Part shown: positions 1 to 64,000 of the stretch, piece after piece
Layout of the letters: each line of letters starts with the position of its first letter
Numbering within the stretch: the stretch's first letter is position 1
Source: Pegea sp. RAD2-039
Taxonomy: Eukaryota > Chordata > Thaliacea > Salpida > Salpidae
DNA: 64,000 nucleotides
Reading direction: 5' to 3'
Assembly: GCA_034620365.1 (NCBI GenBank)
Contig: JAQGEQ010000380.1
Coordinates: 930,001 to 994,000, forward strand
Notes under the pieces: model-generated
Databases searched by the model: none
What the model saw: the letters and a program-made list of their open reading frames with translations, nothing else
What the model was told of the DNA's origin: nothing
Made by a program: the position numbers and the translations under genes

Positions 1-2388
1 GAAAGATAAATAATGTCTTCATCTTTGTCTGAATTAGCAGTTATGTCTACTTGGATCATTCTCGTACAATTTATCTGCTCTTTCTTATCATGAGGTATGC
101 TCTTATCAATAATTAATGATCATTTTAATACAAATTTATCTGTTTATCAAACTCACTTTTCTTTGAGGATTATAATAGATATACTCAGAATTCCTAGAAG
201 TTTTCTTCGTTCTTTTTCCTTTTATTATTGAAGATGGATCATAAGACTTCTTTAAGTAACTTCTAAAACATTGAATTATAATATGATGATAATAAAAACA
301 ATATCATGAGTAAAACACAGTAACTAGTACAAAAAGTAATATAAAAAAACAAATTAGTCTAAAAAACTTTTTGGCCATACAGCCTTAAAATTACCTTGGC
401 TTGAAATCAGAAGCTTTACGGTCTAATGTTCCTTTCTGAATATCAAGCCAATTGTTTGAACTTATTGGCTTATTAATGATTGGACTTTCAACTTGACCAA
501 TTAAAGAAGAAGAAAAGAATTCAGGTGAAACCTAAAAAATAGTTATATTATGATTAAGTTTGAATTAATTTTAATAAAAATAACTTGAAAAGTTATTCAA
601 AATGAGAATATATAACACTAATAAAAAAGTTGGCAGATCATTTAGGACATCTTAAGACAGTTTTTTTTTACTTATAAGGTCGCTGATCACTATGTGACAT
701 TATTTTAGAAGATATACATGATCTTAGTGACCTAAATTCCTATTTTTTCACCAACAATCAGATAGTAAATATGTTTCAAAACTTGTTTACCTGTTTAAAA
801 CAAAACTTAGTAATAAATAAGCAGGCTTGTACCAAAGTTGACTTGAAAAGATGAATCACAATAGTTATTAAGAGATTATCTGAAGCTAACAAGAGATAGC
901 AGAACACGAAACAAGGAATGTAGTGAAAAACGGTGGAGTGCTAGAAGTAGTTACTACAAATGTGATAAATTCCTTCGAAAAAATTGTATTTTCCTTTTTG
1001 GACTCCAATTAAACGTTGAAGTAATTTATCAAAGCCTTAAATATGGCTTCAAACATATTTAAAGTCAATCTCTATTTAGTATTGTTTATATTCTTAGATT
1101 CAAATTGAAATATTTATTGATTTATTGAAATAAATAAGTATGTTGATGAGGAATTCTGACTTTGCCGAGTATGTAAATAAGAATGAACTGCAGATGTATT
1201 CACAAATATTTTTACTAATTTTCTTGGCAATTAAAAGTATCAACTTAGTGGTAACATTAAGGCTTATTTTATCTTCAACTACCTCAATATAGCTCTCTGA
1301 TAAATTGGGGAGTTACAGTTAACAAAAGAAAGTATTTAACCAAAAGACATCAAAATTATAGAAAGGATACAGAATGGAATGTACATATGAGGTAGACTAC
1401 TGCTGAAATCTTGTTAGGGGAAAACCCAAAGTAGATACACTTAGATTACTTACTAAAACTAATTAAAACAAATTAGTTCATTTTTGTTTAAATATTGTAT
1501 TTAATAAAGGACTAATCAAACATTCAAACGTAATTAAATTGTGTAATGTTAAATTTGGGATTTTCTATAAACAATTTTTATTAACTACTTTTCTTAGAAA
1601 AATTAGTAAACATTTGGAGTTTTTTTTTACAAAACCCTTCAAAGTAGTTCTCAAAAAAAATAAATTGTCAAAAGATGACTTAAAAAGTGTCAATTTTTAA
1701 GTTTCTTTACATAACAGAAACATGGAAAATACCTATTACTATGTTTCATAAATTTATATCAGCCATATTAATTTTAAAGTCTTATAAAAATTATTAACAA
1801 AGTTAGTTGGTTATTGATCAGAAGACATTTAGTAACTTTTATATTAAAAATTTACTTTATATAATTAATTACCAAATATTTTTGACTTAAAGGACTATTA
1901 TTATTTTATAAAGAACAGTGTTTACAAATATACATATATATAAATATTATATAGTAACCAAAATATAGAAAATTAAAATAAATGTAAATATCTTATATAA
2001 ATAAATATATAGTATATAAATATTGTTCTGAAGTTACTTTATTGAATTTATTTTCTGACAAATCTTGTTGCATATAATAGTTTTCTTCTTCCTTAGATTC
2101 ATCATTTTCATCTTTCTAAAAATTGATTAATAAAATAACTTAATAAAAATACTTAGAACTAACCTCTGTATCAGATTCTTTTGCCTGGTCCAATTTATTA
2201 AAGATTAAATCTTTAATTAAATCACCATCCTTTTGCCACAAACTATACAGATCATGGATATCTATGTTTGTCTTTAAGTTTAGTTCTTTCCAAACCTCTG
2301 AATTGAGAGATTGATCTCTACCAAGAAAATTGACTTCAATCATACATTTCACTAAAAAATCATTTACATTTGAATTTATTTTATACAT
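1..2388 (-). CDS. Unrecognised protein, 5' part of a multi-exon gene (continues off left edge)
   Basis: Five exons on the minus strand join in phase: 2388..2164, 2115..2038, 531..395, 262..157 and 101..1. They use GT donors and AG acceptors (phases 0, 0, 2, 0). About 215 residues are visible. Residues 1-75 contain no motif I recognise. They are followed by a very acidic, Lys/Glu-rich stretch (DENDESKEEE, about residues 77-87). Further on there is a basic patch (KGKRTKKTSR, near residue 160) that could be a nuclear localisation signal. No signal peptide or membrane segment is seen. The start ATG at 2388 is the first in the frame after non-coding-looking sequence, but an upstream exon cannot be excluded. 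The last acceptor (near 102) is weak. The 1.5-kb intron between exons 2 and 3 shows nothing else. The mixed acidic/basic composition suggests a nuclear protein, but that is inference only. Confidence 0.6.
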
Positions 2389-5300
2389 TTTACTAAAGGC
2401 TTGAAACTATATCTATCAAAGTAAAATTGAATGAAATCTATAATTATAATATACATAGAAATAAATATTATAACTTAAAACTAAATTATTTTCTAACTTT
2501 TAAATATTCTATAATTTATCTTAATTTAATTATAAAATCATAGTAATAGGTTTATAATATTTTTACTAATTAATTAATAAAACAAAATATTTTTGTTTGG
2601 TATACAAAAATTTTAGCAACTTTTTAAAATGCCTAATTGTTTTTAAAATTTCAAAAAACGATAAAATTATGAAAAAAATTTTTTTAATAAAACCTTAGAT
2701 GAACATAGAAAATATTTCTTAAAATTATAAACTTTTGTATAAATAAAGTACTTATGGTATCTTCTATATAATTACAAATAGTAAACTTTTAAAAACAGCT
2801 TTAAAAGCATCAGCATTGAGTATATAAGTTTAGGTCTAAAAGATAAAAAAATATTTTTGTGCCAAATTTGCTAGATCTTACATTTAAAATACAAGGTAGT
2901 AAATTGACTTTTGCAAACTTTTATAACAACAAATTAGTAATATAATAATTATAATATAAATTATTTGATTCGTAAATAATCTTTAACCTATAAAAAGTTT
3001 ATAATAAAAATAAACTTGCAAAGAGACAACAAATTCACATTTATTAACTTAGCCTGATGACGACAAAGTGGCTGTTTAAAAAATATAATCAACAAACATG
3101 GTAAAATTTATAAGTGAAAATGGCAGGTGAGATGGTTGGCACTAAATTAACTTCATGAAAAACCTATTTTTTTATAAAAATTGTTTAACAAAAAATAGGA
3201 TCTTTTGAGACTAAATTTTGAATCAACCATTTGTCAATGGCAAGTGTTTTTTATAATAGAACTAAAAACACTTTGTTGTCAAATAATTCGACAAGCAAAT
3301 TTATACGTCTTACAAAAGCAGTTTTAATCTTTTGCAGTATTTGACCTCAAGCTATATATTATAAAGTGAGAAACCATTAACAACTACCGTAACAACCAAA
3401 CAAGCTTTATTCTTGCTTAATACGCCCTGTTTAAATCGCACCTCTTTTTAACATTCTACTTCTTATTCTTTTTTGTTCAGATAAGTTTTGATTCAGTGTG
3501 TTAAAAGTGATTAGGTCATCGGCCAAATTAAGTGAGTCAGTGACCAAATAACTTGCTGATAGCTACATTACTTTTAAACTAATGATCATATCAATCGACT
3601 TTTTTCTTGTTGAATAAAAAAACTAAAATTAAATTAAAGCACATAATTATAATTACAATTTTGTGTAAAAATAATCATAGATTATGAAATGGTTGAAAAG
3701 TTAGATGCTAATTCAAAACAAACTGTACGAAAACCCAGCTAAATTAGTTTTGTATAAAAGTACTTTAAGCATGAACATTTTACACAGCTTAGTCCATCGG
3801 TTACATCTACAATTTATAGTATGTAAATTATTGTTTACATCAACAGTGTAATTATTAGTAAATTAACAACTTGTCGCTGTAGATAGTAAATCATACAGAT
3901 TTTATAGGAACACAACACAATATGATTGCAAAAAAGTAAAATAGAAACAAATGTCAAACACCACAGTTCAATATGAAAAGTCAGAACGCAGCAAAGGTGC
4001 TGATATAGAATACTTAAGAATAGCAAACAACAATTACAGAAAGTACGAGGAGTAGAAGTACATTATATACATATCAACAGAATTATTAAAGTCATACTCA
4101 TGTAGTATAATTTTATACGAGGTGACAGAGTTTGCTGTAAGCATGGAGTCGAAACGAATATTCCTAACTGTGGTTATCTTATTGAATAATTTATCACTTT
4201 ACTGTTTACTGCTTTAGCAATATTAGCCCAAGTTTATGAATAAATTAATGCCAAATAATTTATTTAGCAATATAGTCTATATCTAACATGATATTTATGA
4301 AAATTAGACTTTTCTTTTACATTCAAACCAATAAATATACTGGTTTTTCTCATATGAACACAAATTAAAGCCACTATGGTGGGTATTTAATAACTTTACA
4401 AACGTGCATTAACTTTTTAATACAATTTGTAAAAGATTAAAATTGATTTTGGTAGTTTTGCTTACTAAATAGGTTTTAATGCGTTTAATCAAGTAAATTC
4501 TTATAAAAATTATAAGATTTCTATAAGATTGACAAAATTTTACATTCATTTTAGGGGATTGTTAAATACTAGAATATTGCAAAATTTTGTTGAAACTATT
4601 CTACAATCGTTTCTAAGTAAATAAATAATATCTGTACCACATTTAATTCAATAAAATTTCCATATAAGCTATCTTTAACATAATGATGATTAAAAAAAAT
4701 TGTAATTCAATGTCATTCTTTTCGTATCAAGCTTTAGATTTTGAAGTATTAACGTTAAAAGCCCAGATTGTTATTAGCAGAACTAAGGTCATTTCTTAGT
4801 AACTAATTTGTTAGTTTTTTTTTATTAACAAGTTTTATTTATTTTTATTTTTTTTAGCTTTTGTGTAATAATGCATATAATGATTTCTGTTTAAAGTTAT
4901 TCTTCAAGATTTGGCTTCAAAGTCGAAGTGAGATAAAAATCTTAAATGATATGAAGCTGTTATATAATAGTTTCGTTGATGAATTAATTGAATGAAAAGA
5001 TCTTAGTCATAAAATAGGTTTTTTCATTAAATGACTTTTGTTTTATTTTAGTAGTTTTATAAATTATAATTATTTTTTTTAATGCTTCTATTAAGAAATT
5101 AAATATAATTTAATTGATTTAAGTAATTATTTATTAAAATGCTGGATTTTTATTTATCTTTAAAAATAAACAAATAATAATCTATCAAATGTTTAGATTT
5201 TTTAAGCAGTTATTATTTTTTCTATATTTTTGTTTTCAATAAGTGAAACTTCTTACATACTTTTTAAACAGTTTTTTTCCCAGTTCATTAGTTATCATTA

Positions 5301-5706
5301 AAATACTTATATCTTTCCTTCAATTCAAAATGCTTTTCATATTTCCAAAATTGGATTTATATCTCCTTGTGTATTTAGCAATTAAACTTTTAACAGTTAA
5401 CTGCTAAACTGATAATTCTATGTAGAAAGTAATCTATAATTGTATTCAAAATTTATAGCATTCCTTTATTCAAATATAACTTTGTCATACTTTATATGAT
5501 TTGTTTAAATTGTTTTGTCTATGATAGAGTTTATCTGAGTTTATCTGCCTTGTTTCTTTGATCTGATGTTTAGAATGCTAATAAACAAGTACTTGATCAT
5601 AACTTATGGTTTTTATTCCATTTTTTGTGCTCATTGAGTAAGACGTTTAAAAATTATTTATTATTTCTAGCTATGTTATAAACTGAATTTTGTTGATAAA
5701 CTGCAG
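2389..5706. other. Intergenic region between divergent genes
   Basis: A+T-rich sequence separating the minus-strand gene that starts at 2388 from the plus-strand ISCA1 gene at 5707. Both promoters should lie here because the genes are divergent. Short open frames here (for example 3835-4026 minus) have no splice-supported continuation or recognisable composition. No RNA gene or repeat was recognised. Confidence 0.5.
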
Positions 5707-7386
5707 ATGTATGGTTTACAAAAAGTAAACACTTTGATATTTTATCGTAGTATAAGTGCTACTATAAGATCTGTAAAAGGGAAAAGGTTTAAACCAACAA
5801 GACAAGCCTTAGTATTAGTAAGTCTTATAGTTTATCTTTATTATAATAGACAACTTATGAACTACTTCTACTATATAAGATGTATTTGATGAATAATTTA
5901 TTTCTATAATATATAAATATTATGTGTACATGATTAACTCTATCTCATTTTTGATATTTGTTTCATATTTGATAAATATCAATCTATTTAAACTTATTAT
6001 TTATTTTATAAATAAAACCTTAAAAAAAGCCACCTAGAAATGTTTTTTTAATATTTGATATATCATTGTAATAAATACTTAAGTTTTATACTACTTTTTT
6101 ACCTAAATTATATTTTTCCTAGCATAAAACACTTCATAATATTTTTCAAAACTTTTCTATCATCCTTAAAATTTAAACTGAACTTAAAAACTAATTAGCT
6201 TAATAAAATTTAGACTTAAATAAAAATGACTAAAAAATAATTCTTTGCCCATTACTTTTACATCTGTTTTATCATAATCTTGAATGTGAACGATTGGCTG
6301 GCTACATATGCTTATAACTATAATTCATTCATTATCCTTTGTAATTTTCTTCTGTAAATTTCTAATAAGTATTTTTAGAAATTTTGTTGGGGAAAGTTTT
6401 TATTTCTGTTAAATATAATATATTTTATTGATTCTGTCTTAATTTTAAGATATTTTGAAATGTTTAATTGATACTTCTGCTATATTTGATGTTTGTTTTT
6501 TGTATTAACATTTCTTATTATAAATTTACATTGTTAAATTTGATTTTATCTAATTTTTTATTTGTTTCAGACCCAAAATGCTGTAGAAAAAATTAAAGAA
6601 TTATGTAAAACTCAAGATGAATCAAATCAAGTAATCTTTCCAAACAACTATTAATGATTGTATTAAAGAATATAGTTTTTCATATTTAATGTTAAGATAA
6701 TACATCGACTCTCAGTACTTGAAAGTTTGTCAAATAATTTCAGTTAACATATTGTAAATATGGTTTTACGTAATCATGTGACAGTTTTAAATTCTTTCTA
6801 ATAGTAGTATTTTCTTTGTATTTATGAGTACTCTTTTTTCAGACTTCTACACTTCGTATAGGAGTGAAGCAACGAGGCTGCAATGGATTGTCATATACAT
6901 TAGATTTCAATGATGAAAAACAAAGGTTCGACGAAGTTGTAAATCAAGATGGTGAGATAAATTATAAAATATATTTTTAGATTTCAATAAAATTTTGGCA
7001 GTTTTATTAATTCACTTGCTTCTGTATCAGAGGTTACCTATTAGCAGTTTTTATGTATAAAGAAAGTTTTAGTAATTGTAGATATTCTAAATTCAATGTT
7101 AAATTAATGAATATATGTATTTATCTTACATGAAAATTAAAACCTCAACTTAAATGGAATTTTACATTTTGTAACAAAATCTTCATTTACCCAAATTGAT
7201 TATTTGTTTATTTTCGTAATTATGTCTTATATTTCAGGAGTAAAAATTGTGATCGATTCTAAAGCTCAACTAACTCTACTAGGCACTGAAATGGATTATA
7301 TAAAAGATAGAATATCTAGTGGGTTCGTCTTTAACAATCCTAACATCAAAGGAACATGTGGTTGTGGTGAAAGTTTTAATATCTGA
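5707..7386 (+). CDS. ISCA1: ISCA1-type mitochondrial iron-sulfur cluster assembly protein
   Basis: Four exons join in frame: 5707..5817, 6571..6630, 6843..6951 and 7238..7386, giving 142 residues. The exon ends read GTAAGT, GTAATC and GTGAGA, with TTTCAG-type acceptors. The A-type (HesB/IscA) domain occupies roughly residues 38-142. It keeps the three conserved cysteines: Cys70 in RGCNGLSY, and Cys134 and Cys136 in the C-terminal GTCGCGESF. It also has the family blocks LLGTEMDY and FVFNNPNIKG. The first 37 residues are rich in Arg, Lys, Ser and Thr without acidic residues, as expected of a mitochondrial presequence. ISCA1 works with ISCA2 and IBA57 in making [4Fe-4S] clusters for mitochondrial enzymes (family knowledge). 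Its length is typical. A polyadenylation signal follows 28 bases after the stop. Confidence 0.95.
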
Positions 7387-7413
7387 TTTCCTTGCCTCTT
7401 AAAACTTGAATCG

Positions 7414-7419
7414 AATAAA
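7414..7419 (+). terminator. Polyadenylation signal of the ISCA1-type gene
   Basis: Canonical AATAAA 28 bases downstream of the TGA stop, implying a very short 3' untranslated region. The same short spacing is seen at the small EGF-membrane gene and the mucin gene. Confidence 0.6.
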
Positions 7420-8149
7420 ACGGTTGTCAGAAGGCAGCTGGAACTAATTTTATTTATGATAACAATTTGTGTGATTGTTTCAAAACCAACTTGAATCGTT
7501 TTTTCAATTAATTGCAATTTCACGATGGTCAGTTTCATTTTTTTCCAAATTGTAATTTTCTCATTTATTTATTTCTTGTCAATTTTTTTTAACTTTTTTA
7601 ACTTCGTGGATTTGGAATTATCATAGAGAGAACACTGTGCTTTGGATATCTACATGTTCATTCTCTTACTGAATTCTTAACTAAACAGAAATATAATTTT
7701 CTAACCTGGTGAGTTTTAAAAGGCGCTGAACAACTTCTGTAAACAAAAATAGTTTTAATCTCTTGGATTTCTTTTCATTAAATATAGATTTTTTCTATTT
7801 AACTTTGTGTTTAATTTAGCAGAAATTTTGAAAAGATTTTGCTTCAGTTTTAAAAGACAATCTCTATAAGTTTTTGTTGAAATGTATAAAATATCAGACT
7901 TCAAAAATAGATTTCTTTTTAAACTTTGTACATAGATAAACTTTTCTCAGAATCTGCTTACATAGATAAACCTTCAGTAAAAAAAGTTTCCTTTTTATTA
8001 AAGTATTAAATAAATGACACAAATCGATTTTCTAAACCAACTTAAACAGTTTGATTGTTAAACAAATAAGAAAAGAAACTTCTTGTTGCATAATTTGAGC
8101 TAATCACTACGTAACAAATGCCGAGAACGATCAGTCGTGTGTGAGACAT
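7420..8149. other. Intergenic sequence
   Basis: A+T-rich. No coding region, RNA or repeat recognised up to the LINE remnant. The open frame at 7296-7538 minus is the shadow of the last ISCA1 exon. Confidence 0.4.
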
Positions 8150-8830
8150 ATTTATTTATTACAATATTTGAGAAGGAGGGTACCTGAAAAGAGCACCTCC
8201 CGCTAACACACAGTCTCACAAATAACATCTTATTATATATAATTAAGTTGAAAATATAGAAATCAAAAGATGTAACACAATTGCATTTTAGTAGTCCTCA
8301 AAGCATATAACAGTGAATAATTACACAGAATAATAAATATGTAAAAAAGAGCAAAAAGTCACAGTTTAGAAATGACAGTTAGCAATACTATGATAGCTCA
8401 ACTTCCTGAACAACACGAGTGATTCTGACAGGACAATGTCTGATGGCAGCTGGTTCCAAGTACTAATTGTGCGGTGTAAGAAAAGTTTGCTCTGATTAAT
8501 GTACCAGGTGGTATGGGCTTATTAAGATGTAATGTGTGTCGTCTGAGTTGATATAATATGAGGGAAGGACTAATGGAAAAGAAATCATCAAACTGAATGT
8601 CAACTAAATTGTGGAGAATTTAAAGAATAAGAATTAAGTCGTATTTAATGCTTTGAATTTCCACAGTATCTAAATTTAAGAAACTAAGACGATGTTTATA
8701 ACTATCGTATTTAATATTAAGTTTCCTGCATACTAATCTCGTAAATGTTGCCTGAACAGATTCGTTTTCTTGGGTATCACCAACTTGATATGAAATCCAC
8801 GAAAAGGACATTGCATTTAAGAATTTGATG
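8150..8830 (-). mobile_element. Decayed 3' end of a CR1/jockey-like non-LTR retrotransposon
   Basis: Read on the minus strand, 8811 to about 8370 encodes the C-terminal end of a LINE reverse-transcriptase polyprotein. The typical order is visible: VQATFTRLVC, then a YKHRLSFLNLDTVE block, YDLILI, a DDFF block, RRHTLHLNKP and finally WNQLPSDIVLSESL with a stop. It carries one in-frame TAA (near 8622) and needs a frame change near 8470, so it is dead. A short 3' untranslated part follows. It ends in CAGGTACCCTCCTTC and an AATAAATAAATA tail at about 8150-8190. The 5' end fades out near 8830, so most of the element is missing, as expected of 5'-truncated insertions. The exact clade (CR1, L2, jockey or Rex) cannot be fixed by eye. 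Confidence 0.75.
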
Positions 8831-9023
8831 ATTTTAGATTAAATACGATAAAAAAACATACATAACTTTCATAAGATTTCTAAAAACTGATCTAAATTTA
8901 TCTCATGTTTGATTTAATAAGACATTTTTCTAATTAAGCATGGACTAAATAAGGATTAACTTACAGATTAGATGAATTAAAAAAGAAGCTTTTCTTTTAA
9001 TCAAGATAATATTTTAATTTTTA

Positions 9024-9515
9024 CTAAAATAATTTATCATAATTTGATACAGGAAATAAAGTAGTACAAAATTTCTTAGTTAATTTTTCGAGAAGTTTAC
9101 ATCTTGCTAAAGGTTCTAAAAGCTCTTCTATCGTCATATCCTGTAAATAAGCCATCCCTACTGCTCCTAACATAATATGTGCCGACATCGAAGCATATTT
9201 ACCAATTTTGGTGTAAAACATTTCAATAAACGACCTTTTTCTTCTAAATAAACCTGTATTTTCCGGGTTATAAACCCAAATTCTTTTATCTGCTTGTTTT
9301 CTTTTTTTAGAGCTCTTTTTTGATGCATCCTCATCACCTTTTGCCTTTTCAACATTGAGGCTGTTCTTTTTATTGCTGACTTGAAAGGCGCGAACAATTT
9401 GGGCAGCAGCCTTACTTGAGGTTTGTGGGCGGCGGTTATGGATAGGAGAATAAAGTAAGGTTGGTTGTGAGCTAGTTTGAATCGATAGAACTCTTTTATT
9501 ATCAACAGGAGCCAT
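9024..9515 (-). CDS. Unrecognised basic protein, single exon
   Basis: An open frame of 163 residues from the ATG at 9515 to the stop at 9024. An upstream in-frame GTG is unlikely to be the start. The first 75 residues are Ser/Gln/Lys-rich and low in complexity, ending in a strong bipartite-like basic cluster (KKSSKKRKQADKR, about residues 64-76). The C-terminal 85 residues look folded: aromatic and hydrophobic with predicted helices (IEMFYTKIGKYASM, EELLEPLARCKLLEKL). No signal peptide or membrane segment is evident. I do not recognise the family. A lack of introns in an intron-rich neighbourhood could mean a retrogene, but no poly(A) tract is obvious. Codon use looks like that of the neighbours. 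The basic cluster suggests a nuclear or nucleolar protein (inference). Confidence 0.65.
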   Translation of the reverse strand: MAPVDNKRVLSIQTSSQPTLLYSPIHNRRPQTSSKAAAQIVRAFQVSNKKNSLNVEKAKGDEDASKKSSKKRKQADKRIWVYNPENTGLFRRKRSFIEMFYTKIGKYASMSAHIMLGAVGMAYLQDMTIEELLEPLARCKLLEKLTKKFCTTLFPVSNYDKLF

Positions 9516-11000
9516 TTTATCTAAAGCGGTCACACTTTAAGTTAAAAATTAGAAATTAAGTTTATCAATCTTAATAAATAATTTTATAAGAAAAACCATT
9601 AAAATTTTGGGAATTTATTAAATCATTAGAATATTTTGTAATAAAAATAATACCATAATAGTGACATAAATATTATTTTAAAGCAGTTGATATTTTTTTC
9701 ACATTTCATAAAAGTAATCTAAATTTATTTTAGGAAACATCTTACCTATTTCGCTGCTGTCCAATATGCTTCAATTTGTGACTACAAAATTAATCCTATG
9801 AGACAAAAACAAGGCAAGGGAATTCACAAACAACATAAAATATTAAATAAATATCCAACATTTGAAAATATCATTGTTTCTATTTCGTTTTCTGAAACTA
9901 GATATTATTGTAAAAGAATAATAATTATTACGTAACTACAAGATTAGAGATGTCTTGCAAGGTAGATAATAATAACACTTAATTCTAATTATATATTGGT
10001 AGCACATTATGTTGTAAATTATAAGCTATGAAACGGCGATTTTAATAAAATGTATAATTTGAGCTCATTAATACAATCAACTTAAAAATGACTCACATAG
10101 AACTTATATACTGATTTTGAAAATGCTTAAATTAATGATTTAAAAAGATCTATTTTAGTTCAAGCTTGTATAAGCTTCTAACAACATTAAGTAGAACCAG
10201 GTTTTGAAAGATTAAATAAATTAAAGTATTTTGATAAATGATTTAATAAAAGCGAATTAAGTAATAAACTATCAATTATCATAAACTTATCATGAAATGT
10301 TATAATAACTTTTATAATAATGCCAAGCTTTATTTCTCCAAAAAATTAGCCTTACTAGACTGTAAAAGTCACTGAGTAAATATTTAAAATATTACCTATC
10401 CATTTTTATAGTTTGATGACTTTGTTTACATAAGTTTGGCAGTTTTGAAAAAAAGGAACCAATCTTTTCATATCATTATTGCCTCTTTAGAGTTAAGTCA
10501 ATTAAAGTTATTAAGAAAAATCGAAGCTAATCTGTCAAATAGAAACTCAGAAAACAGTTGATAAGATCCCAGCTAACTATGAGAAATAGACAGAAATTAG
10601 TTACAGTTTTATTTTGTGACTTAATTTAGGGTTGTTCCTTGATTAACAATATTCATAAAATATAATCAAATGTCTAAATTATTTCTGTTGCTATTTAAGA
10701 TTGATTAATGTAAGCTCAAATTAATATGTTTTTAAACTATTTTAAATGTGATAAAACTGTTTAAACAAAATATTCAAATATTTAAGTTTATAATAATATA
10801 AATATGTTTAGTTTTTATCTACCTATTTAATTCCTAAAATTTAATCCTAATAGAATGATAAACAGCATTAGATAGAAAATTAATGATTAATAAATTTCAA
10901 CATCAAATGTTAGTACTTATAAATCTTTTGTTAATTGCAGAGATATTATAGTGAAAATTTGTGCTTTTTTCTTTCTGAAGATTAGTTTGTAATAGTCTAA
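9516..11000. other. Intergenic region between divergent genes
   Basis: About 1.5 kb of A+T-rich sequence between the basic-protein gene (minus) and the copper-transporter gene (plus). It should contain both promoters. No further coding, RNA or repeat feature was recognised. Confidence 0.45.
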
Positions 11001-13174
11001 ATGGATGGTATGGATAATATGGATGATATGGATGATATGGATGATATGGGAGACATGAACAGTATGACAATGTATTTTAGTACTAGTAATCCGACTTATC
11101 TTTTATTTAAAAGTTGGAAGATTGATAGCGACGTTGGTAAGTGTTCAAAACTTGATTTACTTCTTACAAATAATCAAAAAACTAATTTAACTGTCAGGAA
11201 ATTTACCTGATCAATTTTACTTGTATTAATTGCTATTCTAATTAGCTTTATAAAAATAGCATAGTTTTTGACATTGATATTCTATTACAGATTTAATTCT
11301 ATCTTGTGTTGGCACTTTTCTACTTGCCTGCTTATATGAGCTGTTTAAAGAAATGCGTACAATGTGGAATCAGGGCTATTTTAGCGGAAGAAGTAGCTTA
11401 AACTATGTAACTTCTTTCTTAAATAATTTTATAAGAATCTTAAGACTATCACTGATATTACAATTATAATCATATCATATCGTTTAGCTAATACTACTTG
11501 TGTATACAAAATTTAAATAGCTATTCATAAATGCTAGGGTCAATTTGCAAGTGAAAAAGTATTTTTTATTGGCTAATCTATCAGCTTCAAGATTTTTTAA
11601 AATGGAATTTTTTTAAACCCTAGAAGGTTTCGAATTTTTAGATTACTTATTTCATTTCAACTGTTGCTCATTGAACTAGTCATAAAAGCTTTAGAATAAT
11701 TTGAACATAACGTTTGTAAAAAACCTATATCATCTGTCTCTTAATGTTTTAAGTTGTCATTTATTAAAATTATTAGTATACGAATTAATATCGCTGTTAT
11801 TTCATTTTTTACTTAATCATTATTAGGGAAATTAGAAACTAAGTTATGTTTTTTAAAATACATCTTTAAAATGCCATCTAAAAAATACTGACTAGTCTTT
11901 GCTCAGTTTAATGATTACAATTTTACAAGTTAAGTTTTTACCTAAAATTTCAATGAAATTAAATTAAGCAAGAAATCGTTAAAAGACATCAATTTTTAGA
12001 ATGCAAAATCTTTCCAGCTTAAAAGATGACTTTAGAAAAGTTATAGTTTTATGCAAAACATGTTTATTTATGACAAAATAACGTCGATGAAAATTAAGTT
12101 ATAAAATATAAACTTTAAAATGAAATTATTCTATGAAGAGAAGTGACCCAGGTACCGGAGATTGCTGTAATGGATCTGAAAACACCTTTCCTGACCCCCA
12201 AGGAAGTTTTTGGATGCGTCACATTTTTCAATCTATTCTACAAATAATACAAGTGATTATTTAGTTTCTAAAAACTACAAAATATGAGAAAAATAATATT
12301 TTTCTTAAATTTTACTGTAATTTTTCTGTTTGAAACGTACATATTATTTATTTTTAGTAAACTTCCTTATTTACTTTGCTTACCATGCAGGTGTTTTTAG
12401 CTTTTGTTCTTATGCTTATTGTGATGACTTATAACGCATGGTTAACCATTTCTCTTTGTGTCGGAGGAGGTATTGGATATTTCATTTCGGGAATAATTAG
12501 ACATTCAATTAATTCTAAACTAAGAAAGAGAGCTGAAAGAAAATCATTAAACTCTGTTTCTTTGGTTTGTATGTTTTAATAACAATGTCATCATCATAAA
12601 GTAACTTATCATGTTTCTATTGCTGGCTAAGTATAATTGAGATCTTAAATCATGATCAATACAGATTTACTTTAAAGCTTTCATGATAAATTGTTTAATT
12701 TGACAAACACTTCTGGGTATATCTATGCAATATTAATTTTTAACTTGAATTTATTGTTTGTTAAATCACTAGTTATTTATCGTTTACTGATGAATAATAT
12801 ATTTTTTTTATAAATATTATACCCCATTACTGAAAAATAATCACTCTATCTTATGTTAAGAAAAATGCAATAATCCTACAATAAATATTACATAAATTAA
12901 CTTGTACTTATAAAAAAAGAATTCCATAACAATATTTATTACTCAAAACTAATTTATTATGTTTTTTATATATCAGCAAATATTCAATTTATTTTAAGTT
13001 ATTTAACTTAAAGTAGTTTTAAGTTTTAATGAATATTTGTCTAAACTTTGATTTGCTTATTTTTTACTTTAGCAAGCACAAGAACTACCTGAAACAAATA
13101 AGCAGCATCGTTACAGAGGTTATCCACTGGTGTATGATAACTATGAGACTTCTTTGAACTATAACGATTATTAA
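11001..13174 (+). CDS. SLC31A1: Ctr1/SLC31-family copper transporter
   Basis: Five exons join in frame: 11001..11136, 11291..11406, 12139..12252, 12391..12564 and 13073..13174, giving 213 residues. The protein imports Cu(I) across the plasma membrane as a trimer (family knowledge). The extracellular N-terminus starts with a run of Met-Asp motifs, nine Met in the first 24 residues, the usual copper-capturing region. TM1 lies in exon 2 (LILSCVGTFLLACLYELF). Exons 3 and 4 meet inside the helix leading to TM2. TM2 carries the selectivity motif MxxxM (MLIVMTYN). TM3 is glycine-rich (GGGIGYFISG), the packing motif of the family. A C-terminal His-Cys-His motif, common in vertebrate Ctr1, is not seen; the tail ends in NYNDY. 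The acceptor of exon 3 (AAG at 12138) is weak and the least certain junction. Splice phases are 1, 0, 0, 0. Confidence 0.92.
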
Positions 13175-14781
13175 TATGATGCTTTTGTAAATTATTATTT
13201 GTAAAGAAATCAAATGTAGCAATGATAAAAATGAAGTTTTGGGGAATTTTGTTAAATATTACGATTGAGTGTTATAGTTATATAGCATTTTCATTAATTT
13301 ACTTTTTAATCATTTTGATTTATTTTTCATTTGTGATTTTTTAAAGAAAAGCAAAAAAATACATTAATGCATTAAATCTGAAAATTTGTTATCAATTTTT
13401 ATGAGATAAATGCTTCAGAAGTTCAAAGTTTGCATAAATGTAAAAACAATGTTTGAACTACAATACAACAGATAAAACATTATATTCTTTTACTTTAAAT
13501 ATGTTGTTTTTCACTTTGGTTACACAGGTTAAGTTTTGAATTGTATTTTTAAGTACTATTAAATTTACCGGAATAAAAATATATATTTTATCTTTTATAG
13601 ACTGGATTTAGGTTGTTTTTATACAAAACTTGCTCCTTATCGTTTCGTAAACTCAATGTTTAGTAAAATCTAATCATTGATTTATTATAATTATTAGATT
13701 CACTGTTAAAGGCAAACAACTTTTTGGTAAAATATTTTTTTCTCAAAAATAACTATTTTCCTATTTATACCAATTTTATGATATACAGATGTAAATAAAG
13801 ATCAAATTTTTAACATTGATTATGAATTAGATACTAAGTGCGTTTACATGTTGTTCCATATAATAATTTGTAATAAGCCTTATTATAATGACTAATTAGT
13901 ACTAACTATCTCCACTTTACTAAATGTCAGCAGACGCTGTAGACAAAAGAAGAAAGTGCAAATAAGATAAAAATTCTACGATCATCAAATCTCAATCACA
14001 CCTATTACAAAGTTATAGTTGGTTTTTCCTTTTGTGTATTAGCTTATTTAGTCACAAACGTACTTACCAAAAGGAAAATAAACCTTGTTAGCAACTTCAC
14101 TCATTGATTTAAATGTTAATTTAGATTTACAAAGTTTTAACTACAAACTCTTAATAACGTCTTAATTAAGCTCAATATTATAAAAGCCCTCATCAGAAAA
14201 GTTTCGACATTTTAAAAGTTAGATTTTTACTTTTATTTCTATTTCAACGAGTTGTCAACTGGCAGGAATTATATTTTTATCAATTTATTCTTGAGTATTT
14301 AATTTAATATGACAATGTTTGCAGAGTTATAAATTTCGGTTTTAATGATTAACAACATTTTATTACTAAAAAAAGTTCACGAACGTCTCATAAATAAGTT
14401 CGATTAAGTAAACAAGTTCATTAATCAGTTAATGTGAGCATTTTGAGCAGCTTTTTTAATAAGTAGTCAAGTGTTCTTCATTTTGCTTTTACAAACTTTC
14501 ATTAGATATTCATTTACTTATCGATTCAGCAATAGCTGTAACTGAAAACAGGAAACATTCCAGTAATTTATTTAAAGGTAAAATAGCTTTTATGTATATG
14601 TTATAGCGACAGTAAAATCATTAGAATATAGTTATTATGTTAAGATTACATTTAGCACTATCTAAAGTTTCTAGAATTCATTATATTGAAAAGTATTTTT
14701 CAGAAGATTTTAAATATGAGAACAGTTTTATAGCTTTTACTCTTTTCATAGTTCCTAATTTTTATTGATACTTGTGTATAT
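13175..14781. other. Intergenic sequence downstream of the copper transporter
   Basis: A+T-rich. An AATAAA at 13572-13577 could serve the copper-transporter transcript, about 400 bases after its stop. No other gene was recognised. Confidence 0.4.
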
Positions 14782-14826
14782 TATTATTTATTTATTTATT
14801 TCAATAAATGTGAAGGAGGGTACCTG
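14782..14826 (-). mobile_element. Short 3' tail of the same LINE family
   Basis: On the minus strand this reads CAGGTACCCTCCTTC, a short spacer, then repeated AATA/ATAA units ending in an A+T-rich tail. The 15-base block and the tail match the 3' end of the larger LINE remnant at 8150-8190. This is an extremely 5'-truncated copy about 360 bases upstream of the next gene. Confidence 0.6.
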
Positions 14827-15136
14827 ATTCATTATGCAAATAAAAAAGTATTTGAAATGTACAATGGATAAAAATATTGCTATGTTTTTTTTTTATATAA
14901 CTATTGGTTACTTGTATCATCTTAAGATTTATTCAGTTTCGATAAAACTATTATCACTGAAAAATTTGATTCAGGAATTACTAATGTGTAAGATCAAAAA
15001 GATGTTTAATTGATCAGCAATTTACAATATTTAAAATTCAAATTGTGTTTCTTAATTAATGTTTATACTACTGCCAAATAAAGTCAGACTAAGTTTTCTT
15101 AGATATTAAGATTTTAATTATAGAAAAATTATAAAT

Positions 15137-16955
15137 ATGAACGCAAAATGCTTTATATTGCTTTTCATCAATTTGATCATAATAAAACTGAAAATTGTGG
15201 AGGGTGCCTATAGCTATGGAGTCAAAGAACCAGAAAGACATTTCATAACAAACCTTACAAAGATACTCAATAACAAATTTTATAATTTCGATAAAACTGA
15301 TGGCTCAGGAGACATATCAACAGAAGAACCCACAGAAGCAACTTCATCTACTAATGAGCCTTTATTTGGCGGTAAAAATTACGCAATGCTCTTATGTTAC
15401 TATCTTATGCTTAAAATATAGTTACTCTTATATTAACATGTCGTACTTGTTTAAAGTAATTTGATTTTTTACGTTGAAAACAACAATTCAATGAATGAAG
15501 TTTTAGTCGATTTAATACTCTGTTCTAAATTATGACTCAGTCAAAAACTGAGACAAGAAACATTTTAGACAAGTAAGAGATGTAGAGTTATGAAAAATAT
15601 TATCCTCACAAAAGTTACTTTGAAAAACACTTTGTTTTTAAGACCTTTTAGAAGTAGATTTGAATTTTGTCTTATTTGAAATATGTTACATAAATATTTA
15701 TTTTTCAAAATAAAATTTATTACGAGTCTAATAATCAAAGTTATCGCGACTTCATTAAATTTTCATGTTGTTAGAAGATCTTAAATTTCTTGTCCACTTT
15801 AAGCGGAGCTAATTTGTGTATTGATTCTCATTTAGAAATGACACTAAAGATTTATTGAGCTTTGTCAGCAAATGTTCCAGTAGAGTCTATGTAAAGTTAT
15901 AATAAGATTTTGTAATTTTGTATGAAAGTTGTAAAATTGTGGCTTTTAAATCGCAAAAAGTCTTATTTTCGTAAATCTTTTTATTTTAATTCTAAAACTA
16001 ATTTTTGTAGTTTGTTTCACCAATGATGATTGCAATTCACCTTTTGGAGAATGTATTGATGATGAAAATGGCTCTTATTGCTCATGCATAGCGACCATGT
16101 CAGGAAAATACTGTTACGATGGTAATTTACAATTTTTTATTTATCAAAAAAGAAAACTAGCAGCTATGTTTCTATCTAATAAAATAGACTACTGGCTAAA
16201 AATCAGGTTATTTAGTTTCAAATTTTATTTAAAGACAGTAGTTCTAAGCTTTTAAAAATGAATGACACTCATTTCAATAAAGCTAAAATTTAAATTTCAT
16301 AACAATTATAACTGTACAAAATATCATTAAAAAAGGTCAAATTAGACTATAAGTTTCAAGTAAAATAATTCAAAATAATTGATAATCAAAATAAAATTTA
16401 TATAAAAATTTTTAATAAAAGTCTTTAATAAGAACCATTCATCAATATAAAGTTCGTTAAAATTTGTTTAGTGATTTAAAAAACCTTCACTCATATTTCT
16501 TCCACAGCTTGGTTACTTGTTGTAATCGTTGTGTGTTCTGTAGTGGTATTTACAATTATCGTTTCTGCTTTTATCTACTGCTTACATCATAGAACTATTA
16601 ACAGAAATGAAGAAGAATACCCATTAGAACTGCACAGTGTAAGATATTCTTGCAGAAGTTTTGTATAAAATTATCACTAATATTTTTCTAATTAATCCAA
16701 AACGTAATAAATTCGAATTTTAATATTTTTTTAAACATTTTGATGTAAAAGTCATAGTTCTATTTTAAACAACTCTCAATTAGTTTGATTCAATGTTTGA
16801 TTACAAAGTTTTAAAATTGAAAAAAAATCATAACTACTTAATTATATGTATTTTTTATTAGACTTTAAAATCTTATGTTGTTTCAGCATCGTTTTCTTAA
16901 CTAATTTTATCACTTAAATACTTTGTTTATTGTTTTGCAGAGTACGCAAATCTAA
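15137..16955 (+). CDS. Small single-EGF type I membrane protein
   Basis: Four exons join in frame: 15137..15371, 16011..16121, 16508..16638 and 16941..16955, giving 163 residues. Residues 1-23 form a signal peptide (CFILLFINLIIIKLKIVEG). A short Ser/Thr/Glu-rich ectodomain follows, with N-glycosylation sequons such as NLT. One EGF-like domain with six Cys (spacing C-x5-C-x6-C-x8-C-x-C-x8-C) fills exon 2. Exon 3 holds a membrane helix (WLLVVIVVCSVVVFTIIVSA) and a cytoplasmic tail of about 25 residues. All inner introns of the ectodomain are phase 1, typical of shuffled extracellular modules. The EGF exon and membrane exon closely resemble those of the mucin gene downstream on the other strand: CNSPFGEC versus CNSPYGVC, and AWLLVV versus VWLLVF. 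It is probably a paralogue lacking the long repeat block. Function unknown. Confidence 0.82.
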
Positions 16956-16992
16956 AAATTTATTATATGAAAGTATGAAAAAAAAGTCAAGC

Positions 16993-16998
16993 AATAAA
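16993..16998 (+). terminator. Polyadenylation signal of the small EGF-membrane gene
   Basis: AATAAA 38 bases after the TAA stop of the last, 15-base coding exon. Confidence 0.5.
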
Positions 16999-19156
16999 TA
17001 ACTTTTATTATTTTTTATCGTTGGAATTTTTAATGGTTTTCTTAATGTTACTAAAATGGCTTAAAGAACTTAACTTCTTGTGATGGTAATTATATTAAGT
17101 AAAGAAATAAAGAACAATGTTTTGCAAATATTTAATAGTTTGCTCTTTAAAAATTTTTAATAAAATTTTCAAATTGAATCATTCGCTGAACGCTTTCATT
17201 TTTTTGTAAATGAAATTTAGAGTAGTTTATTCATTGGTGACGTAATAAAATAAGTTTGAAAAAGTTTTAAAATAATGAAACTTAGTGATAAAATAATCAG
17301 AACTTTTTGAAAAAACATTTTTTTATCATGGGTTCACAATTTATTTTGCAAAAAAAGGATTTAGAAAATAGAAATTTAGAACATTTAAGTGATAAACTCT
17401 TTACTAATTGAGTAAAATACAGAAACATTGTAGATAAAGCAAATCAGATTATTTTTAGTGTATACTTAAAATCACACTTTATACAAATTCATTTGTTGTA
17501 TGAAACATTTCAGTTAAAAAAAGACCTGTGTAAATTGTTTTCTATGACATCTGAAGATACCTAATAATAATTGTACTTCTAGCAAAAAGCATTCTTACGT
17601 TGACAGTAATGTTAACAACAAAGTATCAACTAGTTTTGTTATGCATTAAAAAATAATTCTTCTAAAATGTGATAAGATCTTCAGAATGTAATGATTAGAA
17701 CATTTTATAGAAAAACCTTTTGCCTACGTTAATTACATTATGTTATTTATGTAATAATTATAGAAGATTATATTTAGAACAAACTTGAAAACTTGAAAGT
17801 TTTGTCTAAAGTATGTAATATTTGTAAATAAATATTAATCATTAACTTGTAGTACGTGGGTACATTTCATTTGTGATGCTCAGCTTAGAAGATTTCGAAA
17901 TAGCAAACAATTTATTTAACAAACAGGAGGAATTTCGAAAAAACCTTCTTTACTTTTTATTTTTCATTATTATGAGATCATGTCATCTATTTACAATGAT
18001 CAAATGTAACATTTGAAAAGTCAATAGATTGTTCTAATAAAGGAGGCTTACATATAAAATATAGCAAATAGAATTTTAACAAACAGATAAAGTTGACTTT
18101 ATTAACAACTATAAAAATGTATGCTTTTTTATTATGACAATTTTACAACATTAAAATATGTGATTCAAATGTTTCAATTATTTTAATGGTTGGTTTCAAA
18201 TTGAGAAAAGAACACATAACGTCAAAAACTCAAACTTCTTAAGCTTGTAAGCTATCAAAAAACTTTTTTGAAATGTCCTAAATTTTACGACAAAAATAAA
18301 ATCACATTTAAAACGGATCAAACAAGCTTGTTATCGTTACAATAATTAGCAAAAGATAACAAAATTAAGAACATGATAAAATGAATTATTTGTTAACTTC
18401 ATGTATGCAACTTTAGGTTTTATTATACGATAGTTGTTTTTGTATACATTATTTTTTCTTATTTTAAAAACTTTGGATTAATCATTCTTTAACTGTTAGT
18501 AGCAAAATTCGAATTAATAATTATATTTTTATATTATATTATATAGAAATTTTGAAATAATTCTAAAAGCGGAAACTCAAAAAATTTCTACTGCTTCATA
18601 CACAGCATAAGATCTCCTTACAACGTTTATAGAAAAGTATAAAAATAAAGACCATAAATAAACTTTTATTTCATAACTTATTTCACAGAAGTTTGTAAAA
18701 TGATCCAGTAAAAAAGAAATTTCTCCATTTGTGAGTTGATACCATAAAATCATAAACAAACCAGTAGAAGATGAGACTATTCTTCAATAGCAAAGGATGG
18801 GTTTTTCTAGACATCAAAGAACAAATATTTAAATTATTGATTGAGATTGCAGACAATGTTTAAAACTTTATTTGCTAAATTGCTAGCTTTGTAAATGTTG
18901 ATAGTATGTGATTTCTAAGGAGACGTTTTGACGATAAGTTTTTACGATAGCTTGTTTTATAAAACAAATTTGTAATTTTTAACTGATCAAAATACAAATA
19001 AATATTTTAAACCAATCTATTTATCGCGTATGAATATTTTTCAAGTTTTAATAAATTCAAAAAGATATCAACGGGTGTTTTTAGATTTTTTGTTCAAACA
19101 ACTTTCGCTTATAACAATAGACTTTATAAATCTATGTGAAATGAATTTTTAAAACA

Positions 19157-19162
19157 TTTATT
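19157..19162 (-). terminator. Polyadenylation signal of the mucin gene
   Basis: AATAAA on the minus strand 27 bases beyond the TAG stop at 19189. Its closeness supports the chosen last coding exon (19268..19189). Confidence 0.5.
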
Positions 19163-19188
19163 CTTGTAATATTTTTGTTCCAAAATAT

Positions 19189-20371
19189 CTATATAAACTT
19201 ACAAACGAAACATTTGAAGGCATTCTTGCTCGAAGACCCATGCTTGGAAGTTGATTCAATGATGGTTCCTAATGAATAATAATTATTTGTAAATAGTATT
19301 TTCATTTAGATAACAGATACTTTACATATAATTAACTCTTTTATATTTATTACTGAATTTTTACATTTTGATAAATAAGAAATTATCTTTTTTGAGTTAT
19401 AACTAATTTCTAAACTGGGTCAGCTAAAAAATTACTTTAATTAAGTGCTTAGCAACTACCAAACAGTTTAGTGAACGGTTATTAACCTTTCAACATGTTT
19501 TAATTAAAACAAAAATAAGTAATGAAATTTACATCACTCATCAAGCTAACCATCATATAAAGACCTCATGATGTATAAGTAATAATATTTCTATCGTAAA
19601 ACTACCAATAATGTATTAAAAAAATATAGAACAGCATGCAAATTTTCCCATTCTACATTTATAAAAAGCTTTGAAATCTATGTACAATGAAAATCAAGCA
19701 ATCATATTGTTTGACTTATTATTCAAATCTAAATTATATACCAATAATATAAACTTCAAACCTATACATTAATAAAGCTTTCTTTAAAATTGTATTTATA
19801 AAAGTGTAATTATGGAAAAGACATCTAAATCAACTTTATAAACATAAAACTATAATTTTACTTTCAAACTAGCATTATGTAATACACGCTCATTTCGAAG
19901 AAATTTTCCAGTTGAAAATATGATGCAATTGTTAAACTTGTTTAAAAAGTGAAATTACATTATTAAGATTTTATCATGCTGTTATAAAGTAGAAGCCAAA
20001 CAAAACATATTAAATATTTTTCAATATTGTCAATTGTTTCTATGACTCACCCAGAAAGGACTTTTTATCTAAAGATAAAGTAATTGGTGTTGATTTCTGT
20101 ATCCTTAGAACTTTAGTATTTATAATAAACATTTATTTAACAAATTCTTGCTGTGTAAGCGATTAGCGCAAAATAATAACACATTATAATTGATGTTTAA
20201 ATTTGCAATATTTTGCTAAGTTTATGTAAATACTTACGTATAAGTTTGTCATTACTACTTTTTTAGAATTTTTTAAACGTAGCTTGGATTTACGAACGCA
20301 TAAGACAAGTATAAAGATTAATAAAATAAATCCTAACAATGCCAATACGATGACGAATACCAGTAGCCACA
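19189..20371 (-). other. Mucin membrane helix and cytoplasmic tail (exons 8-10)
   Basis: Exon 20371..20238 starts with a long hydrophobic helix (WLLVFVIVLALLGFILLIF) followed by a basic stop-transfer segment (RKSKLRLKNSKK). Exon 20096..20051 and the last exon, read 19268..19189, add a Ser/Lys-rich tail ending in CKFI. The last junction (phase 1) is supported, but a GTAAGT inside the final exon leaves room for an alternative C-terminus. Confidence 0.7.
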
Positions 20372-23300
20372 CTGCAAATAATTTGAATTAAGTGTCAATT
20401 ATATGAAGTCAGTTATTTATTTGTTCATTTATAGTGTTATAAGCTTTTGATTTAAATATTTTTTCAGTTTTGTTTATGTTTGGTATATTTTATGGCTTGT
20501 AACTTACCGATATCACAGTTTTGTCCTAGAAATAATGTGTTACAAGCGCACGAGCCAGTTCCATTTTTTGCTGAGATATCACAAACGCCATATGGTGAGT
20601 TACAATCTCCGTTCTCAAGACATACCACCTCTAAAAACAGATTTAGAAATGATTTAATTAATTTTTTTTAATCTGCTATATATTGACTGCAAGATATTCT
20701 AATTAACATTTTAACTTCTTCATTAGAAAGTTAAGAGAAATCGAAAGTTTACAAAATTGAAGCTCTTACCGATGCAGCTTACTGTACTCCCATACACGTT
20801 GACAAATTTATCTTTACACTCACAAATTATAACTCCATCTTCAGTCGTACATTGAGTGCTTGATAAGTCACAAGCTTGTGTTTCACAAAGGAATTCTGAC
20901 GATGCTACAACATTGAAAATTTGTAAAGTTTTGTTAAAACTATAAGCTGGAAGATTTAAGATATACAACTGAAAATTCAACTTAAATCAACTATTTTTTA
21001 TTATATTGAGCCACCCTTAATTTAAAGTATTTTTAGTACAACTCTAAAAAGATTAACAATAAAAATTAAATGTCTAACTTCCAGCATTTTCTATTGTGGA
21101 TTTGGTATCTACGACCATACCATCAAAGATTGGACAACTATCATTACACTGTGAATAAAAGCAAGCTTAAAAATAAGAAAAAACTGAAAAAGAGAATAAT
21201 ACTGAAATAATTACAAGCTAGATACATAAATTTTGGATGATAATTTATATGATATTTAACTTTAAAGAAATGTTCAAATGATAAGTTTATTAAAATAAGA
21301 ATAAATAATTTCTTGCATACACTCAAGGCATTAGACATAGAAGTTTGTATGTCATCAACATCAGTTGTTGAATCAGATTGTAAAGTGATAATGTAATTCC
21401 AAATAAAACTGTCTTCTGGTGTATCATCATCAACAACGACGCTCAAAAAACCTTTCAAGTTTTTATATGTTTCATTGAGCTTTAAACAACATTTTCAAAA
21501 GTTTAAATAGTTTTAGAGTAGGAAGTAAACATTTGTTATCAGTAGAAATAAAAAAATGAGTATGCCAAAAACTACTTTGAACTTACAAATTGTGTGATAT
21601 TTTGAGACAATGTTTTTTCATTTGAAAAGCTTCTTCTAGAAGAACTCAGAATAAGCTTTCCACCAAATTGTCGCACTATATCAAAATAATATTTTTTATA
21701 ATCATGTATATTTTTCTAATAATGAATAGAAAAACTAATAAATAGTTCAAAATCAAATAAACTAACAGTTGATTTAAAGCAATTATAAAAAGTTTGAACA
21801 AATCTAACTAACAAACTTAAAATAATAGATAATGCTTAGAAAGTAGATAGTTAGAACCAACACACACTAATCAAGATCGAAATAGATATAAAGTTAAGCT
21901 TAAAGGGTATTAAACATTTGAACAAAAATATAGATTTTTTAATAAACATTTTGGTAACTTTAAAAAAAAATTAAACTACCAAATAAGAAGCAACACAAAG
22001 TAAGCAACAATTTGTAAGTGAAAAATTTATTGACCTTTTAAACATTTAGACAAATAGTTGAAATTATTAAATCCAGGCAAACAAGAACAACTATATGAAT
22101 TTCCTGATGAAATACATATACTTGCAGGGTCATTTTGACAAGGATTACTGCTACAAACATCACCTAAAAACAAAATCAAATATTATTTAAAAACAAACAA
22201 ATAAGTACTACCTGGAAAAACTTTAGTAGTTTGTTCAAAATCAGTGACAGTCTGATCTGTCGAAGATGATGTGGATGCAACAGCAGTTGTAACAGAAACG
22301 TTTTCTGTAGTTGTTGTACTATTTATTTCAGTTGGAAAAGTAACGGTACTATTATCATATCCAGTTGTTGTACTGTTTACTTCTGTTGGCAAAGTAACAG
22401 TACTATTGTCATATCCAGTTGTTGTAGTGTTTACTTCTGTTGGCCCAGTAACAGTACTATTGTCATATCCAGTTGTTGTAGTGTTTACTTCCATTGGCAA
22501 AGTAACAGTACTATTGTCATATCCAGTTGTTGTAGTGTTTACTTCTGTTGGCAAAGTAACAGTACTATTGTCATATCCAGTTGTTGTAGTGTTTACTTCT
22601 GTTGGCAAAGTAACAGTACTATTTTCATATCCAGTTGTTGTACTGGTTACTTCTGTTGGCAAAGTAACAGTACTATTATCATATCCAGTTGTTGTGCTGG
22701 TTACTTCTGTCGGAAAAGTAACAGTACTATTGTCATATCCAGCTGTTGTAGTGTTTACTTCTGTTGGCAAAGTAACAGTACTATTGTCATATCCAGTTGT
22801 TGTAGTGTATACTTCTGTTGGCAAAGTAACAGTACTATTTTCATATCCAGAAGTTGTACTAGTTACTTCAGTCGGCAAAGTAACAGTACTATTGTCATAT
22901 CCAGTTGTTGTAGTGTTTACTTCTATTGGCAAAGTAACAGTACTATTATCATATCCAGTTGTTGTACTGGTTACTTCTGTTGGCAAAGTAACAGAACTAT
23001 TTTCATATCCAGTTGTTGTAGTGTTTACTTCTATTGGCAAAGTAACAGAACTATTTTCATATCCAGTTGTTGTACTGGTTACTTCTGTTGGCAAAGTAAC
23101 AGTACTATTGTCATATCCAGTTGTTGTAGCGTTTACTTCTGTTGGAAAAGTAACAGTACTATTATCATATCCAGTTGTTGTACTGTTTACGTCTGTTGGA
23201 AAAGTAACAGTACTATTGTCATATCCAGTTGTTGTAGTGTTTACTTCTGTTGGAAAAGTAACAGTACTATTGTCATATCCAGTTGTTGTACTGTTTACGT

Positions 23301-26300
23301 CTGTTGGAAAAGTAACAGTACTATTTTCATATCCAGTTGTTGTACTGTTTACTTCTGTTGGAAAAGTAACAGTACTATTGTCATATCCAGTTGTTGTAGT
23401 GTTTACTTCTGTTGGAAAAGTAACAGTACTATTGTCATATCCAGTTGTTGTAGTGTTTACTTCTGTTGGAAAAGTAACAGTACTATTGTCATATCCAGTT
23501 GTTGTACTGGTTACTTCTGTTGGCAATGTAACAGTATTATTGTCATATCCAATTGTTGTAGCGTTTACTTCTGTTGGAAAAGTAACAGTACTATTGTCAT
23601 ATCCAGTTGTTGTACTGGTTACTTCTGTTGGCAAAGTAACAGTACTATTGTCATATCCAGTTGTTGTAGTGTTTACTTCTGTTGGCAAAGTAACAGTACT
23701 ATTGTCATATCCAGTTGTTGTACTGGTTACTTCTGTTGGCAAAGTAACAGTACTATTGTCATATCCAGTTGTTGTAGCGTTTACTTCTGTTGGAAAAGTA
23801 ACAGTACTATTATCATATCCAGTTGTTGTACTGTTTACGTCTGTTGGAAAAGTAACAGTACCATTGTCATATTCAGTTGTTGTAGTGGTTACTTCTGTTG
23901 GCAAAGTAACAGTACTATTATCATATCCAGTTGTTGTACTGTTTACGTCTGTTGGAAAAGTAACAGTACTATTTTCATATCCAGTTGTTGTACTGTTTAC
24001 TTCTGTTGGAAAAGTAACAGTACTATTGTCATATCCAGTTGTTGTAGTGTTTACTTCTGTTGGAAAAGTAACAGTACTATTGTCATATCCAGTTGTTGTA
24101 GTGTTTACTTCTGTTGGAAAAGTAACAGTACTATTGTCATATCCAGTTGTTGTAGTGTTTACTTCTGTTGGCAAAGTAACAGTACTATTGTCATATCCAG
24201 GTGTTGTAGTATTTACTTCTGTTGGCAAAGTAACAGTACTATTATCATATCCAGTTGTTGTACTGTTTACGTCTGTTGGAAAAGTAATAGTACTATTGTC
24301 ATATCCAGTTGTTGTAGTGTTTACTTCTGTTGGAAAAGTAACAGTACTATTGTCATATCCAGTTGTTGTAGTGTTTACTTCTGTTGGAAAAGTAACAGTA
24401 CTATTATCATATCCAGTTGTTGTACTGTTTACGTCTGTTGGCAAAGTAACAGTACTATTTTCATATCCAGTTGTTGTACTGTTTACTTCTGTTGGAAAAG
24501 TAACAGTACTATTTTCATATCCAGTTGTTGTAGTGTTTGCTTCTGTTGGAAAAGTAACAGTACTATTGTCATATCCAGTTGTTGTAGCGTTTACTTCTGT
24601 TGGTAAAGTAACAGTACTATTATCATATCCAGTTGTTGTAGTGTTTACTTCTGTTGGCAAAGTAACAGTACTATTTTCATATCCAGTTGTTGTAGTGTTT
24701 ACTTCTGTTGGCAAAGTAACAGAACTATTGTCATATCCAGTTGTTGTACTGGTTACTTCTGTTGGCAAAGTAACAGTACTATTATCATATCCAGTTGTTG
24801 TAGTGTTTACTTCTATTGGCAAAGTAACAGTACTATTGTCATATCCAGTTGTTGTACTGGTTACTTCTGTTGGCAAAGTAACAGTACTATTGTCATATCC
24901 AGTTGTTGTAGCGTTTACTTCTGTTGGAAAAGTAACAGTACTATTATCATATCCAGTTGTTGTACTGTTTACCTCTGTTGGAAAAGTAACAGTACTATTT
25001 TCATATCCAGTTGTTGTACTGTTTACGTCTGTTGGAAAAGTAACAGTACTATTTTCATATCCAGTTGTTGTACTGGTTACTTCTGTTGGCAAAGTAACAG
25101 TACTATTGTCATATCCAGTTGTTGTAGTGTTTACTTCTGTTGGAAAAGTAACAGTACTATTGTCATATCCAGTTGTTGTACTGTTTACCTCTGTTGGAAA
25201 AGTAACAGTACTATTTTCATATCCAGTTGTTGTACTGTTTACCTCTGTTGGAAAAGTAACAGTACTATTTTCATATCCAGTTGTTGTACTGTTTACCTCT
25301 GTTGGAAAAGTAACAGTACTATTTTCATATCCAGTTGTTGTACTGTTTACCTCTGTTGGAAAAGTAACAGTACTATTTTCATATCCAGTTGTTGTACTGG
25401 TTACTTCTGTTGGCAAAGTAACAGTACTATTGTCATATCCAGTTGTTGTAGTGTTTACTTCTGTTGGAAAAGTAACAGTACTATTGTCATATCCAGTTGT
25501 TGTAGTGTTTACTTCTGTTGGAAAAGTAACAGTACTATTGTCATATCCAGTTGTTGTAGTGTTTACTTCTGTTGGTAAAGTAACAGTACTATTATCATAT
25601 CCAGTTGTTGTAGTGTTTACTTCTGTTGGCAAAGTAACAGTACTATTTTCATATCCAGTTGTTGTAGTGTTTACTTCTGTTGGCAAAGCAACAGAACTAT
25701 TGTCATATCCAGTTGTTGTAGTGTTTACTTCTGTTGGAAAAGTAACAGTACTATTATCATATCCAGGTGTTGTAGTGTTTACTTCTGTTGGCAAAGTAAC
25801 AGTACTATTATCATATCCAGTTGTTGTACTGTTTACGTCTGTTGGAAAAGTAACAGTACTATTGTCATATCCAGTTGTTGTAGTGTTTACTTCTGTTGGC
25901 AAAGTAACAGTACTATTGTCATATCCAGTTGTTGTACTAGTTACTTCAGTCGGCAAAGTAACAGTACTATTGTCATATCCAGAAGTTGTACTAGTTACTT
26001 CAGTCGGCAAAGTAACAGTACTATTGTCATATCCAGTTGTTGTAGTGTTTACTTCTATTGGCAAAGTAACAGAACTATTTTCATATCCAGTTGTTGTACT
26101 GGTTACTTCTGTTGGCAAAGTAACAGTACTATTGTCATATCCAGTTGTTGTAGCGTTTACTTCTGTTGGAAAAGTAACAGTACTATTGTCATATCCAGTT
26201 GTTGTAGTGTTTACTTCAGTCGGCAAAGTAACAGTACTATTGTCATATCCAGAAGTTGTACTAGTTACTTCAGTCGGCAAAGTAACAGTACTATTGTCAT

Positions 26301-29300
26301 ATCCAGTTGTTGTAGTGTTTACTTCTATTGGCAAAGTAACAGTACTATTGTCATATCCAGTTGTTGTAGTGTTTACTTCTGTTGGAAAAGTAACAGTACT
26401 ATTGTCATATCCAGTTGTTGTAGTGTTTACTTCTGTTGGAAAAGTAACAGTACTATTGTCATATCCAGTTGCTGTACTGGTTACTTCTGTTGGCAAAGTA
26501 ACAGAACTATTTTCATATCCAGTTGTTGTACTGGTTACTTCTGTTGGCAAAGTAACAGTACTATTGTCATATCCAGTTGTTGTAGCGTTTACTTCTGTTG
26601 GAAAAGTAACAGTACTATTGTCATATCCAGTTGTTGTACTGGTTACTTCTGTTGGCAAAGTAACAGAACTATTTTCATATCCAGTTGTTGTACTGGTTAC
26701 TTCTGTTGGCAAAGTAACAGTACTATTATCATATCCAGTTGTTGTAGTGTTTACTTCTGTTGGAAAAGTAACAGTACTATTGTCATATCCAGTTGTTGTA
26801 GTGTTTACTTCTGTTGGCAAGGTAACAGTACTATTATCATATCCAGTTGTTGTAGTGTTTACTTCTGTTGGAAAAGTAACAGTACTATTGTCATATCCAG
26901 TTGTTGTAGTGTATACTTCTGTTGGCAAAGTAACAGTACTATTTTCATATCCAGAAGTTGTACTAGTTACTTCAGTCGGCAAAGTAACAGTACTATTGTC
27001 ATATCCAGTTGTTGTAGTGTTTACTTCTATTGGCAAAGTAACAGTACTATTATCATATCCAGTTGTTGTACTGGTTACTTCTGTTGGCAAAGTAACAGAA
27101 CTATTTTCATATCCAGTTGTTGTAGTGTCTACTTCTGTTGGCAAAGTAACGGTACTATTATCACTTCCAGTTGCTGTACTGCTTACTTCTGTTGGCAAAG
27201 TAACAGAACTATTTTCATATCCAGTTGTTGTACTGGTTACTTCTGTTGGCAAAGTAACAGTACTATTGTCATATCCAGTTGTTGTAGCGTTTACTTCTGT
27301 TGGAAAAGTACAGTACTATTTTCATATTCAGTGGTTGTAGTGGTTACTTCTGTTGGCAAAGTAACAGAACTATTTTCATATCCAGTTGTTGTAGTGTTTA
27401 ATTCTGTTGGCAAAGTAACAGTACTATTTTCATATCCAGTTGTTGTACTGTTTACGTCTGTTGGAAAAGTAACAGTACTATTGTCATATCCAGTTGTTGT
27501 AGTGTCTACTTCTGTTGGAAAAGTAACAGTACTATTTTCATATCCAGTTGTTGTACTGGTTACTTCTGTTGGCAAAGTAACAGTACTATAGTCATATCCA
27601 GTTGTTGTAGTGTTTACTTCTGTTGGCAAAGTAACAGTACTATTGTCATATCCAGTTGTTGTAGTGTCTACTTCTGTTGGAAAAGTAACAGTACTATTTT
27701 CATATCCAGTTGTTGTAGTGGTTACTTCTGTTGGCAAAGTAACAGTACTATTGTCATATCCAATTGTTGTAGTGTTTACTTCTGTTGGCTCAGTAACAGT
27801 ACTATTGTCATATCCAGTTGTTGTAGTGTTTACTTCTATTGGCAAAGTAACAGTACTATTGTCATATCCAGTTGTTGTAGTGTCTACTTCTGTTGGCAAA
27901 GTAACAGTACTATTTTCATATCCAGTTGTTGTAGTGTTTACTTCTGTTGGCAAAGTAACAGTACTATTTTCATATCCAGTTGTTGTAGTGTTTACTTCTG
28001 TTGGCAAAGTAACAGTACTATTGTCATATCCAGTTGTTGTAGTGTTTACTTCTGTTGGATAAGTAATAGTACTATTGTCATATCCATTTGTTATAGTGTC
28101 TACTTCTGTTGGCAAAGTAACAGTACTATTGTCATATCCAGTTGTTGTAGTGTCTACTTCTGTTGGCAAAGTAACAGTACTATTTTCATATCCAGTTGTT
28201 GTAGTGTTTACTTCTGTTGGAAAAGTAACAGTACTATTGTCATATCCAGTTGTTGTAGTGTCTACTTCTGTTGGAAAAGTAACAGTACTATCTTCATATC
28301 CAGTTGTTGTACTGGTTACTTCTGTTGGAAAAGTAACAGTACTAATTTCATATCCAGTTGTTGTAGTGTCTACTTCTGTTGGAAAAGTAACAGTACTATT
28401 GTCATATCCAGTTGTTGTAGTGTCTACTTCTGTTGGAAAAGTAACAGTACTATTTTCATATCCAGTTGTTGTAGTGTCTACTTCTGTTGGAAAAGTAACA
28501 GTACTATTTTCATATCCAGTTGTTGTAGTGTCTACTTCTGTTGGAAAAGTAACAGTACTATTTTCATATCCAGTTGTTGTACTGGTTACTTCTGTTGGAA
28601 AAGTAACAGTACTATTATCATATCCAGTTGTTGAAGTGTTTACTTCTGTTGGCAAAGTAACAGTACTTTTATCATATCCAGTTGTTGTAGTATTTACTTC
28701 TGTTGGCAAAGTAACAGTACTATTGTCATATCCAGTTGTTGTAGTGTTTACTTCTGTTGGATAAGTAATAGTACTATTGTCATATCCATTTGTTGTAGTG
28801 TCTACTTCTGTTGGCAAAGTAACAGTAGTATTGTCATATCCGGTTGCTGTGCTGGTTACTTCTGTTGGCAAAGTAACAGTACTTTTATCATATCCAGTTG
28901 TTGTAGTATTTACTTCTGTTGGCAAAGTAACAGTACTATTGTCATATCCAGTTGTTGTAGTGTTTACTTCTGTTGGATAAGTAATAGTACTATTGTCATA
29001 TCCATTTGTTGTAGTGTCTACTTCTGTTGGCAAAGTAACAGTAACTATTGTCATATCCAGTTGTTGTACTGGTTACTTCTGTTGGCAAAGTAACAGTACT
29101 ATTGTCATATCCAGTTGTTGTAGTATTTACTTCTGTTGGTAGTAAAGTAACAGTACTATTATCATATCCAGTTGTTGTAGTGTCTACTTCTGTTGGCAAA
29201 GTAACGGTACTTTTATCATATCCAGTTGTTGTAGTGTTTACTTCTGTTGGCAAAGTAACAGAACTATTTTCATATCCAGTTGTTGTACTGGTTACTTCTG

Positions 29301-29944
29301 TTGGCAAAGTAACAGTACTATTGTCATATCCAGTTGTTGTAGTGTCTACTTCTGTTGGAAAAGTAACAGTACTATTTTCATATCCTGTTGTTGTACTGGT
29401 TACTTCTGTTGGCAAAGTAACAGTACTATTGTCATATCCAGTTGTTGTACTGGTTACTTCTGTTGGAAAAGTAACAGTACTATTATCATATCCAGTTGTT
29501 GTAGTGTTTACTTCTGTTGGCAAAAGTAACAGTACTATTGTCATATCCAGTTGTTGTAGCGTTTACTTCTGTTGGCAAAGTAACAGTACTATTGTCATAT
29601 CCAGTTGTTGTAGTGTCTACTTCTGTTGGAAAAGTAAAAGTACTATTTTCATATCCAGCTGTTGTACTGGTTACTTCTGTTGGCAAAGTAACAGTACTAT
29701 TTTCATATCCAGTTGTTGAAGTGTTTACTTCTGTTGGAAAAGTAATAGTACTATTGTCATATCCATTTGTTGTAGTGTCTAGTTCTGTTGGCAAAGTAAC
29801 AGTACTATTATCATATCCAGTTGTTGTAGTGTCGGTACCGCCTATAAAAGTCACAGATCTTTCAAGATCATTTGCTTTTGTTGTTATTTCTTCTTTGGCG
29901 ATTACTAATATTAAACCTACCAGGGTAACGTATAATTGATTCAT
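19189..29944 (-). CDS. Large transmembrane mucin with EGF-like modules
   Basis: Exons on the minus strand: 29944..22212, 22163..22035, 21675..21587, 21479..21321, 21148..21079, 20904..20770, 20630..20508, 20371..20238, 20096..20051 and 19268..19189. The ectodomain introns are mostly phase 1. The product starts with a signal peptide (MNQLYVTLVGLILVIA). It continues with about 139 copies of an 18-residue Thr/Ser-rich repeat, then an EGF-like domain, a region that may be SEA-like, two more EGF-like domains, a membrane helix and a tail of about 60 residues. This is the layout of a membrane-bound mucin: a heavily O- and N-glycosylated brush on the cell surface. As assembled, three single-base indels in the repeat block (near 29522, 29043 and 27308) leave the signal peptide and membrane end in different frames. 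Assembly error in the repeats is the likeliest cause, but a broken allele is possible. No orthologue name is justified; repeat proteins of this kind diverge fast. Confidence 0.8.
20508..20904 (-). other. Mucin EGF-like domains 2 and 3 (exons 6-7)
   Basis: Exon 20904..20770 has six Cys in EGF order (CETQACDLSSTQC, then CEC and a last Cys). Exon 20630..20508 has another set (CLENGDCNSPYGVC, then CAC and a last Cys in GQNC). Both are phase 1-1 exons. The second is the one most similar to the EGF exon of the small plus-strand gene at 16011..16121. Confidence 0.8.
21079..21675 (-). other. Mucin juxta-EGF region, possibly SEA-like (exons 3-5)
   Basis: Exons 21675..21587, 21479..21321 and 21148..21079 encode about 105 residues. 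They begin RQFGGKLIL, include three possible N-glycosylation sites (NIT, NET, NDS) and end FDGMVVDTKSTIENAG. The position between EGF modules, the length and the alternating beta/helix look fit a SEA domain as found in membrane mucins. I see no clear GSVVV-type autoproteolysis site, so this is only a suggestion. Confidence 0.4.
22035..22163 (-). other. Mucin EGF-like domain 1 (exon 2)
   Basis: A single exon with phase 1 borders encodes six Cys in EGF order: C-SSNP-C-QNDPASI-C, then C-S-C and a final Cys after LPGFNNFNYLSK. It directly follows the repeat block and joins in the frame of the 22183-27252 part of the array. Confidence 0.8.
22330..29835 (-). repeat. 54-bp tandem repeat array coding for the mucin domain
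   Basis: About 7.5 kb made almost wholly of a 54-bp unit, roughly 139 copies. The consensus product is STVTLPTEVNTTTTGYDN (18 residues). Variants fall into a few classes: LPTEV/FPTEV/LPIEV/FPTDV, VNTTT/VTSTT/VNATT/VDTTT/VNSTT, and GYDN/GYEN. Most units keep one sequon at NST or NSS and many a second at NTT. The Tyr of GY and the PTE core are nearly invariant. Units of one class cluster, and multi-unit blocks recur, so the array grew by unequal exchange or slippage of both single and multi-unit segments. One unit (near 29138) carries an in-frame three-base insertion giving LLPTEV. Confidence 0.97.
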
Positions 29945-32900
29945 TTTATATTTATTTTTTGTTAAACTTTACTTATAACACTAAAAAATTCAACAGACTT
30001 CATTAGATATCACAAGTTTTTTATTCTAACAGACCTTTTGCGGTTCGTTTAGTTTACTTAAACTACATACTTTTTATGTAGCTTAGTTGTTGACCCAAAA
30101 TGAAAGCAATTTCTAATAGTTTGTATTATATTGTTATAGCTGTTGTTTTCTGCTTTTTTGTTTTTCATTCAGAAATAATTTTCTTTAATTTTCTTCTATC
30201 ACTTTCTTCAAATAATATTTTAGATTAAACAAACTTGAATAATTCAAAACTAATACTTTTTGTTGCATTAAAAATAAAACTCATTTTGCTCATTTCTGCC
30301 TAAGGAATAAATTCAGATAATTTTTAATCACTAAGTAAGACTTTAGAAGAGTATAACTTTCGCCACTTTGTTATATGCAAAATATTGGGTGATTACTTGA
30401 TAACTGAAAACTGCTCATCCAATTTCGTGCTGAAAATTGTTTTTTAAGTCTTACTTTCTTTGGATGTAATTTCATCTCTTATTTTTATCTATTCGCTTAA
30501 ACATTTATATGTTATTCGTAGAATAAACACAAGTAACGCCTTTACTTAAAACAATCGTTTCGTCAAAAAGCGAGATGTTTAAAGAGAAAAAGAAGTAACT
30601 TTCTCAAGTAATTTTTTGAACTGTAAGTATTTTAAAAAATTTACTCGTCAAATTTGATAAATTTGTTAACTGTGTAAATAAACCTACTATTTTATTGTCT
30701 CTTCTGAACTTGTCTTAAAGTTCAGTGTGGTGCAATCTGATAATCAAATATTTTTAATCGTTATCAAAAGCTTATTCATTTTTTTATTCATGACAATTAA
30801 TGAAAAATTTATAGTTTCCCCTTTTATAATTTTTTACAAGAAAGTTTTATTAGTAAATGTTTTTTTAGTTAATTCTTTTATTGATGTAACACAAAGAACA
30901 AGTTTAAACATAAAATATAAAAAGTTACTTTTATTTCTTTGCATTAAAATGAATATTGCTACTGAGAGATGGTAAAACAGCCTTTATCTTGAAATTAATA
31001 TGGTGTTCATTAAGATGGTAATTAAGAACTAACCTACTACTTTTAGTATATTTTAAATTACCAATTGGCTCTTATAGGATTAATAGAAGTTTTTCTAACG
31101 TTTTAATAAATTAAATATTTCCAAGTTACTAAGAAATTAAATATATACATACCACCAGCATTGCTTCCAATACGAAAATCTGTTTTAATAATGGTAAACG
31201 ATGAAATGGTGTTTAATCGCATTACAGAGATAAATATAGAAAAAGATTTATTTCAAAAGCTTACAAGTCAAAAGATAAACAACAAGGATTATACATCAGC
31301 TTAGTAGAAAACAATTGAAACATATTTGCTTTAAGATGGCTTGCTTAAGACGTTTTCAATTGAGCTTGTTGAACTTGTGCAAGTAATTCTAATGATAACA
31401 ATTTCTAATCTATTCTTAAACAAACAAAATCATCTGAATCAACAACTAGGTCTGAAGCAAAAAATTTTGAGAAAAACTTGTTATTGTAAGCGACTATCTT
31501 GTACAATTACAAAGTATCAATCCTTTGTTGCTTAAATCATTTTTTTGGAATTATCACCTTAATTTGACTTAAATTAATTATTAATCAATTATTGCACAAA
31601 GTATAGAGGTTATGTTTGTTTGAAAATTGTTACTTTTTTTAGAATACCGTAACGATAAAGTTTTATGAATATTCAATTTTTGAGCTGATCTTATTATCAC
31701 CAACCTTTCTTGTCATCGACGAACGTTTTGTCGTTTTAGTGACATAGTTTGACTTTAAGTTTAACGAATAAACTTTTGTAAGCTAATTACAGCAAACTAT
31801 AATTCTTAATTACTGAAGTCATAAGAACGTTGAATAGTTTTATATGACTAACTGTTTATAATGAAACTATAAAGTAAAAAAGAAGATTTTTAAACTGCCT
31901 TAAACTGACTTTTAATAAAAAAAATTTTGTTCATGGTGTTACTTGATTTTTGAAACTGAAGCATAAAAACTTACTAGAATGTAAAAATGGAAAACAAACA
32001 CTTGAGAAAAATAAATATAAATTTTGTTGTTTAATATTTGTACACTTAAGCAGTTTTTTTCAATAGCAGTATAATTTCAATTCAATTCTCCATGAAATAT
32101 TACTAAAAAGCTCTAAAATTTTGTATATGTACTGCCGAATTTTCTGTAAATTAAATTACTCATATATTTGTTTTGGAATATTAAGTTTCTTTCTTTTTCC
32201 ATTAGAAATCAATATTAAATAATTGCTATTTTTTAGACAAGCTTCATTAACTTGGTATTAAATTAAAAAGTAAACTATTTTATTAATTAATTTACTTTGA
32301 TGTAATATCTTATATAGTAATAAGTAATCATTTTCTCGAAACAAAAATAAATTAAAGTTAGTAAGCTGCAATGGAGCAGACGACAAACTAGTTACACTTC
32401 TTTTTCAAATGTATATCAACTGAAGACCAAACTGCAAAAACTTAACCAGCTGATTTTTAACTTAAACTATAAATTATTATTCTATAATATCTATTCTTAG
32501 ACAAACTGGAGACTTGGTAAACGAAATACTAAGTCAATAAAAGCATAAAGAGTAAAATGTATCACCTTTTAAGACTGAAGTAACTTTATGAGCTATATGC
32601 AAAAACAATAAACTAAATCAATACAAAGCAATAAACCATTAGCTTTTTAAGCTTTTATAAACTTAAGCTATGGTCTTTCACTTGTTAAATATAGTTTGAT
32701 TTTAGTTTGTTCAATGTGTTTAGTACTATCAATGATATCCTTTGAAAAGCGGAAATTAGTTAGATTCAAAATGACGTGTTAATACCATTGCTTCCACAGT
32801 AAATAAGTTTTATTATTATTGTGGGAATAATTAGTTTTCAAGAATGTTAGACTCAGATTATTTCTATCAAACATTTTATTTGAAACACAATTGACACTTT

Positions 32901-33884
32901 ATTTTCGCTGTAATAATACTGTTTTAAATGTTGCTAATTCTTATACTTCCTTTGCCAGTATTTGTTAATGCGAGTTTACTGTCAGATACAATATTTATTG
33001 AAACCTTTTTTTTGAATTAAATAGATAATATTTTATTTGCAAATATATATGCTTAATTGAAATTTTAAAAGCTTCAAAAGCTCAATTAAACAGAAGGTTT
33101 GTAATATGAAAACCATCAAATACAAAAACCTAAAAAGAAAGAGAGAATCAAGAAACACATTATAAAGCAGGTAATTGATAAAAGAGAAGAGAAAATGATA
33201 GTGATAAAATCAAGAATAAGTTTGTCTACAGTAAAGGCATTTTCAAAACCATTAGACCATTTTTAATATGCTGATTCACAATCTGAAAGTGTTACGAATA
33301 AGCTACTTTACACAAGCACAAAAGTGTTGACAAGTATTCCACAGAGTTGTAACAAACTCAACGGCGCTTGTTTTACAGTAGAGTAGTTAATAAAATAATA
33401 AACTAATATCAGCACATAAGACCGCATTAGTCAAATGATAAAATAATAAATGATATTTAAATAAAACATTTTGATAGCTAAAAGACAAGCCGCAGAATTT
33501 GAAATTAAATAGTTATGTTCACATTGTGGAAGTTTTCAGTTTTATATAAACACCGCTTAATAGTTTTAATTTCTTGAATTAAATATTAAAGGCTCATAGA
33601 TGATTTTGAGAAATTTTGGAGTATTCAAAAACTCTAAAATAATAATATTTAGTGTTAAGCTATTTAGATGTAGAGGTAAGAATATACAGTAGATTTTTTA
33701 AATCAGACAGGCAACTTAAATTTGGGTGGCGTTGGTCGGTCTAATATATGCTGATATTTCAGATTATCTTACAATTGTATCCATTTAACAATATTTTACC
33801 CATTTTTATGCTGATTTGCTCATATAGCAGCTATTTATGGTACTAAAGTTGTTGGTTGAATAACGAAATAAAACAAAATAGTAA
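29945..33884. other. Intergenic region between mucin 5' end and laminin 3' end
   Basis: About 3.9 kb, A+T-rich. It should hold the mucin promoter (just above 29944) and the laminin 3' untranslated region (just below 33885). The short plus-strand open frames at 30727-30975 and 31341-31535 lack ATG-supported starts or coding-like composition. No RNA gene was recognised. Confidence 0.5.
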
Positions 33885-36803
33885 TTAAGGTTGATTTGGA
33901 CAAGAGTTAGGAACGACTTGGTAAGTTTCTTCAGCTTCCTCAAAATCGACTAAGTCTCCTTTAATTGACATTTGTCTGATACAACCCCGAAAGCTTCGAG
34001 GAAAATTGATGTATTCAGGAACCAATTCTCCTAAGAAGAGAAAAATTTAAAGGAATGTTCATTAAACTAAAAATTAAATATTGTTAAAGTTTGTTGACAT
34101 AACTTATACTAAAACTAGCATTTGTTAATTATTAAGCTTTGTTCCTTTTTAAAGTATTTAGAGTTTAAATTATAAGCCAGAAAAATGGTTATCAAGATTA
34201 TTACTAAATGATCCGATAATTCTAAGGTTTTAAATATAAGATAACTCACTACAATAACATTAAAGTCTATTTACTTTGAATGCCGCCAATAAACAACGGG
34301 TTCCAAGTATCAGCTGCTGTTTGATGGTGGGTACTAATTACTTCAACTTTTTCATTGTCATCAACTTGCAGCAACAATTTGCGTTGACTTTTACGAGCTG
34401 TGATTGAATGCCACTTTCCATCACATAAGTTTTGTTTGCATTCATTACAAGAGTTTGAAGAGGAATAAACTACTTCAAACATCCCGCCGCCGTTGTCAGC
34501 ACGAAAAACAACCTTTAAATTAGTTTTTAGAAGCAATAAATCTTTTAAGAAGCTTTCGAAATAAAGTTGGATTATTCATTTTGTTTGCTTGGATAGCGTT
34601 TATAACTTAAAACTTTAGCACTTGTTCAGGTTGTTAATTGAAATCAAAGAATTGACAACTTTGAAACGGCATTTTGTTGTTAAACATGTTTTTAGTCATT
34701 TTAATTTATTCTGATTGAAAAACTTACATCACCCTGAACTAGTTCAAGAGAAATTAGGTCATTTCTGGGTTCTTCAACGTTCAGTAGAACTCCATTTGGA
34801 GAAGAAGTTTTGAATTGAAGATATATTTCCATATCAGTACCAACACGGTAAGCAGATTCTGAAAATGTTGATAGACAAAAAACGGTATAGTTGAATAAAA
34901 TTCTTTTTACAAACTTCTTTATAAAATTGTATAAAATAAATGAAAAGGTATCAAAATAGACGATTCCTTTTATTAAATTATTGATGATAAATAAACGAAT
35001 TTTAGATTGAACAACTCACTATATTTGACAAAACTATTCCCTTCGAAAAAAGCCCCTTTCTCAACATTCTGATAACACTTTTCAACTCCTCGGTTTTGCA
35101 AAGCAGATCTTAATGTCTTCTTATGTTTACCGATCACCAAGTTAGTAATACAGGCGTCCATACTTCTGGAAATCTATCGTTAAAAAGTCTTGTGGTTATT
35201 AGAATATAATATTAGTTTCAGATTATCATACTTCATAATATCAAAATGTACTTGTTGCTTATATATGCAACTATCGCAGATAACTCTTTCTAATTAAGCT
35301 TTTTTACCTTCGATACTCAGATGTAGTTTTTTTTTATTCAAAGTTGAAAATTAATTATGATTGACGATGACAGAAAGTTGAAAGTCTAGCAAAAATAACT
35401 TACTGATCCAACTTTATGCTCAAGATATGGAGAGACTCCTCCCACATAAAGAGTTCGATCCACATCCATCTTTGTGTCTCCTTTCGGAGAATTTGTTTTG
35501 TATTTTTTCTTGTCGATGTATAAGACTCCTTTCCTTTTGAAGCGTTTCACTTTTATCTTGAAATTTTTTAAACTTTTAATGTTTATAGTTTATTGTAAAA
35601 AGTTAATAATTTGCATATCATGTTTATGATTACTCAAGCAGTTAATTTACTAAAAACTAAGTTTATCATTTCCATACTTTCCAGACATTCAATAAATTAT
35701 TAATAAAAATACTCTGCTGTTCAAAAGCTATCACAAAAGCTGATGTCTACAGCAGTTTTGATTGAAGTACTTGATGATAAATTGGAAGAAGTTTCATACC
35801 GAGTGCCACTTTCCATCATTTATAGTTCGTTTAGAAACAGTCTCTGCATTTCCTTTTCCATTGTTAAATTGAAAAATAGGAACTCCGTCTTTGACTTTTA
35901 ATGCAAAGAAATCATTCCCGACATTATTTCCAGTATAAAGAAGAAGTCCAGTTCGGGCATATGTTCGGATTCGAAGTGAAATTGTGAATCTATGCAAATT
36001 TAAAAGTAATTAGTCGACTAAGATATAGTCTAAAGATGTAGATCACATTTTCTTGATTAAGAAACTTAACAAAAGTCCTCTTATATTAATGGCTTGATTA
36101 TATCCTAAACCTCAGCCCACTTAAGTAGACTTCTTTAAATTCATTACCAAGCTAATGCCAACCAGCAGCTAGAAATCTTTTGGTTTGTGGCCAGACTTTA
36201 GGAACAAAATGATATCATATTTACCAAAGTAGAAACAATAAACGCAATCTTGCATAGCTTGGTAGCAACAAATGAAGAATGTTTTAGTGGATTCATTGCT
36301 AAGTCAGAAATAGACGCAAAACTTATCAAATACTGAGGCTTATAACAGAGTCTACAGGATTATTTTATCTAATTACTTGACTGATTTCCTTTTTCAAATC
36401 TGCAGTTAGTTGTATACCTTTTACTGATTGGTCTTTCATATCCGTACATTAAAAATGTGTTTCGGTGTTTACCAAAGTGTGCGCTGCTACGACGAGTCTT
36501 GGACGAGTACTTTGGGGTACCACACTGAAGAGTTTCCTTGAAAAATGATTTACATTCTTATCTATATAAACAATTAAATCTTAAACCTTCGTAGCTTTAC
36601 TCACAGTTTCTGTTTCTGATATTTGTTCTTCTGCAGTATCGCTAGATAGAGCTGGTGTAGTTGGTATTCCAACTATATATGGTTTTACATTGGTACTTTG
36701 CAAGCTACCTTCTTTGATGGAGTTATAACTTGTTGAGTCATCGTTGCTGCATCTTCCTATGTACGCATTTCTTTGTTGTTTTGGTGTTAAAAAATTATTC
36801 AAG
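33885..36803 (-). other. Laminin alpha LG3-4 linker, LG4 and LG5
   Basis: Exon 36803..36605 is a Thr/Ser/Pro-rich linker ([12 protein letters not shown]). LG4 is in 36536..36418, 35989..35800, 35556..35404 and 35168..35020, with DGKWHS and FKRKG. LG5 is in 34858..34728, 34512..34275 and 34030..33885, with [21 protein letters not shown] and a final Cys before the TAA. LG4-5 of alpha-1/2 bind dystroglycan and heparin. The junction 35404/35168 is out of phase by one base in my reading. Confidence 0.88.
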
Positions 36804-39800
36804 CTGCAACAAATAACTTCCTTATTTGTATAATACTAAAAGTATGAAATGATCATATAAGTATTTGGTATTCATATTTACTGCTCAAAGCTTAAATCAA
36901 AGATTATTGGAACTTAAGTTGATAGAGATAACTTACTTATCAGCAAAAATATTTAATAAACATCCTTTTAAAGATGTAAAATTGTCAGGAACAATACTCC
37001 CAATTTCTATGTCATCTGGTATTCCGCCAATAAAAAGTCGTTTTGTTTTTAGGCTTGTATTAGGATCAAGGTAACTACCAGTTGTTGTGTCATCATTATC
37101 ATTTATTCGTAACGTAACACTAAAAGCATTGAACAATAAGATTAGGAAACAGGTTTATTGACTTTCAATAAAATAGTTTAAATAAATAAAAAATACCTTT
37201 ATAATCAGTAAGGACAGTTTTACGATTGTTTTGATTAAACTGAAGTAAAGATAACTTTATAAATCTCACTTAGTTCCTTTCCTACTCAACGTGACAACCC
37301 AAATCTCCCCGTTGTTATAGAAACTGTGACGTGAAATTAGATTCATAACCGAGCCTCCATCTAAATGAAGTCTGGCCACTATACACCCATCATCCAGAAA
37401 AATAGAATAGAAATCCTGAAGAAATATTCAAATTGAAAACATCAATGTGATGAAGGTTTAATAACGTGGCTTTAAGACCTACCTCTCTTGTATATGGCTC
37501 TCTTTTAGTTATTGAGCTTCTTTTTCTTTTCTTTTTTGAATCTGATTTTCTATCTAGACCAGCAAGAAGCACTGCATTTGGAGATCGAGTCTGAAAGCTC
37601 AACACGAAAGTTTGAAATGGAGACAAGTCTACTGGATCAACTTCAATGAATCCTCCTTCTTCAAATCGTATATTTCTCGGCTAAAAATATTAAAATCAGT
37701 GAGTAAATGAAGTCTTTAAAAAATGAATTTTACAGAATGGGGACATGAATCTGATACGCCTGCATCAATCACTTCCGGACATTTGATGTTCGAAGCTTTT
37801 AAACGAAAAATCCTCGAGTTCAGGTAAGGATTTCTCAAACATCCAACAAATCCTTCTTTCATTACTTCATTCCTGATACTAAAAATTTTAGAATTGATTA
37901 ACAAATTTTAAATCAACAGCATCAGCTAGCGGAAGCATTTTAAGCTTAAACCTATTTTTATAAGTTGCTCATCAAACAGTTAGAAGTTGTTACAATGAAA
38001 GTGTTCACAATTAAATGTCCAGCCTTATTATATCTTTTACATAAAAATGCCTAGTGTATAAAAAGATTTGAAATCATTTAAGTAGAAAATAACTTCTTAT
38101 GATTGGTAGAATTGTATTTTTTTACAAGGTTTAATTATGTTTTTTTCATTTTTAGCTATTTATCATACTTTATATGTCATGATACAAAAAATTTATGCTT
38201 CATGTAAACACAATAGTTAATTAAATTTGTACATTAGCTAGCAACTTGTTAATCAACATTGGTTATTCCTAATATACAATTTGGAAGCAATTACTGAATT
38301 ATTTGAATAGTTTATTACTAAACTAATTGTACAAATTTTTTGTTCGAATGTTTGGATGCAGTTCAAATTTAAAGATATTAAAATGTTTTAAATAAAGTTT
38401 AAATAATTAAATTAACTTTTTTTTTAAATAAGCTTTTATTATTTCTACTGAAGTTACAAAGAAATTTTAAGAAATAACCCTGAAAAACATCTAGCGTTTT
38501 ATTAAAAGCTTCACACTTGTCTCAGTCTAAATGTCAACTACCATCTGTAAGCAGATTCATGCAATTCTCTAAATCTTTAAGTTTGTAGAATAATTGATAC
38601 TTTATAAGCCAACATCTATCTACTCATAAAGAAGTGTTCGATAATTATAAGCTCAGTATAAAAGGATTATTATTATTTTTCATGTTTGATTGACAAATTA
38701 CAACTTATATACAAATTTGTTTAATTAATTCTAAATTATTCTTAAACCCTTTAATGATTAAAACAAATTAACTACAGTACCAATCATTCATTATTTTATC
38801 AAACTTTTGATTCAAGTTTCTTTTAAAGAATAGATAAAAATTTAACTTCAAAAGTTAAGAAAAATATTAACTTTCATTATGCTTTAAAATTATGAACGAA
38901 ATTATTTTCAAAAAACAGTATTTTTTAAGTTAACTAATTACAAACTAGAATTATTAAGCTTAAAAACCATGCTAATTAATCAGCAGCATTTTCACCATAC
39001 CTCAATCCAAGATTGTAATGGCGGCTACGATAAAAATGAAAACATTATCAAAAGAAAAAATTATTCAGATGGAAGTTTTTCTAATAATATAACTTATTTT
39101 CCTTCCTAAACATATTTTAATGTTATGAGATTATAACTGTCAGTAATCGGGACTAAGACATCTTATTTTAGGAGAAATCTTATTTTCTACAAAATAGAGC
39201 TTAAACTTATTTTTGTATAAAGTTAAACATTTGAATAAAATAAAAAGATCTTTTAGTTATACGAATAGATAAGTCTATTACTTGGCAATGCTAGTTTTAG
39301 GAAATCCTCCAATATACATAAACTTCTTTTCTTGCAAATTAAATGAGCCATCTGTATCAGAGAGATCAAGAGAATTCCTACTTGATTTTGGAGAGCTAAG
39401 CTGAGCTATCAATTAAAAAATAACAAAAACAAATTATACCAAAAATGTTTAAACAAACACTTATTAATTCAAAATTCATGACAACTATCATTAAAAGTTA
39501 GAAGCATTCTTTAAATTTATTTAGAACCATTCATTTAAATTATTAAAATAAAAATTCTAGGTATGCTTGATTCATCTATTGTTTACTGAATATTTTCAAA
39601 ATATAAATGAGTAAATTGAACCATCAGTTTATATATAAACAATAGTTTCTTACCTCGTGATCGCATCATAATGAAATGAATCTTGAACCATTCTCCTGTG
39701 TTTTGACGTGAATCGCTCGTGATATTTCGAACTCCATTTCCTAGATCTAACTTCACCACAACTTTCCCATCAATCAGTTCAATCGAAATGAAATCCTTTA

Positions 39801-42800
39801 AAAAAATCTCCTGAGGTTTGATTTAGAAAATAGCTTATCAGTTGAAATTTTCTATTTTAGTTGATTTAAGAAGTGGTTCTAACAAAATGTGCTTCTGGGT
39901 CTTGGTGTTTTATAGCTAAAAGAAAAGTGACTGATAAATTTGAGCAAATTAAACTTACATTACTTTTATTTCCAATATACATGATGATACCATTAGAAAT
40001 AATCGTTTTGGCTTCAATTAAAAAAATGACTTTTCTGACACTTTCTTCATTTATTTTACAAAGAGAAATTACAGAATATCCACTTCCGAAATACCCAAAA
40101 ACTTGATTTGTCAACTGTTGAGGGCTAAAACATATTCTTCATTAATTGCTACTTTTCAATAATTTGAGTCAAAACTTACAGTCCGTTACACTTGATGCAA
40201 TCTGAAGAATTACTGATACTATTAAAGCTCCATAGTCCGATACTTTTATCTTGAAGTAACGCTTTACCCATACATCCATTAAAAGTTCTAGATTGAACTT
40301 CTCTTCTTATCTAAAATATTTCAACTTTTATTGAGAGCCTATTCTGACGGAAAGCAATATGAAATAAACCAACTAAATCATACTTGGATGCTACTTGGGG
40401 CTGAGCCTACAATAATTAAATCGTTTTCATTAACATCAAGAATAGAATAAGGGCCCGGTGATTGATTTGATACAGTGGTCTGGTCTCTATGGTTCAACTT
40501 ATGTACAGTGAGATTTAATGTGCGGTCCACTCTGTATCAAACAATTTTATTTTGTTCTCTAATTAGTTCTGATAAAATAAAACAAAAGAAAATTTGTTTT
40601 TTCTACAAAAGTGCCGCATATTAACCTTTCAACTTTCACTTTAAACCAATTATCTGTTTCAAAATTAGTCGTTAGAATTGATAGATTAAGAGGATGAACA
40701 AGATGAGCAGTTCCTCCACCAAGATTCCATTTGACTTCGACTCTTCCATCTCTCATTTCTATAGCTAAAAAGTCTTTCTGAAAATTTAAACAGCCATTTT
40801 TGATATTTCTAATCTTAGAATATTTAAAAAACTAAATAGCATTTTCGAAACTATGTGACTTATAGAAATTGAATAAAAAATTTAAATAATTACTTGTGGA
40901 TGCTCTAAATAAAAAAGTAAGTTGTTTTTTTGAGTAGTTTGAAAGTTCAATTCAATTTTAGTAGTTTTGCTGATATCTGTTGATACCTTATAAGTCATAG
41001 CACAACTTCCAGTTGATTTAATTGAAGGTTTCTCAATCTATAGAAAATAAACGACTGAATATACTTAAATAAAGTACAAATAAAAGTATGAATGAAAAAT
41101 ATAGTCAAAAGTCACAAAGTTGTCAAGAATTTATTTACTTCAGCTGCTTTGTTACGAGAAGCTTTGATTAGTCTTCGTAAGTGCTCGATATTATCATTCA
41201 ATCTTTTTCTTGTTTCTTTAATTGAGTTTTTCTTTATACTTATCTCATCAAGTGATTGAGTTGAACTTCTTACTTTACTTGGGCCACTATCAACTGTTTG
41301 TAAATATATATGTTTCAGTTTAACCACAAAAGTCTTAAAGTAAGCTAGTAATATTTGAAATAAATACAACTGTTAACAAGTTACAAGTTCAGTTTACGTT
41401 TGTTGCCGATATCTTCCAAAATTTTTGGTTTATTTCTTATTTTTTTACGAATAGCTTTAAGCCTTCTTGTAGTTTTTTCCATTTCTTTTAATTTTTGAGT
41501 AACATTTTCCAATACTAAAGAAGTCTTATTATTTATCATCTTTAAAGATTTTAAGTCCTTATCAAACGCGATAGAAGCTTTGAAAAAAAAATAATTACTA
41601 CAGATCTTATAATAAATTTAAGTAGCTAAATATTTAGATCAAATCTAAGTTTTAAGCATTTCTACAATTTGCTATTAGAGTTAGAAACTTAGCAATAAAG
41701 ATCTTACTCTTTTTTAAATTAATAATTTGATTCAAATATTGAGAGCTTTTTATATCAAATTTCACAAGAGTATCATTTGCAGAATATAAAGCTTCGTTCA
41801 AATCTTTCAGTTGGTTTCGATTTCCTATAAAAAATATTTTGATAACTCATATCTTAAACATTTTAATTATAAAGCAGAATAAGTGTGGTTGCTAGAAATA
41901 AATCTAAATAAAGCGCTGCAGATCTAAAAAGATCAAATATTTAAGAAACTTATTTCATCAATACAATTTATAGTATCTAAATAAAAATCTACCTATTTAT
42001 AGTAGAAAAAAACAATCCTATTAATTTGATTTAACTTCATGCTTGTATGTTTACTTTTATGTTTTTTGTAAAAGATTATAAATTTTAAATCTTTATATCA
42101 CATCTTCTAAACTAGTTTTACAAAATGTAAAAGTAAAAGTGTTTATAAAATCTTGTAGACACAACTTACCTTTTATAGTTTCATTAAGGTTCTTAGCCTT
42201 ACTGATTATATCTCTACTTATAATAAAACTTTTTTCAATTTGATTTTCAGCAAGAATTCTACTGAAAATCTTTGATTCGTTTCTTGCAATCTCAAGAGCT
42301 TCAGTTGCTGTCTCATTAGCTCTTTTAGTTGCCAGAGAAATTTCTAATGGATCGTCAACTACTTTGGTTTGATTACGATAGTATTGTGAAACGCTATTAA
42401 AAACTCTAAAATAAAATGATAAATTAGAAAAAAAGCACAGTAAATTGAAAATAATTGATTATTTTGAGTTAAAATAACTGTCAACTATTCACAGAACTGA
42501 CTTTATTATGTAATCTGATAAATCTTCCAACTTTCCTCCTTGTATCTCTGCATTTTCAACAGCATTTCTTAATTCTCTCAGGTCGTTTCCTCCCATTTTG
42601 ATGTCTATCTTTTCTCTTAATTTTTCGGAATTATTTTTCATTGCAATTGCCAAATGTTTTTGGTTCTGTATTTACGATTTCTTTAAGTATTTTAATTTTT
42701 CAGGACTATGGATTAAGTATTTTACTAAAAGTAACTTTATATTAATTTTTCAAATATCGTACTAAAAAATTACATCAATTTCTTGAGTAGCTAGATTGGT

Positions 42801-45800
42801 GATGTTCTTTGCTTCTTTGATTAATTTTTTGGTTTCTATCAAATTATTTTCAGTTATCTTTTTTTCATTTACCAACTTTTCGATGCTACTCTGTGTAAAC
42901 CAAACAAACAATCAAATTTTCAGCAAATATGAAGTAATATAAACCGCAAATAAACTATAAACAAAAAGCTTATGGATAAACTTCTAGTTTTTATTTACTT
43001 ATATGCAATAATAAATTTATAAATCACAAAGCCTCACAAACTGAGTTCTGTAATTATGTTTTGTCTCTTCACTCACCTTGCTTTGACGTAAAGTTTGTCT
43101 ATTTAGATTATTGGTGATGTTCGTTGCTTTTAATTGCTTTTTTGTTTTGGACAAAAAGTCAGAAATTTCATTAAATTTTTGCCGAATTTTAGCAATTGTT
43201 CTATTGATAATTTCCATCTTCTCTTCTATTAATTTATTTACTAGTGGTTTCATCTTATGAATTGTAGTATTGGTCTCAACCAAAAATGATTTCGCTTTAC
43301 TGGGAACAAATATCATGTTTTCAAACCACTTTAAACTATTTGTAGTATGATTTATTGAACTCTAAGTCTTAATATAACCAATCCAAACAAATATCCAAGC
43401 AATAATCAGTATTTATAAAGAAAGATAGATAAAACTAACCTTAGTTCAACTCTAGCCACCATCGTGTAGTAGTACATGGGTATGGCATTCATTTTTTCAA
43501 CTAATTCATAAACCTTTTCATTAAATTCGTTGATAGTTTGAATATTTCCTTTAACCATTTCCCTCTTTAATCTTCTCATTTTCTGACTGAGAGCTATAGA
43601 AATTGGTGATAAGAAATTAGTTACCACAACAAAAAAATATCTTGACTAAGCTTACCTAATGAAGATTGTAATAAACCTTCAACTTGCTTATTCAAAGAGT
43701 TCACTATGGAAGAAGTTGATTTAGACTTCAAAATCAACTTTCTAGATTTTGTTGTGCATTTTTTCACCTAATGAGTTTACATAAAGATAAAATATTATAA
43801 GGATAGTTAAGGTTGCACCATTGAACAGTGTTCAGTTCTTAGTCAAAAGATTTTAGTTATTTAAAATGTTTGCTTTCAAGAAATATTTACATTTGGTGAT
43901 ATCACAAATATAAAAGTATCATTCTAAACTAATAATGGTTAAATAACTTAAAGAAAACTAATAGGTTTGTTTCAATAAGGTTTATCTTATGGTTTATATT
44001 CTGGCTACAAGATTATATCATTTCTTTGAAATATCTGAACTATTTTAACATTCTTTAAACAAATATTTAATTTCAACAAACATATATTATAAAAGCAGCT
44101 TTCTAAACGTTTTTCGTTTTCTAAGAGATTTCGTTCAATTAAGATATTAAACCAGTATTTAAAACCACTTAATGAAAGTATTTCTTTTGTGGTGAAGATT
44201 GTATAGATACAAAAGAATCAAGTAGCCTTTGAAATTAATTAATCTGTCTATTATATTGCTAGCAATTACATTGTGATATATCTATACATAAATTTATTTT
44301 ATTTTCTAAATATAGCTTTTTTAGTTGATTAAACAGTTTTGATTTAAAAACTACTTCTTAGCCAGATCTAAACTTTAATTTTTTACATTTTTATAAATTT
44401 GCTAAACTTTTTACCTCTTTTTGTAACCGATTAAACATCTTTTTTATTTTCTTTAATTTTTTTCTGAGACTATTCTTTTTTCTCTGTAAGTTTTCTTCTG
44501 TGATGTTTATCTTTCTACCAAACTAGAAGAACAAAAATAAACCAAATGAAAAATTCTTTAAAGATTTTAGTTACCAAAATTTCTTCAAGTTTTCGAGTTG
44601 CATTCTGCAATCGTTGCCACGGTGTCAATGAGGAAGTTACGTTAACTCTAATAATTGTTTTCAACAAGTTTGTTTCCATCAATAAATTTTCCACGCAATC
44701 ATCTGTACATTCTTTTCAAAATAATAAAAGATAAATTTTCAATAAATTGTAAATAACTTTTACCGAAGCATTTGAAATAATTCACCTTTGCATCCTGTGT
44801 TCGTAATAATATGATGAGTATCACATTGATCACAAACTCTTCCGGTGATTCCTGCATCACAATTACATTGTCCGGTAGTCTTATTACAAGCTCCATCAAT
44901 TGATCCTGCTACATTGCATCCGCATTTCTTACAAGATCCTCCTAATATAGTAGGAGCTCCAAAATAACCATCAGAGCATCTTCAAAAAAGTTAATCATTA
45001 AATTAATTTGTTGGTGACACGCAAAGTACTGACTAAAAGCATTTATAACATCTATGTAGACATTCAGATAACAGTAATTCTTAAACTCTAATATTGCGGG
45101 TGATCAATAAAGTTTATCAGCAATTCTGTGATTAAGTGGAAAGCTAGAAATTATTTATGCTCACATTTCACAATATTTTCCTTCATAGCCAGCAGCACAT
45201 TCATCACACGTGTAACCAGCTTGCTTGTTATAGTCTTTGTGGCAAGTCAGACTAAAGGTATTTGATGGATTAGTGGAGGGGCAGGCACACTTCACGCATT
45301 TGTTTTCATGAAGATAAAATCCTGGCTTACATAACTCACAATGAGCTCCAGTAAAGTTTCTTTCACAATGCTGGAAAATTAATGAGAATAAAAAACTGTA
45401 AAAAATTATTTTTATCTCACAAGAAAAATGTCTTATGCATATTAGGTTAAGATAGTTTAAATACAATTAAAATATTTTGTAAAAAAGAGCAAATATAAGT
45501 ACTTGTTTTTAAAACAATTCATTTTATAAATTTTCAGCTTATGAAAGGTTTACTATTTTCGAACTTCTAACCTTTCGATAAAACCTTATACAGCAATGAT
45601 TTGAAAAGTTAAGAAAACTTATATTATTTCTAACTTAAACTTATTTTATATGTTTTTCCATTTATTTTATGTATGTTTAAAATTATCACTACTGAAAAAG
45701 AATATTTTTTAGCGATTTGAGTGTTGGAGTACTTAAAAAAATTATTATGATAGATTTATAGCAAAAAAGTATATACGTTATATATATTATTATATGTTTC

Positions 45801-48800
45801 GTGCATTATTAAGGCTATACTTCAAAATTTGAAAATAGTTCACAGTCATGTGAAGAAAGGAGATATATACAAAACGATAAAATAAGAACAAAAAGTATTT
45901 AATCAACAATATGCAAACAGTTATTTTTGTTATGTTGATATATTGATATAAGCGTGGCAGAAACGCCATCAGGAATAAAGATTAAAGCTATAAATCATTC
46001 TTAGTGTAAAGCTTTACTTACCAAGCAGCGGCCAGTATTAATTTCACAAACATTACTTCGGTTAGAGCAAACACAAGGCTGACAAATGGCTATTCCTTTA
46101 CCATTAATAACTCTCATAAACCCCTCGGCACAGTTCTATCACACAAACAAATTTGAAGAAAAATCATTAAAGTTTAATTTCATGAATCATTCAAACTATA
46201 AACTCACTTGACATGATAACCCGACGTAACCAATTGGACATTCACACTCTTCTATTCCAAGAGCAGGCGGACTTTTAATTGAGTTGTCTCCTCTACCATT
46301 TATTTCAGCAATGTCTAAGCTCACATTATTTAATCTGTAAAGTGAAGTGTTTGTAAACAAAACTTTCAGTTTTCGATTCTATATTGTTGAATGGTTTGTT
46401 TATATAAAATAGCTTTTTAGATTATCAACTGAGGAAATTGAAAAAAGCTAGAACGAAACTATTTAATTAATTACCTTGATCTAACCATAAAGTGACCATA
46501 AAATGCTTTCACCATAAAGTAATGGATATCTTTCAGTACAGAAATGAACTCATGTCTGGTTACAGACTGTCCCCCGTCTAGATGCGTCCAACCATTCTGT
46601 AAAAGTTTTATCAGCCAAGTCAAATCTAAAATTAGTCTTTATTTTGTGGAAAAAAGAAATTTATTTATCAGCCATTTACTTCTTGCATAGTTATAGAATA
46701 TGTTTTTGATCTTCTATTAATGGGGTCTTGTGAAAAATATTGCATTGTCAAGTTGCTATATTTGCCTCCTTGTATAACAACATTTGCTCGAGGCCGTTCA
46801 CCGATTCTATCAGATAATTTAGATTGAAAATAAACAGTAAAGGAAAACTTGCCACCATAAGAAAGACTCTAGAATAAAAAAATTGTCATCTTATATTATT
46901 TTTACTTTTTGTAGTTACTACTTTTATTTAATTTCTTATATCAAGTTTAGTTCATTTTATTGTTTATGATGAAGTATTTTGATTTAACTGAAAAAGTTAA
47001 CTTCACCTTATCCCCATTAAACTGCGATGGTAGCCGCCAGTAATAAGGAAGCAACTGGGACAGTTCACTATTTTGAGGTGACCAACTTATTTGATTCACA
47101 GCTAAACGCTTCACTGAAAGTTTTTTATTTTGTTGAGAGGAGTAATCAAATTGAATCTATAATTAGAGAAAGTTGAACATATAAGTTACTAGAAAATAAC
47201 AATTACTTCTATTTTATTACTTCTTATAATATTTCATGCATATTTTTAAGTTTTAGAGGTCAAAACGTTGAAAAAACAGCAATTTGAACCTTAGTATAAT
47301 AATTACTATATAAACATTCTTAAGTACAGTATCATGTTAATCAAAGCTTACCGCTGTAAGAAGCTTAATATATTTAAACAAATTATGCCAACCTCATTAT
47401 TAGTCTGATAAAAATATTTTGCAATACTATTTTGTAAAGATTTTAATAGCTGCATTATTAATTTCGTAAATTAATTTCAGCAAAAGATTTTGTAAATTGC
47501 ACATGCAGCATGTGAATGTTTAATTCAGTTCAATTTATCTATAAATATTTAAACAAAGCATTGATTGGTTTTTAAAGATGGTAAGCTAGCAAACAAAGCG
47601 AAATTAAGAAAACTGTTAAAACGCAACTATATCAACTTAATGATCACGCTGGTAAACAGAAAACAATTATGAATCAAATGAGAAGCAAAATGAGGTACAA
47701 CTATCAAAAAAATACATTGCAACACCTATTCTCACCACGATCTCAAGGGGTTCCTGAAGAAGGATCTGTACAGTTTTACATATGTTTTACATCATACATA
47801 ATTTTTAGTTGACTTTAAGACAAATATAGATATCAAAGTAAGACCATAAACTACTTTTAAACATGATTAACATTTGTAATTAAACAGCAAACCATACCGG
47901 CTTTCCAAATGTAAGTGTAGACTGTTTGCAAATAGACGAGACTCCTGAGCAGTAACATTCTGTACATCCTTCTTCATTTTCGCTTGATAAGCCAAAAGTT
48001 CCAGGTTTACAAATATCGCAAAACTTTCCGATCACATTCTCCTGAAAAGTTTCAGATTTTTACATTTATATTATAAGAAATATTCCAGTCGAAAATGTTA
48101 TTACGTTTGAACAGATTATAAATATCTAAGCCAAGTTTAAAGTAGACACTCCTTAAATCATTAAAAGAGTAACTTCAAAGTACAGCAGGAGCACTTACTT
48201 TACATATGCAATCGCCATTCAAATCACAACTACAGGTATCTTCATCTTCATTGGAACAGGAAGCTCTTAAGACCCCATCTTTATTACACTCACATCGCTT
48301 ACACTCTGGATAGTTGTAGTATCCAATTCTGAGAAGTAAGTTATTTCAATTATACCTCCGGAGAATTCTAAGAGAAATTTGTTACCTGCATTGATCACAA
48401 TATTTTGCTGTATACTCTTTTTTGCAGATACAAGCCCCAGTGGATGCGTCACAAACATCTAACGATCCTACTTTACTGCATCCGCATTTCTGTGTATAGT
48501 AAATAGTTTTATGTAATTCTAAAATGAAGTAAGAAGTAGAATAATCGTAACAACCTTACAACCAAGCTGTAAGCTCCATGAATATGTCCCTGGTATACAT
48601 CTATTGCACAAAGGGCCTTCAGTGTTTGGTGGACAAGCACACTGACCTGTAACCTTGTCACAGTTGCCGCCAGTTTCTGTACAGTTGCACTCTAGATGTA
48701 AAAACACAAAAACAGGCTAAAAATAGAGAGTATGAGCATTTGTTGAAAATGAATTTGTTGGTGAACAAACGATAAAGCTAATCTATTTTTCAAATGTAAA

Positions 48801-51800
48801 CAATAACCAACTTCTGCATCCGTTTTCAAAGTCATAATGACCCCGTGAACAACGGTCACATTGTTTTCCTTCTACTCCATTTTTGCAAATACAGGTGCCA
48901 TCTTTGTTGCAAGTTTCTCGTTCACTATTTGCAAACTTGCTTCCAAATGAGTTACAATTGCATGGAACGCACATTTTTGCTACACGACTCAAATAAAACC
49001 ATTTCTAAAATTTGATATCACATTCTTAGACGTGACGGTACTTTTTAAGTATGAAATTTTCTATAATTACATTTATTTAAAAGCTTGCCACTAATATAAT
49101 TCTAAAGCGTAAATAAAATTCAATGATAGAAAGTTGAATTTTCTTTAGAGTTTTTTGCAAAAAAATATTAAATCAAACTTACTGGACATATATCACACTT
49201 CCTGCCATAAACATTTGGAATACAGGGACATTGTCCTGTTTCACTGTCACATTGTTGACTTGTTGAACCAGTTGAATCACAATCACACGGGGCACAGTTT
49301 TTATAAAATATTGCATCTCCATAATAAGCTAATAGATAAAAGTGGCTTTTAATTATTAAGTAAAAACTATTTTGTTTTTATCAGTGGATATGAATGAGAA
49401 AAGTTTTACCATGCTGACATCTTTCACATTTTTCGCCAGCCGTATGTCTGCGGCAAGAATAACATCTTCCAGTTCTTCTGTCGCACTTATTTGAGTTTCC
49501 ATGGCAATCACAGGGTAGGCATTGGCTTCCAATATGCATAGGATTTCCAAAAAACCCATCACTGCAGCTGGTTCAACAATTTGTACAAAATTAACGAATA
49601 TTTTACCACATGTAGCTTATAACCACAAACAATTAAAGCAAATTTTAAATTATCTTTGTAAAAAAAACTGATAAAATGAATAGGAGTGGGAACTTTGCAG
49701 ATAAAATCGGTGGAGTTAGAAAAGAAGTTCTTAATTTGTTTACTTGTTAAATATTCAAGCAGGTGTCTTTGTTTAATCGAGTAATCATTCTACTAATTTA
49801 ATGAAACTCACATAAAACAAACTCACTTTTCACAGCTTTGTCCTTCATAACCTACAGGACATCGATTACAAATCACGTTACCAGTACTCAGTTCTACCTC
49901 ACATGTTGGACTAAAATTATTTTCAATATTTTTTAGCGGGCACTCACATCTGAAATTGATAAAAAATTAAGTTTTGCAGAAAGTCTTTTACTTTTTCTTT
50001 GTAACAATTACTTTTTATCAAAGTAATTTTCTTATTACCACAATATGTACAACTATTTTTTTCATATTATAATAATTAGACATTAACCTTTTACAATCAG
50101 TTAAAGTTCCTAATGTTGCATTTCCAACATATCCAGGCTTGCATCTCTCACAAAACATTCCCATTGTGTTATCCCTACAGTTCTGACGTAGAGAAATTTA
50201 TAATTTGCTTATTGATAATCTATCACTTTAGAAAGCTTTAAATGAAAATATTCATCAATTCACTCACCCAACAAGCCCCATTGAGTCTATCACAAAATTC
50301 TGAATGAGAATTACATTTGCATGGCTCACAAGCATCACCATTTCTATAAGAGTTTTCACTGAAATTGATTTTTATTTGTTTGAAACAAGTATTCACCTCC
50401 AAAACCCTTCCTGACAATCTTCACAAGAGTTGCCCACGTATCCTGAAGGACATTTACAAATTTCTACTGACAAAGCAACTTCTCCGTTTCCATTTTCATT
50501 AGCCTCATCTAGTTTTACATCTTTCAAGCTAAGATAAAAAGCAATTTTTAAATAATAACGCTTTGAGATAAATCAACAAAACTTCGCTCTGGCAGAAATT
50601 AAGTTTTTAATGTTTATTAATATTTACCTTTTGCAAGACAAAATAAAAGTTTATTGTTTAAGAAGTGAAATAAAAACTATTTTCCTATTTTAAATACTAC
50701 TTTATATTTTATTGACTTAAAATGTCAACTACTGTCAGCGCTAACCTATAGGTGGCACCAATGTTCCGGCTGTATACAGCTCGTATCAGTAAACGACGCA
50801 AATCAGTTAAAACCATTAAAAAATCATTTTTCGTTGCAATGTTTTGACTGCCACCAATAAACCACCCATCATGATTGGAATTGGTTACCGACCAGCTTGT
50901 TGGTCGTAGTTGAACTGTGAAAGTTGTGCTTGCTTCATACTCATTCAAATTTTCATTGATAGGTTTCACATAGTGTAAACTCTGTTCATTTCTTCCCTAT
51001 TGTTAAAAAATTTGAAAAAATGGTTTTCATTTGGCAAAAATCAAAACAATCAAGCAACATGCGATACCACCATTTATCATTTCTAAATATGATCAAAGCA
51101 ATTGATCTGTGTAATAGAAGTAAATTTTCTGTTGAAAATTGTTCATGATTACCACTATTGTGCAGTACGATATAGATTACACAAATTCAATGACAACTTG
51201 CTTAAAACTCAATTTAGCAGCGATAACTTCAAACAGAAGACCGCGGCACACGTAAACGATAATAGAACGAGTTGTAATCGTACTTCAAGTATTACGTCAG
51301 CGTAATGAACTGCCAAATGGTGAGACTGTAAACCTATTTCATGGGCCACCGTATAACGCAAAAATCCTCCGTAAGAAGACAATCGGTTTCCTAAGAGCAT
51401 TTACTAGTCATTGAAAGATGTATTCGTAATTGTGAAAGAAAACTAACTGTAGTAAATGTTACCTTGATAGTTAATAGGTGCTATCCAGTAGTAAGTGGTG
51501 GTGCCTAATTCTCTGGACACCTTGGAGTGCTTGAAATATGGAAATCCGGTTTTGCTGTCATATCGTGGTTTTGAAACCCTTCTTCCTTTCGCGTCTCCCA
51601 ACTCCCATTTTTCATTTGTCTGAATCGTTGACCTAACATCAAAGCTGGAAGTTTTACGAGCTGATAGAAGTAACTAACTTTTATGGCTTTTACACAAAAC
51701 AAAATCTGAACTGAGAACTTATATAGTTGGATTCATGGCGTAACTAAACTTCATTTAAGGCTTCAATAGAAAATGACGATTTAAATGCAAAAGAAATGTT

Positions 51801-54800
51801 TATAATTGTTTTAAAAGTGTAAATAAAAGATTTGTTCACTTTTGCTTATGTGTAGTTCGGTTCTAAAATAGAATAAAAATTACCATAAATAGTTCGATGA
51901 TTCACATTCAGAAGTGGCTTTACTGCAAAAGCAACTTTCACAGCCAAACGAGTTTTCTGAGTGTAAATTAAAGTATCCTGGTTTGCATTGATCACAGTGT
52001 TTCCCAACCACATTTTTCTGAAATATTGAGAAAAGTAATCATAATTATCAAAGCATAAACAAAGATCTATCAAATTGTTTTATATCTTAGTTTTCAATTG
52101 AAGATTTACTTATTTTAAATTACAAGGATTTCGTTAAAGAACTAAATCGTGAGTTTTCGAAAAAGTCTTTGTATTTTGAAAAACAACAAACAATTAAATG
52201 ATAATCAACAATTTACTTTACAGTTACAGCTTCCAGCGCAAGGATCGTTATTCAAGCTTCCCTGTATGCTGCAAGCACAAGGATAACATAGAGGGAAGTC
52301 ATGGTAACCAGAAGCGCATCTAAAATAACAAACAACGTCTTAACCACAGATTTGAAATTTTTTAAGTAAATAAACTTGACATAAATTTTAATACAAGTTA
52401 ATAATACTCGGTACCATTTTTATGATAATTGAATGCAAGAAAATATAATAGTTTGTTAAAATTTGCTATGCTTTAAAATATGAATTTATGAATTTTATTT
52501 ACTTATGTCAACCCTATGATAATAAAATAAAAAATAAATAACAAGAACAATTAGGATGTTTAAACCTGTCACAATAAATGCCAGAATATCCTTTTTTGCA
52601 TTGACATGTTCCTGGCATAACCCCACTTCCATCATTAATGTCTTTAACACATACAAATGAGCCAGAAGTTGTTTGTGTTCCGTGAGTATCACATTGACAT
52701 TCCATGCAAGGAAAAGCCGCATTAGGTGGAACATTATAAGGTCTGTAATAGCCATCTTGACATCTATACAAATTTGGTAAATTAAATCACACTATTTATC
52801 AAATTCAACTTTTTAATTTATTGGTGTTCACTCTGTGCAAATATACTTTTCTTGTAAACTTCGTAATTTATATCTTTGACATTTATTCAGACGAGACTTT
52901 TCCATTTTTTTATTACTTCAAACAATTTTGTTTTATTTTAGTATCAGTTAAAAACAAATATTGGATATTAACAAATGTAACTGGCTCTAGTTTACCGATA
53001 TTCATTTCTCTTTGAATTGTGATAGAAGATCCATCAAAATTATATAAAAATAAAATATGAACTACGAATCTATTACTTTCAATTTCTTGATACATTTAAA
53101 TTTTCTTTTCACTAAAAGCTTTGTCTAATTTTACAATTTAGATTAAGTAGAAGGATTCCAGACAATGTTTTTTTAATTTAAGATTTATTTTGACTAATAG
53201 CATTTAGTTTAATAAAAATAAATTCATTAAAGAATAAGTTAACTAACCTTTCACAGTTGATTCCTTCAGTAAAATGCTTGCATTCGATACAAACACCACC
53301 ACCAGAATACTCTCCATCAACATTTAAGCTTTCTTGCCGATTTTCTACATGTTTATCGTAATAACATTCATCAGAGTGACCGTGACAGTTACAGGCTAAA
53401 TTAAAAACGATTCATTAAGAGACTATTCAAGAAATGTCCAACAAAATAGTTGAAGAGTTACGTTTGCAAATAAATCCACTTGTTCCTGGTTGCCATTTAT
53501 ACTGATTGTAATTTGGCTTGCATCGTTCGCAGTTTTCGCCAGAGGTGTGATGTTCACATGCGCATGAAAATAACTGAAAAATGATATTTTTTGTAAATGA
53601 TTTGAATAACAAAACAGTTTTTTAAATATTTGCTGATTATCCAAGAATGCTAACTCCGACATTATCATTTTTTTTATCTTTTTATCATGATTGTTCAATT
53701 ACACTGCATTTACATCAAGTCAACATCACAAGATACCTGGCTTCTTGAATTCATAGAGCAATCACGTGCGTGCCCATTACAGATACACATGCCTCCAATG
53801 CTGATATCTTTTAGTGAATAGAAATACTGTAAAATATTAGTATCTGGCTAAAGTCAAGGATAAAATTAGATATTCAGATGAAAGCTATTACATTCCAAAA
53901 ACATGAAAAATATTCAGATAAAAACATTACAAACAGTATAATGTTTCTCACTTCCAAATCATCACAGCTTAAAAATAAGTTTCATATTTAGTTTGTTAGT
54001 CAAGTTTTTGTTCAAACATTTTAACATGATATAAAATGTATGAACTAATCATTTAAGGATTACTAATAGAACCTTTCATTATCAAGCACCGCCATTTTCT
54101 AATCGTACAAGTTTACAAATCCTCTGTCATTAATTAAGCCTATTAGCTGTAAAAGCATTGGTACTAAAAGGTTGGAAATGAATGGAATCCATCTGAAATT
54201 AAAGTCTTCACAATTATTTCTTTTCATAGTCAGACTTTCTGGCGACAAAAGTGAAACAATTTTTTGTTCTTTTTACAGCTACTTTGGAAGCACAATCGAT
54301 TTTGGGATTTATGTCATCATGAGGGATTTCATTTATGATTTTTTTACTAAGTCATTTTATGATGATTTTGGAGTAGAAAAATAAAACCTTTTGATTTGTA
54401 GTTCAGACTTCATGAGCTTACCTCTTAAGTAGAAACAATTAAATCTGGGTAATAAGCATAAATTAAATAATACTAAAAGGTTGTTTCAGTGAAATACTTA
54501 GGTAATAGAAACTATTAACAACTAATTTTATGAAAAAAGTTTGTATTTGAAGACCATCTTTTCTCATCAAAATAAAAATAAGAAAAAATTAAATGTTTTA
54601 ATTCGTACTATCTTCAAATAGTCGCTGAATTTACTCAGGGTTGTTGTCACGTGTTTTTCTCGCTTGACAGAAAATATAACGCTGACGTAATGAGTAATAA
54701 GATCTGCATCGTGAGATGAGGATATATTATCCACTGTATGTTCTGGAAGTTTACTCTGGTAACTAAATAATGTCGAACCTAAAACTCTTGCATCTAGAAA

Positions 54801-57800
54801 AGTTATTTTTGACTTTATATGTTCTAATCTTTAGCTTTCCGAAATTTGATAATCGTAAATTTCAGTTTAAAAATTTCAATTTCTACTAGTAATCTAAAAA
54901 GATATTTTACAAATCATTATGTTATTATAAAAATATTTTTAAGTACGTCTATAGCACGACGAGTTATTTCTGCTGATTATCTAATACTTTGAAATTATCG
55001 TTTTTTGAAATATTTTACAATTTTTCCAATTTTATGAGATCAAACTTTTTTGTTTTATAGTAAAAAACCTTCCGTTGACACAAATCATTTTTAATCATAT
55101 ATATAAAGATTTTTCAAAACAATTTAAATTTTATTTTCTTACTTCGAGAAATTAGTAAATAGAGTTTTGATAGAATATCAAAGACAACTTTTCTTAATCT
55201 GACCAAACACTTAATTACCAAATTTCTATGATAAATCTAAATTTTCAAAAGTTGAATAAATTTGATTAGTGTTAAATTTAGAATCAACAAATCAATTGAT
55301 GTTGACGATTATTTCTCACCCGTCTTTGTAGTTCACTAAATTCTATGACTCCACAAGGACAGAGGGCCGAAGCAAGTTTATGTTTCCGGCGAAGAGCTAT
55401 TGGGTCAGGTCTAGTGACTACTTGGCGACGAGAAGGTCGCTCACATGGTCGATGCAATGATGCTAATAAATTGTGATGAACATTTTTATCTGAGCTATCT
55501 ACAGCAGTCTGATGCTTGTTAGTTTCCGAGTAATTAAACTGAGCATCCACAGAAGTGAGGACTCGACGTTGATCTTCTTCTGAAATTTGTCCATGACTTG
55601 GATTTTCGTGTCTTAATGCAGATGAATCGCAACTTGATGTAATTTGGAGAAGTAAAAATGAAAATAGGATTACATAAACCCTTCCCATTTTGATCACACT
55701 TTTCCGAGAATACTACTTAAAGTGCTTTCAAAAACGTTACATCAATAAACACAATTTTAAAATGTCTTTGAAGATTTATCCTGAAAATGATTTTAGTTTA
55801 AAATTAAACTCATAAGCTAAAAAACTCGACAATTACTTCTCGTCTACAAATAGCTCAATTAAAGAATTTTATTGAAAAAGTCTAAATCTGAATAATTGAA
55901 ATCATAACTGTTTGTTTCCTACTGTCTGATGTTTAATAGTGAAGTCTGCTTGCCTGTTAACGACTGAAAGTGATGCAAAAAGATGTGAACACTTTATGCG
56001 AAAGTATCGTCGTCTGCAGGTTGCTCAGCCAAAAAAAAGCGAGCAACTAACTGGTGGGAAAAGAAATTGACAAGATGTTGCGACTGACAATGACGTCATC
56101 ATATGTCCATAAAAGTGTTGTGAGTAGAATAAAAAGAAATAATCATAAAGACAACCGCCATTAAAAACGCAAACATGCTATAACCAATTATATTATCTTT
56201 CATATTTTTAATAAATTATTTTAGCAACATTAAAAATAATTTTATAAATTTTAATGGTAATTATAAAAATTTATAAAAAAATTTCAACAACATTTAAGAA
56301 GTAATCAAAACAACAATAAAATTTGTTATCTTTGACCTGTTGATTTGATGGTTGTCTTTGAAAAACCTGTTACTCTAAATTAAACTGAAAAAAACAAAAT
56401 TAAAGAAAAAACTGAACTACATTTGGTAATTGCAATCATTAACTAAAGGAATAATCTTTTTTTTTAATTTGTAAAGAGAAATTAGTTTAGGTAATGTTTG
56501 TAAGAAATCTGATAAATATTTAACACACCAATGAATCTGTTTTTGATATTAATCGCAACTGACGCTTTGAAGTCATAATTAAACAAAATTGCGAAAGAGG
56601 TTTTTTACAACTTTTTGTAACTACAAAAGAAGTTTCATTTTCACAACTCAAAATTTAGCTGATTTTACCAAAAAAAGTTGAAGTTTTTTTAACGATTTTG
56701 AAGTTCTGACATTGTAAAAATGCAATTGTCGCCATTCATGACTATCAACTTTAATACTGTACTAATCTATAAAAGATTAATGAAGTAATCCTCTTGATAA
56801 ACATATTTGACAGTAATCTGTGGACATGTGGACAAGCAACAGAGGCAAATTTTCAAACTGTCTCTATGTGACCTCAAAATATCCCCTGACCAGCAATATC
56901 TTTTACAATTCGCTCATTCGTGCGAAAAAAGAGCAGTAGTAAACGTCACAACGATGACCCACAACGCTTTTTGTCGAGACGAGGTAGCAGATGCTACTAG
57001 CAGCCCACCCTTCAAGCAAATCAACTCTACGTCGATAAACGCAGCTTGCTGCTAAATAATTTTCTCTACACAATAGTTGATAATATTACGTATCATGCTT
57101 CTCTTACACTGATCGACCCGACCTATTTATCATGTGACTAAATAGCTGGTGGTCGCAACTGGCTGTGTTATTTGGAGGCAAATGAAAACGCTCTGCAGGA
57201 CATCAAGCAAAATGAAGAGATGGCGTTAAGTAATTGATAAGTGGCAAGACAAGTTAATCGGCGGAAAATTCCAAGTAAGCAAGGGATTATCTTATCCTCG
57301 TTTAAATGTAAGTCGATTAAAACACTTTGACTAAACACCCGATATAGCTCTTTAATATGATGAACTCTTACTGATACTTTTCAAAGAATACTCTTTATTG
57401 TTACATCCAGTCGACTATAAGATTCTGTTGTAATTTAGGGGGTTCTTTTTAAAAGTTTGTTGTTTTATAAAATTAATAACAAACATTTTTATCAGTTAAA
57501 ATATTCTGGAATTTTTATCATGTAGAATAATTAAAGACCCCTTTTCCGGTAAATAAAAAATTGTAATGCTTATGATGTTTGATTGAAAATATTTAATAGC
57601 TTAGGAACATAACTTAGCTTTTGAAATGAAGAAATCACAATAAGCTAGTTTTTTTAAGTATCAATACAAAGCTCAATAACTAAATACTTAAGAATAAAAA
57701 ACCTAAAAATCATCACAGAGACACAAATCAAACCAACGTTAATATATTATCAACACTATTAAATGAATCATAGATAAGTTTTAATGAATACTAATCGTTA

Positions 57801-60800
57801 ATAGAGTTTTTAAAAAATGTTTTAAGCAAGTGTCTTATTTATACAGTTAAAAAAGGAAAATCGTAATCTCAGTTTTTGATTTGAAAATGGTACAACTTAT
57901 ATATTAACCACTTTATAGGGAGTGATTGAAACTCAAAAGACTAAATTGATCAATTTGAACCTTGATCGCACTTGTTTGCAAGTTTTGTTTGATCCTGATT
58001 ATTTCATTATTTGAATTCTGTGTTTACTAAATTGACAGATAGATTTCATAACTGATTATAGTTGATAATTTCATTTGCAAATATAAAAGTGTTTAACCAT
58101 CTGTGGCAAAGATAGAGATTTATGTATTTGACAACTTAAACAAATTAATTTAATTGAAAAATAAACGATTTTGTCCCATAATCAGAATTTACTAAGCTGG
58201 CTATTAGCTCTTAGCAAACATTGCTTAAACTTCAAACTTAAAAAAAATTGAAGTTTCTACAAATTTTAAATTCTTATTTAAGTTAATCACAAAACTCTAT
58301 AACTTACTCGTCTCGTAACCAAAGTGTCACTTGTCCTAGAGTTGAAGGCAAGGGCCATCAGATCGCCATTCAAAGTAAGAATACGTTGCAATCGAATTCT
58401 TACAAAGCGAGCAGAAGCATGTTGTAATAAAAGTGGAGATGGTTGCTTGGCGCTAGGTCTACCGTTGATAAGGGAAACATGAATCTATAATAATTACGAA
58501 ATATTTGACAATTTATCAAATAGTCATTGATAAGAACGTTTAGTGATAGCAAATACTTCAATATATTCAGAGCCTTTGATGAATTCTTTTATTTATTCAT
58601 GAAATTAAAACTTATGACAATCTGTTTGAAAATCGTTGCGTAAGCGTAAAGTCATCAACATTTGAGAGTTTTAACGTGACTAAATAGATTCAAGAAGTAT
58701 TTATATTCTATATTTTATCTTTCTTCAAACAGTATTTCAAAATAATTTATAGCTTTAAACTAGTCTTTGATGATTAAATTGACTCGTGATATATAGCCTG
58801 CAACTATTTTCTACAAATTAAATGCGACATTTTTACCTCCCCATTTTGTAGTGGTAAAATCTTTGAAAAATATGTTGTGCAAATGACTTCATCATCTCTT
58901 GTAAACCTTGGTGAGCTACTATCAGTTCCAATTATTCCATAATTACTTCGACACTCTCTGAACAGTTGGATTAATTCAGAAGCTAATTATTTTTTGTTTT
59001 TAAAAATTACCTTTCCGAATTTGCAAAGTATTGCCATGGCAACCAATCTTTACCGTCTAAAGATTTTTCTAGAATCCAGTTTCCAGGTCTTGGAGAGTTT
59101 GCTGCTTTCAAGATGATGTAAGCAACTTGATAAACCTGTAATGTTATAACGGTTTATATTTAGCTAGTTGCTTGATGACAAATTGAAAAAAAAGAATCAT
59201 TTATTTTAATGTATCAAGCTCCTATATTTTCTATTTAGGATTCGTTTTATAAAAACGTCGCTGTCGTATCTTCAAATGATAAAGAAGAGAACTCCTATAA
59301 ACGTGGATATTTATTTAGTGTAGATTAAAAACTGAAAAATATTTATTATATTTATTGATTTATCTAAAATTTCAAATTAGTTTTCAGTTTACTATTTTAT
59401 ATACTTTTTGATTGATTTTTTAGATTTTATTAGTTAGGAGTAATTCTTCACAATTAATCTTAAGTAGAAAACATCAAACAGATTACTAAGACTCAATGGC
59501 TTAGTGAGGAATTATCATTGAATGTTACTGAAATGAAAACAATCTCTAAAAAAAGAATAATAATGTTACTAGATTGAATTATGTCTGTTGCCAAGATCTT
59601 TCGGTTACTACTGATGTGTAAATTGCAGAAAATTTTGTTGAAATCTTTGAAGTTAGCAAATAATAAATAGTTCAGGGAAATATTGTTCAATTCATTGTTC
59701 CATCAACTGTGATAACGAGATGTCAATTATTCAACAAAATTGTAACCACTTTTATTTTGTCGCCACTTTGTTACCTCTTATCCATATTTGAACATTACCA
59801 AAATATCAAAGTAATTTGCAAATTCGCCCAAGGTGTTAGCTAAAGTTAGCAGGTTTTACTTTCAAGTGAAATGACAATTACTAACGCTCACCGACTTCGG
59901 TACTAAGTATTTTTAATGAATTTGTTAAATTGAGAAGCGATTAAAAGAACGATTATTTAACCTAACTGTTTTCATAACAAGTTATTGGTTATGATAAAAA
60001 CGAATTTTATCAGTCTACAAAATCATTATCATTTACAACCAAAATCACGAGACAAAGCATTGAAAATAGTAAAAGAAGCTCAATCATTTTTACATAAAAG
60101 CCTTTGACTGTTTTTCCAAGCCTAAAAACGTTAAGGTTTTAACGAAAAATCACAGCCTACCGCCTCCTTGAAGTAGCCGACTTTTTGTGGTACACGTAAC
60201 CGTTCCTCACACTTTGTTTAATCCTCACAGTAAAGTGAGGGGTGATTGAAATAGTTGTTCATTTCAATTTAGTCATTTCCACTTTTAGTTTAAGTATCGA
60301 ATTTCTATGAACATGGTACAACTTTCGACTAATAGTCCATCAGTATATCGAGGACGATCTAAAAAACCGCCAATGAAGATCAAGGCTACCGACGATGTTT
60401 CGAGATCACACGGAAATTACGAAGATGCAAGAACAATTTGTAATTATTTCAAGCTTTTTATTTCTTCCGAAAAATTCAAAGCCACGTGATTAGTACCTTA
60501 TGACTTATTCACGTGCTAGATTTTGACATTTGAAATTAGTAAAGAAGTATTTATTTAATATCATCTTGCTATTAGTACTTGAACTATGACTTAAGGAGAA
60601 ACGAGTTTACATGTTCGTTCTATACAAAAAGGTTATGTTTAGGCATCGTGTAATGTTTATATCATTCACAACATGAAGTAAAGTCAGAGTGATGTTGATT
60701 TTCTAAGCCGACCGTAACGCTGGGTTTCGACTACGTCATAACTAGTTGTTTACAAATTTTCTTACAGATTGATTATATGTTCATTCAAGGACAAGTATAA

Positions 60801-63642
60801 ATGAAAATGTTTTATCAAACTTCAGTCTGAACTGGAAATATTTTAAGTTATGAAAGTTAAGGTGAATAATAACATTTTAACATTTTTTTATGATGTATTG
60901 ATGATAAATGATGAGAAACAGAGTTAAAATTCTCAAAACTTTTTGAAAAAGTTTTTTTTGCTGTTTTTAATTAAAAAGAACATCCAAAACTAAATTTGAA
61001 AAATTCATCTTCCGAAAAGCTAGACGAACTTTTAAATGGTTTAAAATTAATTCGAATCCTAAAACTTTCAATGATTCAAATAGAATACAAATAGTGAAAA
61101 AAGTGGTGTAAAGAGACGTATAAGATTAAACTAAATTACTCCTTCATTTGTTAAATATTAAAAAATAGCGCAAATTTTGAACAATATTAAAATATTTTAG
61201 TAAATGATTTTGTTAAAAGCAACTTTAGATGTTGATATGAAGAAATAATATCGTTAATATCTTTGGTAAAACACTAGAAATTAAAGAGAAGTTAGGATAA
61301 AAATAAAGATGAAAAGATTTTCTTTCTAAGAAATGCCACTACCGAAAAGTCTAATAAAAACAGTTTTCTACTGACAAAGGATTACGAAACTGTCTTCTAT
61401 ATTCAATGAGAGAGTTGTGCTTAAGATTTGTTGTATTGGGAGTCTATTAACTCTTCTCATCTTCAGTCATTGGTCAACTTCTGACATATTCAATGTGCTC
61501 AAGCAAACATTGAAAATAGCTGAATTGTCAAAGAGGTTAAATTATACTGTAAATGTCGTTATGACAGCTTTACTGGCTCAATACGACAAAGAGCCAAAAA
61601 ATACAACCGCATAGCCAGGCATATTTTCAACTTTACTGTCAGCAAAATAGAATTTATTTCTTTTGAAATTCTTACACACTACTAAAAAACAACTTTTTAC
61701 GCCTAATATTTTAACATTTTACTAAAGTACACATTACATCAACTTTTTTCTGATGGTTTTATTTCATTGTTATAATTGTTACTTTAAATTGCTGCTAGTT
61801 ATAATTTAAATCAGTTTTATTAAATTGTACACATATTGAAACAAGACTCAATTAACTTTTAAATCATTTTTTTTATCTTGGGAAAAAGCTTTTAGTCGAA
61901 TCACTTACTTGTTTTAAATCCAAAGTTATAGTTATCCAATGATAACGATAGCCGTGGCTTATGCTTGGACTTTGCCACCAATAGCTGCCTCTACCATCAA
62001 TTGCGTAAGTAATTGGATGGTTTTTAGTTTGACTGCGGGAGTCACAAGTCTATAAAAGATTTTACAACTTAGTTTCGAAATATTTGTGTGTGAAGGTTAA
62101 CTTACCATGCACTGATGTGAATACGAAGAAAATCTTGCAACATGCTCCGTCAGTTTACAATACCTCTCTGGACCATATTCTCCACATGTAGCATTGGTAG
62201 TAATTCTTGCATTACTAGCTAGGTTGATCAGACGCGGAAATAAACCTGTTTTTAAAAAGATAAAATTAAACATAAATGAATTCATAGTTTATTTAACATA
62301 TATTATTATTTATATATAAAATATTTCATATATATGTAATGCTTATACTGCACCCTATAATGATAATTTTTTAATAAGACTAACAACAATTGTAAAACTA
62401 ATCTTGACAGCATCTTCTCGGAAATTTATTTGAAGTATATTTTGTCATTATGTCTTAATTAATGTAAATACTTCAAAAGTAAACAATAAAAAATTGGCAT
62501 AACAATATAGAGAAAGTCTTGTTACAAACAACTTTACATTGAAAATGTGGGCACACAAAATAAATATTATCAGAAAGAATGTAAGTCGTTTTTTGTTTGA
62601 AAGAAGAATGCAAACAGTGAAAATAAGCATTTGATAATATAAAAACCACAAATGTTTAAATACTTTTATTCAAATATTCACCCACTTTAACCTTTCATTT
62701 ACCTTTCAAACTTTTCTTTCACTTCTCTACATCGCTTATTATAAAATTTTGACGTTTCAAACTTAACAATAATCAATATCTCAAAATATAGAAAGAGTTT
62801 GTAGAATTTGTAAGTTTTCTAAACAAATTTTATATTCATTTAATCAAAGCCCCAAAATTAATTTAGAAACGAATTGAATGAAAATTGAAAGTTTTGTAAA
62901 TATCTTTCTAAATTTGATAGTTAGTATTTTCCACACCCTAAATCGTTACATAGGACGTTACAACGATGCTATTGTTAATGTTTTCATTGGCTAGTAAAAA
63001 GCTTTTATTTCCGGAAATGAAAACAGAATAGGCATCAAAATATGTTCTACTTTTAAGTAAACCGTTTGAAATTTTAAAAACTTTTTCAACTTTAAGCTGA
63101 CTTTATTTTTACGAGCTGAGACTGATTTAAACAAGTTATAAGTCTCCAATTAATACTGAACTTTTTTAATATTATTTAGACTAACTTTAACAATCATACT
63201 TACTGATATTTGAGTGTTTTAGATACGTATTTTGTCTCTTCGGAATAATTAAGTTTGTTCTTCTTGGGTGTGTGCCATACGCATTTGCATGAACACAATT
63301 AAATAATTTGAAAAATGTCAACAAAAATAATACGAATATTAAACATCGAGTTGTCAGCTTAGATGTTTGCAATGTTTTTGAAAGTACGACGTTCTTTTGA
63401 CAACGCAAAGTAAAATCTTTTTTAAGTTGAACTCTGCATTTATAAGAGGATATTGTTTTACTTTGATTGAAATTTAATTCAAATTGCTGCAACAATACAG
63501 GTTTCCTTTTTAAATCCGAATGCTTGTAATCATTTTCATTAAGATCAATTTTAAGTAGTGTCCATTGAGGCAAACTTAAAGAAAACTCTGAATTGAAGCT
63601 TAGTTTGTTACTAGCAAAATTCTTTGATTGATTTGATTTCAT
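33885..63642 (-). CDS. Laminin alpha chain, alpha-1/2 class, complete
   Basis: About 63 exons on the minus strand, from 63642..63204, 62245..62106, 62049..61909, 59135..59011, 58957..58837, 58484..58308 and 53826..53737 down to 34512..34275 and 34030..33885. All junctions but one joined in phase by hand. The total is about 9.7 kb of coding sequence, roughly 3,250 residues, close to vertebrate alpha-1/alpha-2 plus an N-terminal extension. Laminin alpha pairs with beta and gamma chains into the cross-shaped heterotrimer of basement membranes; LN polymerises, LG modules bind integrins and dystroglycan. Domain order is LN, four and a half LE, L4a, about nine LE, L4b, three LE, coiled coil, LG1-5. 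Two L4 domains plus an LN domain place it in the alpha-1/2 class, not alpha-3/5. The junction 35404 to 35168 does not keep frame in my reading, so a small exon or an indel is missed there. Confidence 0.95.
36937..41037 (-). other. Laminin alpha LG1-LG3
   Basis: Exons 41037..40894, 40777..40626, 40531..40384 and 40310..40180 (LG1); 40124..39959, 39795..39654, 39405..39282 and 37878..37734 (LG2); 37680..37483, 37415..37270 and 37119..36937 (LG3). Each module ends with a GC(M/L/I) motif and a paired Cys. LG3 has a lysine-rich insert ([12 protein letters not shown]) after the second strand. The integrin-binding surface of laminins lies in LG1-3. The 1.4-kb intron 39281-37879 shows no other gene. 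Confidence 0.9.
41139..44702 (-). other. Laminin alpha coiled-coil (domains II and I)
   Basis: Exons 44702..44575, 44522..44415, 43767..43656, 43593..43440, 43335..43077, 42890..42774, 42665..42502, 42405..42170, 41824..41708, 41577..41398 and 41293..41139. About 580 Lys/Glu/Leu/Asn-rich residues show heptad-like spacing and begin with DDCVENLL, where a Cys joins the three chains. This part assembles the trimer with beta and gamma. Confidence 0.88.
44786..46334 (-). other. Laminin alpha LEc repeats
   Basis: Exons 46334..46208, 46135..46022, 45370..45165 and 44979..44786. After the half module closing L4b come about three EGF-like modules ([37 protein letters not shown]). They end the short arm before the coiled coil. 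The 650-base intron at 46021-45371 shows nothing else. Confidence 0.88.
46475..47156 (-). other. Laminin alpha L4b (laminin IV) domain
   Basis: Exons 47156..47007, 46868..46680 and 46596..46475. Hallmarks are [25 protein letters not shown] and [17 protein letters not shown] second IV module in an alpha chain with LN is the signature of the alpha-1/2 class. Confidence 0.9.
47898..50528 (-). other. Laminin alpha LEb repeats (between L4a and L4b)
   Basis: Exons 50528..50397, 50343..50268, 50182..50088, 49949..49827, 49567..49410, 49328..49183, 49004..48812, 48691..48555, 48489..48386, 48328..48199 and 48041..47898. They encode about nine laminin-type EGF modules, including the two halves flanking the L4 domains. 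Most introns fall within modules at phase 2 or 0. Confidence 0.9.
50746..51644 (-). other. Laminin alpha L4a (laminin IV) domain
   Basis: Exons 51644..51463, 51390..51284 and 50996..50746 encode the IV module. Hallmarks are [27 protein letters not shown] and [13 protein letters not shown]. The first exon uses the TTCCAG acceptor at 51645; the larger open frame above it is out of phase. Confidence 0.9.
51884..53737 (-). other. Laminin alpha LEa repeats (before L4a)
   Basis: Exons 53573..53462, 53395..53248, 52763..52566, 52319..52217 and 52017..51884, with the Cys of the LN exon. They give four laminin-type EGF modules and the first half of a fifth, which is split by L4a. The motifs [23 protein letters not shown] and [12 protein letters not shown] are typical. 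Confidence 0.9.
54214..55688 (-). CDS. Nested secreted protein in a laminin intron, possibly NTR-fold
   Basis: This lies inside the 4.5-kb laminin intron 58307-53827, on the same strand. Exon 1 (55688..55320, donor GTGAGA) encodes 123 residues: a clear signal peptide ([19 protein letters not shown]), a hydrophilic segment with Arg pairs, then [17 protein letters not shown] second exon, best read 54812..54609, begins [12 protein letters not shown] and contains [14 protein letters not shown] third candidate (about 54346..54214) has IDCASKVAV and [12 protein letters not shown] before a stop. The Cys-x-Cys start, the following beta strand and later Cys pair resemble NTR folds (TIMP, agrin NtA). 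I could not make exon 2 to 3 keep phase, and a stronger acceptor at 54794 would need a further small exon. The signal-peptide exon is well supported; the family and 3' structure are tentative. Confidence 0.5.
55950..57300. promoter_or_regulatory. GC-elevated stretch upstream of the nested gene
   Basis: This part of the large laminin intron is visibly less A+T-rich than its surroundings and lies just upstream of the nested gene's ATG at 55688. It may hold the promoter or an enhancer. A plus-strand open frame at 56807-57055 begins at TTG rather than ATG, and I do not count it as a gene. Confidence 0.3.
59136..61908. other. Long laminin intron 3
   Basis: 2.8-kb intron within the LN domain. It has a GC-elevated part at about 59840-60780, with a perfect short hairpin (CCTCAC, 6-base loop, GTGAGG) near 60223-60240 and a 60-codon plus-strand frame at 60307-60489. 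A second plus-strand frame at 61417-61614 has a hydrophobic start. Neither has a convincing gene structure. Confidence 0.4.
62246..63203. other. Laminin intron 1
   Basis: About 960 bases between the signal-sequence exon and the first LN exon. A+T-rich; I see nothing else in it. Confidence 0.5.
63204..63642 (-). other. Laminin alpha exon 1: N-terminal extension and signal sequence
   Basis: The first in-frame ATG is at 63642, after an in-frame stop at 63681-63679. About 100 hydrophilic residues come before a strong hydrophobic stretch ([17 protein letters not shown]) ending HANAYG, which looks like a signal peptide with a cleavage site. The exon ends at 63204 in phase 1 and joins the LN exon at 62245. 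A signal 100 residues in is odd. Either translation starts elsewhere (for example after an unseen 5' exon spliced into this frame) or the protein has an unusual leader. Confidence 0.55.
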
Positions 63643-64000
63643 CTCCAATTCATCTTTCGAACTTACAAAATAAGCTTCTTACATAAAATAAAAACTCATT
63701 GAATATCATGTATACGAAGCACATTAAAAAGACTGAAAAAGTTTTAAATCCAACTTTAAAGTTAGTTTGAATATACAAATTACGTCAATATAGATAGTTT
63801 ATGTATCTCTATAATCTTTTAATTGTTATTTATTGAATCTCAGATTAAATTCAAACAAACAATTTTTGAACAACTTCCTTAAATGAGTTCTTAAGTTTAA
63901 ATCTCTTGCAAAAGTCTTCTTTTCAATACTTCAATTAAAAAATAACCTCTACATTAAGCAAATAAACATATACTTAGCTATATACAAATTACTTTTTAAG
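63643..64000. other. Region upstream of the laminin first coding exon
   Basis: About 360 bases at the right edge, A+T-rich. It should contain laminin 5' untranslated sequence or promoter. No other feature is visible. Confidence 0.4.

Follow-up and report, generated by a model that had tools for sequence, protein, structure and literature searches.

A probable membrane mucin gene with an 18-residue repeat stalk, and its sister genes, in the salp Pegea sp. RAD2-039

The window, by which we mean the whole stretch of 64,000 nucleotides of Pegea sp. RAD2-039 DNA analysed here, carries on its minus strand what is probably a type I membrane mucin gene, whose product is tethered by an EGF, SEA-like, EGF, EGF module and a transmembrane helix. 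Including this gene, the assembly (105.7 Mb, 387 contigs, AT-rich) holds at least six members of one gene family, as established by family searches and inspection of each locus. The repeats of mucin stalks leave little homology by which such stalks could be traced. In one small genome, a group of sister genes that have their anchor in common but differ in their stalks makes it possible to ask what a mucin stalk conserves.

The core of the locus is a tandem array of a 54-bp unit. The initial annotation had described about 139 copies encoding an 18-residue repeat, and this was confirmed by TRF (period 54, 139.3 copies, 92% matches, score 12448) and by an independent anchor count, which gave 139 units with a spacing of exactly 54 bp in 134 of 138 cases. 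Read on the minus strand, from 29832 to 22309, the unit encodes GYDNSTVTLPTEVNTTTT. Four of the 139 units have an odd length and were excluded from scoring: three differ by a single base (29548-29494, 29058-29004 and 27329-27277; two are one base long and one is one base short), and the fourth has a 3-base insertion (29169-29113). The initial annotation had mentioned neither the strand nor these interruptions, nor the part of the gene that lies past the array. The 135 units of exactly 54 bp contain no stop in the coding frame and comprise 69 distinct sequences at the DNA level and 54 at the protein level. Pro is retained in all of them and Gly and Tyr in 134 each, while the Thr and Glu that follow Pro are found in 127 and 126 units, respectively. 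These units hold 210 N-glycosylation sequons, with two in 80 units, one in 50 and none in five. The Pro-Thr-Glu core, Gly-Tyr pair and one or two sequons initially ascribed to every unit are thus nearly, but not strictly, a rule. Higher-order repeats were not found within the array, since the differences per 54 positions stayed flat (3.65-4.15) at lags of 1-30 units. Exact runs of three or more units occurred three times, against a shuffle mean of 0.08 and a maximum of 1.

Among the 57 matches to the 18-residue unit listed for the Pegea genome, the only others were frames of a satellite on contig C93 and one antisense match. The C93 matches (14 of the 57) were rejected as relatives, being frames of a 27-bp satellite in a stretch of 43% GC. 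In the same assembly, the COX1 family, two published Brachionus plicatilis primers (PMC11219915; up to one mismatch) and a rotifer spliced-leader sequence (up to three mismatches) each gave no match. Arthropod cuticle (PF00379) and nematode cuticle collagen (PF01484) likewise gave none, a result that carries no information, as the control genomes gave none either. A text search of 5.39 million open-access papers with six fragments of the unit returned no occurrence.

The gene model comprises 11 exons between 29944 and 18777 on the minus strand and extends about 3.5 kb beyond the array, which lies within exon 1 (Table 1). The ten exons after the array, from 22163 to 18777, join in frame at GT-AG borders through to a stop codon; the splice sites were picked by eye, and exon 9 (18 bp) is the weakest. 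The model encodes, in order, a putative signal peptide, the repeats, an EGF-like domain, the SEA-like region, two further EGF-like domains, a transmembrane helix and a tail of 56 residues. The signal peptide and the single helix with its short tail were recognized by hydropathy. For the first EGF-like domain, Pfam EGF gave E=0.0028 and 18.3 bits, under the cut-off of 21.5, and a profile of the window gene and three relatives matched the EGF domain of NELL1 with E=5.3e-5 in a PDB profile search. The second and third were assigned from their cysteine pattern and conservation. These Pfam, PDB profile and hydropathy results and the gene model support the initial reading of the locus as a mucin and carry it further, to a mucin of the membrane that has an anchor and an EGF/SEA-like module. 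Judged by its sequence features (repeat exon, signal peptide, helix and EGF-like domains), the predicted product fits this broad kind.

Table 1. Features of the predicted membrane mucin gene and of a neighbouring relative (positions within the window)
Feature	Position	Strand	Evidence
Neighbouring relative as modelled: signal peptide, one EGF-like domain, transmembrane helix, without array (3' end outside model)	15137..16637	+	two family queries match the EGF exon, E=0.0011 and 4.4e-6
Exon 1: start codon (ATG) at 29944, signal peptide, array of 139 units, short Ser/Thr linker, phase-1 end	22212..29944	-	distal sister gene on C38: a single exon, open throughout, holds signal peptide and array and has the same phase-1 end
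Putative signal peptide, hydrophobic core LYVTLVGLILVIA	29897..29944	-	hydropathy 2.78 over 13 residues
Tandem array, 139 x 54 bp, three one-base frame breaks, one 3-base insertion	22309..29832	-	TRF, anchor count
Exon 2: EGF-like domain 1	22035..22163	-	Pfam EGF, PDB profile
Exon 3: SEA-like region, first part (QF.G motif)	21587..21675	-	QF.G in four of four full-module members
Exon 4: SEA-like region, middle	21321..21479	-	Pfam SEA below cut-off
Exon 5: SEA-like region, end	21079..21148	-	border deduced from two homologous relatives
Exon 6: EGF-like domain 2	20770..20904	-	six cysteines, conserved in relatives too; match to C42 exon with E=4.5e-4; not called by Pfam
Exon 7: EGF-like domain 3 (CNSPYGVC)	20508..20630	-	C42 E=6.1e-9, C38 E=3.3e-5; cysteine pattern; not called by Pfam
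Exon 8: predicted transmembrane helix and start of cytoplasmic tail	20238..20371	-	hydropathy 3.55 over 19 residues; second-highest value of the C-terminal part 1.01
Exon 9: six codons of the tail, the least certain of the exons	20051..20068	-	splice borders and reading phase only
Exon 10: tail with GLRA motif	19203..19268	-	GLRA also in two relatives
Exon 11: tail end NPSFAIEE, stop	18777..18806	-	gene model

The region of about 105 residues between the first and second EGF-like domains is termed SEA-like here, since SEA is its best Pfam match (E=0.00049 when the region was scanned alone) and it lies between EGF domains like its counterpart in known mucins. Several results count against a SEA domain and, to that extent, against the membrane mucin reading. 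The score of 20.6 bits is below the curated cut-off of 26.4, and the runner-up, VPS53_C with E=0.0025, follows closely. Of the four members with the full module, the window gene gave the match and the other three did not. A PDB profile search with the region found no SEA structure, and its hhalign comparison with the human MUC1 SEA domain was no better than with two unrelated controls. Exon 4 was predicted, on its own, to fold into three helices in an all-helical structure, with a pLDDT of 57.7, which is too low to count. A search of the whole genome with PF01390, run on single exons, which would split the domain, gave four sub-threshold matches, none of them at the array locus. Autoproteolysis of the MUC1 SEA domain is placed between Gly and Ser of GSVVV in the relevant passage of PMC9564314. 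No such G-S cleavage motif is present in the SEA-like region, where the only G[SAT] match is GTSSE at the very end, which suggests that the anchor of the window gene is uncleaved, unlike that of MUC1. Of the features that mark SEA-type mucins (MUC1/3/12/13/17), the SEA domain itself has evidence both for and against it in the predicted protein, and a GSVVV-type motif is absent.

The whole module of EGF, SEA-like region, EGF, EGF and transmembrane helix recurs in three relatives, namely a gene at the end of contig C42 (36% identity to the window gene) and two genes on contig C38, at 573-575 kb (27%) and at 602-605 kb (the distal gene, 30%). The proximal gene on C38 (595-599 kb) and the neighbour within the window have, as modelled, the last EGF and the helix only. 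Pfam called no EGF in this neighbour and no domain at all in the C42 relative, the latter being a further point against the membrane mucin reading. The count of five relatives is a minimum, as further weak family matches exist, for example on C3 (E=0.0043) and C125 (E=0.083). The exon before the first EGF-like domain ends in phase 1 in three of the full-module genes, and in the C42 gene the acceptor of the first EGF exon is in phase 1, its partner exon not having been located. The GLRA motif in the tail of the window gene also occurs in frames downstream of the helix in the C38 573 kb and distal genes; by eye, the corresponding position reads PLRA in C42 and LATR in the C38 proximal gene.

The stalks carried by these anchors differ widely. 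The window gene has 139 units of 18 residues, C42 at least 12 units of 39 residues (its contig ends within the array, which is also present on C34), the C38 proximal gene about 71 units of 10 residues, the C38 distal gene a mixture of 5-residue EATTD and 10-residue units, and the C38 573 kb gene a short, three-copy, PTTQ-like stalk. Their Ser and Thr contents are similar: 44.6% in the window gene (two open pieces of its array, 2258 residues), 53.5% in C42, 43.1% in C38 distal and 46.5% in C38 proximal. The initial annotation had considered N-sequons and aromatic residues odd for a mucin, and the comparison within the family supports this. Sequons number 8.77 per 100 residues in the window gene and 0 in each of these three sister arrays, and aromatic residues make up 8.0% of the former versus 0.2%, 0.2% and 0.7% in C42, C38 distal and C38 proximal. 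Pro amounts to 5.6% in the window gene versus 0.2-3.0% in the same three arrays, so that the sisters are Thr-rich rather than Pro-rich. Dense N-sequons combined with Tyr are a property of one gene and not of the family, and what is kept between the stalks of relatives is the Ser/Thr content, not the motif, the period or the Tyr. The dense N-sequons of the window gene constitute a testable oddity.

The same family data bear on the alternative that the gene encodes an adhesion or signalling receptor of EGF type, similar to HEG1, in which the EGF module and the tail matter most and the mucin stalk is a mere spacer. Such a receptor would agree with the two members that keep only the third EGF and the helix as modelled, one of them without an array, with the full-module member whose stalk has just three PTTQ-like copies, and with the tail motif common to members; HEG itself is described in the relevant part of PMC1552070 as having PTS, EGF and TM without SEA. 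Arrays are nevertheless kept in four of the six members, and one of about 2,500 residues is more than a spacer seems to need. We consider a receptor of this type unlikely, although it is the strongest of the alternatives.

Rare variants among the units, defined as those present in at most three of the 135 units, numbered 36 over the 18 codons, of which 27 change the amino acid (about 70% expected) and nine are silent (28% expected). The Tyr codon received two of the 36, which is the average per codon, and both are in one unit. Over all unit pairs, pN/pS was 1.37 in the coding frame, and the lowest value of the six frames, 0.78, belonged to an antisense frame with stops in four of 134 units. 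Since Tyr varies at the average rate and amino acid changes occur at the chance proportion, the uniformity of the units looks like homogenisation without visible constraint within the array. The variation speaks against a special role of Tyr. Nor does it lend any support to the idea that the repeat protein is under selection, which weighs against the membrane mucin reading as well.

This neutral spectrum would also be expected of a degenerating mucin gene. In that case the frame breaks would be real, the allele would yield no more than a short secreted peptide, and the array would by now be a minisatellite of coding origin. In the assembled sequence, the frame that opens at the ATG breaks off at the first odd unit (29548-29494) and runs into a stop after about 150 residues, a difficulty for the membrane mucin reading, and the array of the C38 proximal gene loses its frame too. 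One-base length changes are a common error of long-read assemblies in repeats, and all three breaks in the window gene are of this kind; they may be assembly errors or mark a true null allele. The numbers of breaks per array (three in the window gene, at least one in C38 proximal, none in C38 distal or the C42 stretch) are too few to decide between error and decay. The 135 scored units are, however, free of stops, the ten downstream exons retain open frames, splice sites and conserved cysteines, and the sister arrays of C38 distal and C42, over the stretch covered by the assembly, are fully open. Decay is improbable in our view, and slightly more so than a receptor.

The initial annotation had also proposed that an invariant Tyr is kept for sulfation or cross-linking in a periodic coat protein. 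The presence of Tyr in 134 of 135 units at a period of 18 residues fits such a coat, but rare variants strike its codon at the average rate, aromatic residues reach at most 0.7% in the sister arrays, and the gene model is membrane-anchored; the proposal did not withstand these results and is very improbable. That the gene is instead the long plus-strand open frame of 1,694 residues can practically be dismissed despite the low pN/pS of one antisense frame, since a 54-bp unit stays open in any stop-free frame, stops interrupt four and six of 134 units in the two antisense frames that are mostly open but none in the coding frame, and a non-exhaustive search of the plus-strand flanks found no domain or splice structure attached.

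What the sequence shows directly is the array, the order of the exons with a frame that is open outside the array, and the sister genes. For the membrane mucin that we favour, secretion, glycosylation, surface location and function can be proposed by analogy with known membrane mucins. The array would form an elongated stalk, about 2,500 residues long and 45% Ser/Thr, that is expected to be densely O-glycosylated and, unusually, to offer about 200 sequons for N-glycans. The EGF, SEA-like, EGF, EGF module would hold it on the cell, together with a single transmembrane helix and a short tail that carries the motif shared by the family. The product is probably a tethered glycocalyx rod that, charged and hydrated, forms a barrier or spacer at the surface of an epithelium. 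The sequence and length of the array probably turn over through unequal exchange and conversion; between relatives Ser/Thr richness alone is kept in the stalk while the anchor module persists. A wider reading, which we put forward tentatively as a possibility, is that an invertebrate possesses an expanded EGF/SEA membrane mucin family of its own. In it, whole repeat blocks would be replaced between paralogues while the membrane module and the GLRA tail motif are retained, and a single member would have acquired a brush of both N- and O-glycans. If true, SEA-type membrane mucins would occur well outside vertebrates, and selection on a mucin stalk would preserve its composition and not its sequence.

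Transmembrane mucins are laid out as signal peptide, PTS/VNTR, SEA, EGF, TM and tail in the relevant sections of PMC9080433 and PMC9578598. An invertebrate case has a precedent in the MUC1-like protein of the sea anemone Actinia tenebrosa, for which the passage in PMC9080433 gives a signal peptide, PTS region, SEA and TM; unlike the window gene, that passage mentions neither EGF-like domains nor an 18-residue array. Compared by layout, the window gene is similar to MUC13 and HEG1 in its succession of PTS, EGF and TM and in that forms with and without SEA stand side by side in both cases (as covered in part of PMC1552070), but its repeats differ, and those of chicken Muc13 are split over exons. 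In MUC3A, MUC3B, MUC12 and MUC17, according to the part of PMC9578598 on this cluster, one giant PTS exon contains short tandem repeats (17 residues in MUC3), further exons encode SEA, TM and tail, and the C-terminus is conserved among paralogues while the repeats change faster. Unlike these mucins, the window gene has a weak SEA-like region without the G-S motif, three EGF-like domains, the GLRA tail motif, and a repeat unit with about 1.5 N-sequons and one Tyr, and its genome of 105.7 Mb is far smaller than those known from vertebrates. It resembles the vertebrate genes, as far as that account describes them, in having a single giant exon for the repeats and further exons for the C-terminus, and in that the ends are conserved while the repeats change faster.

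The open frame of 1,694 residues antisense to the 54-bp array is probably a by-product of the array's unit length, which is divisible by three. Elsewhere in the window, a multi-exon laminin-alpha-like gene was observed, with laminin EGF exons identified by Pfam and coiled-coil and LG-like exons recognised by eye. Two further exons with resemblance to known proteins are listed with these features in the table.

Open frame and putative coding features in the window
Feature	Position	Strand	Evidence
Iron-sulphur cluster assembly protein-like exon	7141-7386	plus	E=5.7e-7, above cut-off
RNA polymerase III subunit RPC82-like exon	9024-9536	minus	E=1.4e-4, below cut-off
1,694-residue open frame	22256-27340	plus	
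Laminin-alpha-like gene	34267-55712	minus	
Laminin EGF exon	45161-45466	minus	Pfam
Laminin EGF exon	52514-52786	minus	Pfam

Exchange of array sequence between the neighbouring mucin paralogues on contig C38 is suggested, because the central block of the distal mucin's array consists of 10-residue units resembling those of its neighbour (1-1092 of stretch L042 and 9333-9900 of stretch L040). Arrays of an identical 39-residue type were found at two places, namely at the end of contig C42, which carries a full-module mucin relative, and at 666858-668372 of contig C34; these may reflect an assembly break inside one mucin array, or a second gene.

The stretch of contig C93 that yielded satellite frames matching the 18-residue repeat is possibly foreign sequence. 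It is rich in satellites with units of 27, 29, 30 and 18 bp, and has a GC content of 43%, compared with 23-31% across the eleven other stretches of the genome compared.
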